Shown here: positions 1 through 64,000 of the stretch, one piece after another | Layout of the letters: each line of letters opens with the position of its first letter | How positions within the stretch are numbered: the first letter of the stretch is position 1 | From: Paraburkholderia sartisoli | GTDB lineage: Bacteria; Pseudomonadota; Gammaproteobacteria; Burkholderiales; Burkholderiaceae | Assembly (NCBI RefSeq): GCF_900107685.1 | Contig: NZ_FNRQ01000005.1 | Span: 1-64,000 of the forward strand | DNA: 64,000 bases | Direction: 5' to 3' | Notes under the pieces: generated by a model | Databases searched by the model: none | What the model saw: only the letters and a program-made list of their open reading frames with translations | Told to the model about the DNA's origin: nothing | Program-made: the position numbers and the translations under genes

Positions 1-15
1 AGCGCCTTTCTTTTG

Positions 16-48
16 CCTACTTTTCTTTGGAAGACAAAGAAAAGTAGG
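16..48. repeat. Perfect 14-bp inverted repeat (REP-like hairpin)
   Basis: CCTACTTTTCTTTG (16-29) is followed five bases later by its exact reverse complement (35-48). It sits directly before the tandem CCGCCCCGC repeats. Such A/T-rich hairpins joined to CCGCCCCGC blocks look like dispersed intergenic repeats of Burkholderiaceae. That family assignment is from memory and not tested here. The hairpin could also act as a terminator for a gene left of the window. Confidence 0.7.
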
Positions 49-50
49 TG

Positions 51-255
51 CCGCCCCGCACAGGGGCGACGCTAATAGACCGACATGAATTCAAGGAAAG
101 GCCAAAGAAACACCCGGCCAGAAAACGAAAAACCCGGAATACCGCCCCGCACAGGGGCAACGCCAATAGACCGACATGAATGCAAGGAAAGGCCAAAAAG
201 CCAGAACAACAAAAAAGCATGCCGCCCCGCCAAAGGGGCAAAAAGCAAACCCCCA
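51..255. repeat. Tandem degenerate repeats, CCGCCCCGC-headed units
   Basis: Two long units start at 51 and 142 and a truncated third starts at 222. Each begins CCGCCCCGC and then has a CAGGGGC-like partner that can pair with the GCCCC. The first two share AATAGACCGACATGAAT and CAAGGAAAGGCCAAA. Unit lengths are 91 and 80 bases. The open frames here are low-complexity shadows. With 256-406 this makes a roughly 400-base gene-free start to the window, apart from the ribosome-binding site of the next gene. Confidence 0.7.
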
Positions 256-406
256 ATACCCCTTACCTTCAATTTGTGATCTACTTTTCGCTGCAAGCAT
301 AAAAACCAGCCCCAACCCGCACGAACCTCACAGCAGGCAGTCGGAACAGGTAGTGGAGTGGAAATGTGAGCTTCGTACCGGTCTCTATCCCCCAAGGAGA
401 CAGTCA

Positions 407-928
407 ATGGCAATCAGCATCAGCCTGACGGTAAACGACACCCCGGTAACCGCCGAAGTCGAACCCCACAGCCTGCTTGTCCAGTTTCTGCGCGACCAGC
501 TTCGCCTCACCGGTACACACATCGGCTGCGATACCGCCCAGTGCGGCGCCTGCACGGTCCACCTCAACGGCCGCGCCATCAAATCCTGCAACATGCTCGC
601 AGTCCAGGCGGAAGGCGCCACCATCACCACCATCGAAGGCCTCGCCGCGAACGGCACACTCCATCCCATGCAGGAAGCCTTCCGCAACTGCCACGGCCTC
701 CAGTGCGGCTTCTGCACGCCCGGCATGGTGATGAGCGCGACCGCGCTCGTCCACACCCATCCCGACGCCAGCGAAGCCGACGTGCGCCGTCAGCTCGACG
801 GTAACCTGTGCCGCTGTACGGGCTATCACAACATCGTCAAGGCCGTCCTCGAAGGCGCCGCCGGCATGAAATCCGCCAGCAGCAACGCCAGCGCAGGTGC
901 AGCCGCATCCGCCAAAGCCACCGCCTGA
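407..928 (+). CDS. coxS: Molybdenum hydroxylase small subunit, 2x[2Fe-2S] (CoxS-type)
   Basis: Iron-sulfur subunit of a xanthine-dehydrogenase/CO-dehydrogenase-family enzyme. It passes electrons from the molybdenum centre to FAD. The 173-residue protein has the plant-ferredoxin cluster ligands C41, C46, C49 and C61, and the second-cluster ligands C100, C103, C135 and C137 (LCRCTGY), all in the family's order. The ATG at 407 was chosen because AAGGAGA lies eight bases upstream. The longer frame upstream runs into intergenic repeats. The C-terminus is a low-complexity Ala/Ser tail. It is the first gene of the cluster, ten bases before the large subunit. Confidence 0.93.
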
Positions 929-938
929 GGAGCCGACG

Positions 939-3326
939 ATGAACGCACCCGATACCCATCGCATGATCGGCGCCTCCGTCAAACGCAAGGAGGACTATCG
1001 TTTCCTGACCGGCAACGGCCAGTACACCGATGACATCGTCCTCCCGCAGCAGACGTACGCGATCTTCCTGCGCTCGCCATACGCGCACGCACGCATCAAA
1101 AGCATCGACACGGCCGCGGCGAAGGCATCGCCCGGCGTCGTCGCGATCTTTACCGGCGCCGACATGGCCGCCGAAAACGTCGGCGGCCTGCCGTGCGGCT
1201 GGCTCATCCACAGCGTCGACGGCAAGCCGATGAACGAGCCACCGCATCCGGTCATCGCGCACACAAAAGCCCGTCACGTGGGCGACCAGGTCGCGCTCGT
1301 GATCGCCGAATCGATCAAGGCCGCAAAAGATGCCGCCGAACTCATCGAGGTCGACTACGACGTGCTGTCCGCCGCCGTCGATACCGCGCACGCGGCCGAT
1401 CCCGGCCAGCCGGCGGTTCACGACGAAGTGCCGGACAACACCTGCTACACGTGGGGCCACGGCGACAAGGCCGCCACCGACGCCGCCTTCGCGAGAGCCG
1501 CCCACGTCACGACGCTCGACATCGTCAACCAGCGCCTGATCCCGAACGCGATCGAGCCGCGCGCGGTCAACGCAAGCTGGTCGCCGCAGGACGACAGCTA
1601 CACGGTCTACGTCGCGAACCAGAATCCGCACGTCGAGCGCCTGCTGATGGCCGCGTTCGTGCTCGGCCTGCCGGAGTCGAAACTGCGCGTGATCGCGCCC
1701 GACGTCGGCGGTGGCTTCGGCTCGAAAATCTTCCTCTACGCCGAAGACGTCGCGCTCACGTGGGCGTCGAAGAAAATCCGCCGCCCCGTCAAATGGACGG
1801 CCGAGCGCTCGGAGTCGTTCCTCTCCGACGCCCACGGCCGCGATCATGTGACGAAGGCCGAACTCGCGATGGACGCCGACGGCAAATTCCTCGCGATGCG
1901 CATCCACACGATCGCGAACATGGGCGCCTATCTGTCGACGTTCGCCTCCAGCGTGCCGACGATCCTCTACGCGACGCTCCTCGCCGGCCAGTACGCGACG
2001 CCCGCGATCTACGCCGAAGTCAAGGCGGTCTTCACGAACACGGTGCCGGTCGACGCCTACCGCGGCGCAGGACGCCCGGAAGCGACGTACGTCGTCGAAC
2101 GGCTCGTCGAAACCGCGGCGCGCGAGATGAAGCTCGATCCGGCCGAAATCCGCCGGCGCAACTTCATCCGCGCGTTTCCGTATGCGACGCCGGTCGGCCT
2201 CACCTACGACACCGGCGACTACGAAACCATCCTCGCCCGCTCGCTCGAACTCGCGGACGTGAAAGGCTTCGCCGCGCGCAGACAGGAATCGGAGAAGAAC
2301 GGCAAGCGGCGTGGCCTCGGCTACTCGTGCTACATCGAGGCGTGCGGCCTCGCGCCGTCGAACATCGCGGGCGCGCTCGGCGCGCGGGCGGGTCTCTTCG
2401 AAGTCGGCCAGATCCGCGTGCATCCGACGGGCTCCGTCACGGTCTTCACCGGCTCGCACAGCCACGGTCAGGGTCACGAAACGACGTTTGCGCAGGTGGT
2501 CGCGGACCGCCTCGGCATCCCGCTCGAAAACGTCGAGATCGTTCACGGCGACACGGGGCGCATTCCGTTCGGCATGGGCACGTACGGTTCGCGCTCGATC
2601 GCGGTCGGCGGCTCGGCGATCATGAAGGCGCTCGACAAGATCGAAACGAAAGCGAAAAAGATCGCCGCGCATCTGCTCGAAGCCGCCGCCGAGGACATCG
2701 AGTTCAAGGACGGCGTGTTCCGCGTCGCGGGCACCGACCGCACGAAGGCGTTCGCCGATATCTCACTCGCCGCGTACGTGCCGCACAACTATCCGCTCGA
2801 CCAGCTCGAACCGGGACTCGACGAAAGCGCATTCTATGATCCGACGAATTTCACGTATCCGTCGGGCGCGTACATCTGCGAAGTCGAAGTCGATCCCGAC
2901 ACGGGCGAGTGCCACATCCAGCAGTTCACCGCCGTGGACGACTTCGGCAACGTGATCAATCCGATGATCGTCGAAGGCCAGGTACACGGCGGGATCGGGC
3001 AGGGCATCGGCCAGGCGATGCTCGAGCGCTGCGTGTACGACAACGAGAGCGGCCAGCTGCTCTCCGGCTCGTACATGGATTACGCGATGCCGCGCGCGTC
3101 GGATCTGCCGAACTTCACCGTCGAGACGTCGAAGGGCACGCCCTGCACGCACAACCCGCTCGGCGTGAAGGGCTGCGGCGAGGCGGGCGCGATCGGCTCG
3201 CCACCGGCGGTGATCAACGCGATCCTCGATGCGCTCGCGCCGCTCGGCGTGACGGACCTGCAAATGCCGGCGACGCCGCATCGCGTGTGGTCCGCGATCC
3301 GCGCCGCTCAAAACCCGACGACCTGA
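939..3326 (+). CDS. coxL: Molybdenum hydroxylase large subunit, form II CoxL-like
   Basis: Catalytic molybdopterin-cytosine-dinucleotide-binding subunit, 795 residues, of usual length for the family. The N-terminal a/b-hammerhead domain starts with [15 protein letters not shown]. The active-site loop reads AYRGAGR (373-379). Established CO dehydrogenases (form I) carry AYxCSFR there with a catalytic cysteine, whereas AYRGAGR marks form II. The conserved active-site glutamate is E748 in the GEAG motif. The true substrate is therefore unknown: it may be an aldehyde, an N-heterocycle or another compound. The gene follows coxS by ten bases and precedes the FAD subunit by fifteen. Confidence 0.9.
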
Positions 3327-3341
3327 ACAGAGGAAGCCGAC

Positions 3342-4145
3342 ATGTATGCATTCGACTATCAACGTGCTTCCGACGCGAAAGCCGCCGTCGCGGCCCTGAA
3401 CGCGGACAGCGACGCGAAATACCTCGCGGGCGGACAAAGCCTCCTGCCGACGATGCGCCTGCGCCTCGCGCAGCCGTCGCAACTGATCGACGTCACGCGC
3501 ATCGCCGCGCTGAAGGAGATCAAGGTCGACGCGAAAACGGTGACGATCGGTGCCGCCGTCTGTCACGCGGACGTCGCGGGCAACGCCGACATCCAGCGCG
3601 TGCTGCCGGGCCTCGCCGGGCTCGCCGCGAATATCGGCGACCGCCAGGTGCGCGCACTCGGCACGATCGGCGGCTCGCTCGCGAACAACGATCCGGCGGC
3701 CTGCTATCCAGCCGCGGTGCTCGGCCTGAACGCGACCGTCGTCACCGACAGGCGGCGCATCACCGCCGACGATTTCTTCGTCGGCATGTACGAGACCGCG
3801 CTGGAACCGGACGAACTGATCACAGCCGTCGAGTTCCCGGTGCCCGAGCGCAGCGCCTACGAGAAGTTTCACAACCCGGCTTCGCACTTTGCGCTGGTGG
3901 GCGTGTTCGTCGCGAAAGGTGCGGACGGCGTGCGCGTGGCGGTAACGGGCGCGGCTTCGTCGGTGTTTCGCGCGACGGCGCTGGAGCAGGCGCTCAGCGC
4001 GAATTTCACGCAGGCAGCGGCGCGCGCGGTCACGATCGACGCCAGCACCCTCAACACCGACATGCACGCGAGCGCCGACTATCGCGGGCATCTGATCCCG
4101 GTGCTGGCGGCGCGGGCGGTTGGCGGCATCAGCAGCGGCGGCTGA
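3342..4145 (+). CDS. coxM: Molybdenum hydroxylase FAD-binding medium subunit (CoxM-type)
   Basis: Flavoprotein subunit of the same enzyme, 267 residues. It takes electrons from the [2Fe-2S] subunit and passes them to an acceptor. The two FAD pyrophosphate-binding motifs are visible: AGGQS at 29-33 and TIGGS at 108-112 followed by LANNDPAA. GAGGAAG precedes the ATG at a proper spacing. The S-L-M order differs from the M-S-L order of the classical Oligotropha CO dehydrogenase operon. About 120 bases without a gene follow before the AAA+ ATPase gene. Confidence 0.92.
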   Translation: MYAFDYQRASDAKAAVAALNADSDAKYLAGGQSLLPTMRLRLAQPSQLIDVTRIAALKEIKVDAKTVTIGAAVCHADVAGNADIQRVLPGLAGLAANIGDRQVRALGTIGGSLANNDPAACYPAAVLGLNATVVTDRRRITADDFFVGMYETALEPDELITAVEFPVPERSAYEKFHNPASHFALVGVFVAKGADGVRVAVTGAASSVFRATALEQALSANFTQAAARAVTIDASTLNTDMHASADYRGHLIPVLAARAVGGISSGG

Positions 4146-4266
4146 CGCGCCACCGGCGGCAAGCGGCCATCGACAGCAGGCGGCGCGGGTCCATAGTTAT
4201 CCTGGACCGGCGCCGCGCAACACCGTCCGCCGCCACCCGCCACCTGTATCGCCGTTCCGCCGTGCC

Positions 4267-5175
4267 ATGAGTTCACCGATGACAACCACGCAGCCCGATT
4301 CCATCGACGCCACCCTGGAAAAGCTCACCGCTCAGGGTTACTACGCGAGCCGCGAACTCGCGACGGCGCTCTATCTTGCGCTGCGCATGGAGCGACCGCT
4401 TTTCGTCGAAGGCGAGCCGGGCGTCGGCAAGACCGAACTCGCGAAGGCCGCCGCCGGCATGCTCGGCACGACGATGCTGCGTCTGCAATGCTACGAAGGG
4501 CTCGACACCGCGAGCGCGCTGTACGAATGGGACTACCCGCGCCAGATCATGGCGCTGCGTCTCGCGGAAGCCGCCGGCGAGCGGCCCGGCAACGACACGC
4601 TCTATCGCAGCGAATTTCTGCTCAAGCGCCCGCTCCTGCAGGCGCTGATGCCCGACGAACATCACCCGGGCGCGCGCCGCGTGCTGCTCATCGACGAGAT
4701 CGACCGTGCCGACGAACCGTTCGAAGCGTTTCTGCTCGAACTGCTCTCCGATTTCCAGGTGTCGATTCCCGAATACGGCACCGTGCGCGCGGTGCAACCG
4801 CCGCTCGTCGTGATGACATCGAACCGCACGCGCGAAGTACACGACGCGTTGAAGCGCCGCTGCCTGTACCAGTGGATCGGCTATCCCGACCGGGACCGCG
4901 AACTGGCAATCGTCGCCGCGCGCGCGCCGGAAACGTCGGCGGAACTGCAACGGCGCGCGGTGGATTTCGTACACCGGCTGCGCGGCATGGACCTGTTCAA
5001 GGCGCCCGGCATCGCCGAAACGATCGACTGGTGCCGCGCCCTGTCCGCGCTCTGCGTGACAGAGCTGGATCCGCAATCCGTGCAGAACACGCTCGGCGTG
5101 CTGCTCAAGTACCAGGACGACCTCGCGCGCATCGACGCGCAGCAGATCGCGCAATGTCTCGCGGTGCCGGAGTAA
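4267..5175 (+). CDS. coxD: MoxR-type AAA+ ATPase (CoxD-like)
   Basis: AAA+ ATPase that, by analogy with CoxD of Oligotropha, helps assemble the metal site of the cognate molybdenum hydroxylase, working with the VWA protein encoded next. The 302-residue protein has Walker A GEPGVGKT (49-56), Walker B LLIDEID (about 140-146) and a sensor region TSNRTREV. The ATG at 4267 is preferred to the longer upstream frame, whose N-terminus is low-complexity. A second in-frame ATG lies at 4279. The stop is five bases before the start of the next gene, which suggests translational coupling. Confidence 0.88.
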   Translation: MSSPMTTTQPDSIDATLEKLTAQGYYASRELATALYLALRMERPLFVEGEPGVGKTELAKAAAGMLGTTMLRLQCYEGLDTASALYEWDYPRQIMALRLAEAAGERPGNDTLYRSEFLLKRPLLQALMPDEHHPGARRVLLIDEIDRADEPFEAFLLELLSDFQVSIPEYGTVRAVQPPLVVMTSNRTREVHDALKRRCLYQWIGYPDRDRELAIVAARAPETSAELQRRAVDFVHRLRGMDLFKAPGIAETIDWCRALSALCVTELDPQSVQNTLGVLLKYQDDLARIDAQQIAQCLAVPE

Positions 5176-5180
5176 CGGCG

Positions 5181-6533
5181 ATGCCCAGCCCGCGCCCGCC
5201 CGATACACGCGATGCCACCGGCCGGTCCGCATACGGGCGGGCCGCCGCCGCGCTCAGCCCGCCCGCCGAGGGCGCGCCGGGCACTCCCACGCTTGCGCGC
5301 AACGTCGTGCATTTCGTGCGCGTGCTGCGCGGCGCGGGTCTGCCGATGTCGCCCGCCCAGGCCGTCGACGCGCTCGCGGCCCTCCACTGGATCGACCTCG
5401 AACGCCGCGACGACGTACGCGCGGCGCTCGCGGCGCTGCTGGTTTCCGCCCCCGACGAGCGCGATCTCTTCAACGCGGCCTTCGACCTCTTCTGGCGCGA
5501 CCCGGACTGGGAAGGCAAGCTGCGCGCGCTGCTGCTGCCGAAAGTGCGCGGCGGCCTGCCGCCGCCGCGCCGCAACAACCGCCTCGCGGATGCGCTCGCG
5601 GTGCGGCCACCGCCGTCGAAGCCCGGCCACCGCCCACAGGAAACCGGACAGCACGAACTGCACGCGCATGTCACCTTCAGCGCCGAGGAACGCCTGCGTC
5701 ACCGCGACTTCGACACGCTCACCGCCGACGAATGGCGCACGCTGCGCCATCTGATACGCGGCCAGCGCCTGCCGCTCGCGACGGAACCGACGCGTCGGCT
5801 CAAGGCTTCGTCGCGCGGCACGCATGCGGACCTGCGCGCGAGCGCGCGCCACGCGGTGCGCGCGGGCGGCGACTGGACCGTGTGGAAATACCGCGCGGTC
5901 GTGGAACGCAAGCCGCCGCTCGTGCTGCTGCTCGACATCTCCGGCTCGATGAGCAGCTATTCGCGCGCCGTGCTGTACTTCTGCCATGCGCTGCTGCAGT
6001 CGCGCGAACGGCTGCAGGTGTTCCTGTTCGGCACGCGCCTCACGAACGCGACGCGCGCGCTGCGCGAACGCGATCCGGATGTCGCGATCGCGACGATCGC
6101 GGAGCAAGTGGAGGACTGGTCCGGCGGCACTCGCATCGGCGCGGCGCTCGCCGAATTCAACCGACGCTGGGCACGCCGCGTGCTGACCGGCAGGGCCACC
6201 GTGCTGCTCGTGACCGACGGCCTCGATCACGAAGCAATCGACGTGCTCGAAACCGAAATGGCAAGGCTGCACCGCTTCGCGCATCGCATCGTCTGGCTGA
6301 ACCCGCTGCTGCGCTACAGCGCGTTCGCGCCGAAGGCGCGCGGCGTGCAGGCCATGCTGCCGCATGTGGACGCGCACCGGCCGGTTCATAATCTGGAGAG
6401 TCTCGCCGCGTTTGGCCGCGACTTCGCGCAGCTCACGCGCGCGCCACGTGCCACCGGGGCAGCCACGATAACCGCAACCGTCTTGCATGGGGCTGGAGTA
6501 CGTGCTTTGCATGGGACCGGAGTAACGCGCTAA
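5181..6533 (+). CDS. coxE: VWA-domain protein (CoxE-like)
   Basis: Von Willebrand factor A protein of 450 residues, the usual partner of CoxD-type ATPases in maturation of molybdenum hydroxylases. The metal-ion-dependent adhesion site DISGS is at 252-256, and a second conserved stretch LLVTDGLDHE lies further on. The N-terminal half is a CoxE/DUF58-like helical region after a Pro/Ala-rich start. The start at 5181 follows the coxD stop by five bases. The last 16 or so residues (LHGAGVRALHGTGVTR) and the TAA stop are encoded by a repeated DNA element, so this gene's end appears to have been remade by repeat insertion. Confidence 0.85.
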   Translation: MPSPRPPDTRDATGRSAYGRAAAALSPPAEGAPGTPTLARNVVHFVRVLRGAGLPMSPAQAVDALAALHWIDLERRDDVRAALAALLVSAPDERDLFNAAFDLFWRDPDWEGKLRALLLPKVRGGLPPPRRNNRLADALAVRPPPSKPGHRPQETGQHELHAHVTFSAEERLRHRDFDTLTADEWRTLRHLIRGQRLPLATEPTRRLKASSRGTHADLRASARHAVRAGGDWTVWKYRAVVERKPPLVLLLDISGSMSSYSRAVLYFCHALLQSRERLQVFLFGTRLTNATRALRERDPDVAIATIAEQVEDWSGGTRIGAALAEFNRRWARRVLTGRATVLLVTDGLDHEAIDVLETEMARLHRFAHRIVWLNPLLRYSAFAPKARGVQAMLPHVDAHRPVHNLESLAAFGRDFAQLTRAPRATGAATITATVLHGAGVRALHGTGVTR

Positions 6534-6606
6534 AGCGTGAACCCTGATCGACCGCAATGGCTTGCATGGGACCAGAGTAACGCGCTAAAGCGCGAACTCT
6601 GGTCGA
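6483..6606. repeat. Repeat copies with nested hairpin between coxE and coxG
   Basis: TTGCATGGG-headed units start at 6483 (short), 6507 and 6562. The last two are about 55 bases apart and share GAGTAACGCGCTAAAGCG. In the last copy GACCAGAGT (6570-6578) pairs with ACTCTGGTC (6596-6604), and CGCGCT (6581-6586) pairs with AGCGCG (6589-6594), giving a nearly perfect stem. The copy at 6507 has the same design with mismatches. It looks like a REP-type palindromic element. It could also stabilise or attenuate the mRNA upstream of coxG. Confidence 0.75.
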
Positions 6607-6622
6607 CAGGAGGAGCATCCGC

Positions 6623-7189
6623 ATGGAACTGACCGAAACTTATACGCTGCCTGTCGCGCAGCAACGCGCGTGGGAAGCGCTGAACGACACCGCGATCCTG
6701 CGCGCGTCGATTCCCGGCTGCGACAGCATCGAGCCGGATGGCGAGAACGCCTACGCGGTGTCGATGAGCGCGTCGGTCGGACCGGTGAAGGCGCGCTTCA
6801 AGGGCCGCATGCTGCTCACCGACATCGACGCGCCAAACACCTATACGATCGTCTTCGAAGGACAGGGCGGCGCCGCTGGCTTCGGCAAGGGCAACGCCCA
6901 CGTCACCCTCGAAGCGGACGGCGAGGCGTCGACGAAACTGTCCTATACCGCCACCGCCCAGGTGGGCGGCAAGCTCGCGCAGATCGGCTCGCGGCTCGTC
7001 GATGGCGCGGCGCGCAAGATCGCGGGCGAGTTCTTCAAACGCTTCAGCGCGCAGGTAACAGGCGAGGGCGATGCCGCCGAAGCAAACCCGCCCGACGCCG
7101 GCGAGGAACCGGAATCCCCAGACGCGACCGCCGGTGAAGACGCAGGAAAAGGAAAGAAATCATGGACAGCGTGGATCTCGAAGTTCTGA
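6623..7189 (+). CDS. coxG: CoxG-like SRPBCC-fold protein
   Basis: Carbon monoxide dehydrogenase subunit G family (SRPBCC fold, DUF1857/COG3427-like), 188 residues. CoxG of Oligotropha is thought to help recruit the CO dehydrogenase to the membrane. The family signature is clear in the N-terminus (AWEALNDTAILRASIPGC) and in the AGFGKGNAHVTLE region. AGGAGGAG at 6608-6615 gives a strong ribosome-binding site. The last 30 or so residues are acidic and end in KKSWTAWISKF, with no long hydrophobic segment. Its end overlaps the start of the next gene by 28 bases in another frame. Confidence 0.88.
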   Translation: MELTETYTLPVAQQRAWEALNDTAILRASIPGCDSIEPDGENAYAVSMSASVGPVKARFKGRMLLTDIDAPNTYTIVFEGQGGAAGFGKGNAHVTLEADGEASTKLSYTATAQVGGKLAQIGSRLVDGAARKIAGEFFKRFSAQVTGEGDAAEANPPDAGEEPESPDATAGEDAGKGKKSWTAWISKF

Positions 7190-8184
7190 AATCCAGCGCC
7201 CGCTGGCTCGAACAGGGGCATCGCGCGCTGCTGGTGACGGTGGTGAAAACGTGGGGCTCGTCGCCGCGGCCCGAGGGCGCGATGCTCGTCGTGCGTGACG
7301 ACGGCCTCGTCGTGGGCTCGGTGTCGGGCGGTTGTATCGAAGACGACCTGATCGATCGCGTGCGCCGGTGCGGCATCGAGCAGACGCGGCCCGAAGCCGT
7401 CAAATACGGGATCACCGCGGAGGAAGCGCACCGCTTCGGCCTGCCGTGCGGCGGCACGATCCAGCTCGTGCTCGAACCGCTGACGCAGCAAAGCGGTATC
7501 GCTGAACTGTGCGATTCGGTGGAACGCGGCGCGCTCGTTGCGCGCACGGTCGACATGGCGACCGGCGCCGCACGCCTCACGTCGGCGCAGGCCACCGACG
7601 GCGTCGACTTCGACGGGCAGCGTCTCCTGACGATTCATGGCCCGCGCTACCGGATGCTCGTGATCGGCGCGGGGCAGCTGTCGCGCTATCTCTGTCAGAT
7701 CGCGGTCGGGCTCGACTATCAGGTCACGGTGTGCGATCCGCGCGAGGAGTACACCGACGAGTGGGACATTCCGGGCACGAAGATCGTCCGCACGATGCCG
7801 GACGACACGGTCCTCGACATGAAGCTCGACGAACGCTGCGCGGTGATCGCGCTCACGCACGATCCGAAGCTCGACGACCTCGCGCTGATGGAGGCGCTGA
7901 AAACGCCCGCGTTCTATGTCGGCGCGCTCGGCTCGCGGCGCAACAACGCGGCGCGGCGCGAGCGGCTGAAGGAGTTCGATCTGAACGAAACCGAACTCGC
8001 GCGGCTGCACGGGCCGGTTGGCATCTACATCGGCAGCCGTACGCCGCCGGAGATCGCCGTGTCGATTCTCGCCGAGATGACGGCGGCGAAGAACGGCGTC
8101 TCGCTGCCCACGCTGCTTCAGGTGGAAGGCGCGAAGGCCGCGCGGGAAGTCGCCGCGAGCGGCGACGCGACCTGCAGCGTGTGA
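7162..8184 (+). CDS. XdhC/CoxF-family molybdenum cofactor maturation protein
   Basis: Member of the XdhC/CoxI family, which binds and prepares (often sulfurates or cytidylates) the molybdopterin cofactor before insertion into molybdenum hydroxylases. It has 340 residues, with the XdhC N-terminal domain (KTWGSSPRPEGAML, then SVSGGCIEDDL) and a C-terminal Rossmann domain containing VIGAGQLSRYL. The start at 7162 lies inside coxG, preceded by GGAAAGAAA, a 28-base overlap that implies translational coupling. It is the last gene of the cluster: only 18 bases separate its stop from the convergent PepSY gene. Confidence 0.9.
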   Translation: MDSVDLEVLKSSARWLEQGHRALLVTVVKTWGSSPRPEGAMLVVRDDGLVVGSVSGGCIEDDLIDRVRRCGIEQTRPEAVKYGITAEEAHRFGLPCGGTIQLVLEPLTQQSGIAELCDSVERGALVARTVDMATGAARLTSAQATDGVDFDGQRLLTIHGPRYRMLVIGAGQLSRYLCQIAVGLDYQVTVCDPREEYTDEWDIPGTKIVRTMPDDTVLDMKLDERCAVIALTHDPKLDDLALMEALKTPAFYVGALGSRRNNAARRERLKEFDLNETELARLHGPVGIYIGSRTPPEIAVSILAEMTAAKNGVSLPTLLQVEGAKAAREVAASGDATCSV

Positions 8185-8202
8185 CCGTCGCGCGAAAGCG
8201 CC

Positions 8203-8979
8203 CTAGAACATCCCGGTGAGCACCGCGGCCGCAATCGATCCGAGCACCAGCACGACGCCGATCGTGCGCCGACGGTTCAACTCCGTCCACAACAGCACGC
8301 CCGTCAGCGAAAGCAGCAGGATGCCGCCCGCGAAGGTGTCGATAAACAGCACCCAGCCGATGCTCATCCCGACACCGCGATGCAGGTTGTTCAGCTCGCC
8401 GAGGAACGTGTTCTGCGCCCGCTTGACCGACACGTAGCCGTTGCCCACCCAGTATTCCGCCTGCACGCTCTCCTTTGTGCCCTGGATGCCGACCTGCCAG
8501 TACTCCGGCTGCACGACGCTATGGTCGCCCCACGCCACGGGATGCGCCGGCTCGCGACGCGGCCTGCCCGGCTTGCCGTCGACCTTGAGTTCGCCCTTGA
8601 GCCAGTGCGCCATGTCCATCGGCGACCTGAACCTGCTGCCTTCGGGAAGCGCGAGTTGCAACTGTTCGACCTGCGGCTCGCCCGACGACACCTTCAGCGG
8701 TCCCCCCCGATGGTTCAGCAAAAAGCCGGTCACGCCGAACAGGAGGCCAATGGCCGCGCCCCACAGGCCGACCCAGCCATGCACCTTGCGCAGCCACTTG
8801 ATGAACGTCGCGCGGCGCGAACGCTGCCGGCGCGCGGCCTGCTGCGCATCGTCCATCAGATGATGGTCCGGTTCGACAGCGTGCTGCGTGTAGCGCGTCG
8901 TGCCAGCCGGCGCGGCGGGTTGTACTTCGATCGATTCAGGCGCGTTCACATCGGCTCCAGGCGCAATGGCAATAAGCAC
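8203..8979 (-). CDS. PepSY-associated transmembrane protein
   Basis: PepSY-associated TM-helix family protein, 258 residues as drawn. Relatives are often encoded beside siderophore receptors and are proposed to act in periplasmic iron reduction or peptidase control. Visible are a first membrane helix (GLWGAAIGLLFGVTGFLL), a periplasmic region, and two closing helices (LFIDTFAGGILLLSLTGVLL and IGVVLVLGSIAAAVLTGMF). The GTG start at 8979 has no ribosome-binding site, and an ATG at 8856 just ahead of the first helix is equally possible. A Fur-like dyad lies about 160 bases upstream, which fits an iron role. Confidence 0.78.
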   Translation of the reverse strand: MLIAIAPGADVNAPESIEVQPAAPAGTTRYTQHAVEPDHHLMDDAQQAARRQRSRRATFIKWLRKVHGWVGLWGAAIGLLFGVTGFLLNHRGGPLKVSSGEPQVEQLQLALPEGSRFRSPMDMAHWLKGELKVDGKPGRPRREPAHPVAWGDHSVVQPEYWQVGIQGTKESVQAEYWVGNGYVSVKRAQNTFLGELNNLHRGVGMSIGWVLFIDTFAGGILLLSLTGVLLWTELNRRRTIGVVLVLGSIAAAVLTGMF

Positions 8980-9140
8980 ACGACCAGCGCGCGGCGCTGC
9001 CCTTGCAGGCGCGTTGCTGGCGTGAAACAGGATGGGGTACGGCAGATGGGCAAGACTGGAACAGCGGCCGCATCGGCAAAAGGCGTGGCTGGCTGGCCAT
9101 CACAGAGGAGAAATGTGACAGTGGCTGGCAGAACCTTTCA

Positions 9141-9159
9141 AATGAGAATGGCTATCATT
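9141..9159. promoter_or_regulatory. Candidate Fur box
   Basis: AATGAGAATGGCTATCATT is an imperfect dyad. The left half AATGAGAAT matches AATGATAAT of the E. coli Fur consensus at eight of nine positions, and the right end ATCATT completes the dyad. It lies between the divergent PepSY gene (minus) and the DUF3857 gene (plus). The PepSY gene is the likelier target because of its family's iron links. The rest of 8980-9351 holds no gene that I can support. Confidence 0.55.
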
Positions 9160-9351
9160 ACATAAAGCGGATTTTTTCTCAATCCGGAGCGGGTTGCCTG
9201 GTCGTTACGGCCCATGACAGACCGGCGACCCGCGCCGCGACGCTCACTGAAGACGTTCGCTCGCGCTATGCGGGGTGACCGCTTGACTTTGGCTTCGTCC
9301 GACCTTTAAGTACACGAACCTGCCCCATAACCGTCGTCGCAGTTCGTCTGG

Positions 9352-11265
9352 ATGCCTGAACACACCATGCGCTTCCATCAGCTTGCCTGCATCCTGACGC
9401 TCGTCTGGTCGACGGCCGCCCGTGCTGTATATGCCACGCCTTCGGCCCAGCCGGTCGAGCCGTACACGAACGAAGGCGAAACGCAGACGTTCACCGTCAA
9501 CGAGGACGGCTCCTATACCAAGCTCGATTCGATGACGCTGCTCGTCAACAACGAGGCCGGCGTCGCGCGGGTCGCGCAGCAGTACATCTGGTTCAACCGC
9601 AACATGGCGGACGTCGCGATCGTCGAGGCGTTCACGACGGGCGCGGACGGCGTACGGCACGACGTCGGGCCGGAGCAGGTGCGCGACGTGCAGGAAGCGC
9701 GCTCGTTCAACGCGCCGATGTTTCAGGACATCCAGGAAAAGGTGATCGTCTTTCCGGCGGTCGAACCGGGCGCGCGCATCCACCTGACGTACCGGAAAAC
9801 GCAGAAGGTGCCGATCGTGCCGGGTCATTTCAGCGACTTCACGCCGCCCGACCTCGCGCCGACGCACAACTTCACGCTCATCTACGATCTGCCCGCCGGC
9901 AAGCCGTTATACGCCGACGCGCGCGGCTTCACGACGGTCGCGCCGGTCACCGCGAATGGCCGCACGCGCTACGAATTCCGCTATGACAAGGCGCATTTCC
10001 GGCGGCTCGAATATGGCTCGGTGGCGTACGTGTCGTACGGCGACAGGCTGATGGTGTCGACGTTTCCCGATTACGCGGCGTTCGCGGCGACGTACCGCGC
10101 TTCGTCGGTCGATGCGAGCGCGGCCGATCCCGCTGTCGTCGCGCTGGCCCGCACGCTCACCGCAAACGACATCACGCCGCGCGCGAAAGCGAAGACGCTC
10201 TACGACTGGATGCGCCGCAACGTGCGCTACGTCGCGATCAACGTCGGGCGCGGCGCGGTGATTCCGCATCACGCGAGCGAGATCCTCGCGTACCGCTACG
10301 GCGACTGCAAGGACCACGTCGCGCTGTACGGCGCGCTGCTCGACGCGGTCGGCATCCGCAACGAGCCGGCGCTCATCAATAGCGGCACCATCTATTCGCT
10401 GCCGACGGTGCCGGGCTACGGTGTCATCAATCACGTGATTTCGTGGCTGCCCGACCTGCAGCTCTACGCCGACTCGACGGCGACGAACGTCGAGTTCGGT
10501 TTTCTGCCATCGACGGATATGAACCGCCCGGCGCTGCTCGTACACGAAGGCGTGCTCGCGCATACGCCCTCAACGGCGGCGATGGCGCGTCACACGGATC
10601 TTTCGATCGTCGTGATGCCGGACGGCTCGGCGACGTTCGTCTACAGGCTGGAAGCGACCGGCTGGGCGGCCGAACAGGGCCGCACGATGCTGCGTCTGCA
10701 GACGCCCGCGCAGCGCGAGGAATCGCTTCAGGGCGAATTGCGCAACGCGAACCTGCGCGGCGCGGCGACGCTCACCACCAGCAACCTCGCCGCGACCGGC
10801 GGCCCGCTCGTGCTGACGATGCGCGGCACGCTGGAGAATCTCGTCGTGCCGGGCACGGCGGCGTCGATCCCGGCGCTCACGAGCCTCGCCGGCGGCTTCG
10901 AATCGGACACGCGCTACTGGCTCGGCGAACGCCAGCGCACGCAGCCATTCGTGTGCCGCAATGTCGAACTGCACGAGCACACGCAGATCGCGCTGCCGGC
11001 GAACTTCCGCGTGCTCGACATGCCCGAGCCGGTGCAAACGCAGGACCGTTTCCTCGATTTCCGCTCGCAATACACGTTCGATCCGGCGACGCGCGTCATC
11101 GACGTCACGCGCGACGGCAGCACGCATTTCGACAGCGACGTCTGCTCGCCGGATGAATTCGCGCAGATGCGCGCGGCGATGGAAACCGTCGGGCGCGACG
11201 TGCGTGCGCAGGTCATCGTGAAATCGACGCTCGACGGCGCGCGCGTCGCCACCAGTTCACCGTGA
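9352..11265 (+). CDS. DUF3857 / transglutaminase-like exported protein
   Basis: 637-residue protein with an N-terminal signal peptide (from the second methionine, MRFHQLACILTLVWSTAARA), a DUF3857 domain and a transglutaminase-like core. The catalytic cysteine is in YGDCKDH (residue 319 from the start used). A downstream GVINHVISW supplies the expected histidine and LYADSTA the aspartate. Proteins of this architecture are thought to be periplasmic or surface proteins, but their substrates are unknown. ATG 9352 and ATG 9367 are both possible starts, and the second gives the more usual signal peptide. It is convergent with srkA, with only 21 bases between the stops. Confidence 0.82.
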   Translation: MPEHTMRFHQLACILTLVWSTAARAVYATPSAQPVEPYTNEGETQTFTVNEDGSYTKLDSMTLLVNNEAGVARVAQQYIWFNRNMADVAIVEAFTTGADGVRHDVGPEQVRDVQEARSFNAPMFQDIQEKVIVFPAVEPGARIHLTYRKTQKVPIVPGHFSDFTPPDLAPTHNFTLIYDLPAGKPLYADARGFTTVAPVTANGRTRYEFRYDKAHFRRLEYGSVAYVSYGDRLMVSTFPDYAAFAATYRASSVDASAADPAVVALARTLTANDITPRAKAKTLYDWMRRNVRYVAINVGRGAVIPHHASEILAYRYGDCKDHVALYGALLDAVGIRNEPALINSGTIYSLPTVPGYGVINHVISWLPDLQLYADSTATNVEFGFLPSTDMNRPALLVHEGVLAHTPSTAAMARHTDLSIVVMPDGSATFVYRLEATGWAAEQGRTMLRLQTPAQREESLQGELRNANLRGAATLTTSNLAATGGPLVLTMRGTLENLVVPGTAASIPALTSLAGGFESDTRYWLGERQRTQPFVCRNVELHEHTQIALPANFRVLDMPEPVQTQDRFLDFRSQYTFDPATRVIDVTRDGSTHFDSDVCSPDEFAQMRAAMETVGRDVRAQVIVKSTLDGARVATSSP

Positions 11266-11286
11266 GCGGCTGCCGGGCGCGCAAAA

Positions 11287-12315
11287 TCAGACCGGCCAGA
11301 GCGGCCCTTCCTGCATCGCGCCGATCTGCTCGCGCAGTTCGAGAATGCGGTCTTCCCAGTAGCGCTGCGTGTTGAACCACGGAAACGCCGCGGGAAACGC
11401 GGGGTCGTCCCAGCGCCGCGCGAGCCACGCCGAGTAGTGAATCAGCCGCAGCGTGCGCAACGCTTCGACGAGATACAGCTCGCGCGGCTCGAATTCGCAG
11501 AAGTCTTCATAACCGGCCAGCAGGTCCGCCAGCGCGCGCGACGACGACGCCCGCTCGCCCGGCAGCAGCAGCCACAGATCCTGGATCGCGGGCGCCATCC
11601 GGCTGTCGTCGAAGTCGACGAAATGCGGGCCGGCATCGGTCCACAGCACGTTGCCCGGATGACAGTCGCCATGAACGCGCAGCATCCGGATATCGCCGGC
11701 ACGCTCGAACGCGCGCTCGACGCCTTCCAGCGCCAGATCGACCACTGTTTCCCAGGCTGTCCGAACGTCATCTGGAACAAAGCGATGCGCCAGCAGAAAA
11801 TCGCGCGGCTCGTAGCCAAAGCTCTGGATATCGAGCGCCGGGCGCGATCTGTATGGCTCTAGCTGGCCCATCGCGTGAATGCGCCCGATAAAACGCCCGA
11901 GCCATTCGAGCGTGCCGCTGCGATCGAGATCGGGCGCGCGTCCGCCGCGACGCTCGAAAATCGCGAGACGAAAGCCGTCGAACGTATGCAGCGAACGGCC
12001 GTTATCGACGCGCGCCGGCACAGCGGGAATTTCGCGCGCGGCCAGTTGCGCGACGAACGCGTGCTCTTCGAGAATGGCTTCGTCGGTCCAGCGCTCGGGA
12101 CGGTAAAACTTCGCGACAACGGGCGGCCCGTCTTCCACACCCACCTGGAAGACGCGGTTCTCGTAGCTGTTGAGCGCGAGCATGCGGCCATCGGTGCGCT
12201 GGCCAGCGGGAATCAGGACGCTGTCGATGGCGTCGAGCACGCATTCCGGCGTCAGCCGGGCAAAAGGGACAGCGCTGGAAGCGCCGTCCTGGAGATCGGG
12301 AGTGTCGTCGTTCAT
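11287..12315 (-). CDS. srkA: Stress response kinase SrkA (YihE/RdoA)
   Basis: APH-fold Ser/Thr kinase of the YihE/RdoA/SrkA family, 342 residues against 328 in E. coli. In E. coli it counters stress-induced death and acts with the Cpx response. The nucleotide/metal motifs are present: catalytic loop HGDCHPGNVLW and FVDFDDS. The N-terminus NSYENRVFQVG is typical of the family. The ATG at 12315 (MNDDTPDLQ) was chosen because the 68 extra residues upstream are low-complexity arginine-rich shadow sequence. The region 12316-12529 contains no other gene that I can support. Confidence 0.9.
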   Translation of the reverse strand: MNDDTPDLQDGASSAVPFARLTPECVLDAIDSVLIPAGQRTDGRMLALNSYENRVFQVGVEDGPPVVAKFYRPERWTDEAILEEHAFVAQLAAREIPAVPARVDNGRSLHTFDGFRLAIFERRGGRAPDLDRSGTLEWLGRFIGRIHAMGQLEPYRSRPALDIQSFGYEPRDFLLAHRFVPDDVRTAWETVVDLALEGVERAFERAGDIRMLRVHGDCHPGNVLWTDAGPHFVDFDDSRMAPAIQDLWLLLPGERASSSRALADLLAGYEDFCEFEPRELYLVEALRTLRLIHYSAWLARRWDDPAFPAAFPWFNTQRYWEDRILELREQIGAMQEGPLWPV

Positions 12316-12529
12316 GCCCGCATTGTGCGCCGCGACGCCCGCGATGACGAGCGACACGCGTGACGGGTGACGGGTGACGCAGGGGCATGTCAGGGCGTCG
12401 CTGTGCGCGCCACGCCCCTGATGCAGGCGACAGACGCGCGGGGCGCCGGCGCCTTGCGCGCCCTGGATACAGCGGGACCCCAACCGCGCGCCGCGTCGAG
12501 GCGCCGCGCGGGTCACCACGTTCAGTGCT

Positions 12530-12742
12530 TCAGTGCATCTGCGCGCTGGCGGGGCGAACCTGCTCGCCCGTGTCGATCAGGTCTTCAAGGAAGAAGGGTT
12601 CGGTGTTCAGCTGGATCGACGTGCCGGGTTCACCCGCGTACCACGCCACCATGGCCATGTCGCCAAGAATGCGCATCACGATGCCGCGCGCGCCCTGGGG
12701 CACGGCGATATGCACGGAGCGGACGATAGAACCGACTTGCAT
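12530..12742 (-). CDS. Conserved hypothetical protein, 70 residues
   Basis: Small soluble protein starting MQVGSIVRSVHIAVPQGARG and ending near VRPASAQMH. I recognise its general type as a conserved unknown of Burkholderiales but cannot assign a function. The sequence has no membrane segment. The pattern of short beta-strand-like stretches (GIVMRILGDMAMVAWY) suggests a small beta-fold. The ATG at 12742 follows an ACGGGGAAACATC leader, a weak ribosome-binding site. The upstream extension to 12877 is compositionally different and was left out. It lies upstream of srkA on the same strand. Confidence 0.65.
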   Translation of the reverse strand: MQVGSIVRSVHIAVPQGARGIVMRILGDMAMVAWYAGEPGTSIQLNTEPFFLEDLIDTGEQVRPASAQMH

Positions 12743-13165
12743 GATGTTTCCCCGTTCTCTTTGCCGGCTTGGATCAAGCGCCGGTCGTGTGGCGATAAAA
12801 AGCGCCGCGTCGCCAGAAACGTTGCGTGCGCACCTAACCTGCATCGCGCGTACCGCGGAAGAGGCCTTCAAACTCATTGTTCACGTTTTGCACCGCTCGG
12901 GAAAGCGAAAAATAAGGGCCCAACACCCCTTAATTCGTACATTCGACTTACGAAATCGCAACCCGCGGCCCCTCGTGTAATGCGTCGTAACAGGTCAATC
13001 ATAAACCTTGAAGGCGTCATATCCGAAAATGACGCTTGAGGACTACGATACGCGTTATATTCCTGTCGCGCATGCCGGGCGCGGCCCTCGTTTGCGCAAC
13101 GCAGGCCGTGTACGCGGCGCAGCCACCCCGGCTTTCAACCGACCAGCCCAGACTCGCGCCGTTCA
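12743..13165. other. Intergenic region upstream of the RND operon
   Basis: About 420 bases without a supportable gene, between the divergent 70-residue unknown and the RND operon. It contains an inverted repeat GCGTCAT (13014-13020) / ATGACGC (13029-13035) about 130 bases before the pump start, a possible operator. The A/T-richer 12880-12960 stretch could hold promoters. I cannot define a convincing -35/-10 pair. No regulator gene lies next to the operon. Confidence 0.5.
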
Positions 13166-16100
13166 ATGTGGATCGTTCGACTCGCGCTACGGCGCCCGTA
13201 CACCTTTATCGTTCTCGCGCTGCTGCTGCTGATCGTCGGGCCGTTGACGATCATGCGCACGCCGACGGACATCTTCCCGAACATCGACATTCCGGTGCTG
13301 TCGGTGATCTGGTCGTACAACGGCCTGCCCGCCGACGAGATGGAAAAGCGCATCGTGCTCAACTACGAGCGCGGGCTTTCGGTGGCGGTCAACGACATCG
13401 AGCACGTCGAATCGACTTCACTGAACGGCATCGCCGTCGTCAAGATTTTCTTCCAGCCGCACGCGAATATCGACGAAGCACTCGCGGAAGTCACCGCGCT
13501 GTCGCAGTCGCAGGTGCGCTCGCTGCCGCCTGGCATCACGCCGCCGTTCATCCTGCGCTACAACGCCTCGACCGTGCCGATCCTGCGCCTCGCGCTGTCG
13601 TCGCCGACGCTCACCGAGCAGGAACTGTTCGACTTCGGCAATAACTTCCTGAAGACGCAGCTCGCGACCGTACCCGGTGCATCGGCGCCGCTGCCGTACG
13701 GCGGCAAGCAGCGCCAGATCATGGTGGACATCGATTCGCGCAAGCTCCAGGAGCGCAACCTGTCGCCGATGGACGTAGTGAACGCGATCACCGCGCAAAA
13801 CCTGATCCTGCCCTCCGGCACCGCGAAAATCGGTTCGACTGAATATTCGGTGACGATGAACGCGAGCCCCGATTCGCTCGCCGGCCTGAACAACATCCCG
13901 ATCAAGTCCACCGCGAACGGCACCGTCTATATCCGCGACGTCGCGCATGTGCGCGACGGCTTCCAGCCGCAGACGAACATCGTGCGCGTGAACGGCCAGC
14001 GCGCGTCGCTCCTCACGATCAACAAGAGCGGCAACACGTCCACACTCGAAATCGTCCAGCGCATCAAGGACATGATGCCGACGCTGCGCAATCTCGTGCC
14101 CGAGTCGCTCAACATCGATCCGGTCGCGGACCAGTCGCTGTTCGTGCGTGCCTCGGTGCAGGGCGTGCTGCGCGAAGCGCTGATCGCCGCCGGCCTCACC
14201 GGCCTCATGATCCTGCTTTTTCTCGGCAACTGGCGCGCGACGCTGATCATCGCCGTGTCGATTCCGCTTTCGATGATCACGTCGATCATCGCGCTTTCCG
14301 CGCTCGGCGAAACGATCAACATCATGACGCTCGGCGGGCTCGCGCTCGCGGTCGGGATTCTGGTCGACGACGCGACCGTCGCGATCGAGAACATCAGCCA
14401 TCAACTGGAGCAGGGCAAGAATCTCGAGCAGGCGATTCTCGACGGCGCGCATCAGATCGCGATCCCCACGCTGGTGTCGACGCTCGCGATCTGTATCGTG
14501 TTCGTGCCGATGTTCCTGCTGACGGGCGTCGCGCATTATCTGTTCATTCCGCTTGCCGAAGCGGTCGTCTTCGCGATGCTCGCGTCGTACTTCTTTTCGC
14601 GCACGCTCGTGCCGACCCTCGCGAAATACCTGCTGCGCAATCACCATCGCAAGGAAGACCTGCACGCGAGCGAAACGACGCGCAATCCGTTCATGCGCGT
14701 GCATCTCGCGTTCGAGCGCGGCTTCGCGAACCTGCGCGAGCGCTATCGCGTGTTTCTGGAAGCGCGCGTGGCGAAGCCGGGCATGTTCGTCATCGCGTTT
14801 CTGGCGTGCTGCGGCGCGTCGATGCTGCTGATGCCGTTTCTTGGCCGCGACTTCTTCCCGCAGGTCGACGCGGGCACGATCGCGCTGCATCTGCGCGCGA
14901 AAACCGGCATGCGGGTCGAGGAAACGGCGGTGGTCACGGATCGCGTCGATACGCGGATCCGTCAGCTGATTCCGCCGGCCGAACTGCATTCGATCATCGA
15001 CAATATCGGCCTGCCGGTGTCGGGTATCAATCTGTCGTACAGCAACACGGGCACCATCGGTTCGTCCGACGCCGACGTGCTCATCACGCTGAACGAAAAC
15101 CATCATCCGACCGCGGATTACGTCCGCACCCTGCGCCGCACGCTCAGCGACGAATTCCCCGGCGTGCAGTTCGCGTTTCTGCCCGCCGACATCGTGAGCC
15201 AGACGCTCAACTTCGGCATGCCGTCGCCGATCGACATCCAGGTCGTGGGGCGCGACGTGCAGGGCAACCGCGCGTTCGCCGCGCGTCTGCTCGACCGCCT
15301 GCGCACCGTGCCCGGTTTCGCCGACGCCCGCATCCAGCAGCCCTCCGACCTGCCGCGCATTTTCATCGACGTCGACCGCACGCGCGCGCAGCAGGCCGGC
15401 TTCACGCAGAAAGACGTGGCGAGCAACCTGCTGATCACGCTGTCGGGCAGCCAGCAGACGACGCCGACGTTCTGGCTCAATCCATTGAACGGCGTCAGCT
15501 ACAACGTGATCACGGAAGCGCCGCAATACACCATCGATTCGCTGCAGGCGCTCGCGAATATTCCGCTCAACGCGAACGGCAAGAGCAACATCCTCGGCTC
15601 GCTTGCATCGATGCGCCGCGAAGCGGGCAACGCCGTCATCAACCACTACAACGCGCAGACGACGATCGACATCTACGGCACCGCCGACGGCCGCGATCTG
15701 GGCGGCGTCTCCGACGACATTTCGAAGATCATCGCCGACTCGAAAGCAGACTTGCCGAAGGGCTCGACGATCAAACTGCGCGGCCAGGTGCAGACGATGA
15801 ACGATTCGTTCTCCGGCCTCTTCACCGGTCTCGTGTTCGCGATCGTGCTGGTGTATCTGCTGATCGTGGTGAACTTCCAGTCGTGGCTCGATCCGTTCAT
15901 CATCATCACCGCGTTGCCGGGCGCGCTCGCGGGCATCGTGTGGATGCTGTTCCTCACGCACACCACGCTGTCGATTCCCGCGCTCACCGGCGCGATCATG
16001 TGTATCGGCATCGCGACGGCCAACTCGATCCTCGTGATCAGCTTCGCGCGCGAACAGCTGCTCGAACACGGCGACGCGACACGCGCCGCCATCGAAGCGG

Positions 16101-16360
16101 GCTTCACGCGATTCCGTCCGGTGCTGATGACGGCGCTCGCGATGGTGATCGGCATGGTGCCGATGGCGATCGGCCTCGGCGAAGGCGGCGAGCAGAATGC
16201 GCCGCTCGGCCGGGCGGTGATCGGCGGCCTCGCGGTCGGCACGCTCGCGACGCTGATTTTCGTGCCGGTGGTGTTCTCGCTGATCTATAACCGGCTCGCG
16301 ACGCGACGCCTGCGCGCGTCGGAACACGTGGTTCCAAAACATCCTGATGTGGGGCATTGA
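13166..16360 (+). CDS. RND efflux pump, inner-membrane permease
   Basis: Resistance-nodulation-division permease of the HAE1/AcrB superfamily, 1064 residues, the normal length. It exports substrates by proton antiport with the adaptor and outer-membrane factor encoded next. The first helix (FIVLALLLLIVGPLTIM) is followed by the porter domain. The TM4 proton-relay motif reads GILVDDATVAIENI. The second half repeats this layout, with TM helices around LFTGLVFAIVLVYLLIVVNF and the GIATANSILVISF segment. The pump is first in the operon, and its TGA overlaps the adaptor ATG by one base (TGATG). The substrate cannot be told from sequence. Confidence 0.93.
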   Translation: MWIVRLALRRPYTFIVLALLLLIVGPLTIMRTPTDIFPNIDIPVLSVIWSYNGLPADEMEKRIVLNYERGLSVAVNDIEHVESTSLNGIAVVKIFFQPHANIDEALAEVTALSQSQVRSLPPGITPPFILRYNASTVPILRLALSSPTLTEQELFDFGNNFLKTQLATVPGASAPLPYGGKQRQIMVDIDSRKLQERNLSPMDVVNAITAQNLILPSGTAKIGSTEYSVTMNASPDSLAGLNNIPIKSTANGTVYIRDVAHVRDGFQPQTNIVRVNGQRASLLTINKSGNTSTLEIVQRIKDMMPTLRNLVPESLNIDPVADQSLFVRASVQGVLREALIAAGLTGLMILLFLGNWRATLIIAVSIPLSMITSIIALSALGETINIMTLGGLALAVGILVDDATVAIENISHQLEQGKNLEQAILDGAHQIAIPTLVSTLAICIVFVPMFLLTGVAHYLFIPLAEAVVFAMLASYFFSRTLVPTLAKYLLRNHHRKEDLHASETTRNPFMRVHLAFERGFANLRERYRVFLEARVAKPGMFVIAFLACCGASMLLMPFLGRDFFPQVDAGTIALHLRAKTGMRVEETAVVTDRVDTRIRQLIPPAELHSIIDNIGLPVSGINLSYSNTGTIGSSDADVLITLNENHHPTADYVRTLRRTLSDEFPGVQFAFLPADIVSQTLNFGMPSPIDIQVVGRDVQGNRAFAARLLDRLRTVPGFADARIQQPSDLPRIFIDVDRTRAQQAGFTQKDVASNLLITLSGSQQTTPTFWLNPLNGVSYNVITEAPQYTIDSLQALANIPLNANGKSNILGSLASMRREAGNAVINHYNAQTTIDIYGTADGRDLGGVSDDISKIIADSKADLPKGSTIKLRGQVQTMNDSFSGLFTGLVFAIVLVYLLIVVNFQSWLDPFIIITALPGALAGIVWMLFLTHTTLSIPALTGAIMCIGIATANSILVISFAREQLLEHGDATRAAIEAGFTRFRPVLMTALAMVIGMVPMAIGLGEGGEQNAPLGRAVIGGLAVGTLATLIFVPVVFSLIYNRLATRRLRASEHVVPKHPDVGH

Positions 16361-17667
16361 TGGAAGGCAAAGGTCCGGAGCGTCACGACGACGCGCACCT
16401 GAAGGCTGAAGCGACGGCGACGCGGCCGAAGCGCGCGCGCTGGCCCGTCGTGGTGGCGATCGTCGTCGTGCTGGTGCTCGCGGCGCAGGGCATCTGGTCG
16501 CGTCGCAGCGCGCACGCCGCGCTCGAACGCGCTGCGGTTCACGCGAGCCAGACGAGCGTCGAGGTCGTGCATCCGCAGAAGTCGGATGCGGCGCTCGATC
16601 TCGTGCTGCCCGGCAACGTGCAGGCGTTTCTCGACACGCCGATCTACGCGCGCACGAACGGCTATCTGCGCAAGTGGTACGCCGACATCGGCGCGCACGT
16701 GAAGGCCGGCCAGCTGCTCGCCGAGATCGACACGCCGGAAATCGACGACCAGTTGCGCGCGGCGCGCGCCGATCTCGCCAATGCACAGGCAAATTACGCG
16801 CTGTCGAAAACGACCGCCGACCGCTGGACCGACATGCTGAAAAGCAACTCGGTCTCGAAGCAGGAAACCGACGAGAAGGTCGGCGACATGCTCGCGAAGA
16901 AAGCGACGCTCGACGCGGCGCGTTTCAACGTCGCGCGCCTCGAAAAGACGCAGTCGTTCCAGAAGGTCTTCGCGCCGTTCGACGGCATCGTCACGGCGCG
17001 TAACATCGACGTCGGCGCGCTGATCGATGCCGGCAGTTCCGGCGGCCCGGCGAAAGAGCTGTTCCACGTCGCGCAGGCGGACCGGCTGCGGGTGTACGTC
17101 AACGTGCCGCAGGCATACGCGCAGCAGATCCATGCGCAGCAGAACGCGTACCTCACGCTCACGGAAACGCCGGCGAAACACTATCCGGGCAAGGTCGCGC
17201 GCACGGCGGGGTCCGTCGATGCGACACAGCGGACGATGCTCGTCGAAGTCGATGTCGACAACCGTGCCGGCGATCTGCTGCCAGGCGCGTACGCGCAGGT
17301 CCACTTCGCGCTCGGCACGGGCGCCGCGCGCTTCACGCTGCCGGGCAACGCGTTCCTGTTCCGCCCGGACGGCGTGAAAGTCGCCACCGTGACACCCGAC
17401 AACCACGTCAAGCTGGTGAGCGTTTCCCTCGGGACGGACTTCGGCACGCGCGTGGCCGTTGCATCGGGTTTGCAGGGCGATGAGCAGGTGATCCTCAATC
17501 CGCAGGATTCGATCGTCAACGGCGCGCCCGTGCGCATCGTCGAGCGGAAGAACGCAGGCGGGGCCAGGGGTGCAGGTGGCATGAGCGGCGCGAGCGGCGC
17601 AGCGGGCGGTTCCGCCACGACGACGGCCAGTGCGCAAGGCGCTTCGTCAGGACAGGCCGGGCAGTGA
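16360..17667 (+). CDS. RND efflux periplasmic adaptor (MFP)
   Basis: Membrane fusion protein of 435 residues. An N-terminal membrane anchor (VVVAIVVVLVLAAQGIW, about residues 27-45) is followed by the lipoyl/barrel-sandwich domain (GNVQAFLDTPIYARTNGYL, then VKAGQLLAEIDTPEID), a short alpha-hairpin and the beta-barrel domain. The Gly/Ala/Ser-rich C-terminal tail is low-complexity. It starts within the pump's stop codon, so translation is coupled. It connects the permease to the outer-membrane factor. Confidence 0.92.
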   Translation: MEGKGPERHDDAHLKAEATATRPKRARWPVVVAIVVVLVLAAQGIWSRRSAHAALERAAVHASQTSVEVVHPQKSDAALDLVLPGNVQAFLDTPIYARTNGYLRKWYADIGAHVKAGQLLAEIDTPEIDDQLRAARADLANAQANYALSKTTADRWTDMLKSNSVSKQETDEKVGDMLAKKATLDAARFNVARLEKTQSFQKVFAPFDGIVTARNIDVGALIDAGSSGGPAKELFHVAQADRLRVYVNVPQAYAQQIHAQQNAYLTLTETPAKHYPGKVARTAGSVDATQRTMLVEVDVDNRAGDLLPGAYAQVHFALGTGAARFTLPGNAFLFRPDGVKVATVTPDNHVKLVSVSLGTDFGTRVAVASGLQGDEQVILNPQDSIVNGAPVRIVERKNAGGARGAGGMSGASGAAGGSATTTASAQGASSGQAGQ

Positions 17668-17669
17668 GC

Positions 17670-19199
17670 ATGCGACTTCATCGTTCATCTCACCGGCGCG
17701 GGCTGCGTCTTTCGCTGACAGCGATTGCGGCGGCATCGATGCTCGCGGGCTGCGCCGTGGGTCCGGACTACGTCAAGCCGACCGCGACCACCGCCGCGAC
17801 GTACAAGGAACTCGAGGGCACCGGCTGGAAACCCGCGCAACCCGCCGACCTCGGCACGCGCGGCGCGTGGTGGGAGGTCTACGGCGACCCGGCGCTGAAC
17901 GCGCTTGAAGCGCGCGTCGCGACCGAAAACCAGGACGTGCAGGCCGCGCAGGCGCGCTTTCGCGCGGCCCGCGCCGCGGTCGCGCAGTTCCGCTCCAGCT
18001 TCTTTCCTTCCGTGACCGCCTCTGGCGACTATTCGCGCGCGCGTTCGTCGGCCAACGTGCTGCACAAGTCGACCGCCGGTCTCACGCTCAACGACTACCT
18101 CGTGCAGGCCGATGCATCGTGGGAACCCGACCTGTGGGGCCGCATCTCGCGCACCGTCGAAGGCGCGAAAGCGGGCGCGCAGGCGAGCGCCGCCGATGCG
18201 CAGTCCGCGCTTCTGTCGATGCAGGCCGAACTCGCCACCGACTACTTCGAGCTGCGTGGCATCGATCAGGAACATCAGCTGCTCGACAACACGATCAAGG
18301 CGTATCGCGACGCGCTCGACCTGACGCAGCATCGCCAGGCCGGCGGCATCGCCACCGACGCCGATGTCGCGCAGGCGGAAACCCAGTTGCAGACCACCCA
18401 GGCGCAGGCGATCGATCTCGACGTGCAGCGCACGCAACTCGAACACGCGATCGCGATCCTGACGGGCCAGAGTCCGTCGACGTTCTCGCTGCCCGTCGCG
18501 CCGCTCGTCGCGGTGCCGGTCGTGGCGCCGGCGGGCGTGCCGTCGGCGCTACTCGAACGCCGGCCCGACATCGCTTCCGCGGAACGCCAGATGGCCGCGA
18601 CGAACGCGCAGATCGGCGTCGCGACCGCGGCGTTCTTTCCGGACCTGGTGCTGTCCGTCACCGGTGGCCTCGAAGCGACGAACATCAGTTCGTGGCTGCT
18701 GGCGCCCTCGCGCTTCTGGGCGCTCGGGCCGACGCTCGCGGGCACGCTGCTCGACTTCGGCGGACGCGCGGCCGTGAAGGCCGAGGCGCAGGCGCACTAC
18801 GACGAAAGCGTCGCGAACTACCGTCAGACCGTGCTCGGCGCGTTCGGCGACGTCGAGGACAATCTCGCCGCGCTGCGCGTGCTCGAACAGGAAGCGCTCG
18901 CGCAGAACGACGCGGTGACGGCCGCGGAGCGCGCGCTCGCGGTGATTTCGAACCGCTACAGGAACGGCGCGATCACCTATCTCGATGTCGTCGTCGCGCA
19001 GACTACCGCGCTGTCGAACGAACGCCAGTCGGTCGACATCGCGCGCCGCCGGATGGCCGCGAGCGTCGCGCTGATCAAGGCGCTCGGCGGCGGCTGGGAC
19101 GCTTCGCAACTGCCCACCGACGAGCAGATCGTGCATCCCGATGCGGCTTCGGGCGCGCCGACCGGTGCGGTGTCCGGCGCGTCGGCAACGCGCGGGTAG
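17670..19199 (+). CDS. RND outer-membrane lipoprotein (NodT/OprM family)
   Basis: TolC-like outer-membrane channel of the NodT family. The signal peptide ends in the lipobox LAGC, giving a lipid-anchored mature protein that begins CAVGPDYVKP, the usual opening. Two OEP repeats follow; the second has ALLERRPDIASAERQMAATN, characteristic of the family. ATG 17670 follows the adaptor stop directly. A GTG at 17664 overlapping that stop would add two residues. It is the third gene of the pump operon, and a (GTTGGC)6 microsatellite begins 25 bases after its stop. Confidence 0.92.
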   Translation: MRLHRSSHRRGLRLSLTAIAAASMLAGCAVGPDYVKPTATTAATYKELEGTGWKPAQPADLGTRGAWWEVYGDPALNALEARVATENQDVQAAQARFRAARAAVAQFRSSFFPSVTASGDYSRARSSANVLHKSTAGLTLNDYLVQADASWEPDLWGRISRTVEGAKAGAQASAADAQSALLSMQAELATDYFELRGIDQEHQLLDNTIKAYRDALDLTQHRQAGGIATDADVAQAETQLQTTQAQAIDLDVQRTQLEHAIAILTGQSPSTFSLPVAPLVAVPVVAPAGVPSALLERRPDIASAERQMAATNAQIGVATAAFFPDLVLSVTGGLEATNISSWLLAPSRFWALGPTLAGTLLDFGGRAAVKAEAQAHYDESVANYRQTVLGAFGDVEDNLAALRVLEQEALAQNDAVTAAERALAVISNRYRNGAITYLDVVVAQTTALSNERQSVDIARRRMAASVALIKALGGGWDASQLPTDEQIVHPDAASGAPTGAVSGASATRG

Positions 19200-19224
19200 C
19201 GGCGCGCGTGATGTGCGGCGTTGC

Positions 19225-19260
19225 GTTGGCGTTGGCGTTGGCGTTGGCGTTGGCGTTGGC
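19225..19260. repeat. (GTTGGC)6 hexanucleotide microsatellite
   Basis: Six perfect head-to-tail copies of GTTGGC, followed by degenerate copies up to about 19290. It is intergenic, between the outer-membrane factor stop and the MFS gene. Copy number could vary by slipped-strand synthesis. Because it is outside both reading frames, any effect would be on the mRNA or promoter spacing of the MFS gene, not on a protein. Confidence 0.85.
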
Positions 19261-19424
19261 GTGGCGTTGCGCTGCGGGCGTTGGCATCGCGCTGCGTTGC
19301 ATCGAACGCGGCGCGCGGCGCACATTTCGCGCCGCCACGGAAACGCCATCGATTGCCCGCGCCGGCCACCTCTCTCGCGTGACCGGCGTATCGTTGAGGT
19401 CTTTGCTTTTCGGGAGACCGCTTC

Positions 19425-20708
19425 GTGAACGCTTCACCGAAACCTGACCGGCAGCCTGATCCGGCGGTTTCTTCAACTGCTTCGGGTCGTGCGCCGGACG
19501 ACGCTTCCGGCATTCCCTACCTGGAGCGCGGCACACGCACCTACTGGCGTGCCAGTCTCGCGCTGCTGTTCGCCGGCTACGCGACGTTCTCGCTGCTCTA
19601 CTGCGTGCAGCCGCTCCTGCCCGCGTTCTCGACGACGTTCGGCGTCAGTCCCGCGCAAAGCAGCTTCTCGCTCTCGCTCACGACAGCCATGCTCGCGTTC
19701 GCGATCTTCGTCGCGGGCTTCGTGTCGGAAGGCTGGAGCCGGCATCGCCTGATGACCGCTTCGCTCACGGCGTCGTCGCTGCTCACGCTCGCGACTGCTT
19801 TCGCGCCGCAATGGCATCAGCTGCTGGTGCTGCGTGCGCTCGAAGGGCTCGCGCTCGGCGGCGTGCCCGCGGTGGCGATGGCCTATCTCGCCGAGGAGGT
19901 GCATCCCGATGGCCTCGGCCTCGCGATGGGGCTGTACGTGGGCGGCACGGCGATCGGCGGCATGGCGGGGCGCGTGATCACCGGCGTCGTCGCGAACCTG
20001 TTCGGCTGGCGTGCGTCGATTGCGGTCATCGGCGTACTCGGCCTGCTGGCGATGCTCGCGTTTCGCACGCTGTTGCCGCCTTCGCGCCATTTCGTGCCGC
20101 GTCGCGGGCTCGGTTTTTCGCACCATCGCGCCGCGCTCGCGGGCCATTTCAAGACCGCCGGGTTGCCGGTCGTGTTCCTGATGGCGTTCGTGCTGATGGG
20201 CAGTTTCGTCACGTTGTACAACTACATCGGCTACCGGTTGCTCGCGCCGCCGTACCTGCTGAGTCAGGCTGAAATCGGCGCGATTTTCGTCGTGTATCTG
20301 ACGGGCGTGGTCGCGTCGCCGTGGTCGGGACGGATGGCCGACACGTTCGGCCGGGCACGCGTGCTGATAGCAAGCCTCGTGCTGATGCTGACCGGCGTCG
20401 CGCTGACGATGCTGCATCCGATCGCGGCGATCGCGGCCGGCATCGCGTGCCTGACGTTCGGCTTTTTCGCCGGGCACGCGGTGGCAAGCGGCTGGGTCGG
20501 CCGGATGGCGAAAACAGCGAAAGGCCAGGCCGCCGCGCTGTATCTGCTCGCGTATTACCTCGGATCGAGCATCGTGGGTTCGTACGGCGGACACGTGTGG
20601 GCGAAGCACGGCTGGAACGGCGTGGTTTCGCTCGTCGTGCTGCTGTTGCTGTGTGGTATCGCGGGGGCGGGGTGGTTGCGCGCGCGTGAGCGGAAAGGGC
20701 TCGCGTAA
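19425..20708 (+). CDS. MFS transporter (YnfM-like)
   Basis: Major facilitator superfamily permease of 427 residues, resembling the YnfM/arabinose-efflux-type group. About twelve hydrophobic segments are visible. The family opening LLFAGYATFSLLYCVQPLLP and the inter-helix motif GRMADTFGRARVL are present. The start is GTG at 19425, chosen because GGGAG lies at 19412-19416. The hydrophilic N-terminal 40 residues are Pro/Ser/Ala-rich. It follows the RND operon on the same strand after 225 bases and may be separately transcribed. The substrate is unknown. Confidence 0.87.
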   Translation: MNASPKPDRQPDPAVSSTASGRAPDDASGIPYLERGTRTYWRASLALLFAGYATFSLLYCVQPLLPAFSTTFGVSPAQSSFSLSLTTAMLAFAIFVAGFVSEGWSRHRLMTASLTASSLLTLATAFAPQWHQLLVLRALEGLALGGVPAVAMAYLAEEVHPDGLGLAMGLYVGGTAIGGMAGRVITGVVANLFGWRASIAVIGVLGLLAMLAFRTLLPPSRHFVPRRGLGFSHHRAALAGHFKTAGLPVVFLMAFVLMGSFVTLYNYIGYRLLAPPYLLSQAEIGAIFVVYLTGVVASPWSGRMADTFGRARVLIASLVLMLTGVALTMLHPIAAIAAGIACLTFGFFAGHAVASGWVGRMAKTAKGQAAALYLLAYYLGSSIVGSYGGHVWAKHGWNGVVSLVVLLLLCGIAGAGWLRARERKGLA

Positions 20709-20951
20709 ACCATGATCCGCAGCGCGCATCGAAAGGTCGTTGCAAGGCTTCGCCACACTTTTTCGTGACCGCTTCAAACATGCGCTAAATCGCGCCGGGT
20801 CCCGCCTGGCGCGGCTGCGATTATGCGTGATGCGACGCTGCGGCGCCGCATCACGGCGCTGTCCGTCAATCTGTCGCCTATACTCAAATCACGCGGCCGC
20901 TTCCATCACAACTACAGCGGGCCTCGCGCAGTAACGTATCAGGAGACAAAT

Positions 20952-21137
20952 ATGACGACCTATTTCACGATCGGTGATTTCATCCTGGTCATTCCGATGG
21001 CGCTAGCCGGCGCGCTCTTTCTTGGCGCGTGCCCGTGTGCAACCGAGTTCAGGCATAACGTGCTGCGCGTATTGGGCGCATTACTCGGTGTGGTCGTCGC
21101 GGTACTGCTGGTCGAGGGGCTACCCGCACTGGTCTAG
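20952..21137 (+). CDS. Small membrane protein, 61 residues
   Basis: Unknown protein with two hydrophobic stretches, DFILVIPMALAGALFLGACP and VLRVLGALLGVVVAVLLVEG. The AGGAGACAAAT before the ATG is a good ribosome-binding site, which supports the gene despite its size. It ends 57 bases before a clear intrinsic terminator. The 243 bases upstream (20709-20951) hold no other gene I can support. It could be a small stress or membrane-stability protein, but no function can be assigned. Confidence 0.7.
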   Translation: MTTYFTIGDFILVIPMALAGALFLGACPCATEFRHNVLRVLGALLGVVVAVLLVEGLPALV

Positions 21138-21194
21138 CGACCCGATTACTCAAATCACCGGAGCAGACGCTCCGATACGTGATGCACACATGAA

Positions 21195-21216
21195 AAAGCC
21201 GCCTTGCGGCGGCTTT
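21195..21216. terminator. Intrinsic terminator (bidirectional)
   Basis: AAAGCCGCC (21195-21203) and GGCGGCTTT (21208-21216) form a perfect 9-bp stem with a four-base loop. A-run upstream and T-run downstream suit both the small membrane protein gene (plus) and the convergent aldo/keto reductase gene (minus). Confidence 0.85.
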
Positions 21217-21262
21217 CTGGATACGCGTGTGCGATCACTCAAACATCAACCGCCAGACCCGC

Positions 21263-22306
21263 TCAGACGTGCTGGTCGGTCGACGGCTTTTCCCACAGGT
21301 TGATGCCGCCTTCGGTCGCGTAACGATCGATCTCGGCCAGTTCTTCCTTCGAAAACACCAGGTTCTTCAACGCACCGGCGTTCTCGCGCACCTGCTCCGG
21401 CTTGCTCGCGCCAATCAGCGCCGACGTCACGCGGCCACCGCGTAGCGTCCACGCAAGCGCCATCTGCGCGAGGCTCTGGCCGCGGCGTTGCGCGATCTCG
21501 TTCAGCTTGCGCACGTGCTCGATGTTCTGCGCGCTCAGATGCTCCTGCTTGAGCGAGCCGCCCCCCGCTTTGTTGACGCGCGCGTCCTGCGGCACGCCGT
21601 TCAGATACTTGCCGGTCAGCAGACCCTGCGCGAGCGGCGTGAACGCGATGCTGCCGGCGCCGATGTCGTCGAGCGTGTCGAGCAGCTCATGCTCGACCCA
21701 GCGGTTCAGCATGTTGTAAGCCGGCTGGTGAATCAGCAGCGGCACCTTGTATTCGCTGAGCAGCTTCGCCATTTCACGCGTTTTGGCCGGCGAATACGAC
21801 GAAATGCCGATGTACAGCGCCTTGCCCTGCTGCACGGCGGTGGCGAGCGCACCGGCGGTTTCCTCGAGCGGCGTGTCGGCGTCGAAACGATGCGAATAGA
21901 AAATGTCGACGTAGTCGAGCCCCATGCGCTGCAGGCTCTGATCGAGACTCGCAAGCACGTACTTGCGCGAGCCGCCGCCCTGGCCGTACGGACCCGGCCA
22001 CATGTCCCAGCCCGCCTTCGACGAAATCAGCAGTTCGTCGCGATACGGCCTGAAATCGTCCTTGAAATGGCGGCCGAAATTCGTTTCCGCGCTGCCGTAC
22101 GGCGGCCCGTAATTGTTCGCCAGATCGAAGTGCGTGATGCCGAGATCGAACGCGGTGCGCAGGATGTCGCGTTGCGCCGAGAAGGGCGTCGTGTCGCCGA
22201 AGTTGTGCCACAGGCCGAGCGACAGCGCCGGCAGCTTGAGCCCCGACTTGCCGCAAACGCGGTATTGCATGTCCGAATAGCGTTCTGATGCTGCTTCGTA
22301 AGCCAT
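21263..22306 (-). CDS. Aldo/keto reductase, L-glyceraldehyde 3-phosphate reductase (YghZ/GprA)
   Basis: NADPH-dependent aldo/keto reductase closely resembling E. coli YghZ (346 residues; here 347). The E. coli enzyme reduces L-glyceraldehyde 3-phosphate and also methylglyoxal. Shared blocks include CGKSGLKLPALSLGLWHNFG, FDLANNYGPPYGSAE (catalytic Asp/Tyr region), SSKAGWDMWPGPYG, and the C-terminal cofactor segment SALIGASKPEQVREN. The ATG at 22306 (MAYEAASERY) was chosen over a longer frame, matching the YghZ N-terminus. It is probably monocistronic. Confidence 0.92.
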   Translation of the reverse strand: MAYEAASERYSDMQYRVCGKSGLKLPALSLGLWHNFGDTTPFSAQRDILRTAFDLGITHFDLANNYGPPYGSAETNFGRHFKDDFRPYRDELLISSKAGWDMWPGPYGQGGGSRKYVLASLDQSLQRMGLDYVDIFYSHRFDADTPLEETAGALATAVQQGKALYIGISSYSPAKTREMAKLLSEYKVPLLIHQPAYNMLNRWVEHELLDTLDDIGAGSIAFTPLAQGLLTGKYLNGVPQDARVNKAGGGSLKQEHLSAQNIEHVRKLNEIAQRRGQSLAQMALAWTLRGGRVTSALIGASKPEQVRENAGALKNLVFSKEELAEIDRYATEGGINLWEKPSTDQHV

Positions 22307-22483
22307 CGCTGGAGTTCCCTGGTAGAGGCTGAAAAGGCGCACCGTGATGCGCGCCGTGCTGAACTGTGTATGGTAGCCAATTGGGGCGTCGAGTGCATCG
22401 CCCCAGATTGCGGGACGAAGGATGGACGTCGCCACGTCGCTCACCTAAACTGCGGCGACCATATTTAACGATGAGGGATTTTC

Positions 22484-22687
22484 ATGACCAGAGCGATCTC
22501 GTTTGCGTTGATCGCTGGCGGTGTGGTGCTGCTGTACTTCGGCGGCCAGTCGTTCCACTCGCTCAGCAACGATGTATCGCGCGTCTTCACGGGCGCGCCG
22601 ACGAACAAGACGATCTTTCTGATCGCAGGCGGCGTGGTCGCGACACTTGCCGGGCTCACCGGTCTTATCGTGTCGGGCAAGCGCTAG
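22484..22687 (+). CDS. DUF3185 family small membrane protein
   Basis: 67-residue protein of the DUF3185 type, with two membrane segments (ISFALIAGGVVLLYFGGQ and KTIFLIAGGVVATLAGLTGL) linked by a short polar loop (SNDVSRVFTGAPTNK). GAGGGA precedes the ATG. The function of the family is not known. It stands alone, divergent from the aldo/keto reductase, and is followed by a hairpin. Confidence 0.8.
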   Translation: MTRAISFALIAGGVVLLYFGGQSFHSLSNDVSRVFTGAPTNKTIFLIAGGVVATLAGLTGLIVSGKR

Positions 22688-22698
22688 ACCGGCGCGCG

Positions 22699-22725
22699 AT
22701 GAGCGGTGGTTGAAACACCGCTCAT
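22699..22725. terminator. Hairpin, probable terminator
   Basis: ATGAGCGGTG (22699-22708) is the exact reverse complement of CACCGCTCAT (22716-22725), with a seven-base loop. It lies 11 bases after the DUF3185 stop and before the convergent PhyH gene. The T-run is weak, so this may be a stabilising hairpin. Confidence 0.6.
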
Positions 22726-22747
22726 CGTTCGTGGTGACCCGTGTGCT

Positions 22748-23527
22748 TCAGAACGCGACTTCCGGCATCGAAGCCGACCGCGATCCGGGCAACGGCACAT
22801 TGCTCGCGCCGTGATACGTGAACACGAGCGAAAACTTCACGTCGTCGCTGATATTCTTGCCGGCGGAATGCAGCGTGTTGCAGTGGAAGAACACGACGTC
22901 GCCGGCCTTCAGTTCCGGCGAAATCGCTGTCTGGATCAGCGCCTGGTTCTCGGGCAGATCGGAGCGGAAAAATTTCGCCTGATCGAAGCGCTCCGACGTG
23001 AACGGCGCGGTGTGCGACTGTGGCACGAACCAGAGCGCGCCGTTGTCGACCGTTTCGGGTCCGAGTGCGACCCACACCGACACCAGGTCGTCCCGTTCGA
23101 ACGACCAGTACCGCACGTCGCGGTGCCAGCCCGTCAGGCTGCCGTACGCCGGGTGCTTCGTCATCATGCAGTTGTGATGGGCCCGCGACAGGCGCGGCTC
23201 CTCGCCGAAATACAGTTCCATCCAGCCACGAATTTCCGGTGCGGTCGCCCATTCGCGAAAGAGCAGATCGCGCTGGTAAGCATCGAGCAGGCGGCGCACG
23301 GTATGCCCGCCTGGCGCGTGCTTCGATTCGGGCGCGCCCGGATAACGCAGATCGGCCTCGTATTCGAGCGGCGCGGCGGCCTCCTGCAACTGCCGCTGCG
23401 CCACCTGCTTCATCTGCGCGCAGCGCTCGGGTGAAAGCAGGCCTGGCACGACCACGAAGCCGCGTTCACGCAGCGCCTGTACCTGTTCCTTTTTCGAATG
23501 AAGCGAAGGATGCGACTGTACTGACAT
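22748..23527 (-). CDS. Phytanoyl-CoA dioxygenase (PhyH) family protein
   Basis: Fe(II)/2-oxoglutarate-dependent oxygenase of the PhyH family, 259 residues. The iron triad is visible as HRD in TGWHRDVRYWSF and the distal histidine in HCNTLHSAGKN. SLVFTYHGA follows as the last strand. PhyH-family proteins hydroxylate very varied small molecules, so the substrate is open. The ATG at 23527 (MSVQSHPSLH) was chosen because the 116 residues upstream are arginine/alanine shadow sequence. The region 23528-23955 holds no gene I can support. Confidence 0.85.
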   Translation of the reverse strand: MSVQSHPSLHSKKEQVQALRERGFVVVPGLLSPERCAQMKQVAQRQLQEAAAPLEYEADLRYPGAPESKHAPGGHTVRRLLDAYQRDLLFREWATAPEIRGWMELYFGEEPRLSRAHHNCMMTKHPAYGSLTGWHRDVRYWSFERDDLVSVWVALGPETVDNGALWFVPQSHTAPFTSERFDQAKFFRSDLPENQALIQTAISPELKAGDVVFFHCNTLHSAGKNISDDVKFSLVFTYHGASNVPLPGSRSASMPEVAF

Positions 23528-23955
23528 GGAGACATTCCGGTTCGGCTGGCTAATACCGGATTGTAAAACGTACCCGATCCTGCTGCGCGTGCGATCGGCG
23601 GCCGCGCATGCGGCTACCTTGACGTATCGCACGCAAGAGGGGCGGCGCCTGCACGAAAAATGGTCACGAGCGCGCGATTGCAGTTCATGACGGGTGTCTG
23701 AAACAGCCTTATGGCCCGCTTTTTCCGCACCTTCAAGGGGAAAAACCCGACTTCCTGGCGTCATGAATCGCGTGTAGCCTGCATTCATGTTGATCGCCCA
23801 TCCCGCCTCTGCGGTGCGCGCGCGGCCTGTGACGGTTGCCGCGGCATCGATCCACGCGTTTTCCGGTTTCTCCATCGACCCCGCTGGCCTGTTTGGTGCT
23901 TCTTTAGACGCACCTGCCTTCGCGTGTCCGATGCCCTATTTTTCTGACTGAAACC

Positions 23956-24309
23956 ATGCATACCTTACCGAGTACCGGTTTTACCCGCGCCGCATTAAAG
24001 GCTGCGCGTCCCGCGCGCCGCAACGTCATGCGCGCGTTGCGTCATCACTCGGCGCGCACGCGCGCGCTCGCCGAACAATGGCGTGACGCGAAGCCCGTCG
24101 ACGGCATCCGCCGCTGGTTTCATTCGTTTTTCGCCGCGCTTCGCGTAAGTAGCGGTTCACATCGTTTCTCGCTGCGCACGCTGCTGCGCAAGCCGACCAC
24201 GCTGCGCACGCTGAACGCGCGTCCGGCTGCCGTGGTTCGCAGCACGAGCCGTCGTCCGCGTCGCGTGTCGGTTACGAGCACGGGCTGGTTTGCGTTCGCG
24301 ACACGCTGA
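23956..24309 (+). CDS. Hypothetical arginine-rich protein, 117 residues
   Basis: Open frame from ATG 23956 that encodes a very basic, Arg/Thr/Ala-rich sequence (for example RTLLRKPTTLRTL), with no recognisable domain, signal peptide or membrane helix. A GCCGGGC/GCCCGGC hairpin (24323-24329 / 24335-24341) starts 14 bases after its stop, which hints at a real transcription unit. There is no clear ribosome-binding site. It may be a small nucleic-acid-binding protein or a chance frame. Confidence 0.4.
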   Translation: MHTLPSTGFTRAALKAARPARRNVMRALRHHSARTRALAEQWRDAKPVDGIRRWFHSFFAALRVSSGSHRFSLRTLLRKPTTLRTLNARPAAVVRSTSRRPRRVSVTSTGWFAFATR

Positions 24310-24388
24310 GTCAAAGGCGGTGGCCGGGCGTTGAGCCCGGCTGATGCAAGGCGCAAACCACCGCGGCACGATTTTCCGGATGGGTAAT

Positions 24389-24425
24389 AAAAAACCCCGC
24401 ACGGCGCAGGCCGGCGGGGTTTTTT
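24389..24425. terminator. Intrinsic terminator after metK
   Basis: AAAAAACCCCGC (24389-24400) and GCGGGGTTTTTT (24414-24425) are exact reverse complements with a 13-base loop. It is symmetric and so can end metK (minus) as well as plus-strand transcripts. Confidence 0.88.
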
Positions 24426-24457
24426 GTATCAAACGCGAACTTCGCGTGCGACCTGGA

Positions 24458-25645
<1,188 letters not shown>

Positions 25646-25811
25646 GTTGCAGACTCCTGTGATGTGGTTACGGTTGAGTTTCACGTAGCCAGCTTCGGGA
25701 GCCTGAAGCGGCGACGCTTTAGCGGATTTACAAACCGTCAGGCGCGCAAACATGGGTTTGGCGCCCGCCAGCTTCGCCCCGCAAGTTGTCTATTAACTCG
25801 GCGAAGCCCGT

Positions 25812-25817
25812 ATTATA
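25812..25817 (-). promoter_or_regulatory. Candidate metK promoter -10 element
   Basis: Read on the minus strand this is a perfect TATAAT. CTGTGA lies 17 bases further upstream as a weak -35. Transcription from here gives a leader of about 160 bases that contains a strong hairpin: GGCGC (25741-25745) with GCGCC (25761-25765), and CAAAC with GTTTG inside. Confidence 0.55.
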
Positions 25818-25922
25818 GCGACTTCCTCAGATTGTCACAGAGTGACCTCGCGTGATGTATTACGTCCTTTTTACTGGTTTCCTGAAGGTGGTTCCGTGCT
25901 GCGCCCCACACGGGGAAGCCGC

Positions 25923-26807
25923 ATGCTGAGCCGCTATGGGGCGAAATTCGCGATCGCGCTGCTGAAACTGTTCGCGCTCTTGCCGTACGGCTTCGTCGCG
26001 CGTCTCGGTGACGGCCTCGGCTGGTTGCTGTATCAGGTTCCGAGTAGCCGCAAGCGCATTGTTCACATCAATCTGAAGCTGTGCTTCCCGGAATGGAGCG
26101 ACGAACGCCGCGAAGACGTCGCGCAGAAGCATTTTCGCCACGCGATCCGCAGCTATCTGGAGCGCAGCGTCCAGTGGTTCGGCTCGGCGCGGAAGCTGGA
26201 AAAGCTGGTGCAGGTCGAGAGCGCAATCGACCTGAACGATCCCGATCTGCCGCCTACGCTCTTTCTCGGCCTGCATTTCGTCGGCATCGAGGCGGGCTCG
26301 ATTTTCCTGAACTATTCGCTGCACCGGACCTGCGGCTCCCTCTATCAGCCGATGTCGAATCCGGAACTCGAAGCGGTGGCCAAGGCCGCGCGCAGCCGGT
26401 TCGACGCCGAAATGGCGAGCCGCGCCGACAGCGCGCGCATCGTGCTGCGCTGGCTGCGCGACCGCAAGCCGGTGATGCTCGGCGCCGACATGGACTACGG
26501 CATGCGCAACTCGACATTCGTGCCCTTCTTTGGCGTGCCGGCATGCACGCTGACCGCCGTGGGCCGGCTCGCGAAAGTGGGCCGCGCGCAGGTGGTGCCG
26601 TTCATCGGCGAAGTGCTGCCGGACTACAAGGGTTACCGGCTGAAGGTGTTCAAGCCGTGGGACAACTACCCCACCGGCGACGACGATCTCGACGCGCGCC
26701 GCATGAACGCGTTTCTCGAAGAGCAGATTCCGGATGTGCCGGAGCAGTACTACTGGGTCCACAAACGCTTCAAGACGCGCCCACCCGGCGACCCGAGCTT
26801 TTACTGA
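25923..26807 (+). CDS. lpxL: Lipid A biosynthesis lauroyl acyltransferase (LpxL/HtrB family)
   Basis: Late acyltransferase of lipid A synthesis, placing a secondary acyl chain on the Kdo-lipid A precursor at the inner membrane. The catalytic HX4E motif reads HFVGIE within LGLHFVGIEAGSIF. The N-terminal helix IALLKLFALLPYGFVARLG is the usual membrane anchor. A GADMDYGMRNSTFVPFFG block is typical of the family. ATG 25923 (MLSRYGAK) with GGGGAA upstream was chosen, giving 294 residues. A GTG at 25842 would add 27 residues that do not look like the family. Confidence 0.88.
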   Translation: MLSRYGAKFAIALLKLFALLPYGFVARLGDGLGWLLYQVPSSRKRIVHINLKLCFPEWSDERREDVAQKHFRHAIRSYLERSVQWFGSARKLEKLVQVESAIDLNDPDLPPTLFLGLHFVGIEAGSIFLNYSLHRTCGSLYQPMSNPELEAVAKAARSRFDAEMASRADSARIVLRWLRDRKPVMLGADMDYGMRNSTFVPFFGVPACTLTAVGRLAKVGRAQVVPFIGEVLPDYKGYRLKVFKPWDNYPTGDDDLDARRMNAFLEEQIPDVPEQYYWVHKRFKTRPPGDPSFY

Positions 26808-26921
26808 ACACGGACTGAACGCGACGGTTAGCCGGGCCGCGCATCCGACGGCATCCTGGCCGGATGGTCAACGTCGTAACCGGCACCACGCGCACACTCG
26901 CGCGTCCCTTACAATAGTGGG

Positions 26922-27788
26922 ATGAAACTCAAATTCACCAAAATGCACGGCGCGGGCAATGACTTCGTCGTGCTCGACGGCTACACGCACCCTGTCTCGC
27001 TGACGGCGGCACAGGTGCGTGCGCTCGCGGACCGCCATTTCGGCGTCGGCGCCGACCAGCTGCTGCTGGTCGAACGGCCCACCGTGGGAGGGGTCGACTT
27101 TCGCTATCGCATCTTCAATTGCGACGGCGGCGAGGTCGAACATTGCGGCAACGGCGCGCGGTGCTTCGTCAAATTCGTGCGCGACGCGCGTCTGACCGAC
27201 AAGCACACCGTGCGCGTGCAGGTGCAGAACGGCCTTGCCACGCTCACCATGCAGGAAAACGGCGACGTGTCCGTCGATATGGGCACCCCGGTGTTCGAGC
27301 CCGCGCGCGTTCCGTTCGATGCAAGCGGCCTCGAAGGTCGCCGCGAAGGCGGCGACACGCTCTGGCCGCTCGACGTACACGGCGTCACGCGTGAGATTTC
27401 GGTTGTATCGATGGGCAATCCGCACGCCGTGCAGGTCGTCGGCGACGTCGAGGCGTTTGCCGTCGGCACCGAAGGCCCCACGATCGAAACGCATCCGCGC
27501 TTTCCGCAGAAAGTGAACGCCGGCTTCATGCAGATCGTCACGCGCAGCGAAATCAGGCTGCGCGTCTACGAGCGCGGTGCGGGCGAGACGCTCGCGTGCG
27601 GCACGGGCGCGTGCGCGGCCGTCGCGGCGGGCATCCGTCGCGGGCTGCTCGATTCGCCCGTCACGGTGCATACGCATGGCGGCGCGCTGACCATCACATG
27701 GAACGGCGCCCAGGACGAGACCGCGCCGCTCATGATGGCGGGGCCGGCCACGACCGTGTTCGAAGGCGAGATCGAACTGGCCGGCTAG
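26922..27788 (+). CDS. dapF: Diaminopimelate epimerase
   Basis: Converts LL- to meso-diaminopimelate for lysine and peptidoglycan. The 288-residue protein carries both catalytic cysteines in their motifs: EHCGNGARC in the N-terminal half and [12 protein letters not shown] in the C-terminal half. The N-terminus [17 protein letters not shown] is diagnostic. It heads the dapF-DUF484-xerC run, an arrangement also known in enterobacteria. Confidence 0.97.
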
Positions 27789-27858
27789 CTGCAAACAGAA
27801 TCCAGCACGAATTCATCATTAACCACTCCACGCCCCGCGCATCCCTTAAGCCGAAACC

Positions 27859-28593
27859 ATGAACGATCGCGAAGTCGCCGAATACCTGCTTGCCAACCCT
27901 GATTTTTTCGCCGAACACGCGGAAATGCTCGCGACCATCCGCCTGGCGAACCCGCACGGGAAGGCCGCGGTGTCGCTGCAGGAACGGCAGATGGACATGC
28001 TGCGCGACAAGAACAAACACCTCGAACGGCGGCTCGCCGAGCTGCTGCGCTACGGTCACGAAAACGACAGCATCGCGGCGAAGTTCAGCCGCTGGACGAC
28101 GCGCGTGATGTCGGAACGCGATCCGCACGCGCTGCCGCGCACGATCGCCAACGGCCTGCGCGACATCTTCGACGTGCCGCAGGCGGCGCTGCGCGTATGG
28201 GACGTCGCCGACCCGTACGCTCATGCGGAATTCGCGCGCCACGTCGGCGAGGAAGTCCGCATTTTCGCGAACAGTCTGGCTACGCCGTATTGCGGCGCGA
28301 ACACCGGTTTCGAGGCCGCGCAGTGGCTCGCACCGGCGGTCGCGGCGGTCCCCTCGGCCCCGGCGGCGCAGGACGAGAACGCGCCGGCTGAAGAAGCCGC
28401 TGCGCCGTCCACCGGATCCATCGCGCTGCTCGCGCTGCGCGACCCGGAAGCCGCCGTCGATGCAAGCGCGTTCGGCCTGCTCGTGATGGGCTCGCCGGAC
28501 ACCCGGCGTTTTCACGACGGCATGGCAACCGATTTCCTCACACAGATCGGCGCACTCGCCAGCGCGGCGCTGAGCCGCCTGTTGCCGCGCTGA
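27859..28593 (+). CDS. DUF484 family protein
   Basis: 244-residue member of DUF484 (YigA-like), a GAF-fold-like family of unknown function that is almost always encoded between dapF and xerC. The N-terminal motif VAEYLLANPDFFAEHAEML followed by a short coiled coil (ERQMDMLRDKNKHLERRLAELL) is typical. The C-terminal half has the GAF-like FGLLVMGSPDTRRFH stretch. An Ala/Pro-rich insertion sits at about residues 155-185. Confidence 0.88.
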   Translation: MNDREVAEYLLANPDFFAEHAEMLATIRLANPHGKAAVSLQERQMDMLRDKNKHLERRLAELLRYGHENDSIAAKFSRWTTRVMSERDPHALPRTIANGLRDIFDVPQAALRVWDVADPYAHAEFARHVGEEVRIFANSLATPYCGANTGFEAAQWLAPAVAAVPSAPAAQDENAPAEEAAAPSTGSIALLALRDPEAAVDASAFGLLVMGSPDTRRFHDGMATDFLTQIGALASAALSRLLPR

Positions 28594-28627
28594 CGCCTGC
28601 CAGCGCCAGCCCATCGCCATTCCGACC

Positions 28628-29551
28628 GTGAATCCCGCCGATCCCGTCGCCAGCTACCTCTCGAATCTCGAGCATGAGCGGCGGCTGTCGGCGCACACGC
28701 TGCGCGGCTACGCGCACGAACTCGACGAACTGAAAAAGCTCGCGAACGGCCGCCCGTTCGAGCAGCTCACCGCCACCGATATTCGCGGCGCGGTCTCGCG
28801 GGCGCACGCGGGCGGGCTGTCGGCGCGCTCGATCAGCCATCGTCTTTCGTCGTGGCGCGCGTTCTATCGCTGGCTCGCCGGGCGGATCGATCTGCCGGTG
28901 AATCCGGTTGCCACGGTCCGTGCCCCCAAACAGGCGAAAACGCTGCCGAAGGCGCTTTCCGTCGACGACGCGCACACGCTGATGGAAGCGCCCGCCGCGA
29001 ACACCGCCGAAGGGCTGCGCGATCACGCGATGCTGGAACTGTTCTACTCGTCGGGGCTGCGGCTGTCGGAGCTGGTCGGGCTGGACGTCGCGTTCGCCGA
29101 TCGCGACGGCTATCGCTCGGCGGGCTGGCTCAAGCTCGACGCGACCGAGGTCGAGGTGCTCGGCAAGGGCAACCGGCGCCGCGTCGTGCCGGTCGGTACG
29201 AAGGCGCTCGACGCGCTGCGCGCCTGGATCGCCGTGCGCGATGAATTCGTGAAACACGATCCGCATCCGCTCTTTCTCTCGTCGCGCGGCAACCGGATGT
29301 CGCCGAACGTCGTGCGCGACCGCGTGAAGCGGGCCGCGATGCTCGCGGGCATTCCGGCGAACGTGCATCCGCACGTGCTGCGTCACTCGTTCGCCACGCA
29401 CGTGCTGCAGTCGAGCGGCGACCTGCGCGCGGTGCAGGAACTGCTGGGGCACGCGAGCATCACCGCCACGCAGGTTTATACGGCGCTCGATTTCCAGCAT
29501 CTGGCGCGGGTCTACGATCAGGCGCATCCGCGCGCCAAAAAGCGCGACTAG
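28628..29551 (+). CDS. xerC: Tyrosine recombinase XerC
   Basis: Site-specific recombinase that, with XerD, resolves chromosome dimers at dif. The 307-residue protein has the SAM-like N-terminal domain (YLSNLEHERRLSAHTLRGY) and the catalytic domain with R in GLRLSELVGL, K in EVLGKGNRRR, HVLRHSFATH, the LLGHASI histidine and the tyrosine nucleophile in ITATQVYTAL. The start is GTG 28628. The dapF-DUF484-xerC context supports XerC rather than XerD. Confidence 0.94.
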   Translation: MNPADPVASYLSNLEHERRLSAHTLRGYAHELDELKKLANGRPFEQLTATDIRGAVSRAHAGGLSARSISHRLSSWRAFYRWLAGRIDLPVNPVATVRAPKQAKTLPKALSVDDAHTLMEAPAANTAEGLRDHAMLELFYSSGLRLSELVGLDVAFADRDGYRSAGWLKLDATEVEVLGKGNRRRVVPVGTKALDALRAWIAVRDEFVKHDPHPLFLSSRGNRMSPNVVRDRVKRAAMLAGIPANVHPHVLRHSFATHVLQSSGDLRAVQELLGHASITATQVYTALDFQHLARVYDQAHPRAKKRD

Positions 29552-29684
29552 CCCTACTCTTTCCGGCGCCTGAATCGGTCCGCGCCGGCCATATCCATGC
29601 ATCTTCCCGCGGCGCCCGGGTCACGGACATTCACCCGCGTCCACCCGGTTTCCCGCACGCAATGCCCCCTGGCAAAGTCAAATC

Positions 29685-30887
29685 ATGATCACCGTTACGC
29701 TGAAACCGTCGAAAGAGAAGACGCTGCTGCGCCGCCATCCGTGGGTCTATGTGAACGCGATCGATCGCGTCGACGGTGAGCCGGCTTCGGGCGCGACCGT
29801 CATCGTCCGGGCGCACGACGGCCGGTTTCTGGCACGCGCGGCGTATAGCGCGCACTCGCAGATCCGGGCGCGCGTCTGGAGCTTCGACGAAGCCGAGCCC
29901 ATCGACCATGCGTTCTTCAGGCGCCGCGTGCAGCGCGCGCTCGCGCATCGTCAGAAGATGGTGCAGAACACCGGCGCCGTGCGGCTGATCTTCGGTGAGG
30001 CGGACGGGTTGCCCGGTCTCGTCGTCGACTATTACGTCGCCGACGACGAAATCCGGCGCGGCCAGATCGTCTGCCAGTTCATGGCGGCGGGTGTCGAGGC
30101 GTGGAAGGAAGCGATCGTCGCGGCGCTGACGGATGCAACGGGTTGTCCGAACGTCTACGAACGCTCCGACGTGTCGATCCGCGAGAAGGAAGGCCTCGAA
30201 CAGACAACCGGCGTGCTGGCCGGCGACGAACCGCCGGCCACGCTGATCGCGGCGGAAAACGGCGTGCGCTATCACGTCGACGTGCGCAACGGCCACAAGA
30301 CGGGCTTCTACGTCGACCAGCGCGACAACCGCGCGCTCGTGCAGCAGTTTGCGCAGGGCCGCGACGTGCTGAACTGCTTCTGCTACACCGGCGGCTTTTC
30401 GCTGGCTGCGCTCAAGGGCGGCGCACAGCGCGTGGTGTCGATCGATTCGTCGGGCGAGGCGCTCGCGCTTGCGCAGCAGAACGTGGCGGCGAACGGCTTC
30501 GACGCGGCGCGCGCCACCTGGCTCGATGCCGACGCGTTCAAGACGCTGCGCCGTCTTTACGACGAAGGCGAACGTTTCGACCTGATCGTGCTGGATCCGC
30601 CCAAATTCGCGCCGTCGCGCGAACATGTGGACCGCGCGGCGCGCGCTTACAAGGACATCAACCTGACCGGGCTGAAACTGCTCCGGCCAGGCGGCCTGCT
30701 CTTCACGTACTCGTGTTCCGGCGCGATCGATGCCGCACTGTTCCAGAAGATCGTCTCCAGCGCGGCGTCCGACGCGCGGATCGACGCGCACATCCTGAAG
30801 CGGCTCGGCGCGGGCGTCGACCATCCGCTGCTGACCGCGTTTCCAGAAGGCGAGTATCTGAAAGGCCTGCTGTTGCAAATCGCCTGA
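29685..30887 (+). CDS. rlmI: 23S rRNA m5C methyltransferase, RlmI-like
   Basis: Class I SAM-dependent methyltransferase of the RlmI/RlmK type, 400 residues (E. coli RlmI has 396 and methylates C1962 of 23S rRNA). It has an N-terminal PUA domain (LRRHPWVYVNAIDRVDG), an EEHAD-like middle, the SAM site LNCFCYTGGFSLAAL, motif IV VLDPPKFAPSR and the catalytic cysteine in FTYSCSG. It follows xerC in the same direction after 133 bases. Confidence 0.88.
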   Translation: MITVTLKPSKEKTLLRRHPWVYVNAIDRVDGEPASGATVIVRAHDGRFLARAAYSAHSQIRARVWSFDEAEPIDHAFFRRRVQRALAHRQKMVQNTGAVRLIFGEADGLPGLVVDYYVADDEIRRGQIVCQFMAAGVEAWKEAIVAALTDATGCPNVYERSDVSIREKEGLEQTTGVLAGDEPPATLIAAENGVRYHVDVRNGHKTGFYVDQRDNRALVQQFAQGRDVLNCFCYTGGFSLAALKGGAQRVVSIDSSGEALALAQQNVAANGFDAARATWLDADAFKTLRRLYDEGERFDLIVLDPPKFAPSREHVDRAARAYKDINLTGLKLLRPGGLLFTYSCSGAIDAALFQKIVSSAASDARIDAHILKRLGAGVDHPLLTAFPEGEYLKGLLLQIA

Positions 30888-31052
30888 TCGCCCATAGTTT
30901 CGGGATATTTCCCGTCGACGGATTCCGGCGGGATGCCGCTGGCCGGGCGGTCGCAAGCGGCGCCTTGACAGATATGTTTCAATAACTGACCGATCGAGTG
31001 GTCGCCGGCACGCGGCCCGCACCTGATTTCACGCATTTAACAGGCACACACC

Positions 31053-32144
31053 ATGATCCCCGTTACCATCCTGACCGGCTTTCTCGGCAGCGGCAAAACC
31101 ACGCTGCTCAAGCGCATCCTGAACGAAAAGCACGGCATGAAGATCGCCGTGATCGAAAACGAGTTCGGCGAAGAGAACATCGACAACGAAATCCTCGTGC
31201 AGGACGCGAACGAACAGATCATCCAGATGAGCAATGGCTGCATCTGCTGCACGATCCGCGGCGACCTCGCGCGCGTGCTCGGCGACCTGGCCGCGAAAAA
31301 GCAGGCCGGCGAGCTGGATTTCGACCGCGTCGTGATCGAAACCACCGGCCTCGCCAATCCGGGCCCCGTGGCGCAGACGTTCTTCATGGATAACCAGATC
31401 GCCGACGAATTCCTGCTCGACGCGATCATCACGCTCGTCGACGCGAAGCACGCGGATCACCAGCTCGACGAGCACGAAGTCGTGCAGCGCCAGGTCGGTT
31501 TCGCCGACCGCCTTTTCATCACGAAGTCCGATCTCGTCGACGAAACGGCGCTGGGCGACCTGCGTCACCGTCTGCTGCACATGAACCCGAAAGCGGCGAT
31601 CAGGGTCGTCAATTTCGGAGAGGCCGACATCAAGGAAATCTTCGACCTGCGCGGCTTCAACCTGAATGCGAAGCTCGAAATCGACCCGGAGTTCCTCGCC
31701 GAGGACGACCACGACCACGACCACGCGCATCATGACCACGATCACGACCATGATCATGACCACGCGAACTGCGACCACGACCACGGCAAGTGCGATCACG
31801 AAGGTCACGACCACGATCACGCGCATCACCACCACGCGCACCACGACGACAAGATCAAGTCGTTCGTCTACCGCAGCGAGCGGCCGTTCGACCCGAACCG
31901 CCTCGAGGACTTCCTCGGCGGCATCCTGCAGATTTACGGCGAGCGTCTGCTGCGCTACAAGGGCGTGCTGTACATGAAGGGCGTCGATCGCAAGGTGGTG
32001 TTCCAGGGCGTACACCAGATGATGGGCAGCGATCTCGCGTCCAAATGGCAGCCGGTTGAAAAGAAAAACAGCAAGATGGTATTTATCGGTATCGAACTGC
32101 CGCAGGACCTGATTACCGACGGCCTCGACGCCTGTCTCGCCTGA
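31053..32144 (+). CDS. COG0523 (CobW/Zng-type) GTPase with His-rich loop
   Basis: G3E-family GTPase, 363 residues, of the group of metal chaperones that includes CobW, YeiR and the ZNG1 zinc transferase. The P-loop is GFLGSGKT (9-16), the metal-binding CxCC motif is C63-I-C65-C66, and NKxD-like TKSD follows. Residues about 218-266 form an Asp/His-rich linker with 22 histidines, followed by the CobW C-terminal domain (FVYRSERPFDPNRLEDFL). The His-rich loop and the neighbouring dksA with a degenerate zinc finger argue for a zinc role rather than cobalamin synthesis. Confidence 0.88.
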   Translation: MIPVTILTGFLGSGKTTLLKRILNEKHGMKIAVIENEFGEENIDNEILVQDANEQIIQMSNGCICCTIRGDLARVLGDLAAKKQAGELDFDRVVIETTGLANPGPVAQTFFMDNQIADEFLLDAIITLVDAKHADHQLDEHEVVQRQVGFADRLFITKSDLVDETALGDLRHRLLHMNPKAAIRVVNFGEADIKEIFDLRGFNLNAKLEIDPEFLAEDDHDHDHAHHDHDHDHDHDHANCDHDHGKCDHEGHDHDHAHHHHAHHDDKIKSFVYRSERPFDPNRLEDFLGGILQIYGERLLRYKGVLYMKGVDRKVVFQGVHQMMGSDLASKWQPVEKKNSKMVFIGIELPQDLITDGLDACLA

Positions 32145-32169
32145 AGCGCCCGCGTCGCGCAATAACAGG

Positions 32170-32220
32170 GAGCGGCCCGAAAACGACAAATCTGGCCTCG
32201 CCAGCAAATTCGGGCCGCTC
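32170..32220. other. 12-bp inverted repeat after the COG0523 gene
   Basis: GAGCGGCCCGAA (32170-32181) pairs perfectly with TTCGGGCCGCTC (32209-32220) across a 27-base loop. It lies 26 bases after the GTPase stop. There is no T-run, so it may protect the mRNA 3' end rather than terminate. Confidence 0.55.
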
Positions 32221-32355
32221 GAAAATGCGGGATATGTGAAAGGCGCGTGAAAACCCTGCTGTGCAAAACAGCGAACGACCATCGCTTTTTGGTCGTTAGC
32301 GCGTTATATTTTGACGATATCGGCAGTGGCAGCAGGGATTTCCCCCGCTTGTCGT

Positions 32356-32384
32356 CCCGTATTGTGATTCAGTTACAATACGGG
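32356..32384. promoter_or_regulatory. Perfect 10-bp palindrome in the dksA leader region
   Basis: CCCGTATTGT (32356-32365) and ACAATACGGG (32375-32384) are exact reverse complements around a nine-base spacer. The inner part fits a T-N11-A type dyad as used by LysR-family regulators. It lies about 335 bases before dksA within a 573-base gene-free stretch (32145-32717), and TACAAT inside it could double as a -10 element. It could be an operator or an RNA hairpin. Nothing else in the stretch looks like a gene. Confidence 0.55.
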
Positions 32385-32717
32385 CCCACTGGAGAATGAC
32401 AACGAAATGCCCGGGACATTGCAGCCCGCACCGGGCACGCACGGCACCGGAAAGTCTCATCCGGAATTCACGCCGGCATGCCGGTTGACACACCGGTTTC
32501 GGGGAGCGCGCTGCCAGTAGAAGGATCATGCCTCAGGAGCATCTGTAGACCGGTTTCCAGAGGAGTTCGGCCCCGCATCGGCGCCTTTGGCGTCACGACA
32601 GCCCACCGTCCGTGTTCGCCGTCGCTCGATTGAGCGTTAATCAGGGCGTCTTTGCGGGCAACACGAAAGAGCGGGCAATATGTATGAGTTTTGCCTCACA
32701 TTGAAGAAGCAAGCCAG

Positions 32718-33137
32718 ATGACGACGAAACGACTCTTGACCGAAGCCGAAATCCTGAAGATGAGCGACAAGGATTACATGAATGCGGATCAGCTCGCTTT
32801 CTTCAAGAACAAGCTCGAACAGCTGCAGGCGGAAATTCTCCGCAATGCCGGCCAGACGACCGAAAACCTGCGTGAAACCGTGATCGTGCCGGACCCGGCC
32901 GACCGCGCGACGATCGAGGAAGAGCATGCGCTGGAGCTGCGCACGCGCGACCGCGAACGCAAGCTGCTGAAGAAGGTTCAGCAATCGCTCGCACGCATCG
33001 ATTCGGGCGACTACGGCTGGTGCGAGGAAACCGGCGAGCCGATCGGCATTCCGCGTCTGCTCGCACGCCCCACGGCAACCCTGTCGCTCGAAGCGCAGGA
33101 ACGCCGCGAACTGCGCCAGAAGCTGTTCGGCGACTGA
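32718..33137 (+). CDS. dksA: RNA polymerase-binding factor DksA, zinc-finger-degenerate
   Basis: Acts with ppGpp in the RNA polymerase secondary channel to control rRNA and amino-acid promoters. It has 139 residues: an N-terminal coiled coil with the conserved tip DPADRAT (D59, D62), then the C4-finger region. Of the four cysteines found in E. coli DksA only C102 remains; the others align with T105, S123 and A126. Such variants do not need zinc, and some are known as zinc-limitation paralogues. The ATG at 32718 (MTTKRLLTEAE) matches the family. A terminator follows. Confidence 0.94.
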   Translation: MTTKRLLTEAEILKMSDKDYMNADQLAFFKNKLEQLQAEILRNAGQTTENLRETVIVPDPADRATIEEEHALELRTRDRERKLLKKVQQSLARIDSGDYGWCEETGEPIGIPRLLARPTATLSLEAQERRELRQKLFGD

Positions 33138-33186
33138 CCGCCGCGGCGCGGTTTCGGTCCGCGCCCCAACACGCTGCTTCGTCGAG

Positions 33187-33216
33187 AGGCGCACGGTGTT
33201 CCGTGCGCCTTTTTTC
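33187..33216 (+). terminator. Intrinsic terminator of dksA
   Basis: AGGCGCACGG (33187-33196) and CCGTGCGCCT (33201-33210) form a perfect 10-bp stem with a TGTT loop, followed by TTTTT. It stands about 50 bases after the dksA stop. The rest of 33217-33487 holds no supportable gene. Confidence 0.92.
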
Positions 33217-33487
33217 TTCCGGAGCGCACACCTTGACGCCTGCCGGCGCGGCCGTTTCGGCCCCATCTTTACGCATTTTTTTCTTCCTTATCCTGCCTTT
33301 TTCCGCCGTTAGCCATCCGGCCGACTCTTGATATGCCCGCGCACGCCCTAAAATAAACCGGACATGCGTTGCACGAGCGCGCGCGCCATCGTCTGGTTTT
33401 TCGCGTTGCGCGCCGTCCGCTGACCCGGATTCAAGTAGTGGCGCACAGCGCTGCTGCGTCCTTCCCGTTTTTGCAAAAGGAACGCAT

Positions 33488-34024
33488 ATGGAGCAATTTC
33501 ACGGCACGACGATCGTTTCCGTGCGGCGCGGCGACAAGGTCGCGCTCGGCGGCGACGGCCAGGTGACGCTCGGCAACATCGTCATGAAAGGCGGTGCGAA
33601 AAAAGTCCGGCGCATCTATGGCGGCAAGGTGATGGTCGGTTTCGCCGGCGGCACGGCCGACGCCTTTTCGCTCCTCGACCGCTTCGAAGCCAAGCTCGAA
33701 AAACACCAGGGCAACCTCACGCGGGCAGCCGTCGAACTCGCCAAGGACTGGCGCACCGACCGCATGCTGCGCCGTCTCGAAGCCATGCTGATCACCGCCG
33801 ACGAACACACCACGCTCGTCATCACCGGCAACGGCGACGTGCTCGATCCTGAAGGCGGCATCTGCGCCATCGGCTCGGGCGGTGCGTACGCGCAGGCGGC
33901 CGCGGCGGCGCTTCTCGCGAACACGGATCTTTCACCGCGCGAGATCGTCGAAAAGGCACTGGAGATTGCCGGCGACATGTGTATCTACACGAACCATAAC
34001 CGCGTCATCGAGACGATCGAGTAA
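33488..34024 (+). CDS. hslV: ATP-dependent protease HslUV, peptidase subunit
   Basis: Proteasome-like threonine peptidase subunit (ClpQ), 178 residues. The short propeptide MEQFHG is removed to expose the catalytic threonine of [18 protein letters not shown] and the C-terminal [13 protein letters not shown] are typical. It forms dodecamers capped by HslU hexamers to degrade misfolded and regulatory proteins. It is nine bases before hslU, one operon. A heat-shock promoter would be expected but I could not find a good sigma-32 site. Confidence 0.96.
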
Positions 34025-34033
34025 GGACCCACG

Positions 34034-35380
34034 ATGAGCACCATGACTCCAGCCGAGATCGTCTCGGAACTCGACAAACACATCATCGGTCAGGACCGCG
34101 CAAAGAAGGCGGTCGCGGTTGCGCTGCGCAACCGCTGGCGTCGTCAGCAGGTCGAAGAGCCGCTGCGCCAGGAAATCACGCCGAAGAACATTCTGATGAT
34201 CGGGCCGACGGGCGTCGGTAAAACCGAAATCGCGCGCCGTCTGGCCAGGCTCGCCGACGCGCCGTTCATCAAGATCGAAGCCACGAAGTTCACGGAAGTC
34301 GGCTACGTCGGCCGCGACGTCGACAGCATCATGCGCGACCTGATGGAAATCTCCATCAAGCAGACGCGCGAAACGGAAATGCGCAAGGTCCGCACGAAGG
34401 CCGAAGATCAGGCCGAAGACCGCATTCTCGACATTCTGCTGCCCACGGCGCGCCCCGTCGGTTTTGGCGCAAGCTCGAGCGCGGCGGACACTGTCGACGA
34501 AGGCAGCAGCACGCGCCAGACGTTCCGCAAGCGTCTGCGCGAAGGGCTTCTCGACGACAAGGAAATCGAACTCGACGTCGAGCAGCCGCAGGTCGGCATG
34601 GACATCATGGGCCCGCCGGGCATGGAAGACATGACCGAGCAGATTCGTTCGATGTTCGCGAACATCGGCGGCGGCAAGAAGACGCGTCGCAAGCTGAAGG
34701 TCAAGGAGGCGCAGAAGCTCCTGACCGACGAGGAAGCCGGCAAGATGCTCAACGACGAGGAAGTCAAGGCCATGGCCGTGCGTAACGTCGAGCAGAACGG
34801 CATCGTGTTTCTCGACGAAATCGACAAGATCGCGTCACGCAATGAAGCCGGCGGCGGCGAGGTGTCGCGCCAGGGTGTGCAGCGCGATCTGCTGCCGCTC
34901 GTCGAAGGCACCACGATCAATACGAAGTACGGCATGGTGAAGACGGATCACGTGCTGTTCATCGCGAGCGGTGCGTTCCATCTGGCCAAGCCGAGCGACC
35001 TGATTCCCGAGCTGCAGGGTCGTTTCCCGATTCGCGTCGAACTCGATTCGCTTTCGGTGAAGGACTTCGAATCGATTCTCGTCGCAACGGACGCGAGCCT
35101 CGTCAAACAGTATCAGGCGCTGCTCGCTACCGAAGACGTGCATCTCGACTTCGCTGAAGACGGCATCCGGCGGCTCGCCGAAATCGCGTTCGCGGTCAAC
35201 GAAAAAACCGAGAACATCGGCGCGCGCCGTCTCTATACGGTGATCGAAAAGCTGCTCGAAGAAGTGTCGTTCTCCGCTGGCAATCACGCGGGCACGAACG
35301 TCACGATCGATGCAGCGTATGTCGATCGTGCGCTGAACGAAGTCGCTGAAGACGAGGACCTGTCGCGCTACGTGCTGTAG
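34034..35380 (+). CDS. hslU: ATP-dependent protease HslUV, ATPase subunit
   Basis: AAA+ unfoldase (ClpY) of 448 residues, close to the family's usual length. Walker [10 protein letters not shown], the pore loop GYVGRD, Walker [11 protein letters not shown] and sensor motifs are visible. The middle I-domain lies around residues 110-240 and contains a Lys/Arg-rich helix. The C-terminus ends SRYVL, as needed to dock into HslV. It follows hslV by nine bases and is closed by hairpins at 35405-35426 and 35451-35486. Confidence 0.96.
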
Positions 35381-35404
35381 CCCCGCGCGACGCGCAATAC
35401 AGCG

Positions 35405-35486
35405 CTACCCGGCCTGCGCCGGGTAGAACACCAGGCATCACGCAAAAGCAAAACGGGCGGCCTTTCATTCGAAGGCCGCCCGTTTT
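35405..35486. terminator. Double hairpin terminator between hslU and regA
   Basis: A first hairpin CTACCCGGC/GCCGGGTAG spans 35405-35426. A second, AAACGGGCGGCCTT (35451-35464) with AAGGCCGCCCGTTT (35472-35485), ends in a T-run. The second has A and T tails on both sides and can stop hslVU (plus) and regBA (minus) transcripts. Confidence 0.85.
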
Positions 35487-35532
35487 GTCGTCAACGCCAC
35501 GCGTTCATGGCGTGCAGGTCACTGCATGCAAC

Positions 35533-36075
35533 TCACTGCCGCACCGGCCGTTTCGCCAGCTTGCGCTGCAGCGTGCGGCGGTGCATGTTCAGCGCGCGGG
35601 CCGTCGCGGAAATGTTGTTGCCGTTTTCCGCCAGCACGCGCTGGATATGCTCCCATTCGAGCCGCGCCACGGAAAGTGGCGCCGGGTGGTCGATCGCCTC
35701 TTCGGCCTGCAGCGCGCTCGCTTCGCTTTGCAGCGCGGAAAGAATCGATTCGACGTTGGCGGGCTTCGCCAGATAGTTGTCGGCGCCATCCTTCACCGCC
35801 TGCACGGCCGTCGCGATGCTCGCGTAGCCCGTCAGCACGAGCATGCGTGCGTCCGGCTGCAGTTCGCGCAACGGCGCGACCAGGTTCAGGCCGGAATCGT
35901 TGCCCAGATGCAGGTCGACCGTGATCTGCCCGAACTTCTGCTGGTTCGCGAGCTTGATCGCCTCGCTGGCGTTGTGCGCCTCGGCGACCGTGAAGCCGCG
36001 TCGCGTGAGACCCCGCGCGAGGATGCCGGAGAACACTTCGTCATCGTCGATGACCAGAAAATTCATGTCGCTCAT
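35533..36075 (-). CDS. regA: Response regulator, RegA/PrrA/ActR family
   Basis: Redox response regulator of 180 residues. The receiver has the acidic pocket in VIDDDEVF and the phospho-acceptor D54 in TVDLHLGND. The C-terminal Fis-type helix-turn-helix NISATARALNMHRRTLQRKL is the near-invariant DNA-reading helix of RegA/PrrA/RoxR proteins. Members activate or repress respiratory, carbon- or nitrogen-fixation genes in response to oxygen and quinone redox state. Its start overlaps the sensor stop by four bases (ATGA). Confidence 0.92.
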   Translation of the reverse strand: MSDMNFLVIDDDEVFSGILARGLTRRGFTVAEAHNASEAIKLANQQKFGQITVDLHLGNDSGLNLVAPLRELQPDARMLVLTGYASIATAVQAVKDGADNYLAKPANVESILSALQSEASALQAEEAIDHPAPLSVARLEWEHIQRVLAENGNNISATARALNMHRRTLQRKLAKRPVRQ

Positions 36076-37427
36076 GCCTGTTTCTCCGTGTTGGTAGGTG
36101 CCGGACCGTTCCGGTTCGCATCCGCCTGGTTAGCGGCCGTCTGCGCGATGCCGGGATTCTCCGCGCCGGAATGTCCGTCGCCAGCTACCGGCAGTCGCAG
36201 CACTGCGCGCGTGCCGCGCGGCTTCGTTTCATTGATATCGCCCAGTTCGATCGAGCCGCCGAGACGCGCCGCAGCGGAAAACGCCAGATATAGCCCAACG
36301 CCGTGACCGCCCTGCGTGCTGTCGACCGGCATCGTGCCGAGCGAAGGACGCAGCGCCGGCGCAATACCGGGGCCGGCGTCGCAAACCTCGAACTCGATCG
36401 TGTCGCCGCGCTCCGTCAGCCGGGCGGTCAGCGTCACGTGATCGCGGCTCGCACGCGCCGCATTATCCAGCAGGATCGTGAGAATCTGGCCGACCGCGAC
36501 CGTATCGTCAAGGCTGACGTGGTCGGGCGGCGTTCCCGGGCGTTCGAATTTGACATGTGGATGCCGCAGCCGCCATTGCTCGACGAACGATGCGAGCCAT
36601 TCGCCGACCGTCAACCGGCTGCCCGGCGACGAGGCGCGACTGCGCAGCCGCGCAAGCGCCGACGTACACAACGCCATCTGCTGTTCGAGCAGGGAAATAT
36701 CCGCCGAATAGGGCGCGAGGCCCTGATCGGTGCGCGCCGCGTCGCGCAGTTCCTCGGCGAGCATCGCGATCGTGGAGAGCGGCGTGCCGATCTCGTGCGC
36801 GACGGTGGCGGCCTGCACGCCGAGCGCCACAGCACGCTCATCGCGCAGCAGGCGCTGCTGGGCCTCGCCCAGCGCGGCGTCGCGCAGCCGCAGGGCGCGC
36901 GACATCCGCGCCACGAACCACGCGATCAGGCCGACGCTCACCATGAAGTTCACCCACATGCCGGCGCGGTAGTACTCGAAGAGATTCGCCGGATTGTCGA
37001 GATTGAGCGGCACGGAATCGAAGCCGAGTACGGCGTAACAGGCCGCCGCGAACGCGGCGAGCCACGCCATCAGATACCAGGGCAGCACGGCCGCGGCAAT
37101 CGCCAGCGAAGGCAGATACAGCGACACGAACGGGTTGGTCGTGCCGCCCGACAGGAACAGCAGCGCCGACAGGGCGCCCAGATCGACCCAGATCTGGCCG
37201 AACAGCTCGAGATTGGATTCGGGCTTCTCGCGCGCCACGCGAAACCACGTCAACCCGTTGAACACGACTTCGAGCGCGATCACGAGCAGCATCGCGGGGA
37301 GCGGCAGATGGACGCCGAACATGAACTGGACAACGGCGATCGTGCCAAGCTGCCCGATGATGGCGAAGCTTCGCAGCCAGAAAAGATGCCCGAGGTTGAC
37401 CCTGCCGGTGGTGGTTATGCGTTGCAT
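36072..37427 (-). CDS. regB: Redox sensor histidine kinase, RegB/PrrB/ActS family
   Basis: Membrane sensor of 451 residues with about six N-terminal helices. The quinone-binding redox box GGTTNPF is at 94-100. The H-box is VAHEIGTPLSTI with H211, the RegB-specific form. A cysteine at 254 in QQMALCTSALARL lies where the redox-active Cys265 of Rhodobacter RegB is found. The ATP-binding N and G boxes are DNAARAS and GGHGVGLYLAFS. It is the first gene of the minus-strand pair, translationally coupled to regA. Confidence 0.92.
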   Translation of the reverse strand: MQRITTTGRVNLGHLFWLRSFAIIGQLGTIAVVQFMFGVHLPLPAMLLVIALEVVFNGLTWFRVAREKPESNLELFGQIWVDLGALSALLFLSGGTTNPFVSLYLPSLAIAAAVLPWYLMAWLAAFAAACYAVLGFDSVPLNLDNPANLFEYYRAGMWVNFMVSVGLIAWFVARMSRALRLRDAALGEAQQRLLRDERAVALGVQAATVAHEIGTPLSTIAMLAEELRDAARTDQGLAPYSADISLLEQQMALCTSALARLRSRASSPGSRLTVGEWLASFVEQWRLRHPHVKFERPGTPPDHVSLDDTVAVGQILTILLDNAARASRDHVTLTARLTERGDTIEFEVCDAGPGIAPALRPSLGTMPVDSTQGGHGVGLYLAFSAAARLGGSIELGDINETKPRGTRAVLRLPVAGDGHSGAENPGIAQTAANQADANRNGPAPTNTEKQA

Positions 37428-37447
37428 GCCGCCAGTTTACCCGTCAG

Positions 37448-37681
37448 TCAGCCGTCCGGGGCGCCGGGCGCGCCGCTTCGCCGAACGCTTGCGATCTCGC
37501 TGGCAAGGCATTCGGGGCACAGGCACCCGCTCCCCGCATCGAGCCGCGCCACTGGCAGCGCCGGCATCGCGCGGCACCAGCACGTGATGTCTTTCGCCCG
37601 CGCGCCGCAGTCGAACGCGTGGCCGCAGCGCGGACAACGCACGCTCACCACATCCTGCGAGGAAGAATCTGACGCGCTCAT
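37448..37681 (-). CDS. Cysteine-rich CWC family protein
   Basis: 77-residue protein matching the Cys-rich CWC family. Zinc-ligand-like cysteines occur as CPRCGHAFDCG, then DITCWCR, and finally GCLCPECLASEI. The family's function is unknown. ATG 37681 (MSASDSS) is preferred; a GTG at 37711 would add ten residues. It lies just upstream of regB on the same strand (20 bases) and could be co-transcribed with it, which makes a link to redox signalling possible but unproven. Confidence 0.78.
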   Translation of the reverse strand: MSASDSSSQDVVSVRCPRCGHAFDCGARAKDITCWCRAMPALPVARLDAGSGCLCPECLASEIASVRRSGAPGAPDG

Positions 37682-37719
37682 GGCGAAATGATGAACCTGT
37701 CGGGAAGTCACAGAAATAA

Positions 37720-38862
<1,143 letters not shown>

Positions 38863-39063
38863 GCACGTCATGAAACACGGTGCGCGCAGTCGCGCGCGTA
38901 CCGTGCCGCGCCGCCCGCAGCCGTTGTGCGGCGGCGGCGCGATGCTTCACCGGCCCGCTGTATTTCACCACGCTGCATCCAGCGCTTTCCGGCCTGCCTT
39001 TCCGCACCCAGACAGGCCCCAAAACCGGCCCCCCGCATGGCCTCTCCCGTTTCCACTGCCAGC

Positions 39064-39858
39064 ATGACGCGTCCTTCCCATTCCAAACGCCGTCGGCCGC
39101 ATGTCGGTGGTGGCACGCCCGTGTGGCTCTTCGATCTCGACAACACGCTGCACCGCGCATCGCACGCGATCTTTCCGGCGATCAACCAGGCGATGACGCA
39201 GTACATCATCGACACCCTGCAGGTCGAACGCGACGAGGCGAACCGTCTGCGCACCGGCTACACGCAGCGTTACGGCGCGACGCTGCTGGGTCTCGCGCGC
39301 CATCATCCGGTCGATCCGCACGACTTTCTCAAGGTCGTACACACGTTCCCCGATCTGCGCGCGATGCTGCGCGCCGAGCGCGGCCTCGCGCGTCTCATCG
39401 AGGCGCTGCCGGGCCGCAAGATCGTGCTGACCAATGCGCCTGAAAAGTACGCGCGCGCGGTGCTCGACGAACTGCGCATCGCGCCACTGTTCGAGCGCGT
39501 GATCGCGATCGAGCACATGCGCGACCGGCGCACGTGGCGCGCGAAACCCGATCCGTCGATGCTGCGTCGAGCCATGCGCGACGCGCACGTCAGTCTCGCG
39601 GACGCCATCCTCGTCGAAGACACGCGCAGCCATCTGAAAAGCTACCGGCGACTCGGCATCCGCACGGTGTGGATCACCGGCCACCTGCCGGCGCAGCGCC
39701 GCGCGGAGGGCGTGCCGGCGCGTCTGCCGGGCACCGGCCGTCCGCACTATGTCGACTGGTCGATTCGTTCGTTAAAATCATTGCGATCGGGCATCCGCTC
39801 GGGGCGACTGAAAAGGCGACATCCATGCAGCCGACTGACAGACCTGACCCGCCGGTAG
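39064..39858 (+). CDS. HAD-family pyrimidine 5'-nucleotidase-like hydrolase
   Basis: HAD hydrolase of the SDT1/PHM8-like pyrimidine 5'-nucleotidase group, 264 residues. Motif I is FDLDNTLH, motif II the LTNAP threonine region, motif III the KPDPSML lysine, and motif IV VEDTRSHL. It probably dephosphorylates pyrimidine or other nucleotides. Start choice is uncertain: ATG 39064 is used, and ATG 39037 is possible. The last 34 bases overlap the start of slmA in another frame, so its C-terminal arginine-rich tail may be specific to this organism. Confidence 0.82.
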   Translation: MTRPSHSKRRRPHVGGGTPVWLFDLDNTLHRASHAIFPAINQAMTQYIIDTLQVERDEANRLRTGYTQRYGATLLGLARHHPVDPHDFLKVVHTFPDLRAMLRAERGLARLIEALPGRKIVLTNAPEKYARAVLDELRIAPLFERVIAIEHMRDRRTWRAKPDPSMLRRAMRDAHVSLADAILVEDTRSHLKSYRRLGIRTVWITGHLPAQRRAEGVPARLPGTGRPHYVDWSIRSLKSLRSGIRSGRLKRRHPCSRLTDLTRR

Positions 39859-40505
39859 ACGACGCGCATCACGACACCCGCGATACCAGTGGCACCCGCG
39901 CGCCGCGCCTGAAGCCCGGCGAGCGGCGCGTCCATATCCTGCAGACGCTCGCCGCCATGCTGGAGGCGCCCAAGAGCGAAAAAATCACCACCGCGGCGCT
40001 CGCCGCGCGGCTCGGCGTCTCGGAAGCGGCGCTTTACCGTCATTTCGCCAGCAAGGCGCAGATGTTCGAAGGGCTGATCGAATTCATCGAGCAATCCATC
40101 TTCGGGCTCATCAACCAGATCGTGTCGAAGGAGCCCAACGGCGTGCTTCAGGCGCGTTCGATCGCGCTCATGCTGCTCAACTTCGCCGCACGGAACCCCG
40201 GCATGACGCGCGTGCTGACGGGCGAGGCGCTCGTCGGCGAACACGAACGGCTGGCGGAACGCGTGAACCAGATACTGGAGCGCGTCGAGGCGTCGCTCAA
40301 GCAATGCCTGCGGCTCGGACTGATGGACGTCAACACGCAGGCCGGCAACGCTGCCGTGCCGCTGCCGGCGGACTACGATCCCGCCGTTCGCGCAAGTCTG
40401 CTGGTGAGCTACATCATCGGACGCTGGTACCGCTTTGCCCGCAGCGGCTTCTCGCGCACGCCCGGCGAACACGCCGAAGCGCAGTTGCTGCTCATCCTCC
40501 AGTAA
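39825..40505 (+). CDS. slmA: Nucleoid occlusion factor SlmA (TetR-like)
   Basis: TetR-fold DNA-binding protein that blocks FtsZ assembly over the nucleoid. It has 226 residues, with the HTH region TTAALAARLGVSEAALYRHF followed by SKAQMFEGLIEFIEQ, as in E. coli SlmA. An N-terminal hydrophilic extension of about 30 residues precedes it. ATG 39825 lies within the end of the nucleotidase gene. The C-terminal region YIIGRWYRFARSGF is also typical. A generic TetR regulator is the alternative, less likely. Confidence 0.87.
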   Translation: MQPTDRPDPPVDDAHHDTRDTSGTRAPRLKPGERRVHILQTLAAMLEAPKSEKITTAALAARLGVSEAALYRHFASKAQMFEGLIEFIEQSIFGLINQIVSKEPNGVLQARSIALMLLNFAARNPGMTRVLTGEALVGEHERLAERVNQILERVEASLKQCLRLGLMDVNTQAGNAAVPLPADYDPAVRASLLVSYIIGRWYRFARSGFSRTPGEHAEAQLLLILQ

Positions 40506-40607
40506 CGCGCGACCTTCTCCCATTTTTTGAGATCGACGCATCGTGGCCTGTGCAACGATGCGCGGCGGCCTTTCGCGCCGCGTTCAAAACATCTGGGAGA
40601 ACACATA

Positions 40608-41189
40608 ATGATGAATCGTCCTGTCCTGTCTGCGTTGCCGCCCGGTCTTTCCTCGCTTTCGGCTCACTGGGGATGGCTCCTGCTTCGTGGCATCGTCGCG
40701 ATCGTTTTCGGCGTGCTCGCTTTCCTCTGGCCCGACCTGACGTTAGCCACGCTGGTGATCGTGTGGGGCGCCTACGCCGTCGTCGATGGTGCATTTGCGC
40801 TGGTGTACGGCATCGGTGGCGCGGGCAACCGGCGCTGGATGTATGTGCTGGTCGGGCTGACCGGCATACTCGCCGGGCTCGCCGCGCTCTTCTGGCCCGG
40901 CACCGCGGTCATCGTTCTCGTGATGATCATCGGCTACTGGGCATTTATCGTCGGCGTCTTCGAGATCATTTACGCGATCCAGTACCGTCGCGCGCAGGCG
41001 CACCCCTGGCTGATCGGCCTGTCGGGATGCCTGTCGGTCGTGATCGGCCTGCTCATCGTGATGTGCGTCTATCCGGTGGGCGTGCTGTCGGTGGTATGGC
41101 TCATCGGCAGCTATGCGATCGTGTACGGCATCCTGATGACGCTCGCGGCCATCCAGCTGCGACGTTTCCAGCGCCGGCTGACGGCTTGA
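40608..41189 (+). CDS. HdeD-family membrane protein (DUF308)
   Basis: 193-residue membrane protein of the HdeD/DUF308 family with six hydrophobic helices, for example GWLLLRGIVAIVFGVLAFLW, LATLVIVWGAYAVVDG and LIGLSGCLSVVIGLLIV. E. coli HdeD is linked to acid resistance at high cell density, but the role here is not established. GGGAGA precedes the ATG. It stands alone between slmA and the metX leader. Confidence 0.86.
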   Translation: MMNRPVLSALPPGLSSLSAHWGWLLLRGIVAIVFGVLAFLWPDLTLATLVIVWGAYAVVDGAFALVYGIGGAGNRRWMYVLVGLTGILAGLAALFWPGTAVIVLVMIIGYWAFIVGVFEIIYAIQYRRAQAHPWLIGLSGCLSVVIGLLIVMCVYPVGVLSVVWLIGSYAIVYGILMTLAAIQLRRFQRRLTA

Positions 41190-41280
41190 GCGCCCACATT
41201 CATTGAATCCGGTGCGATCCGGGCGCCGGATCGCATCACCCTCACAGAACGGCGCGCGCCGCTATCTCAGAACTTTCCGC

Positions 41281-41286
41281 TATAAT
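41281..41286 (+). promoter_or_regulatory. Candidate metX promoter -10 element
   Basis: A perfect TATAAT, with no good -35 at the usual distance. Initiation a few bases downstream would begin the transcript about 50 bases before the SAM-II-like element and about 210 bases before metX. Confidence 0.5.
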
Positions 41287-41344
41287 TTGCGCCTGATTGC
41301 GGTATTCGCTGCGATAGCGGCCACCGGAACATGCAGGATGAATG

Positions 41345-41436
41345 ACGCGCCGATTTGCTGACTCGATTGCGGGCGCGCGAACTGCCGGGAGGGTTCCCGG
41401 GGTTCACTACAAATGCGGCTAAAGAGGTCGTCAGCC
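41345..41436 (+). ncRNA. SAM-II-like (SAM-alpha) riboswitch before metX
   Basis: CGCGC (41346-41350) pairs with GCGCG (41373-41377) as P1, enclosing the conserved GATTT. Downstream, ACAAATGCGGCTAAAGAGG (41409-41427) closely follows the SAM-II consensus AAATG-R-GCTAAA-R-GG. The loop sequence GCTGAC (41357-41362) pairs with GTCAGC (41430-41435), giving the H-type pseudoknot. An extra hairpin CCGGGA/TCCCGG flanked by GAAC/GTTC is inserted between P1 and the AAATG block. SAM-II elements are known upstream of metX in proteobacteria. Binding SAM would sequester downstream sequence and lower metX-metW expression. Confidence 0.8.
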
Positions 41437-41504
41437 GCGCATCACGTCTCTTCGCGCATCGCCGACACCATCTAGCCGTCCAGAGTCGTTAAAAGGCGGA
41501 ATGA

Positions 41505-42650
41505 ATGGAATCGATCGGCATCGTCGCTCCCCAGAAAATGCATTTCTCCGAGCCGCTGCTCATGCAGAACGGCAGCTCGCTCGCCGGTTACGACCTGATG
41601 GTCGAAACCTACGGCACGCTCAACGCCGCGCGCAGCAACGCGGTGCTCGTCTGTCACGCGCTCAACGCGTCGCATCACGTCGCGGGCGTCTATGCGGATG
41701 ACCCGAAGGACGTCGGCTGGTGGGACAACATGGTGGGCCCGGGCAAGCCGCTCGACACGAATCGCTTCTTCGTGATCGGCGTGAACAATCTCGGCTCGTG
41801 TTTCGGCTCGACGGGCCCGATGAGCATCGATCCGTCGACACAGCAGCCCTACGGCGCGCGCTTTCCGGTCATCACCGTCGAAGACTGGGTGAACGCGCAG
41901 GCGCGCGTCGCCGACGTGTTCGGCATCGAGCGCTTTGCCGCGGTGATGGGCGGCAGCCTCGGCGGCATGCAGGCGCTGGCGTGGAGCATGATGTACCCGG
42001 AGCGCGTCGCGCACTGCATCGTGGTCGCGTCGACGCCCAAGCTCTCCGCGCAGAACATCGCGTTCAACGAAGTGGCGCGCTCGGCGATCCTGTCGGACCC
42101 GGACTTCCACGGCGGCAACTACTACGCGCACGACGTGAAACCGAAGCGCGGCCTGCGCGTCGCGCGGATGATCGGCCACATCACGTATCTCTCCGACGAC
42201 GACATGGCCGCGAAGTTCGGCCGCGCGCTGCGCCGCGCGGAAGGCGCGCACGATGCGTACAACTTCAACTTCGACGTCGAGTTCGAGGTGGAGTCGTATC
42301 TGCGGTATCAGGGCGACAAATTCGCCGACTATTTCGACGCGAACACATATCTGCTGATCACTCGCGCGCTCGACTACTTCGATCCGGCGAAAGCGTTCGA
42401 CGGCGACCTGACGGCCGCGCTCGCGCACACCACGGCGAAATACCTCGTCGCGAGTTTCTCGACCGACTGGCGTTTCGCGCCCGCGCGTTCGCTCGAACTG
42501 GTCAAGGCGCTGCTCGATCACAAACGCACGGTGACGTACGCCGAAATCGACGCGCCGCACGGCCACGACGCCTTCCTGCTCGACGACGCCCGCTATCACA
42601 ACCTGATGCGCGCCTACTACGAACGCATTGCCACCGAGGTACACGCATGA
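41505..42650 (+). CDS. metX: Homoserine O-acyltransferase MetX
   Basis: First committed enzyme of methionine synthesis, acylating homoserine. It has 381 residues and an alpha/beta-hydrolase fold. The nucleophile serine is in [10 protein letters not shown], and the histidine of the triad in [24 protein letters not shown] is the oxyanion region. Some MetX proteins of this bacterial group use succinyl-CoA rather than acetyl-CoA; sequence alone does not let me decide. The stop overlaps the metW start (ATGA). The leader holds a SAM-II-like riboswitch. Confidence 0.94.
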
Positions 42651-43255
42651 ACCAGCGCGCGCTCGATTATCTTGTGACGCGGCCCGACTTCCGCGCGATT
42701 GCCCGCTGGGTCGAGCCGCGCTCGACGGTGCTCGATCTCGGCTGCGGCGACGGCTCGCTGCTGTCGCTGCTCACGGAAGAACTCGAAGTGTCCGGCTACG
42801 GCATCGAGATCAACGACGCCGGCGTGCTCGCGTCGACGAAAAACGGCGTCAACGTGATCCAGCAGAACCTGGAAGACGGCCTGCGTCTCTTCGAGGACGG
42901 CAGCTTCGATTTCGCGATCCTGTCGCAGACGCTCCAGACGATCCACCAGACCGCCGCGATCCTGCGTGAGACGGTGCGCGTCGGCAAGGAATGCATCGTC
43001 TCGTTTCCGAACTTCGGCTACTGGTCGCACCGGCTTTCGGTGTTGCAGGGTCGGATGCCGGTTTCGAAATCGCTGCCGTTCCAGTGGCACAACACGCCGA
43101 ACGTGCGCGTGCTGACCATCAAGGATTTCGAGGCGCTCGCGCCGGAAGTCGGCATCGAAATCCTCGACCGCGTGGTGCTGCACGGCGGCCAGGCGGTCCG
43201 TTGGGGCGAGAACTGGCGTGGTAGTCTTGCGGTCTATCGGGTCAAGAAAAGCTAA
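42647..43255 (+). CDS. metW: Methionine biosynthesis protein MetW
   Basis: 202-residue SAM-binding-fold protein always found after metX in many proteobacteria. It has the methyltransferase motif [13 protein letters not shown] and a SQTLQTIHQ segment typical of MetW. It is thought to be needed for MetX activity rather than to be a free methyltransferase. It starts four bases inside metX, so expression is coupled and probably shares the leader control. Confidence 0.94.
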
Positions 43256-43269
43256 CGCAGACTATCCCC

Positions 43270-44664
43270 ATGTCGAACCCGCCACACGAGGCGCCTGCAC
43301 TTTCCGCTCACGAAGACCACGCCGGCTGGCGTGCGTATTTCAACCGACACATGCTGATATGCGTCTTCCTCGGCTTTACGTCGGGGTTGCCGCTTTTCAC
43401 GCTCGTCTATCTTGTGCAAGCCTGGTTGCGCTCCGAAGGCGTCAACCTGAAGGAAATCGGCCTCTTTGCGCTGATCCAGTTTCCGTACACATGGAAATTC
43501 ATCTGGGCACCGCTGATGGACCGCTATCTGCCGCGTCTGCCGGGCTGGCGTCCGGGCAGGCGGCGCGGCTGGATGCTCGTCACGCAGATTCTCGTCGCGG
43601 GCGCGATCGCGACGCTCGGCTTCGTGTCGCCGCGCGACGCGATCTGGACCGTCGCCGCGCTGACCGCGCTGGTCGCGTTCTTCGGCGCGAGCCAGGACAT
43701 TGCCATCGACGCCTATCGGCGCGAACTGCTCACCGACACGCAGCAGGGTCTCGGCAACGCCGTTCACGTGAACGCGTACAAGATCGCGGCGCTCGTGCCG
43801 GGTTCGCTCGCGCTGATCCTGTCGGACCATCTGCCGTGGAGCACCGTCTTTATCGTCACCGCGGTGTTCATGCTGCCGGGGATGGTGATGACGCTGCTCG
43901 TCAGCGAACCCGAGGTACACGGCGCGCCGCCGAAGAACCTGCGCGACGCGATCGTGCTGCCGTTCCGCGAATTCATCCTGCGCGACGGCTGGAAAGGCGC
44001 GCTGTTCGTGCTTGGCTTCATCTTCCTGTACAAGCTCGGCGACGTGATGGCGACCACGCTGTCCACGTCGTTCTTCCTCGACATCGGCTTTTCGCGCACG
44101 CAGATTGGCGTGATCGCGAAGACGACCGCGTTCGGCGCGAGTCTCGCGGGCGGCATCGTCGGCGGCGTGTGGCTGATGAAGATCGGCATCGGCCGCGGCC
44201 TGTGGATTTTCGGCCTGCTGCAGATGGTGTCGACGCTCGGTTTCGCGTGGCTTGCGCAGCTTGGTCCCGCGTCGCACGCGCTGGCCGTGATCTACGATTT
44301 CGCCGTGGCGACGGGTCAGGGTACGACGAAGATGCTGTCGTGGGTCGGCATCCACTGGACCGTCCAGCTCGATCCGCGTCTGGTCGCGCTCGCGCTCGTC
44401 TATGGCTTCGAAACCTTCGCGACCGGCCTGACGCTGGCGGCCTTCACCGCGTATATCGCCAGCACCACCGATCCGCGCTACACCGCCACCCAGTTCGCGC
44501 TCTTCACGAGCCTCGCCTCGGTGCCGCGCACGCTGGCTTCGGCGGCGAGCGGTTATGCGGTCGCCGAGATCGGCTGGTTCACGTACTTCATCGTGTGTAC
44601 GGCGCTCGCCGTGCCTGGCATGTTACTTTTGTTCCGGATCGCTCCCTGGAGAACGCAGTCGTGA
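43270..44664 (+). CDS. ampG: AmpG-like muropeptide MFS permease
   Basis: Inner-membrane permease of 464 residues related to AmpG, which imports anhydromuropeptides for cell-wall recycling and beta-lactamase induction. The family opening FLGFTSGLPLFTLVYLVQAWL, then FPYTWKFIWAPLMDRY and ASQDIAIDAYRREL, are clear. About twelve to fourteen hydrophobic helices are present. It begins 14 bases after metW and its stop overlaps the next gene's GTG, so all may be one transcript. The substrate assignment is by family similarity only. Confidence 0.88.
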   Translation: MSNPPHEAPALSAHEDHAGWRAYFNRHMLICVFLGFTSGLPLFTLVYLVQAWLRSEGVNLKEIGLFALIQFPYTWKFIWAPLMDRYLPRLPGWRPGRRRGWMLVTQILVAGAIATLGFVSPRDAIWTVAALTALVAFFGASQDIAIDAYRRELLTDTQQGLGNAVHVNAYKIAALVPGSLALILSDHLPWSTVFIVTAVFMLPGMVMTLLVSEPEVHGAPPKNLRDAIVLPFREFILRDGWKGALFVLGFIFLYKLGDVMATTLSTSFFLDIGFSRTQIGVIAKTTAFGASLAGGIVGGVWLMKIGIGRGLWIFGLLQMVSTLGFAWLAQLGPASHALAVIYDFAVATGQGTTKMLSWVGIHWTVQLDPRLVALALVYGFETFATGLTLAAFTAYIASTTDPRYTATQFALFTSLASVPRTLASAASGYAVAEIGWFTYFIVCTALAVPGMLLLFRIAPWRTQS

Positions 44665-45773
44665 TTGCGTCCGCCCCCCCGCTCACGATATTCACGATGC
44701 TCCGGCGCACCGCACTCGCGGCGCGCGTGGGCGTCTGCGTGTGCGCGGGCGTGGCGCTGTTGCCGGCGCATCAGGCGTTCGCCGTCGATGCGCCCGCCAA
44801 CGCAGCCGTCAGCGCGGCGAATGCGGCCAGCGCGCCCGCGCCACGGGCGGCCGCGGCCACGGCGCCGGTTTCGGGCGCTTCCGTTCCCACTGGCACTTCC
44901 GGCGCTTCAACTGCGCCAGCACCGGGCGCTACAGCCCCAGCCGGTCAGCCACACGTATACGGCCCGAGCCAGTCGGTCCGCTACGGCAGCCCGGCGGTGT
45001 TCCGCAACCTGATTCCATCGGCGATGCTCGAATCGCAGGCGTCGGCCGAATTCGACGAAATCGCGCGCGGCGCCAGTCACGCCAACAAGCTCTATCCCGC
45101 GACCGACGCTCACGTCAAACGCGTGCGCGCGGCCATGGATCAGCTGATTCCGTTCTCGCTGAAATGGAACGAGCGCGCAAAGAACTGGAAGTGGGATGTC
45201 GCGGTGGTGAAGTCGCCGGATATCCGGATGTACTGTCTGCCGGGCGGCAAGGTGGTGGTGTATGGCGGCCTGCTGGACCGCGTGCGCCTGAACGACAACG
45301 AGCTTGGCATGCTGCTCGGCCACGAAATCGCGCACGCGTTGCGCGAACACGCGCGCGAGCGGCTCGGCGAACAGCAGGCCGCGCAGCTTAGCTCCGGGCC
45401 GATCCCGCAACTTTTCGGCCTGGCCGATCTGGGTGAGGCGCCGCTTGGCATCGGCACGCAGCTGCTCGAGATGAAATACGAGAACACCGACGAAACCGAG
45501 GCCGACGTGATCGGCAGCGATATCGCGTCACGCGCGGGTTTCGACCCGCGCGCCGCCATCACGCTGTGGGACAAGCTCGCAGCCGCGACGCGCAAAAACC
45601 GCGAGCAGGGCTTCATCTACGTGCATCCGTACCCGCCGGCGCGCCGCGCCGACATCATGAAACGCCTGCCCGACATGCTGCCGCTCTACGCGAAGGCGAT
45701 CGGCAAAAGCGTCGACGCGTTGCCGGATTACGCCGGCATCGGCCGCCCGAAGCACAAACTCGCGACCGACTGA
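44661..45773 (+). CDS. Exported M48-family zinc metallopeptidase
   Basis: Periplasmic M48 peptidase related to BepA/LoiP/YcaL, which degrade or assist misfolded outer-membrane proteins. The zinc site HEIAHALREH and the third ligand in ETEADVIG are present. GTG 44661 overlaps the ampG stop and has GGAG upstream, giving 370 residues. ATG 44697 is the alternative and directly begins the signal peptide MLRRTALAARVGVCVCAGVA. An Ala/Pro/Thr-rich linker follows the signal. PVVYGPSQSVRYG-like sequence then leads into the catalytic domain. Confidence 0.85.
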   Translation: MIASAPPLTIFTMLRRTALAARVGVCVCAGVALLPAHQAFAVDAPANAAVSAANAASAPAPRAAAATAPVSGASVPTGTSGASTAPAPGATAPAGQPHVYGPSQSVRYGSPAVFRNLIPSAMLESQASAEFDEIARGASHANKLYPATDAHVKRVRAAMDQLIPFSLKWNERAKNWKWDVAVVKSPDIRMYCLPGGKVVVYGGLLDRVRLNDNELGMLLGHEIAHALREHARERLGEQQAAQLSSGPIPQLFGLADLGEAPLGIGTQLLEMKYENTDETEADVIGSDIASRAGFDPRAAITLWDKLAAATRKNREQGFIYVHPYPPARRADIMKRLPDMLPLYAKAIGKSVDALPDYAGIGRPKHKLATD

Positions 45774-45791
45774 AACGCGTCTCCCGACACG

Positions 45792-46565
45792 TCAGGCCGG
45801 ATGATCGTAGTCGACGGTCAGCGGCGCGTGGTCGCTGAACTTGATGTCGCGGAACACGTCCGTGCGCTTCGCCGTGCCGGCAATGCCCGGCGTCGCGATC
45901 TGGTAGTCGATCCGCCACCCGACGTTCTTCGCGTACGCCTGGCCGCGATTGCTCCACCACGTGTACTGTTCCGGGCGCGGGTCGAGCGTGCGAAACACGT
46001 CGACGTAGCCCACTTCGTCGAACAGCTTCGTAAGCCACGCGCGCTCCTCCGGCAGACAGCCTGAATTCTTCTGGTTGCCCTTCCAGTTCTTGATGTCGAT
46101 TTCCTTGTGGACGATGTTCACGTCGCCGCACACGATCACTTCGCGTTCCTGGCGCAGTGCGTCGAGGTGCGGCATGAACACATCCATGAAGCGGTATTTC
46201 GCCTGTTGCCGCTCCTCGCCGCTCGACCCCGACGGCACATACACCGAAATCACAGACAGATTGCCGAAGCGCACTTCGACGTAACGCCCTTCTGCGTCGA
46301 ACTCCTCGCTGCCAAAGCCGATCACGACTTCGTCCGGTTCGACTCGCGTGTACACACCCGCGCCGCTGTAGCCCTTTTTCACCGCATGCTGGAAGTAGCC
46401 GGTGTAGCCATGGGGCGCGAGAAATTCGGGCGTCATGTCGTCCTGCGAGCACTTGATTTCCTGCACGCAGAGCACGTCGGCGTTCTGGTCGCGGAACCAG
46501 TCGAAGAAGCCTTTTTTGGACGCCGAGCGGATGCCGTTGAGGTTGGCGGTAATCACACGCAACAT
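45792..46565 (-). CDS. xthA: Exodeoxyribonuclease III
   Basis: AP endonuclease/3'-5' exonuclease of base-excision repair, 257 residues. The first beta-strand ITANLNGIRSA, the metal-binding CVQEIKC glutamate, GYSGAGVYTR, VCGDVNIVHKEID and the closing FSDHAPLTVDY (catalytic Asp-His) are all in order. It stands 18 bases from the convergent peptidase gene and about 60 bases after ppk2 on the same strand, so it may share a promoter with ppk2. Confidence 0.95.
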   Translation of the reverse strand: MLRVITANLNGIRSASKKGFFDWFRDQNADVLCVQEIKCSQDDMTPEFLAPHGYTGYFQHAVKKGYSGAGVYTRVEPDEVVIGFGSEEFDAEGRYVEVRFGNLSVISVYVPSGSSGEERQQAKYRFMDVFMPHLDALRQEREVIVCGDVNIVHKEIDIKNWKGNQKNSGCLPEERAWLTKLFDEVGYVDVFRTLDPRPEQYTWWSNRGQAYAKNVGWRIDYQIATPGIAGTAKRTDVFRDIKFSDHAPLTVDYDHPA

Positions 46566-46626
46566 GTTGTTTCCTCTGTTATCAGATGGTTTGTGGCACG
46601 CCGGCCAGAACTGGCCAGAACCGGCG

Positions 46627-47466
46627 TCATTCGATTTTCAGGCCTTTCAGCGAAGGCTTGGCCGGCGGAAACTCGAGCTTCAATCCTTCGAACGCGCGCA
46701 GCAGCAGCTCGGCGATCATCACGTTGCGGTGCGTCTTCGAATCGGCTGGAATCACGTACCACGGCGCGTGATCAGTCGAAGTCGCGGCGAGCGCGTCCTG
46801 ATAGGCGTTCTGGTATTTGTCCCACAGCATGCGTGCATCGAGATCGGCGACGTCGAATTTCCAGTGCTTCGTCGGATCGTCGATGCGCGCCTGCAGGCGC
46901 TTCTTCTGCTCGTCCTTCGAAATGTGCAGCATGCATTTGATGATGGTCGTGCCGCTGTCGGCGAGCAGCGCCTCGAATTCGCGGATGTGCCGATAGCGGC
47001 GCGCGCATTCGTCGGCGTCGATGTCGCCGAGCACCGCGGGCACCAGCACATCTTCGTAGTGGCTGCGGTTGAAGATCGTCAGTTCGCCGGCAGCCGGCGC
47101 CTGCGAGTGGACGCGCCACAGAAAATCGTGCGCCGCTTCGACGGGCGTCGGCGCCTTGAACGGCACGACGTGCAGCCCAAGCGGATCGACTTCCTGAAAA
47201 ACCGCGCGGATCGTGCCGTCCTTGCCGCTCGTGTCCATGCCCTGCAGCACGAGCAGGACGCGTCGAACGCGCTGCGCGTGCAAACGCTCCTGCAGGCCGT
47301 CGAGCAGCGTGCCGATTTCCGCGAGACGCGCCCGGTCGCCTTCTTTCGAACCGCTCGAAAAGGGCTTCGCGCCGGGATCGAACTCGCCGAGCGAGAACTT
47401 CGCCGGCTTGCCTTTATCGTCGGGAAACGGAACGCGAAAATCATCCAGCTCGGGTTTCTTTGCCAT
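46627..47466 (-). CDS. ppk2: Polyphosphate kinase 2 family protein
   Basis: PPK2-type polyphosphate:nucleotide phosphotransferase, a single-domain protein of 279 residues. Walker A is GMDTSGKDGTI, the lid region RVHSQAPAAGEL follows, and Walker B is NRSHYEDVLVP. PPK2 enzymes make nucleoside di- or triphosphates using polyphosphate, or the reverse. The Walker A form recalls class III enzymes, which phosphorylate both AMP and ADP, but this class assignment is tentative. A terminator-like hairpin of gatB lies upstream. Confidence 0.9.
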   Translation of the reverse strand: MAKKPELDDFRVPFPDDKGKPAKFSLGEFDPGAKPFSSGSKEGDRARLAEIGTLLDGLQERLHAQRVRRVLLVLQGMDTSGKDGTIRAVFQEVDPLGLHVVPFKAPTPVEAAHDFLWRVHSQAPAAGELTIFNRSHYEDVLVPAVLGDIDADECARRYRHIREFEALLADSGTTIIKCMLHISKDEQKKRLQARIDDPTKHWKFDVADLDARMLWDKYQNAYQDALAATSTDHAPWYVIPADSKTHRNVMIAELLLRAFEGLKLEFPPAKPSLKGLKIE

Positions 47467-47511
47467 GCGGACCTCTTTGCTGACGCGACGTCAAATGAGA
47501 GTCGACAAAAG

Positions 47512-47553
47512 GAAACGGGCCGTTGCCTCAACCTTCGTCCGGCAACAGCCCGT
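47512..47553 (-). terminator. Terminator of the gatCAB operon
   Basis: On the minus strand ACGGGC-GTTGCC arms (genomic 47515-47527 and 47541-47553) form a 12-bp stem with one bulged base on each side, followed by TTTCCTTTT. It lies just after the gatB stop and before ppk2. Confidence 0.75.
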
Positions 47554-47610
47554 CATGACTGGCGACGTTTCCCGACTGCATGAAACGCCCCACGACACCT
47601 TTACTGCAGA

Positions 47611-49086
47611 TCAGCCCAGCTTCTTCTTCAGCAGATCGTTGACCTGCTGCGGATTGGCCTTGCCCTTCGTGGCTTTCATCGCCTGACCGATCAGCGCGTT
47701 GAACGCCTTTTCCTTGCCGGCGCGGAATTCCTCGACCGACTTCGCGTTCGCAGCGAGGACTTCGTCGATAATCGCCTCGAGCGCGCCCACGTCCGAAATC
47801 TGCTTCAAACCCTTCGCTTCGATGATGCGATCGGCGGCGGCTTCGTCGGTGGCTTTTTCTTCCCAGATCGCGACGAAGATTTCCTTCGCGATCTTGTTGG
47901 AAATCGTGCCGTCGACGATCCGTTGCAGCAGCAGCGCAAGCTGCGCGGCCGACACAGGGCTTTGCGCGATGTCGAGCCCTTCGCGGTTCAGCTGCGACGA
48001 CACTTCGCCGTTCAGCCAGTTCGCCGCGACCTTGGCCTGCGCCGCGCCGAGTTTCGCGACGAGCGCCTCGTAGTACGCGGCCGTCGCCTTGCTCGACGTC
48101 AGCACGCCCGCGTCATACGGCGTGAGACCGTATTGTTCGACAAAGCGCGTCTGGATCGCTGCCGGCAGTTCCGGCATGGTGCGCTTCACGCGCTCGATCC
48201 ACGCTGCGTCGATCATCAGCGGCATCAGGTCGGGGTCGGGGAAATAGCGGTAATCGTGCGCGTCTTCCTTGCTGCGCATCGAACGCGTTTCCCGCTTGTC
48301 CGGGTCGTACAGACGCGTTTCCTGCACCACCGTGCCGCCGTCTTCGATCAGCTCGATCTGGCGGCGCACCTCGTACTGGATCGCTTCTTCGAGGAAGCGA
48401 AACGAGTTCAGGTTCTTGATCTCGGCGCGCGTGCCGAACTTCTCCTGACCGACCGGACGCACCGACACGTTCGCGTCGCACCGGAATGAGCCTTCCTGCA
48501 TGTTGCCGTCGCAGATGCCAAGCCACGTGACGAGCGTGTGCAGCGTTTTCGCATACGCGACCGCTTCAGCGGCGCTGCGCATTTCCGGCTCGGTGACGAT
48601 TTCGAGCAGCGGCGTGCCCGCACGATTCAGATCGATGCCCGTCATGCCGGCAAAGTCTTCGTGCAGCGACTTGCCCGCGTCTTCCTCGAGGTGGGCGCGC
48701 GTCAGGTTGACGGTTTTTTCGTACGCCGGCTTGCCGGTTTTTTCATTCGCCGGCACCTGGATCGTGATCTGTCCGCCCTGCACGACTGGAATCTCGTACT
48801 GGCTGATCTGATAGCCCTTCGGCAGATCGGGATAAAAATAATTCTTGCGCGCGAAGATGCTGCGCGGCGCGACCGTCGCACCAATCGCGAGACCGAGCTG
48901 GATCGCGCGCTCGACGGCGCCGCGGTTCATCACCGGCAGCGTGCCCGGCAACGCGAGATCGACGGGCGCGGCCTGCGTGTTCGGCGCGGCGCCGAACTGC
49001 GTGGATGCGGCGGAAAAAATCTTCGAGACGGTCGACAGCTGCGCGTGCGTCTCAAGACCGATAACGACTTCCCATTGCGTGGTCAT
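47611..49086 (-). CDS. gatB: Asp-tRNA(Asn)/Glu-tRNA(Gln) amidotransferase subunit B
   Basis: Kinase and tRNA-binding subunit of GatCAB, which converts misacylated Glu-tRNA(Gln) and Asp-tRNA(Asn) into Gln- and Asn-tRNA. It has 491 residues. [12 protein letters not shown] opens the protein, and [20 protein letters not shown] carries the active-site region. [13 protein letters not shown] and the C-terminal YqeY-like tail ([14 protein letters not shown]) complete it. ATG 49086 follows gatA by four bases. Confidence 0.96.
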
Positions 49087-49090
49087 GGAT

Positions 49091-50581
49091 TCACACTCCT
49101 GCCGGGGTTTGACGATGCCAGCCGGTCGCGCGCTGGAACGCGTCGGCGACCTGCAACATGCGGGCTTCGCTGAAATAGTTGCCGATGATCTGAAGACCCA
49201 CCGGACGCTGTGCATTCGCACCCGCGCCGAAACCGCACGGCACGCTCATGCCGGGCAGGCCCGCGAGACTCACCGACAGCGTGTAGATGTCGGCGAGGTA
49301 CATCTGCACCGGATCGTCGCCCTTCGCGCCGAGATCCCACGCGACCGATGGCGACACCGGGCCCATGATCACGTCGCACTGTCTGAACGCTTCCTGGAAG
49401 TCCTGCGCGATGATGCGGCGAATCTTCTGTGCCTGCAGGTAGTACGCGTCGTAGTAGCCGTGCGACAGCACGTACGTGCCAACCAGAATGCGGCGCTTCA
49501 CTTCCGGACCGAACCCTTCGGCACGCGACTTCTTGTACATGTCGAGCAGGTCGCGATACTGCGCCGCGCGATGGCCGTAACGCACGCCATCGAAACGCGA
49601 CAGGTTCGACGACGCTTCCGCCGGCGCGATCACGTAGTACACGGGAATCGACAGCTCGGTCTTCGGCAGCGACACATCGACGAGCGTCGCGCCGAGCGCT
49701 TCGTACTGCTTCAGCGCGGCATCGATCGACGCGCGGACGTCATCGACGAGGCCCGCGCCGAAGTATTCCTTCGGCAGGCCGATACGCAGGCCGGCGAGCG
49801 GCTTGCCCGCGCTTGCGTCGGCGCTCCACGCCTGGCCGAGATAGCGCGTGTAGTCTTCGTCGTCGCGCGTGAGGCTCGTGGAATCGCGCTCGTCGAAGCC
49901 GCCCATCGCGTTGAGCAGCGTCGCGCAATCGGCCGCAGTCTGCGCGAACGGGCCGCCCTGATCCAGCGACGACGCAAACGCGATCATCCCGTAGCGCGAC
50001 ACGCGGCCGTACGTCGGCTTGATGCCGGTGATGCCGGTGAACGACGCCGGCTGGCGGATCGAGCCGCCGGTGTCCGTGCCCGTCGCGGCGGGCGCGAGGC
50101 GCGCCGCGACCGCGGCGGCCGAGCCGCCCGACGAGCCACCCGGCACGGCCTTGCGGTCCCACGGGTTCTGCACGGGGCCGAAGTGCGAGTTCTCGTTCGA
50201 CGAACCCATCGCGAATTCGTCCATGTTCGTCTTGCCGACGCACACCATGCCCGCGCGCGCCAGCCGGTCGACGACCGTCGCGTCGAACGGGCTTTCGTAG
50301 TGCTCGAGCATCTTCGAGCCGGCGGTCGAGCGCCAGCCGCGCGTCACGAACACGTCCTTGTGCGCGATGGGCAGCCCCGTCAGCGGACCTGCGTTGCCGG
50401 CGGCCAGACGCGCGTCGGCGGCTTTTGCCTGCGCGAGCGTCAGTTCCGCATCGACCTGGATGAACGCGTTCAGGCTCTTCGCCGCTTCGATGCGTTGCAG
50501 ATACGTCTGCGCGAGCTCGACGGCGGAATATTCCTTCGCATCGAGCGCGGCGCGCAGTTCGATCAAACTTTTTTCATGCAT
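49091..50581 (-). CDS. gatA: Asp-tRNA(Asn)/Glu-tRNA(Gln) amidotransferase subunit A
   Basis: Amidase-signature subunit that supplies ammonia from glutamine to GatB. It has 496 residues. The catalytic triad lysine is in PIAHKDVF, the cis-serine in [11 protein letters not shown] and the nucleophile serine in [15 protein letters not shown]. Its gene sits between gatC, about 110 bases upstream, and gatB, four bases downstream. Confidence 0.96.
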
Positions 50582-50694
50582 TGCGTTTATTCCTGGAAAG
50601 CGCGACAGCGCGTTGCGCTGCCGTGAAGGCGTCCGGCTGCCCGCCGGCCTGCCGTGCCGTGGATGCCCGCCTCACGCGGGCGCGCGGCCAGCGC

Positions 50695-50994
50695 CTATTC
50701 GATGACCTTCGGCACCAGATACAGCCCTTCCTGCACGGCCGGCGCGGAGCGCTGGAATTCGTCGCGGCGCACGATCTCGGTGGCGGCGTCGTCACGCAGG
50801 CGCAGCGCGACGTCTTCGATCTGCTCGATCGGGTGCGCGAGCGGCGCGATGCCGGTGGTGTCGACGGCCTGCATCTGCTCGACGAGGCCGAAAAAATCGT
50901 TGAGCTGGACAAGCGTGTGCTCCGCGTCGGCATCGGGCAATTCGAGCCGCGCGAGGTGTGCGATGCGTTTCACATCGGTCAAGGTCAGAGCCAT
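50695..50994 (-). CDS. gatC: Asp-tRNA(Asn)/Glu-tRNA(Gln) amidotransferase subunit C
   Basis: Small GatC subunit of 99 residues that stabilises GatA-GatB. The family pattern [18 protein letters not shown] and the C-terminal [15 protein letters not shown] are visible. The ATG at 50994 ([10 protein letters not shown]) was chosen; the upstream extension does not fit the family. It is the first gene of the operon, divergent from mreB. Confidence 0.95.
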
Positions 50995-51359
50995 GCGGTC
51001 ACCGGAAAGAGACGTGGACTGCCGCAGTGCGGAAAAAGAGTGCTGCGACAGAGAGTTACGACATTGGAGCGCGCCCTCGGAAAGGGGCTCGCGACGGCAA
51101 AAAGTACCGTCCGTTTCCTCCAAAACATCCAAAATTATAAGGTATCATTACGCGTTCGACCCAAACCCGGTCCGACTTACCAAGGCCTTACCGGACATTT
51201 TCCAGCACACCGTGCGGCCTTGTTTCAGTTTCCGGTAGATTCCCTCGCAGTTTCAGGCTCCTGTGGCATGTTCGCGCCCGACCTGAAGCTGTTATTTTTT
51301 CCGCTGCCGTCCTGCGCGTACGATGCGAGGCCCGGCCCCCAGCGAGACAGGATTTTTGA
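50995..51359. promoter_or_regulatory. Divergent gatC / mreB control region
   Basis: About 365 bases without a gene. On the minus strand a perfect TATAAT (51134-51139) is a likely -10 for gatC, with TTGGGT (51159-51164) 19 bases upstream as a weak -35. The A/T-rich 51120-51150 patch also offers TATCAT (51143-51148) for mreB, but no good -35 is visible. No repeats were seen. Confidence 0.5.
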
Positions 51360-52403
<1,044 letters not shown>

Positions 52404-52531
52404 GCGGGTTTAAATTGATGAAAGTGGCGCGGACTTACCGGCTGGCCTTGCCAGCCGCCGTCGCCACCCGCCAGGCGCCGATCTGACGCGCCGCAGTCTC
52501 ACCCAACACGCTCACGCCCCCGGCGCCGACC

Positions 52532-53662
52532 ATGGAATACAGTCCGCCGCCTCTGTTCAGACAAGGCCCGTCGGCACTTGCACGACTGGTCTTCTTCGTC
52601 GTGCTGGCGCTCGCCCTGCTGATCTCCGATGCACGCTTTAGCACCCTCGAGATCGTTCGCGGCGTGCTCGGCGCGGGTCTTTATCCGTTGCAACGCGCGG
52701 CGCTCGTGCCGCGCGACCTGTTCATGGGCGCAGCCGACCTCGCCGTGAGCAGCACCACGCTGCGCAGCGAGAACGAGCAGTTGCGCGCGAAAAACCTCCA
52801 GCTGTCGCAACAGGCCAACCTGGCCGCCGCGCTCGGCGCTGAAAACAACCATCTGCGCGCACTGCTCCAACTGTCGCAGCGCAGCACCACGCAATCCACG
52901 CCGGCCGAAATCCAGTACGACACGCGCGACCCGTTTACGCAGAAGATCGTGATCGGGCGCGGCTCGCAGCAGGGCGTGAACGACGGTTCGCCGGTCGTCA
53001 ACGAAGACGGCGTCATCGGGCAGGTCACGCGCGTGTTCCCGCTGCAGTCGGAAGTCACGCTGCTCACCGACAAGGATCAGGCCGTGCCCGTGCAGATCGT
53101 GCGTACGGGCCTGCGCAGCGTGATCTACGGCACGCCGAAGGGCGATTCGCTCGATCTGCGCTTCGTGCCGATCAGCGCCGACGTGCTGGCCGGCGACGAA
53201 CTCGTCACGAGCGGCCTCGACGGCGTGTATCCGCCGGGCCTGCCGGTCGCGAAGGTGGTGCGCGTCGACAAGCAGGCGGACACCGCGTTCGCCCGCGTGA
53301 TCTGCGTGCCGATCGCCCAGGTGCGCGGCGCGCGTCAGTTGCTAGTGCTGCATTACGTGAACGACGTTCCGCCGCGTCCCGCGGAACCGGACCCCGTCGC
53401 CGCCGCAAAGGAAGCGAAGGCGAGGCGCAACGCAAAGCCAACGGACAAGCCCGCGGAAAAGGGCGCGGGCGCCGCGAAAGCACCGGAAAAAGCCGCTGAA
53501 AAGAGTGCGGACAAAGCCGCGGAAAAACCGGCTGAAAAACCCGCCGCCCGCGCCGCCGGGAAAAACGCCAGGTCCGCGCAACCGGCTTCGGCAGCCGCTG
53601 GCGCGAGGAAAGGCGAGAAGACCGAAAAGGCCGACAAAAGCGCGCAGGGGACGAAGCCATGA
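52532..53662 (+). CDS. mreC: Rod shape-determining protein MreC
   Basis: Bitopic inner-membrane scaffold of the elongasome, 376 residues. A transmembrane helix (LVFFVVLALALLIS) is followed by a coiled coil at about residues 76-115 and the periplasmic beta-barrel domains (VGIGRGSQQGV-like repeats, then GVYPPGLPVAKVV). The last 85 or so residues are a Lys/Ala/Pro-rich low-complexity tail, unusual for MreC of E. coli. The stop overlaps the mreD start (ATGA). Confidence 0.95.
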   Translation: MEYSPPPLFRQGPSALARLVFFVVLALALLISDARFSTLEIVRGVLGAGLYPLQRAALVPRDLFMGAADLAVSSTTLRSENEQLRAKNLQLSQQANLAAALGAENNHLRALLQLSQRSTTQSTPAEIQYDTRDPFTQKIVIGRGSQQGVNDGSPVVNEDGVIGQVTRVFPLQSEVTLLTDKDQAVPVQIVRTGLRSVIYGTPKGDSLDLRFVPISADVLAGDELVTSGLDGVYPPGLPVAKVVRVDKQADTAFARVICVPIAQVRGARQLLVLHYVNDVPPRPAEPDPVAAAKEAKARRNAKPTDKPAEKGAGAAKAPEKAAEKSADKAAEKPAEKPAARAAGKNARSAQPASAAAGARKGEKTEKADKSAQGTKP

Positions 53663-54171
53663 ACCGCCCGCAATACATCCTGCAGCCGGTCAATCCGTAC
53701 TTCATCGCGTTCAGTCTCGCCGCCGCGTTCCTGCTGAACCTGATGCCGTGGGGGCGGATGATCGGCGTGCCCGACTTCGTCGCGCTGGTGCTGCTGTTCT
53801 GGAACGTCCACCAGCCGCGCAAGGTCGGCATGGGCATCGCGTTTTTCCTCGGCCTGTTGATGGACGTACACAACGCGAGCCTGCTTGGCGAACACGCGCT
53901 CGCCTACACGCTGCTGTCGTACGGCGCGATCACGATTCACCGCCGCGTGCTGTGGATGTCGATCGGCGTTCAGACGTTCGCGGTCATGCCGCTGCTGGTC
54001 GGCGCGCAGATCGTGCCGTTCGTGATCCGTCTTTTGACGGGCGCCGCGTTCCCGGGATGGGGTTATCTGATCGACGGCTTCGTCGAAGCTGCACTGTGGC
54101 CCATCGCAAGCGTATTGTTGTTGATGCCGCAGCGCCGCCCCGCCGATCCGGACGATACCCGGCCCATCTAG
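53659..54171 (+). CDS. mreD: Rod shape-determining protein MreD
   Basis: Polytopic elongasome membrane protein of 170 residues. Five or so hydrophobic helices are visible, including FIAFSLAAAFLLNLMPWG and VALVLLFWNVHQPRKVGMGI, which is the family's best-conserved stretch. It starts within the mreC stop. MreD binds MreC and is needed for rod shape. Confidence 0.93.
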   Translation: MNRPQYILQPVNPYFIAFSLAAAFLLNLMPWGRMIGVPDFVALVLLFWNVHQPRKVGMGIAFFLGLLMDVHNASLLGEHALAYTLLSYGAITIHRRVLWMSIGVQTFAVMPLLVGAQIVPFVIRLLTGAAFPGWGYLIDGFVEAALWPIASVLLLMPQRRPADPDDTRPI

Positions 54172-54309
54172 GCCGCGCCACGCGTCGGGAGCCCGATTGA
54201 ACCCGTATTCATCCCGCCGGCCCGACGCGCCACGTCTGGATTTTCCGCCCGCCATCGCCCGCGGGCACGCTTTTCCTGACGGCCGCCCGCCGGCCCATTG
54301 CACGCACGC

Positions 54310-56661
54310 ATGACCGAATTCAACGACACACAACAGCAGCTTTCGAAGTTCCGCCTGCGGGTCGCCGCGGCGGGCCTGTTCGTGTTCGTCTGCTTCGGGC
54401 TGATCGGTTTTCGTTTCCTGTACCTGCAGGTGTGGCACTACAGCAAGTATTCGCTGCAAGCCGACGAAAACCGTATTTCCGTCGCGCCGATCGTGCCGAA
54501 CCGCGGCATCATCACCGACCGTAACGGCATCGTGCTGGCGAAGAACTATTCCGCCTACACGCTCGAAATCACCCCGTCGAAGCTGAACGACTCGCTGGAA
54601 AACGTCATCGACAATCTTTCGACGGTCATCACGATCGATGCACGCGACCGTCGCCGCTTCAAGAAGCTGCAGGAAGACTCGAAGAACTTCGAGAGCCTGC
54701 CGATCCGCACGCGTCTCACCGACGAGGAAGTCGCGCGTTTCACCGCGCAGCGTTTCCGTTTTCCGGGCGTCGAAGTGCGCGCGCGCCTGTTCCGTCAATA
54801 TCCGCTCGGTCCGACGGCGGCGCACGTGATCGGCTATATCGGACGGATCTCGCAGCGCGACCAGGAACGCATCGACGACATCAGCGACCAGAACGACACG
54901 GATTCCGACCACTATGATCCGCGCCTCGATGCCAACAACTACAAGGGCACGGACTACATCGGCAAGATCGGCGTCGAGCAGAGTTACGAGACCGAACTGC
55001 ACGGCCTGACGGGTTTCGAGGAAGTGGAAGTGACCGCCGGTGGCCGTCCGGTCCGCACGCTGTCGCGCACGCAGGCGACGCCGGGCAACAACCTCGTGCT
55101 GTCGCTGGATATCGGCCTGCAGCAGGTCGCGGAGCAGGCGTTCGCGGGCCGGCGCGGCGCACTCGTCGCCATCGAGCCGGCGACGGGCGACGTGCTCGCA
55201 TTCGTGTCGGCGCCGAGTTTCGATCCGAACTCGTTCGTCGACGGCATCGACCAGCAGACCTGGGACGAGCTGAACAATTCGCCGGATCACCCGTTGCTGA
55301 ACCGTCCGCTGCACGGCACGTATCCGCCGGGCTCGACGTACAAGCCGTTCATGGCGCTCGCCGCGCTCACGCTGCACAAGCGCACGCCGGGCTGGGGTTT
55401 CCAGGACCCGGGTTCGTACACCTTCGCCGGCCACACGTTCCGCAACGACGTGCCGCAGGGCCAGGGCTGGATCGACATGAACCGCGCGATCATGGTGTCG
55501 AACGACACGTATTTCTACATGCTCGCGCACGATCTGGGCGTGAACGCGATCGCTAATTTCATGAAGCCGTGGGGCTTCGGGCAGATCACCGGCATCGACA
55601 TTTCCGGCGAGGCGCGCGGCATCCTGCCTTCGACCGAATGGAAGCGCAAGGCGTATCGCAAGCCCGAACAGCAGCGCTGGTATGAAGGCGAAACGATCAG
55701 TCTCGGCATCGGCCAGGGCTACAACTCGTTCACGATCCTGCAACTCGCGCATGCCACCGCGACGCTCGCCAACAACGGCGTGCTGATGAAGCCTCACCTC
55801 GTCAAAGAGATCGAGAATCCGATCACGCACGCCACGCGCCTGACGGTGCCGAAGGACGACGGCCGCATCAACGTGGCGCAGCAGGACATCGACGTCGTCA
55901 AGCGCGGGATGGAAAACGTGACGACGAATCCGTCGGGCACCGCCTATCAGGTGTTCCGCAACGCGGCGTATGTGGCGGCCGGCAAGACCGGCACGGCGCA
56001 GGTGTTCTCGCTGCAGGGCGCGAAATACCACGGTCACGCGCTCGCCGAACATCTGCGCGACCATGCGCTCTTTATCGCGTTCGCGCCGGCCGATCATCCG
56101 CGCATCGCCGTGGCGCTGATCGTCGAAAACGGCGGCTGGGGCGCGCAGGTGGCGGGTCCGATCGCGCGTCGCGTGCTCGACTATTACCTCGTCGACCGCG
56201 CGAAGCCGGGCGCGGAAGCGGCCGCCATCGAAGCGGCGGCGTCGGCCACGGCCGAGGCATCGGCACCGGTCATCGGAGAAACGTCGCCCGCGACGGATGC
56301 CACCACGCCGACCCGGGTCGCGGCGGGCTATACGCCGCTGCCGCCGCCTCCGGGCGCACCGATAAAGCTGAAGCCCGATGCGGCGGCGGCTGGCGTGGCT
56401 TCCGGGGCGTCGCCGGCGTCTTCGGCGGATGCGGCGAAGCCACTGGCGGCGTCGACGTCGAAGGCGGCACGCGCCGCCGCTAAAAGCGCTTCCGCAGCCG
56501 GGGCGATTTCCGCCTCCGACGCCGTGAAGCCGGCCCGCAAGGCGCCGCGCCCATCGCGCCCGGCCAGCGAAACACCGACGACGGCGGCCGCGCCCTCGCG
56601 CGACACAGGCATCGCGCCGGCATCGCCGAATCAGCCGGCCACCGGCGGCATGGACGAATAA
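54310..56661 (+). CDS. mrdA: Penicillin-binding protein 2 (transpeptidase)
   Basis: Elongation-specific peptidoglycan transpeptidase. The N-terminal helix LFVFVCFGLIGFRFLYLQVW and the pedestal domain (NRGIITDRNGIVLA) lead to the catalytic domain with SxxK at S342-K345 (GSTYKPF), SxN at S397 (SND) and KTGT from K559. It has 783 residues against about 633 in E. coli. The extra C-terminal 140 or so residues are Ala/Pro/Ser/Thr-rich and of unknown role. It acts with RodA. Confidence 0.95.
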   Translation: MTEFNDTQQQLSKFRLRVAAAGLFVFVCFGLIGFRFLYLQVWHYSKYSLQADENRISVAPIVPNRGIITDRNGIVLAKNYSAYTLEITPSKLNDSLENVIDNLSTVITIDARDRRRFKKLQEDSKNFESLPIRTRLTDEEVARFTAQRFRFPGVEVRARLFRQYPLGPTAAHVIGYIGRISQRDQERIDDISDQNDTDSDHYDPRLDANNYKGTDYIGKIGVEQSYETELHGLTGFEEVEVTAGGRPVRTLSRTQATPGNNLVLSLDIGLQQVAEQAFAGRRGALVAIEPATGDVLAFVSAPSFDPNSFVDGIDQQTWDELNNSPDHPLLNRPLHGTYPPGSTYKPFMALAALTLHKRTPGWGFQDPGSYTFAGHTFRNDVPQGQGWIDMNRAIMVSNDTYFYMLAHDLGVNAIANFMKPWGFGQITGIDISGEARGILPSTEWKRKAYRKPEQQRWYEGETISLGIGQGYNSFTILQLAHATATLANNGVLMKPHLVKEIENPITHATRLTVPKDDGRINVAQQDIDVVKRGMENVTTNPSGTAYQVFRNAAYVAAGKTGTAQVFSLQGAKYHGHALAEHLRDHALFIAFAPADHPRIAVALIVENGGWGAQVAGPIARRVLDYYLVDRAKPGAEAAAIEAAASATAEASAPVIGETSPATDATTPTRVAAGYTPLPPPPGAPIKLKPDAAAAGVASGASPASSADAAKPLAASTSKAARAAAKSASAAGAISASDAVKPARKAPRPSRPASETPTTAAAPSRDTGIAPASPNQPATGGMDE

Positions 56662-56672
56662 AGGAGAGCGGC

Positions 56673-57821
56673 ATGCAATTCGACAAGCGCGCCTGGCTCG
56701 ATCGCATCAAGAGCATGTTCCTCGGCTTCGACAAGCCGCTGGCGCTAATCGTTTTTCTGTTGCTGTGCGTCGGCATCGTGACGCTGTATAGCGCGACGCT
56801 CGACATGCCCGGCAAGGTCGAGGACCAGCTGCGCAACATCATGCTGACGTTCGTCCTGATGTGGGCGCTCGCCACCGTGCCGCCCACCACGTTGATGCGC
56901 TTTGCGCTGCCGCTCTACACGTTCGGCATCGCGCTGCTGGTTGCCGTGGCGATGTTCGGGCTGACGCGCAAGGGCGCGAAACGCTGGATCAACGTCGGCG
57001 TGGTGGTCCAGCCGTCCGAGATCATGAAGATCGCGACGCCGATGATGCTCGCCTGGTACTACCAGAAGCGCGAAGGGGTGATGCGCTGGTTCGATTACGT
57101 GGTCGGCCTGCTGATCCTCCTGCTTCCCGTTGGACTGATCGCGAAACAGCCGGACCTCGGCACGGCTGTGCTCGTGTTTGCCGCGGGTCTCTTCGTCATC
57201 TACTTCGCAGGTTTGAGTTTCAAGCTGATCGTGCCGGTGCTGATCGCCGCCGTGATCGCGGTGGGTTCGATCGCCGCGTTCCAGGACAGGATCTGCCAGC
57301 CGGAAGTCACGTGGCCGCTGATGCACGATTACCAGAAGCACCGTATCTGCACGCTGCTCGATCCGACTTCCGATCCGCTCGGCAAGGGCTTCCACACCAT
57401 CCAGGCGGTGATTGCGATCGGCTCCGGCGGCGCGACCGGCAAGGGCTGGATGAAAGGCACCCAGGCTCACCTCGAATTCATCCCTGAAAAGCACACCGAC
57501 TTCATTTTCGCGGTGTTTTCGGAGGAATTCGGGCTCGCCGGCGGCATCGTGCTGCTGACGCTTTACATGCTGCTGATCGCACGCGGGCTCTACATCGCGG
57601 CGAACGGCGCGACGCTCTTTGGCCGGCTGCTCGCCGGTTCGCTGACGATGGCGTTTTTCACCTACGCGTTCGTGAACATCGGCATGGTGAGCGGGATTCT
57701 GCCGGTTGTCGGCGTACCGTTGCCGTTCATGAGTTACGGCGGAACAGCGTTGATCACGCTCGGCATCGCGACCGGGCTCATCATGAGCGTCGCGCGACAG
57801 AAACGGTTGATGCAGAGCTAG
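56673..57821 (+). CDS. rodA: Peptidoglycan polymerase RodA
   Basis: SEDS-family glycosyltransferase of 382 residues with about ten membrane helices. The extracellular catalytic loop carries the TGKGWMKGTQ and FIPEKHTDFIFAV motifs, and VGVPLPFMSYGGTALIT closes the family signature. It polymerises lipid II and partners PBP2. It is the last gene of the rod-shape operon; a GC hairpin follows at 57844-57873. Confidence 0.96.
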   Translation: MQFDKRAWLDRIKSMFLGFDKPLALIVFLLLCVGIVTLYSATLDMPGKVEDQLRNIMLTFVLMWALATVPPTTLMRFALPLYTFGIALLVAVAMFGLTRKGAKRWINVGVVVQPSEIMKIATPMMLAWYYQKREGVMRWFDYVVGLLILLLPVGLIAKQPDLGTAVLVFAAGLFVIYFAGLSFKLIVPVLIAAVIAVGSIAAFQDRICQPEVTWPLMHDYQKHRICTLLDPTSDPLGKGFHTIQAVIAIGSGGATGKGWMKGTQAHLEFIPEKHTDFIFAVFSEEFGLAGGIVLLTLYMLLIARGLYIAANGATLFGRLLAGSLTMAFFTYAFVNIGMVSGILPVVGVPLPFMSYGGTALITLGIATGLIMSVARQKRLMQS

Positions 57822-57843
57822 TCTGCCGTTGAAAAGCGATCCA

Positions 57844-57873
57844 CGCGGCGGCTGGCGAATGCCGGCCGCCGCG
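57844..57873. terminator. GC hairpin between rodA and the Sel1 gene
   Basis: CGCGGCGGC (57844-57852) pairs with GCCGCCGCG (57865-57873). It is the only structure in the 59 bases between the convergent stops. No T-run follows, so its role as terminator is uncertain. Confidence 0.5.
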
Positions 57874-57880
57874 AATCGCG

Positions 57881-58588
57881 TTACTGCGGTTTCGCTTCGT
57901 GTTCCTGCTGAAGCTGCGAAGTGAGCTGCTGGTATTTCAGGCGCGCCGCCGGATCACCCTGCGCCGCCGCTGCCGCGTAGTAGGCCCGCGCGACATTCAG
58001 GTTGCGCTCGACGCCATCGCCTCCCCGCTCGTAAAACGAGCCCGTCACGTACTGCGCGGTCATGTCGCCGCCTTCAGCCGCTTTCTTGTACCAGAAGAAC
58101 GCCTGCTGGTTGTCGCGCGTGGTACCGCGACCGTCCAGGAACTGGTTCGCAAGCGCCAGTTCGGCCTGCACGTGTCCCTGCTTCGCGGCTTTCAGAAACC
58201 ACGCGTGTGCCTCCGACGGATCACGGCCGACGAAATCGCCATCGTCATACATCTTGCCGTACACGTACTGCGCATGTGACATGTTCGCGTCGGCGGCCTT
58301 GCGCAGCCACTTCTTGCCTTCGTCGACGTTGGGCGCGGTGCCTTCGCCGTTCAGCAGCATCATCGCGTAGTTGAATTCCGCGAGGCGGCTGCCGTGCTGC
58401 GCGGCCTTGCGGAACTCGGCAAGCGCCGGACCGAAGTTGCCCGCGTTGTAGTCGGCGACGGCCGTCTGCGTCTCGGGGTCCTGGGCCTTGAGCGAGCCAG
58501 TCGTCTGCGCACCGGCCTGCATCGGCGCCGCGAGGGTCGCGAGGGTCGTGGTGAGCGCCAGCCACGCCGGCAATGAAACGCGGATCAT
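57881..58588 (-). CDS. Exported Sel1-repeat (tetratricopeptide-like) protein
   Basis: 235-residue protein with a signal peptide (MIRVSLPAWLALTTTLATLA, cleavage after AGAQ) and about four to five Sel1-like repeats of the pattern AxxxLG-W/Y-A-AA. Examples are GNFGPALAEFRKAAQHG and DPSEAHAWFLKAAKQGHVQA. Such proteins act as periplasmic scaffolds, but no partner can be named. The ATG at 58588 overlaps the preceding aldolase stop (ATGA), so the two genes are coupled. Confidence 0.85.
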   Translation of the reverse strand: MIRVSLPAWLALTTTLATLAAPMQAGAQTTGSLKAQDPETQTAVADYNAGNFGPALAEFRKAAQHGSRLAEFNYAMMLLNGEGTAPNVDEGKKWLRKAADANMSHAQYVYGKMYDDGDFVGRDPSEAHAWFLKAAKQGHVQAELALANQFLDGRGTTRDNQQAFFWYKKAAEGGDMTAQYVTGSFYERGGDGVERNLNVARAYYAAAAAQGDPAARLKYQQLTSQLQQEHEAKPQ

Positions 58589-59364
58589 GAACGCACCTCC
58601 TGCAGCGCCTGACGCGTCGCGCGCAACATCCACATGACGTCCGCGGCAAGCGCGATAAAACGGAATCCTTCGGTGCGATACTGCCGCGCGCCCAGGACAT
58701 CCATGGCGAAAATACCCGTCGCCACCTTCGCGCGGTGCGCGACCTCGGTGACACGCGCGATGGCGGCCACGACGTCCGGATGCTTCGGGTCGGCGAGATG
58801 GCCGAGGCTCGCGGCGAGATCGGCCGGCCCGATGAACAGGCAGTCGATGCCTGGCGTGGCCGCGATCTCCTCGATGTTGTCGACGGCGCGCGCCGACTCG
58901 ATCTGCACGATCGTCGCGATCTGCGCGTTCGCGTTCTGCACGTAGTCGCGCCGCATGCCGTACGCCGCCGCGCGCACCGCGCCCGCGACGCCACGCAGGC
59001 CGTCGCCGCCAGCACCGGGATATTGCGTCAGACGCACGGCCTGCGCCGCCTCTTCGGCCGTTTCGATATTCGGAAACATCAACGTGCGCGCGCCCGCATC
59101 GAGCACGCGTTTGACGAGCCACGCCTCGCTCGCCGGCAGACGCACGACGGGTTCGGTCGGCAGATGTGCCGCGGCAATCGCGCGCAACTGGCCGGTGACG
59201 TCGACGCTGTCGTTCGGCGAGTGCTCCATGTCGATCAGCAGCCAGTCGAAGCCGGCGTGCGCGAGCGCTTCGGCGGCCGAGTCGCTGCCGAGCGAAAGCC
59301 ACAGGCCGAACAGCGGATCGGGCTCTTTCAGGCGCAGCTTGAGGGGATTGGTGAACGTGCTCAT
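58585..59364 (-). CDS. HpcH/HpaI-family class II aldolase
   Basis: Pyruvate-dependent aldolase/citrate-lyase-fold protein of 259 residues, near 2,4-dihydroxyhept-2-ene-1,7-dioate aldolase and 2-keto-3-deoxyglucarate aldolase in length. The catalytic histidine is in DMEHSPND. Metal ligands appear as the glutamate of VQIESA and the aspartate of GPADLAASLG. The natural substrate is uncertain. The ATG at 59364 (MSTFTNPLKLRL) is preferred to 59400. Confidence 0.87.
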   Translation of the reverse strand: MSTFTNPLKLRLKEPDPLFGLWLSLGSDSAAEALAHAGFDWLLIDMEHSPNDSVDVTGQLRAIAAAHLPTEPVVRLPASEAWLVKRVLDAGARTLMFPNIETAEEAAQAVRLTQYPGAGGDGLRGVAGAVRAAAYGMRRDYVQNANAQIATIVQIESARAVDNIEEIAATPGIDCLFIGPADLAASLGHLADPKHPDVVAAIARVTEVAHRAKVATGIFAMDVLGARQYRTEGFRFIALAADVMWMLRATRQALQEVRS

Positions 59365-59524
59365 CGCGGTGCTCCCTCGCGGCGCGCGGCGCGGCGGCAA
59401 GCACGGGAAGCACTGGATGTGGCGTCGGTGCGGCGGCAGTCGCGCCCGCCTGTCGGTGTGGTGTACGGCATGTCTCGCTCCGGCTGGTTACGCCGCGATC
59501 ATACCGTGACAATAACGCGCCCGT

Positions 59525-59971
59525 TCAGTCGCGAACGATGTCGGCCCAGCAGTTCGGCGTTTCGTAAAGCCGCACCTTGTGCAGCCGTAGATTCACACCG
59601 TAATGCGCGTCGTAGACGTTCGCGAGGATGTCGAACGCGACGGCGGCGAGATTTTCGACGGTCGGAATGCGGTCGAGCACGACCGTCTTGTGGCCAGGCA
59701 TCGTTTCGAGGAACCCGCGCACCTGCGCGTCGCCTTCGTAGACGAGAAACGCGTGGTCCCACAGGTCCACGAGATGTTCGTTCGCGAGCGACTTCACGTC
59801 GGCGAAATCCATCACCATGCCGCGATCCGGCGCGCCTTCCGTTTCGACGAGGTCGCCTTGCAGCGTGATTTCGAGCACATACCGGTGGCCGTGCAGGTTA
59901 CGGCACTGGCTGCGGTGGTCGGGGATGCGGTGGCCCGCATCGAATTCAAGTTTTCGGGTAATCGTCAGCAC
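59525..59971 (-). CDS. queD: 6-carboxy-5,6,7,8-tetrahydropterin synthase
   Basis: Second step of queuosine synthesis, converting dihydroneopterin triphosphate to 6-carboxytetrahydropterin. It has 148 residues of the PTPS fold. The zinc histidines are H14, H27 and H29, and the catalytic cysteine C23 lies in SQCRNLHGHRY. DFADVKSLANEHLVDLWDHA and the YETPNCWADI end are typical. It lies six bases downstream of queE, in one minus-strand unit queC-queE-queD. Confidence 0.95.
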   Translation of the reverse strand: MLTITRKLEFDAGHRIPDHRSQCRNLHGHRYVLEITLQGDLVETEGAPDRGMVMDFADVKSLANEHLVDLWDHAFLVYEGDAQVRGFLETMPGHKTVVLDRIPTVENLAAVAFDILANVYDAHYGVNLRLHKVRLYETPNCWADIVRD

Positions 59972-59977
59972 GGCGGA

Positions 59978-60610
59978 TCAGGGAATGTTCAGGTACTTGT
60001 GGGTCTGCATCGACAGGCGCCATTGCGGATGGCGCTTGCACCAGTCGATAGCGAGCTTCGTGTTGATATCGCGCGACGGACCGTCCATCGGCTGCACGAG
60101 GAAATAGTCAAACTCGAGCTTCGCGTAGTCGGCGAGACGCTGGTTGTCCTGCGGAACGACGACCTTCAGCTCGTTGCCCTTCGTGACGACGAGCGGCGCG
60201 TCGGCTTTCGGGCTCACGCAGATCCAGTCGATGGTGTCCAGCACGGGCAGCGAGCCATTGGTTTCGATCGCGATTTCGAAGCCGGCGGCGTGCAGCGCAT
60301 CGACGAACGGCGGATCGATCTGCAACATCGGCTCACCGCCGGTACATACGACAAAACGCTCGCCTTCGCCTTCCGGCCACAGCGACGCGATCATCGCGAC
60401 GAGTTCATCCGCCGTGCGGAATTTGCCGCCGTTCTCGCCATCGGTGCCGACAAAATCCGTATCGCAGAAGCGGCACACGGCGTCGGCGCGATCTTCCTCG
60501 CGGCCCGACCACAGATTGCAGCCGGCAAAACGGCAAAACACGGCCGGGCGCCCGGCATTCGCGCCCTCGCCCTGCAACGTGTAGAAGATTTCCTTGACCG
60601 CGTACGTCAT
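59978..60610 (-). CDS. queE: 7-carboxy-7-deazaguanine synthase (radical SAM)
   Basis: Radical-SAM ring-contraction enzyme that turns 6-carboxytetrahydropterin into 7-carboxy-7-deazaguanine. It has 210 residues. The cluster cysteines are C31, C46 and C49, in the spacing C-x14-C-x2-C rather than the usual radical-SAM C-x3-C-x2-C. This is the form I recall for the structurally studied Burkholderia QueE. VCTGGEPMLQ is the SAM-binding glycine motif. It lies between queC and queD. Confidence 0.95.
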   Translation of the reverse strand: MTYAVKEIFYTLQGEGANAGRPAVFCRFAGCNLWSGREEDRADAVCRFCDTDFVGTDGENGGKFRTADELVAMIASLWPEGEGERFVVCTGGEPMLQIDPPFVDALHAAGFEIAIETNGSLPVLDTIDWICVSPKADAPLVVTKGNELKVVVPQDNQRLADYAKLEFDYFLVQPMDGPSRDINTKLAIDWCKRHPQWRLSMQTHKYLNIP

Positions 60611-60657
60611 GCTGCCTTCTGCCTGAATATCCTGAATAGGTCGACTGCTTATGCTGC

Positions 60658-60680
60658 GCTGCGCTGCGTTGCAGCGCAGC
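60658..60680. other. Perfect 10-bp hairpin between queC and queE
   Basis: GCTGCGCTGC (60658-60667) and GCAGCGCAGC (60671-60680) are exact reverse complements with a three-base loop. It starts just after the queC stop, 48 bases before queE, on the minus-strand transcript. There is no T-run, so it may be a stabiliser or a processing site rather than a terminator. Confidence 0.6.
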
Positions 60681-60682
60681 GG

Positions 60683-61414
60683 TTAAACCGGTTCCGTCAC
60701 GTTCTCGCCGGCGAGATATGCTTCGTAGCCGCGCTTGCGCAGCTTGCACGCCGGACATTCGCCGCAACCGAACCCCCACTTGTGCAGCTCGGCGCGCTCG
60801 CCGACGTAGCACGTGTGCGTCTCGACGCGGATCAGCTCAACGAGCGCCTCGCCGCCCAGCTCCAGCGCGAGCCGCCAGGTGTCGGCCTTGTCGAGCCACA
60901 TCAGCGGCGTTTCGAGCAGAAAGCGGCTGTCCATGCCGAGATTCAGCGCGACCTGCAGCGCTTTCATCGTGTCGTCGCGGCAATCGGGGTACCCCGAAAA
61001 ATCCGTCTCGCACATGCCGCCCACCAGCACCTGCAAGCCGCGACGGTAGGCAATGGCCGCGGCGATCGTCATGAACATCAGATTGCGGCCGGGCACGAAC
61101 GTGTTCGGCAGGCCGCTTGCGGCGGCTTCGATCTGGATCTCGCGCGTCATCGCGGTATCGCTGATGGCGCCGAGCACGCCAAGGTCGATCATGTGATCGT
61201 CGCCGAGCCGCTCGCCCCACGCGGGAAATTCGCGCGCGATCGCGCTGCGAAAACCCTCGCGACATTCCAGTTCGACGCGGTGCCGCTGACCGTAGTCGAA
61301 GCCGAGCGTCTCGACTGTTTCGAATCGTTCGAGCGCCCACGCGAGGCAGGTGGCCGAATCCTGACCACCGGAGAAGAGCACGAGGGCGCTGCGTTTAGCG
61401 TCTGTCCGGGTCAC
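60683..61414 (-). CDS. queC: 7-cyano-7-deazaguanine synthase
   Basis: Third consecutive queuosine enzyme, making preQ0 from 7-carboxy-7-deazaguanine, ammonia and ATP. It has 243 residues. The PP-loop is [13 protein letters not shown], with four zinc-binding cysteines at the C-terminal region (THTCYVGE and [16 protein letters not shown]). The start is GTG 61414, with GGAG upstream, since residues upstream are not family-like. It heads queC-queE-queD. The 61415-61880 region upstream holds no gene I can support, only a minor ATGACC/GGTCAT hairpin. Confidence 0.94.
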
Positions 61415-61880
61415 CGTGAAACTCCGTGATTGATGATTGCCCGCGTCGCGCTGTGCGGTGTGTGCAACAGCAGCGTGGCGCATGATGGGCCGGGGCTGGG
61501 TCAATGTCGAGCCGGCGCCTGATGGGACCGGTCTCAGGCAGTATAGGCCGCGCCTTTCGCACGCAGCGTCGCTGGCGCTTATACCGCTCATCGCCGCCAG
61601 AGGGCTTTCTTTTGCGCGTCGCGTGCGCCGCGCAATCCCGGGCGCTCACGCCGTTCGTCGCAACTCCACAGTCCAGCACGTTCCAGAGGACATGACCTTC
61701 GGTCATCGGCGCAACAAGGTCAGGCTGCAGACTGCCTGAAACGAAAAAGGACCTGTCAGTCGAACGTGGCAAGTCCTTGAACTGGCGCGATTTTATCATG
61801 CGACGCCGTGTGCCGCTGACGCCGCCGCCGGTCGCAAACCCGCTTCACCGATGCCCGATTGGGGCACCCTGAAAACAGAA

Positions 61881-61912
61881 AGCCCCAGGAATCTTGCGAT
61901 TATCCTGGGGCT
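61881..61912 (-). terminator. Terminator of the tRNA-Phe gene
   Basis: AGCCCCAGGA (61881-61890) and TCCTGGGGCT (61903-61912) form a perfect 10-bp stem. Read on the minus strand it is followed by TTCTGTTTT. It lies six bases after the tRNA 3' end. Confidence 0.88.
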
Positions 61913-61918
61913 AAATTC

Positions 61919-61994
61919 TGGTGGCCTGGGACGGAATCGAACCATCGACACGCGGATTTTCAATCCGCTGCTCTACCAACTGAGCTACCGGGCC
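61919..61994 (-). tRNA. tRNA-Phe (GAA)
   Basis: 76 bases on the minus strand, with CCA encoded. The D-arm GCTC-AGTTGGTA-GAGC, anticodon stem GCGGA/TCCGC with loop TTGAAAA (anticodon GAA) and T-arm GATGG-TTCGATT-CCGTC are intact. In the acceptor stem the 5' strand GGCCCGG faces CCAGGCC, so C5 is opposite A68, a mismatch. A terminator follows. No neighbour tRNA was found. Confidence 0.95.
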
Positions 61995-62077
61995 AACGAA
62001 GAAGCGAAAGTATATCAAAGTGGGCCGACCGCCTCAAGCCCCTTGATGAAATTTATCGGAATGGCCCGTGGCCGGCC

Positions 62078-62767
62078 TTATTCGCTCTTGTTCTTGCCGA
62101 GGTCGACGCCGAGCTGCTTCAGCTTGCGATACAGGTGCGTGCGTTCCAGTCCGGTTTTCTCCGCGACGCGCGTCATGCTGCCGTTTTCGCGCGCGAGGTG
62201 ATATTCGAAGTAAGCGCGCTCGAACGCGTCACGCGCATCGCGCAGCGGAATATCGAACGAAATCGACGCTGTCTGTGCCGGCAGTGCGCTGCCGATCATG
62301 CCGTCGCCGGAAAGCATCGGCAGCGCGGCCGCCGAAGCCACCGTCGACATGCCCGCCGGCAACGCGGGTTTCGCCGCCGCGCCGCCGATGGCGGGCGCCG
62401 CGTTGCCGCGCGCAAGACCCTGCTCGACCGCCTTCAGCAGCTTCTGCAAGGCAATCGGTTTCTCGAGGAAATTGAGTGCGCCGATGCGCGTGGCCTCGAC
62501 TGCTGTGTCGATCGTCGCGTGACCGGACATCATGATCACGGGCATCGTCAGTTGCCCTTGCGCGGCCCACTCTTTCAACAACGTGACGCCATCGGTATCC
62601 GGCATCCAGATGTCGAGCAGCACGAGATCCGGCGCCTGACGCAGACGGAAATCGCGCGCTTCCTGCGCGTTTTCCGCCGCTTCCACGACGTGCCCTTCGT
62701 CGCTCAGGATCTCCGAGAGCAATTCCCGGATGCCCATTTCATCATCTACCACCAGGATGGTTGCCAT
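62078..62767 (-). CDS. Response regulator, NtrX-like, receiver plus Fis domain only
   Basis: 229-residue response regulator. The receiver phospho-acceptor is D52 (LVLLDIWMPD), with the NtrX-like start VVDDEMGIRELLSEILSDEG. The C-terminal Fis-type helix-turn-helix ERTHLYRKLKQLGV matches NtrX. Between them, where NtrX has a sigma-54-interacting AAA+ domain of about 240 residues, there is only a Gly/Ala-rich linker of some 50 residues. It can therefore not contact sigma-54 in the usual way. The sensor kinase gene ends directly at its ATG. Confidence 0.88.
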   Translation of the reverse strand: MATILVVDDEMGIRELLSEILSDEGHVVEAAENAQEARDFRLRQAPDLVLLDIWMPDTDGVTLLKEWAAQGQLTMPVIMMSGHATIDTAVEATRIGALNFLEKPIALQKLLKAVEQGLARGNAAPAIGGAAAKPALPAGMSTVASAAALPMLSGDGMIGSALPAQTASISFDIPLRDARDAFERAYFEYHLARENGSMTRVAEKTGLERTHLYRKLKQLGVDLGKNKSE

Positions 62768-64000
62768 TTACGCTGCCCTTGTCTGCACGGTTGCTTTTGT
62801 CGTTCCCCGCAATGCGTCGCCGTGCGTGCCGTGTGGCCCCGCTTCCGGCGCCGCCGCATCGTCTGCCATTTGAAGGAAAAGTATCGAGATCTGCGCGCCC
62901 TCGATCACATCGCCCGCTTTCATGCGGTTGCGAATGTCGATTCGCGCGCCATGTTCGTCGACGATCTTCTTGACCATGGCAAGACCCAGGCCTGTTCCTT
63001 TGGCCTTGGTCGTTACGTAAGGTTCGAAGGCGCGCGTGAGAATGCGGGCGGAGAAGCCCGGACCGTTGTCCGAGACGGTCAGGCGCACCGCGACACGCGC
63101 TTTCCCTTCTGCATCGGGATCGCCATATTCTACTGTCCGCGTCTCGAGCACCACATGGGGATGCTCGACGTCGGCCACTGCGTCCTGCGCGTTCTGCAAC
63201 AGATTGTGGATCACCTGGCGCAACTGCGTCGCATCGCCACGAATCACCGGAAGATGCGCGCCGAGCTCCACCTCGATCGAGCTCTTGCCTTCTTCGATGC
63301 CGTACAGCGTGAGCACTTCGCTCACGAGCTCGTTGAGCTGCAGGTTCGCGAGCACCGCCGGCGGCGTGCGCGCGTAATCGCGGAAACTGTCGACCATCTG
63401 CTTCATCGCCGCGACCTGGTTCACGATCGTGGTCGCACCGCGCTTGAGCACGTCGGCGTCGGATGGCCCGAGCTTGTCGGCGAGCTTCATCTGCAAACGC
63501 TCCGCGGAAAGCTGGATCGGCGTCAGCGGATTCTTGATTTCGTGCGCGAGCCGCCGCGCGACTTCGCCCCACGCGATCGAACGCTGCGCCGAGATCACGT
63601 CCGATATGTCGTCGAACACGACCACGTAGCCGGACGTCTGCGCATCCTGCTCGTCGCCATCGGCAGCCGCGACGAGCCGCGCGCCGCGCACCAGCAGCGT
63701 CAACGGTTCGGCTTCGCCGGCCGCCTGAACCGATACCTGCTGCTGCCAGTGTCCACGATCGTCCTGTCCATGACCGTGTCCGTCGCCGCTCGCCGCCTCA
63801 CGATCGGCGAACGCCTTGCGCACCATCGCGCCGAATTCGTCGAGCACGCCGATGTGATCCAGCGGCGAGCCGAGCATCGGCTGGAACGGCTGACGGAAGA
63901 TGCGCTCCGCGCCGCGATTCGCCGTGGTCAGCCGGAAGCGCCGGTCGAATACGAAAACGCCCGCTGTCAGGTTCGCGAGAATGCTTTCCAGATACGCCTT
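62768..64000 (-). CDS. ntrY: NtrY-like sensor histidine kinase (partial, runs off window)
   Basis: C-terminal part of a sensor kinase, open to the window end; the 5' part and the N-terminal helices are missing. A PAS-like domain is visible from the edge (ESILANLTAGVFVFDRRFRL). The H-box is VARRLAHEIKNPLTPIQLSA, and the N, G1 and G2 boxes are LLQNAQDAV, VSDNGPGF and GTGLGLAMVKKIV. It directly abuts the NtrX-like regulator (no bases between stop and ATG). Confidence 0.9.
   Translation of the reverse strand, partial: KAYLESILANLTAGVFVFDRRFRLTTANRGAERIFRQPFQPMLGSPLDHIGVLDEFGAMVRKAFADREAASGDGHGHGQDDRGHWQQQVSVQAAGEAEPLTLLVRGARLVAAADGDEQDAQTSGYVVVFDDISDVISAQRSIAWGEVARRLAHEIKNPLTPIQLSAERLQMKLADKLGPSDADVLKRGATTIVNQVAAMKQMVDSFRDYARTPPAVLANLQLNELVSEVLTLYGIEEGKSSIEVELGAHLPVIRGDATQLRQVIHNLLQNAQDAVADVEHPHVVLETRTVEYGDPDAEGKARVAVRLTVSDNGPGFSARILTRAFEPYVTTKAKGTGLGLAMVKKIVDEHGARIDIRNRMKAGDVIEGAQISILFLQMADDAAAPEAGPHGTHGDALRGTTKATVQTRAA

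Follow-up and report, generated by a model that had tools for sequence, protein, structure and literature searches.

SAM-II riboswitches (Rfam family RF00521, SAM_alpha; Corbino et al. 2005, PMC1273637) precede methionine genes and combine a P1 helix, a GAUUU loop, a UUGC strand paired in the GC-UA-AA arrangement, a CUAAA core and a pseudoknot, and their compact members carry 3 to 7 nt between P1 and the core. Two SAM-II riboswitches that act on translation, one from S. meliloti (metA) and one from the Sargasso Sea (metX), have their Shine-Dalgarno sequence within the pseudoknot or beside it (PMC9373788). The SAM-II long-loops family (RF01726; Weinberg et al. 2010, PMC2864571) is a length variant that needs a model of its own and comes from Bacteroidetes and marine sources. 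SAM-V (Poiata et al. 2009) is also a pseudoknot with translational control; its crystal structure (PMC6061858) contains a P1 of 4 pairs, a 3-bp P3 stem-loop directly 3' of P1 and then a strand that runs along the minor groove of P1 as an A-stack, and the authors of that structure listed P3 as absent from SAM-II (PMC6061858). The presence of SAM-II in beta-proteobacteria was already mentioned by Barrick and Breaker (2007), and a Burkholderia RNA, Cand287, with homologues before methionine genes was confirmed by RT-PCR (Khoo et al. 2012). Leyn et al. (2014; PMC4239095) described "metXZ" as a novel RNA element of beta-proteobacteria, present in 8 of 8 Burkholderia genomes and equipped with a terminator and antiterminator; in that work, SAM_alpha was confined to two alpha-proteobacterial orders.

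The metX leader of Paraburkholderia sartisoli lies in the window (the whole stretch of DNA analysed here, 64,000 nucleotides), in the gap between an ORF that ends at 41189 and has no NCBIfam match and the metX start at 41505. It has all of the SAM-II features listed above, but differs from SAM-II in that a hairpin of 27 nt separates P1 from the core, the start site lies about 70 nt downstream and the switch strand is a separate one; a distant strand is thus proposed as a relay, in contrast to the Shine-Dalgarno placement in the S. meliloti and Sargasso Sea examples, with which the leader shares predicted translational control. With SAM-V it shares a P3 directly 3' of P1 that is followed by an A-rich strand, a pseudoknot core and, again as a prediction, translational control; its P1, however, has 6 pairs, its P3 is longer, and it belongs to other lineages. 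Like the SAM-II long loops, it is a length variant that escapes the standard model, although from different organisms. The leader and the metXZ element, matched by description rather than by base-level alignment, are almost certainly the same: both are located upstream of metXW and form a pseudoknot from conserved regions, although SAM-II was not recognised in that work and the terminator described there is absent in the Burkholderia group. The features of the locus are as follows.

41346 to 41377, plus strand: P1 helix of 6 bp, CGCGCC (41346-41351) with GGCGCG (41372-41377), from sequence and alignment
41352 to 41356, plus strand: GATTT, loop L1, invariant in 30 of 30 same-genus leaders
41360 to 41362, plus strand: GAC pseudoknot extension, partner GUC at 41427-41429
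41367 to 41370, plus strand: UUGC, the 5' strand of the putative P2, with partners G41418, C41419, A41422 and A41423, kept in compact and extended members
41379 to 41405, plus strand: inserted hairpin P3, from folding and covariation
41406 to 41414, plus strand: L3 strand ACTACAAAT, with AAAT conserved
41415 to 41429, plus strand: aptamer core and putative P2 3' strand GCGGCUAAAGAGGUC, with CUAAA at 41419-41423, from the alignment
41430 to 41435, plus strand: GTCAGC, six-base partner of GCTGAC at 41357-41362
41463 to 41481, plus strand: proposed switch strand CGACACCATCTAGCCGTCC, from conserved pairing, RNAalifold and accessibility
41495 to 41507, plus strand: ribosome-binding region GGCGGAATGA and metX ATG (41505-41507), from the ORF and a MetX match that begins at residue 3
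41505 to 42650, plus strand: metX, homoserine O-succinyltransferase type (NF047916, 684 bits, cut-off 560)
42647 to 43255, plus strand: metW, overlapping the metX end (TIGR02081, 266 bits, cut-off 189.5)

Every element named in the original prediction, which read this leader from its letters as a SAM-II-like riboswitch, is found in the sequence with coordinates off by about 1 base; the conserved core block AAATGCGGCTAAAGAGG is present at 41411-41427, and the anticipated SAM-II context before metX is confirmed by the NF047916 match, followed by metW. In 30 aligned same-genus leaders, the aptamer is nearly invariant (GCGGCUAAAGAGGUC varies only in one C/T), while the hairpin that runs from GAAC to GTTC changes in both sequence and length. 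In a more diverse set of 69 members, 97.1% of the P1 cells are paired; the outermost pair varies on both sides, the inner 5 are invariant, and further compensated variants, such as AACGCC/GGCGTT (L136), are found outside that set. Compensatory changes, which had been proposed as a check on both P1 and the six-base pseudoknot, are rare in the former (1 of 6 pairs varies on both sides) and were not seen in the latter. The P2 pairing is too invariant for a covariation test, its sequences being present and conserved, and the single-sequence folding energy (z of -0.75) is uninformative. By analogy, pairing of UUGC in the GC-UA-AA arrangement would form the P2 pseudoknot, GATTT would be expected to provide the third strand of the SAM-binding triplex, as in the SAM-II and SAM-V structures, and the L3 strand should occupy the minor groove of P1, similarly to the A-stack that follows P3 in SAM-V (PMC6061858).

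At its cut-offs, Rfam detects a tRNA and nothing else in the window. When the threshold is relaxed, SAM_alpha aligns with no more than the P1/L1 half of the leader, scoring 13.6 bits where 36 are required (E of 1.3 in a 361-base search), so the covariance-model score is not significant, an outcome that, taken literally, the original prediction had named as speaking against itself. However, a covariance model built from the 30 same-genus leaders (R1, extended members only) also matches loci from other parts of the order to which RF00521 gives scores above its cut-off (G138:C1, G215:C5, G173:C68, G134:C1 and G133:C22), and because the two models match common loci, the leader aptamer is homologous to SAM-II. 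A compact member from the same family receives 31.1 bits from SAM_alpha, which misses the P3-bearing members; together with the R1 matches to SAM_alpha-called loci, this makes the insert the most likely cause of the Rfam miss. The compact elements share GCGCCGATTTG...TTGCGGGCGC...AAATnnnGCTAAAG, with 3 to 7 nt in place of the hairpin, and GCTAAAG is common to the leader and the loci called by RF00521. The SAM-II-type reading is thus supported by the motifs, by homology to accepted members and by the methionine-gene context.

The SAM-V model (RF01826) has no match in the leader at E values up to 10 or in 20 loci of relatives at E values up to 1, and the SAM-II long-loops model has none in the leader, the window's genome or 40 relatives; both were rejected as the family of this element in view of these results. 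A match to Pyrobac-1 was rejected as a chance hit. The leader does have the P3 stem-loop directly 3' of P1 that marks SAM-V, and since this P3 is present and covaries, against the published absence of P3 from SAM-II (PMC6061858), the leader is best described as a SAM-II variant. Its identity as SAM-II is solid by homology, its ligand is very likely SAM, and its mechanism is a prediction. A derived pseudoknot that responds to another ligand, such as SAH, or regulation of the leader at the DNA level by a protein such as MetR, would be in line with the Rfam score below cut-off and with the published assignment of MetR regulons to 7 of 8 Burkholderia genomes (PMC4239095). Both are very improbable: the core nucleotides that contact SAM in SAM-II and SAM-V (CUAAA, GAUUU and UUGC) are unchanged, the element stands in sense orientation before methionine genes, and a DNA site does not explain why the P3 pairing is kept while its sequence changes.

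The P3 hairpin consists of an outer stem, GAACT (41379-41383) with GGTTC (41401-41405), and an inner stem, CCGGGA (41385-41390) with TCCCGG (41395-41400), closed by a loop at 41391-41394; GAAC (41379-41382) and GTTC (41402-41405) flank the inner stem. It folds in nearly all of the 30 same-genus leaders despite their variation in sequence and length. In the 69 diverse members, 96.5% of the cells in the basal helix are paired, and 4 of its 4 pairs change on both sides, producing such variants as GAAC/GTTC, GAGC/GCTC, GAAT/ATTC and GGCA/TGCC. The covariation score for P1 and the hairpin base is 0.307, whereas shuffles give 0.093 +/- 0.010 and slid partners no more than 0.064; the alignment used was fitted to the model, the pair changes nonetheless being visible by eye. 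A stem of at least 4 bp is found in 95% of the inserts versus 27% of shuffled ones. The hairpin reported at this site is therefore genuine, and it is indeed unusual when compared with the few nucleotides that compact SAM-II members have there; the suggestion that it is a lineage-specific extension did not hold, similar hairpins being found in other beta-proteobacterial families and in Legionella. In terms of secondary structure, the site of P3 is that of the SAM-V P3, the open end of P1, and judging from the published structures P3 would be far from the expected ligand site.

The pairing conserved across the family is that of GAC (41360-41362) with GUC or GUU (41427-41429), complete in 94 of the 96 distinct elements. 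The longer six-base pairing of GCTGAC with GTCAGC, put forward at the outset as the pseudoknot, is complete in 65 of these 96 and broken in the Trinickia-, Pandoraea-, Cupriavidus- and Ralstonia-type members, so that this part of the claim applies to some genera only. AGCCGC at 41433-41438 can also pair with GCGGCU of the core (41415-41420), with 98.3% of the cells paired in 71 leaders; this local hairpin overlaps GTCAGC and competes with the pseudoknot. As GTCAGCCGC includes the AGCCGC that complements the core, its conservation has two possible causes.

Termination of transcription, intrinsic or Rho-dependent, before or within metX would be the output expected from the proposal of Leyn et al., who reported terminators downstream of the beta-proteobacterial metXZ elements and counted the element in 8 of 8 Burkholderia genomes (PMC4239095). 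Terminators are present in most compact loci and in most extended loci of the Cupriavidus and Ralstonia type, and in 23 of 43 compact loci the terminator complements the aptamer over at least 6 bp, compared with 8% of shuffles. However, the leader in the window has no intrinsic terminator on its plus strand, and neither does any of the 81 loci (71 distinct leaders) from this genus and four sister genera. On these grounds, control by an intrinsic terminator was rejected for the window, and a SAM-II element with P3 that acts through termination is unlikely here. An apparent minus-strand terminator at 41438-41415 was also rejected, being the reverse complement of the core.

The alternative output, control of translation, centres on the proposed switch strand at 41463-41481, which could pair either with the core (41415-41423 and 41427-41430, ON) or with 41495-41499 and the start-codon region 41503-41508 (OFF). 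The pairing with the core, which is selected by RNAalifold, forms a 9-bp helix in relatives (P of 0.002 to 0.014) and contains one mismatch in the window (P of 0.10). In the alignment of five genera, 97.1% of the cells are paired for the core partner and 94.6% for the ribosome-binding site, compared with 16 to 46% for slid partners; no double changes in the switch helices were seen in the same alignment. When the core is locked, the mean probability that the AUG is unpaired drops from 0.47 to 0.06, in folds calculated without pseudoknots or co-transcriptional folding. The shift in accessibility of the start region is 0.164, versus 0.019 +/- 0.084 for shuffled spacers, with a P of 0.08 for the window alone, and in some leaders (L003 and L006) the minimum-energy fold with the core free still hides the start site. 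The contiguous length of the OFF helix is no better than chance per locus, so that the OFF pairing is based on conservation and the accessibility test.

Under the proposed mechanism, at high SAM levels P1, the L1 triplex strand and P2 would fold into an H-type pseudoknot that buries the core GCGGCUAAA, leaving the switch strand available for pairing with the ribosome-binding site and the AUG and decreasing metX translation. Without SAM, either the switch strand or the local AGCCGC would capture the core, with the start site becoming more accessible. The start site could, instead, be controlled only by the AGCCGC hairpin or by P2, with the 41463-41481 segment kept for other reasons, e.g., as a site for an RNA-binding protein or an sRNA, as might be suggested by the near-universal AGCCGC/GCGGCU pairing and by long switch helices that show no double changes. 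Such an arrangement is improbable: about 60 nt separate the end of the aptamer from the ribosome-binding site, too great a distance for P2 to cover that site directly, and the shared complementarity of the switch strand persists across five genera. The reading that we favour, and consider probable from these models, is a SAM-II riboswitch with P3 that serves as a translational OFF switch. As for its parts, the metX leader is very likely to be an OFF switch, its control is quite likely to be exerted at translation, and the exact shared-strand mechanism has an even chance of being correct.

The leader is present in 37 of 37 same-genus genomes searched (the MetX proteins of P. gardini and of the window are 97% identical), and R1 finds it in 235 of 300 genomes, representing 16 of the 25 genera of the family. 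SAM_alpha detects its targets in 87 of 200 genomes of the order and in none of the 6 sampled from the window's family. A pattern search of GTDB genomes retrieved at least 117 stretches with a P3-type extension; among the matches listed are those from Paraburkholderia, Caballeronia, Burkholderia, Trinickia, Cupriavidus and Ralstonia, as well as Pandoraea, Mycetohabitans, Pararobbsia, Undibacterium, Methyloversatilis and Legionella. The presence of such hairpins in Undibacterium, Methyloversatilis and Legionella means that the extension is not Burkholderia-specific. The genes located 3' of the P3-bearing elements, among the matches listed, are mostly metX, with some metZ, metN and metH, all in sense orientation.

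P3-bearing SAM-II-type leaders before a gene for a metN-like ABC transporter were observed in Legionella spp. and in Legionellales/Tatlockia MAGs (L186, L224, L245, L255, L265 and L271); the best NCBIfam match of the Legionella MetN is TIGR02314 (362 bits, below the cut-off of 500). Two MAGs (L199 and L257) carry a P3-type SAM-II leader and a terminator before metH. Some genomes from other Burkholderiales families (e.g., G046, G126, G139 and G072) encode a compact element and, elsewhere, a P3-bearing copy (L046 and L083 versus L087, L091, L102 and L107). A MAG labelled Alistipes senegalensis contains an element of the beta-proteobacterial type (L203) and a metX that is 70% identical to that of the window; this bin is probably mislabelled or contaminated.

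The P. sartisoli genome itself contains a second SAM-II-type leader (L175, G000:C16:221092-221269), located before metZ, which encodes O-succinylhomoserine sulfhydrylase. This leader has a terminator and, where P3 would be, a GGG-GCAA-CCC mini-hairpin, similarly to L166 to L174. RF00521 has no match to it and R1 matches it weakly (13.6 bits, E of 0.05), so its assignment comes from motifs read by eye and from the gene context. The Rfam family RF02424 (Bp2_287 sRNA) matches the same locus on the opposite strand with 141 bits; the "sRNA" assigned by Rfam to this locus is therefore an antisense reading of the SAM-II-type metZ leader, and the RF02424 family appears to model the antisense strand of the metZ riboswitch.

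The literature open to text search, few subscription journals among it, describes neither a P3-bearing SAM-II nor a translational platform of this kind. Tentatively, P3 could be a recurrent, separately gained module of a single SAM-II/SAM-V superfamily, whose classes would differ by modules and not in kind, and in the Burkholderia group a translational platform could have taken the place of the terminator, built on a single 19-nt strand that switches partners between the core and the ribosome-binding site plus start codon. The finding of P3 here makes one of the structural differences listed between SAM-II and SAM-V less sharp. Since the inserted P3 probably breaks the Rfam model, SAM-II riboswitches may well be under-annotated in beta-proteobacteria and Legionella. 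The metX leader of the Burkholderia group, which in 2014 was an unassigned RNA element, now has a likely ligand, SAM, and a class, SAM-II, and its relatives provide a natural series for a change in riboswitch output, from compact elements with a terminator, to those with P3 and a terminator, to those with P3 and a predicted ribosome-binding-site hairpin.
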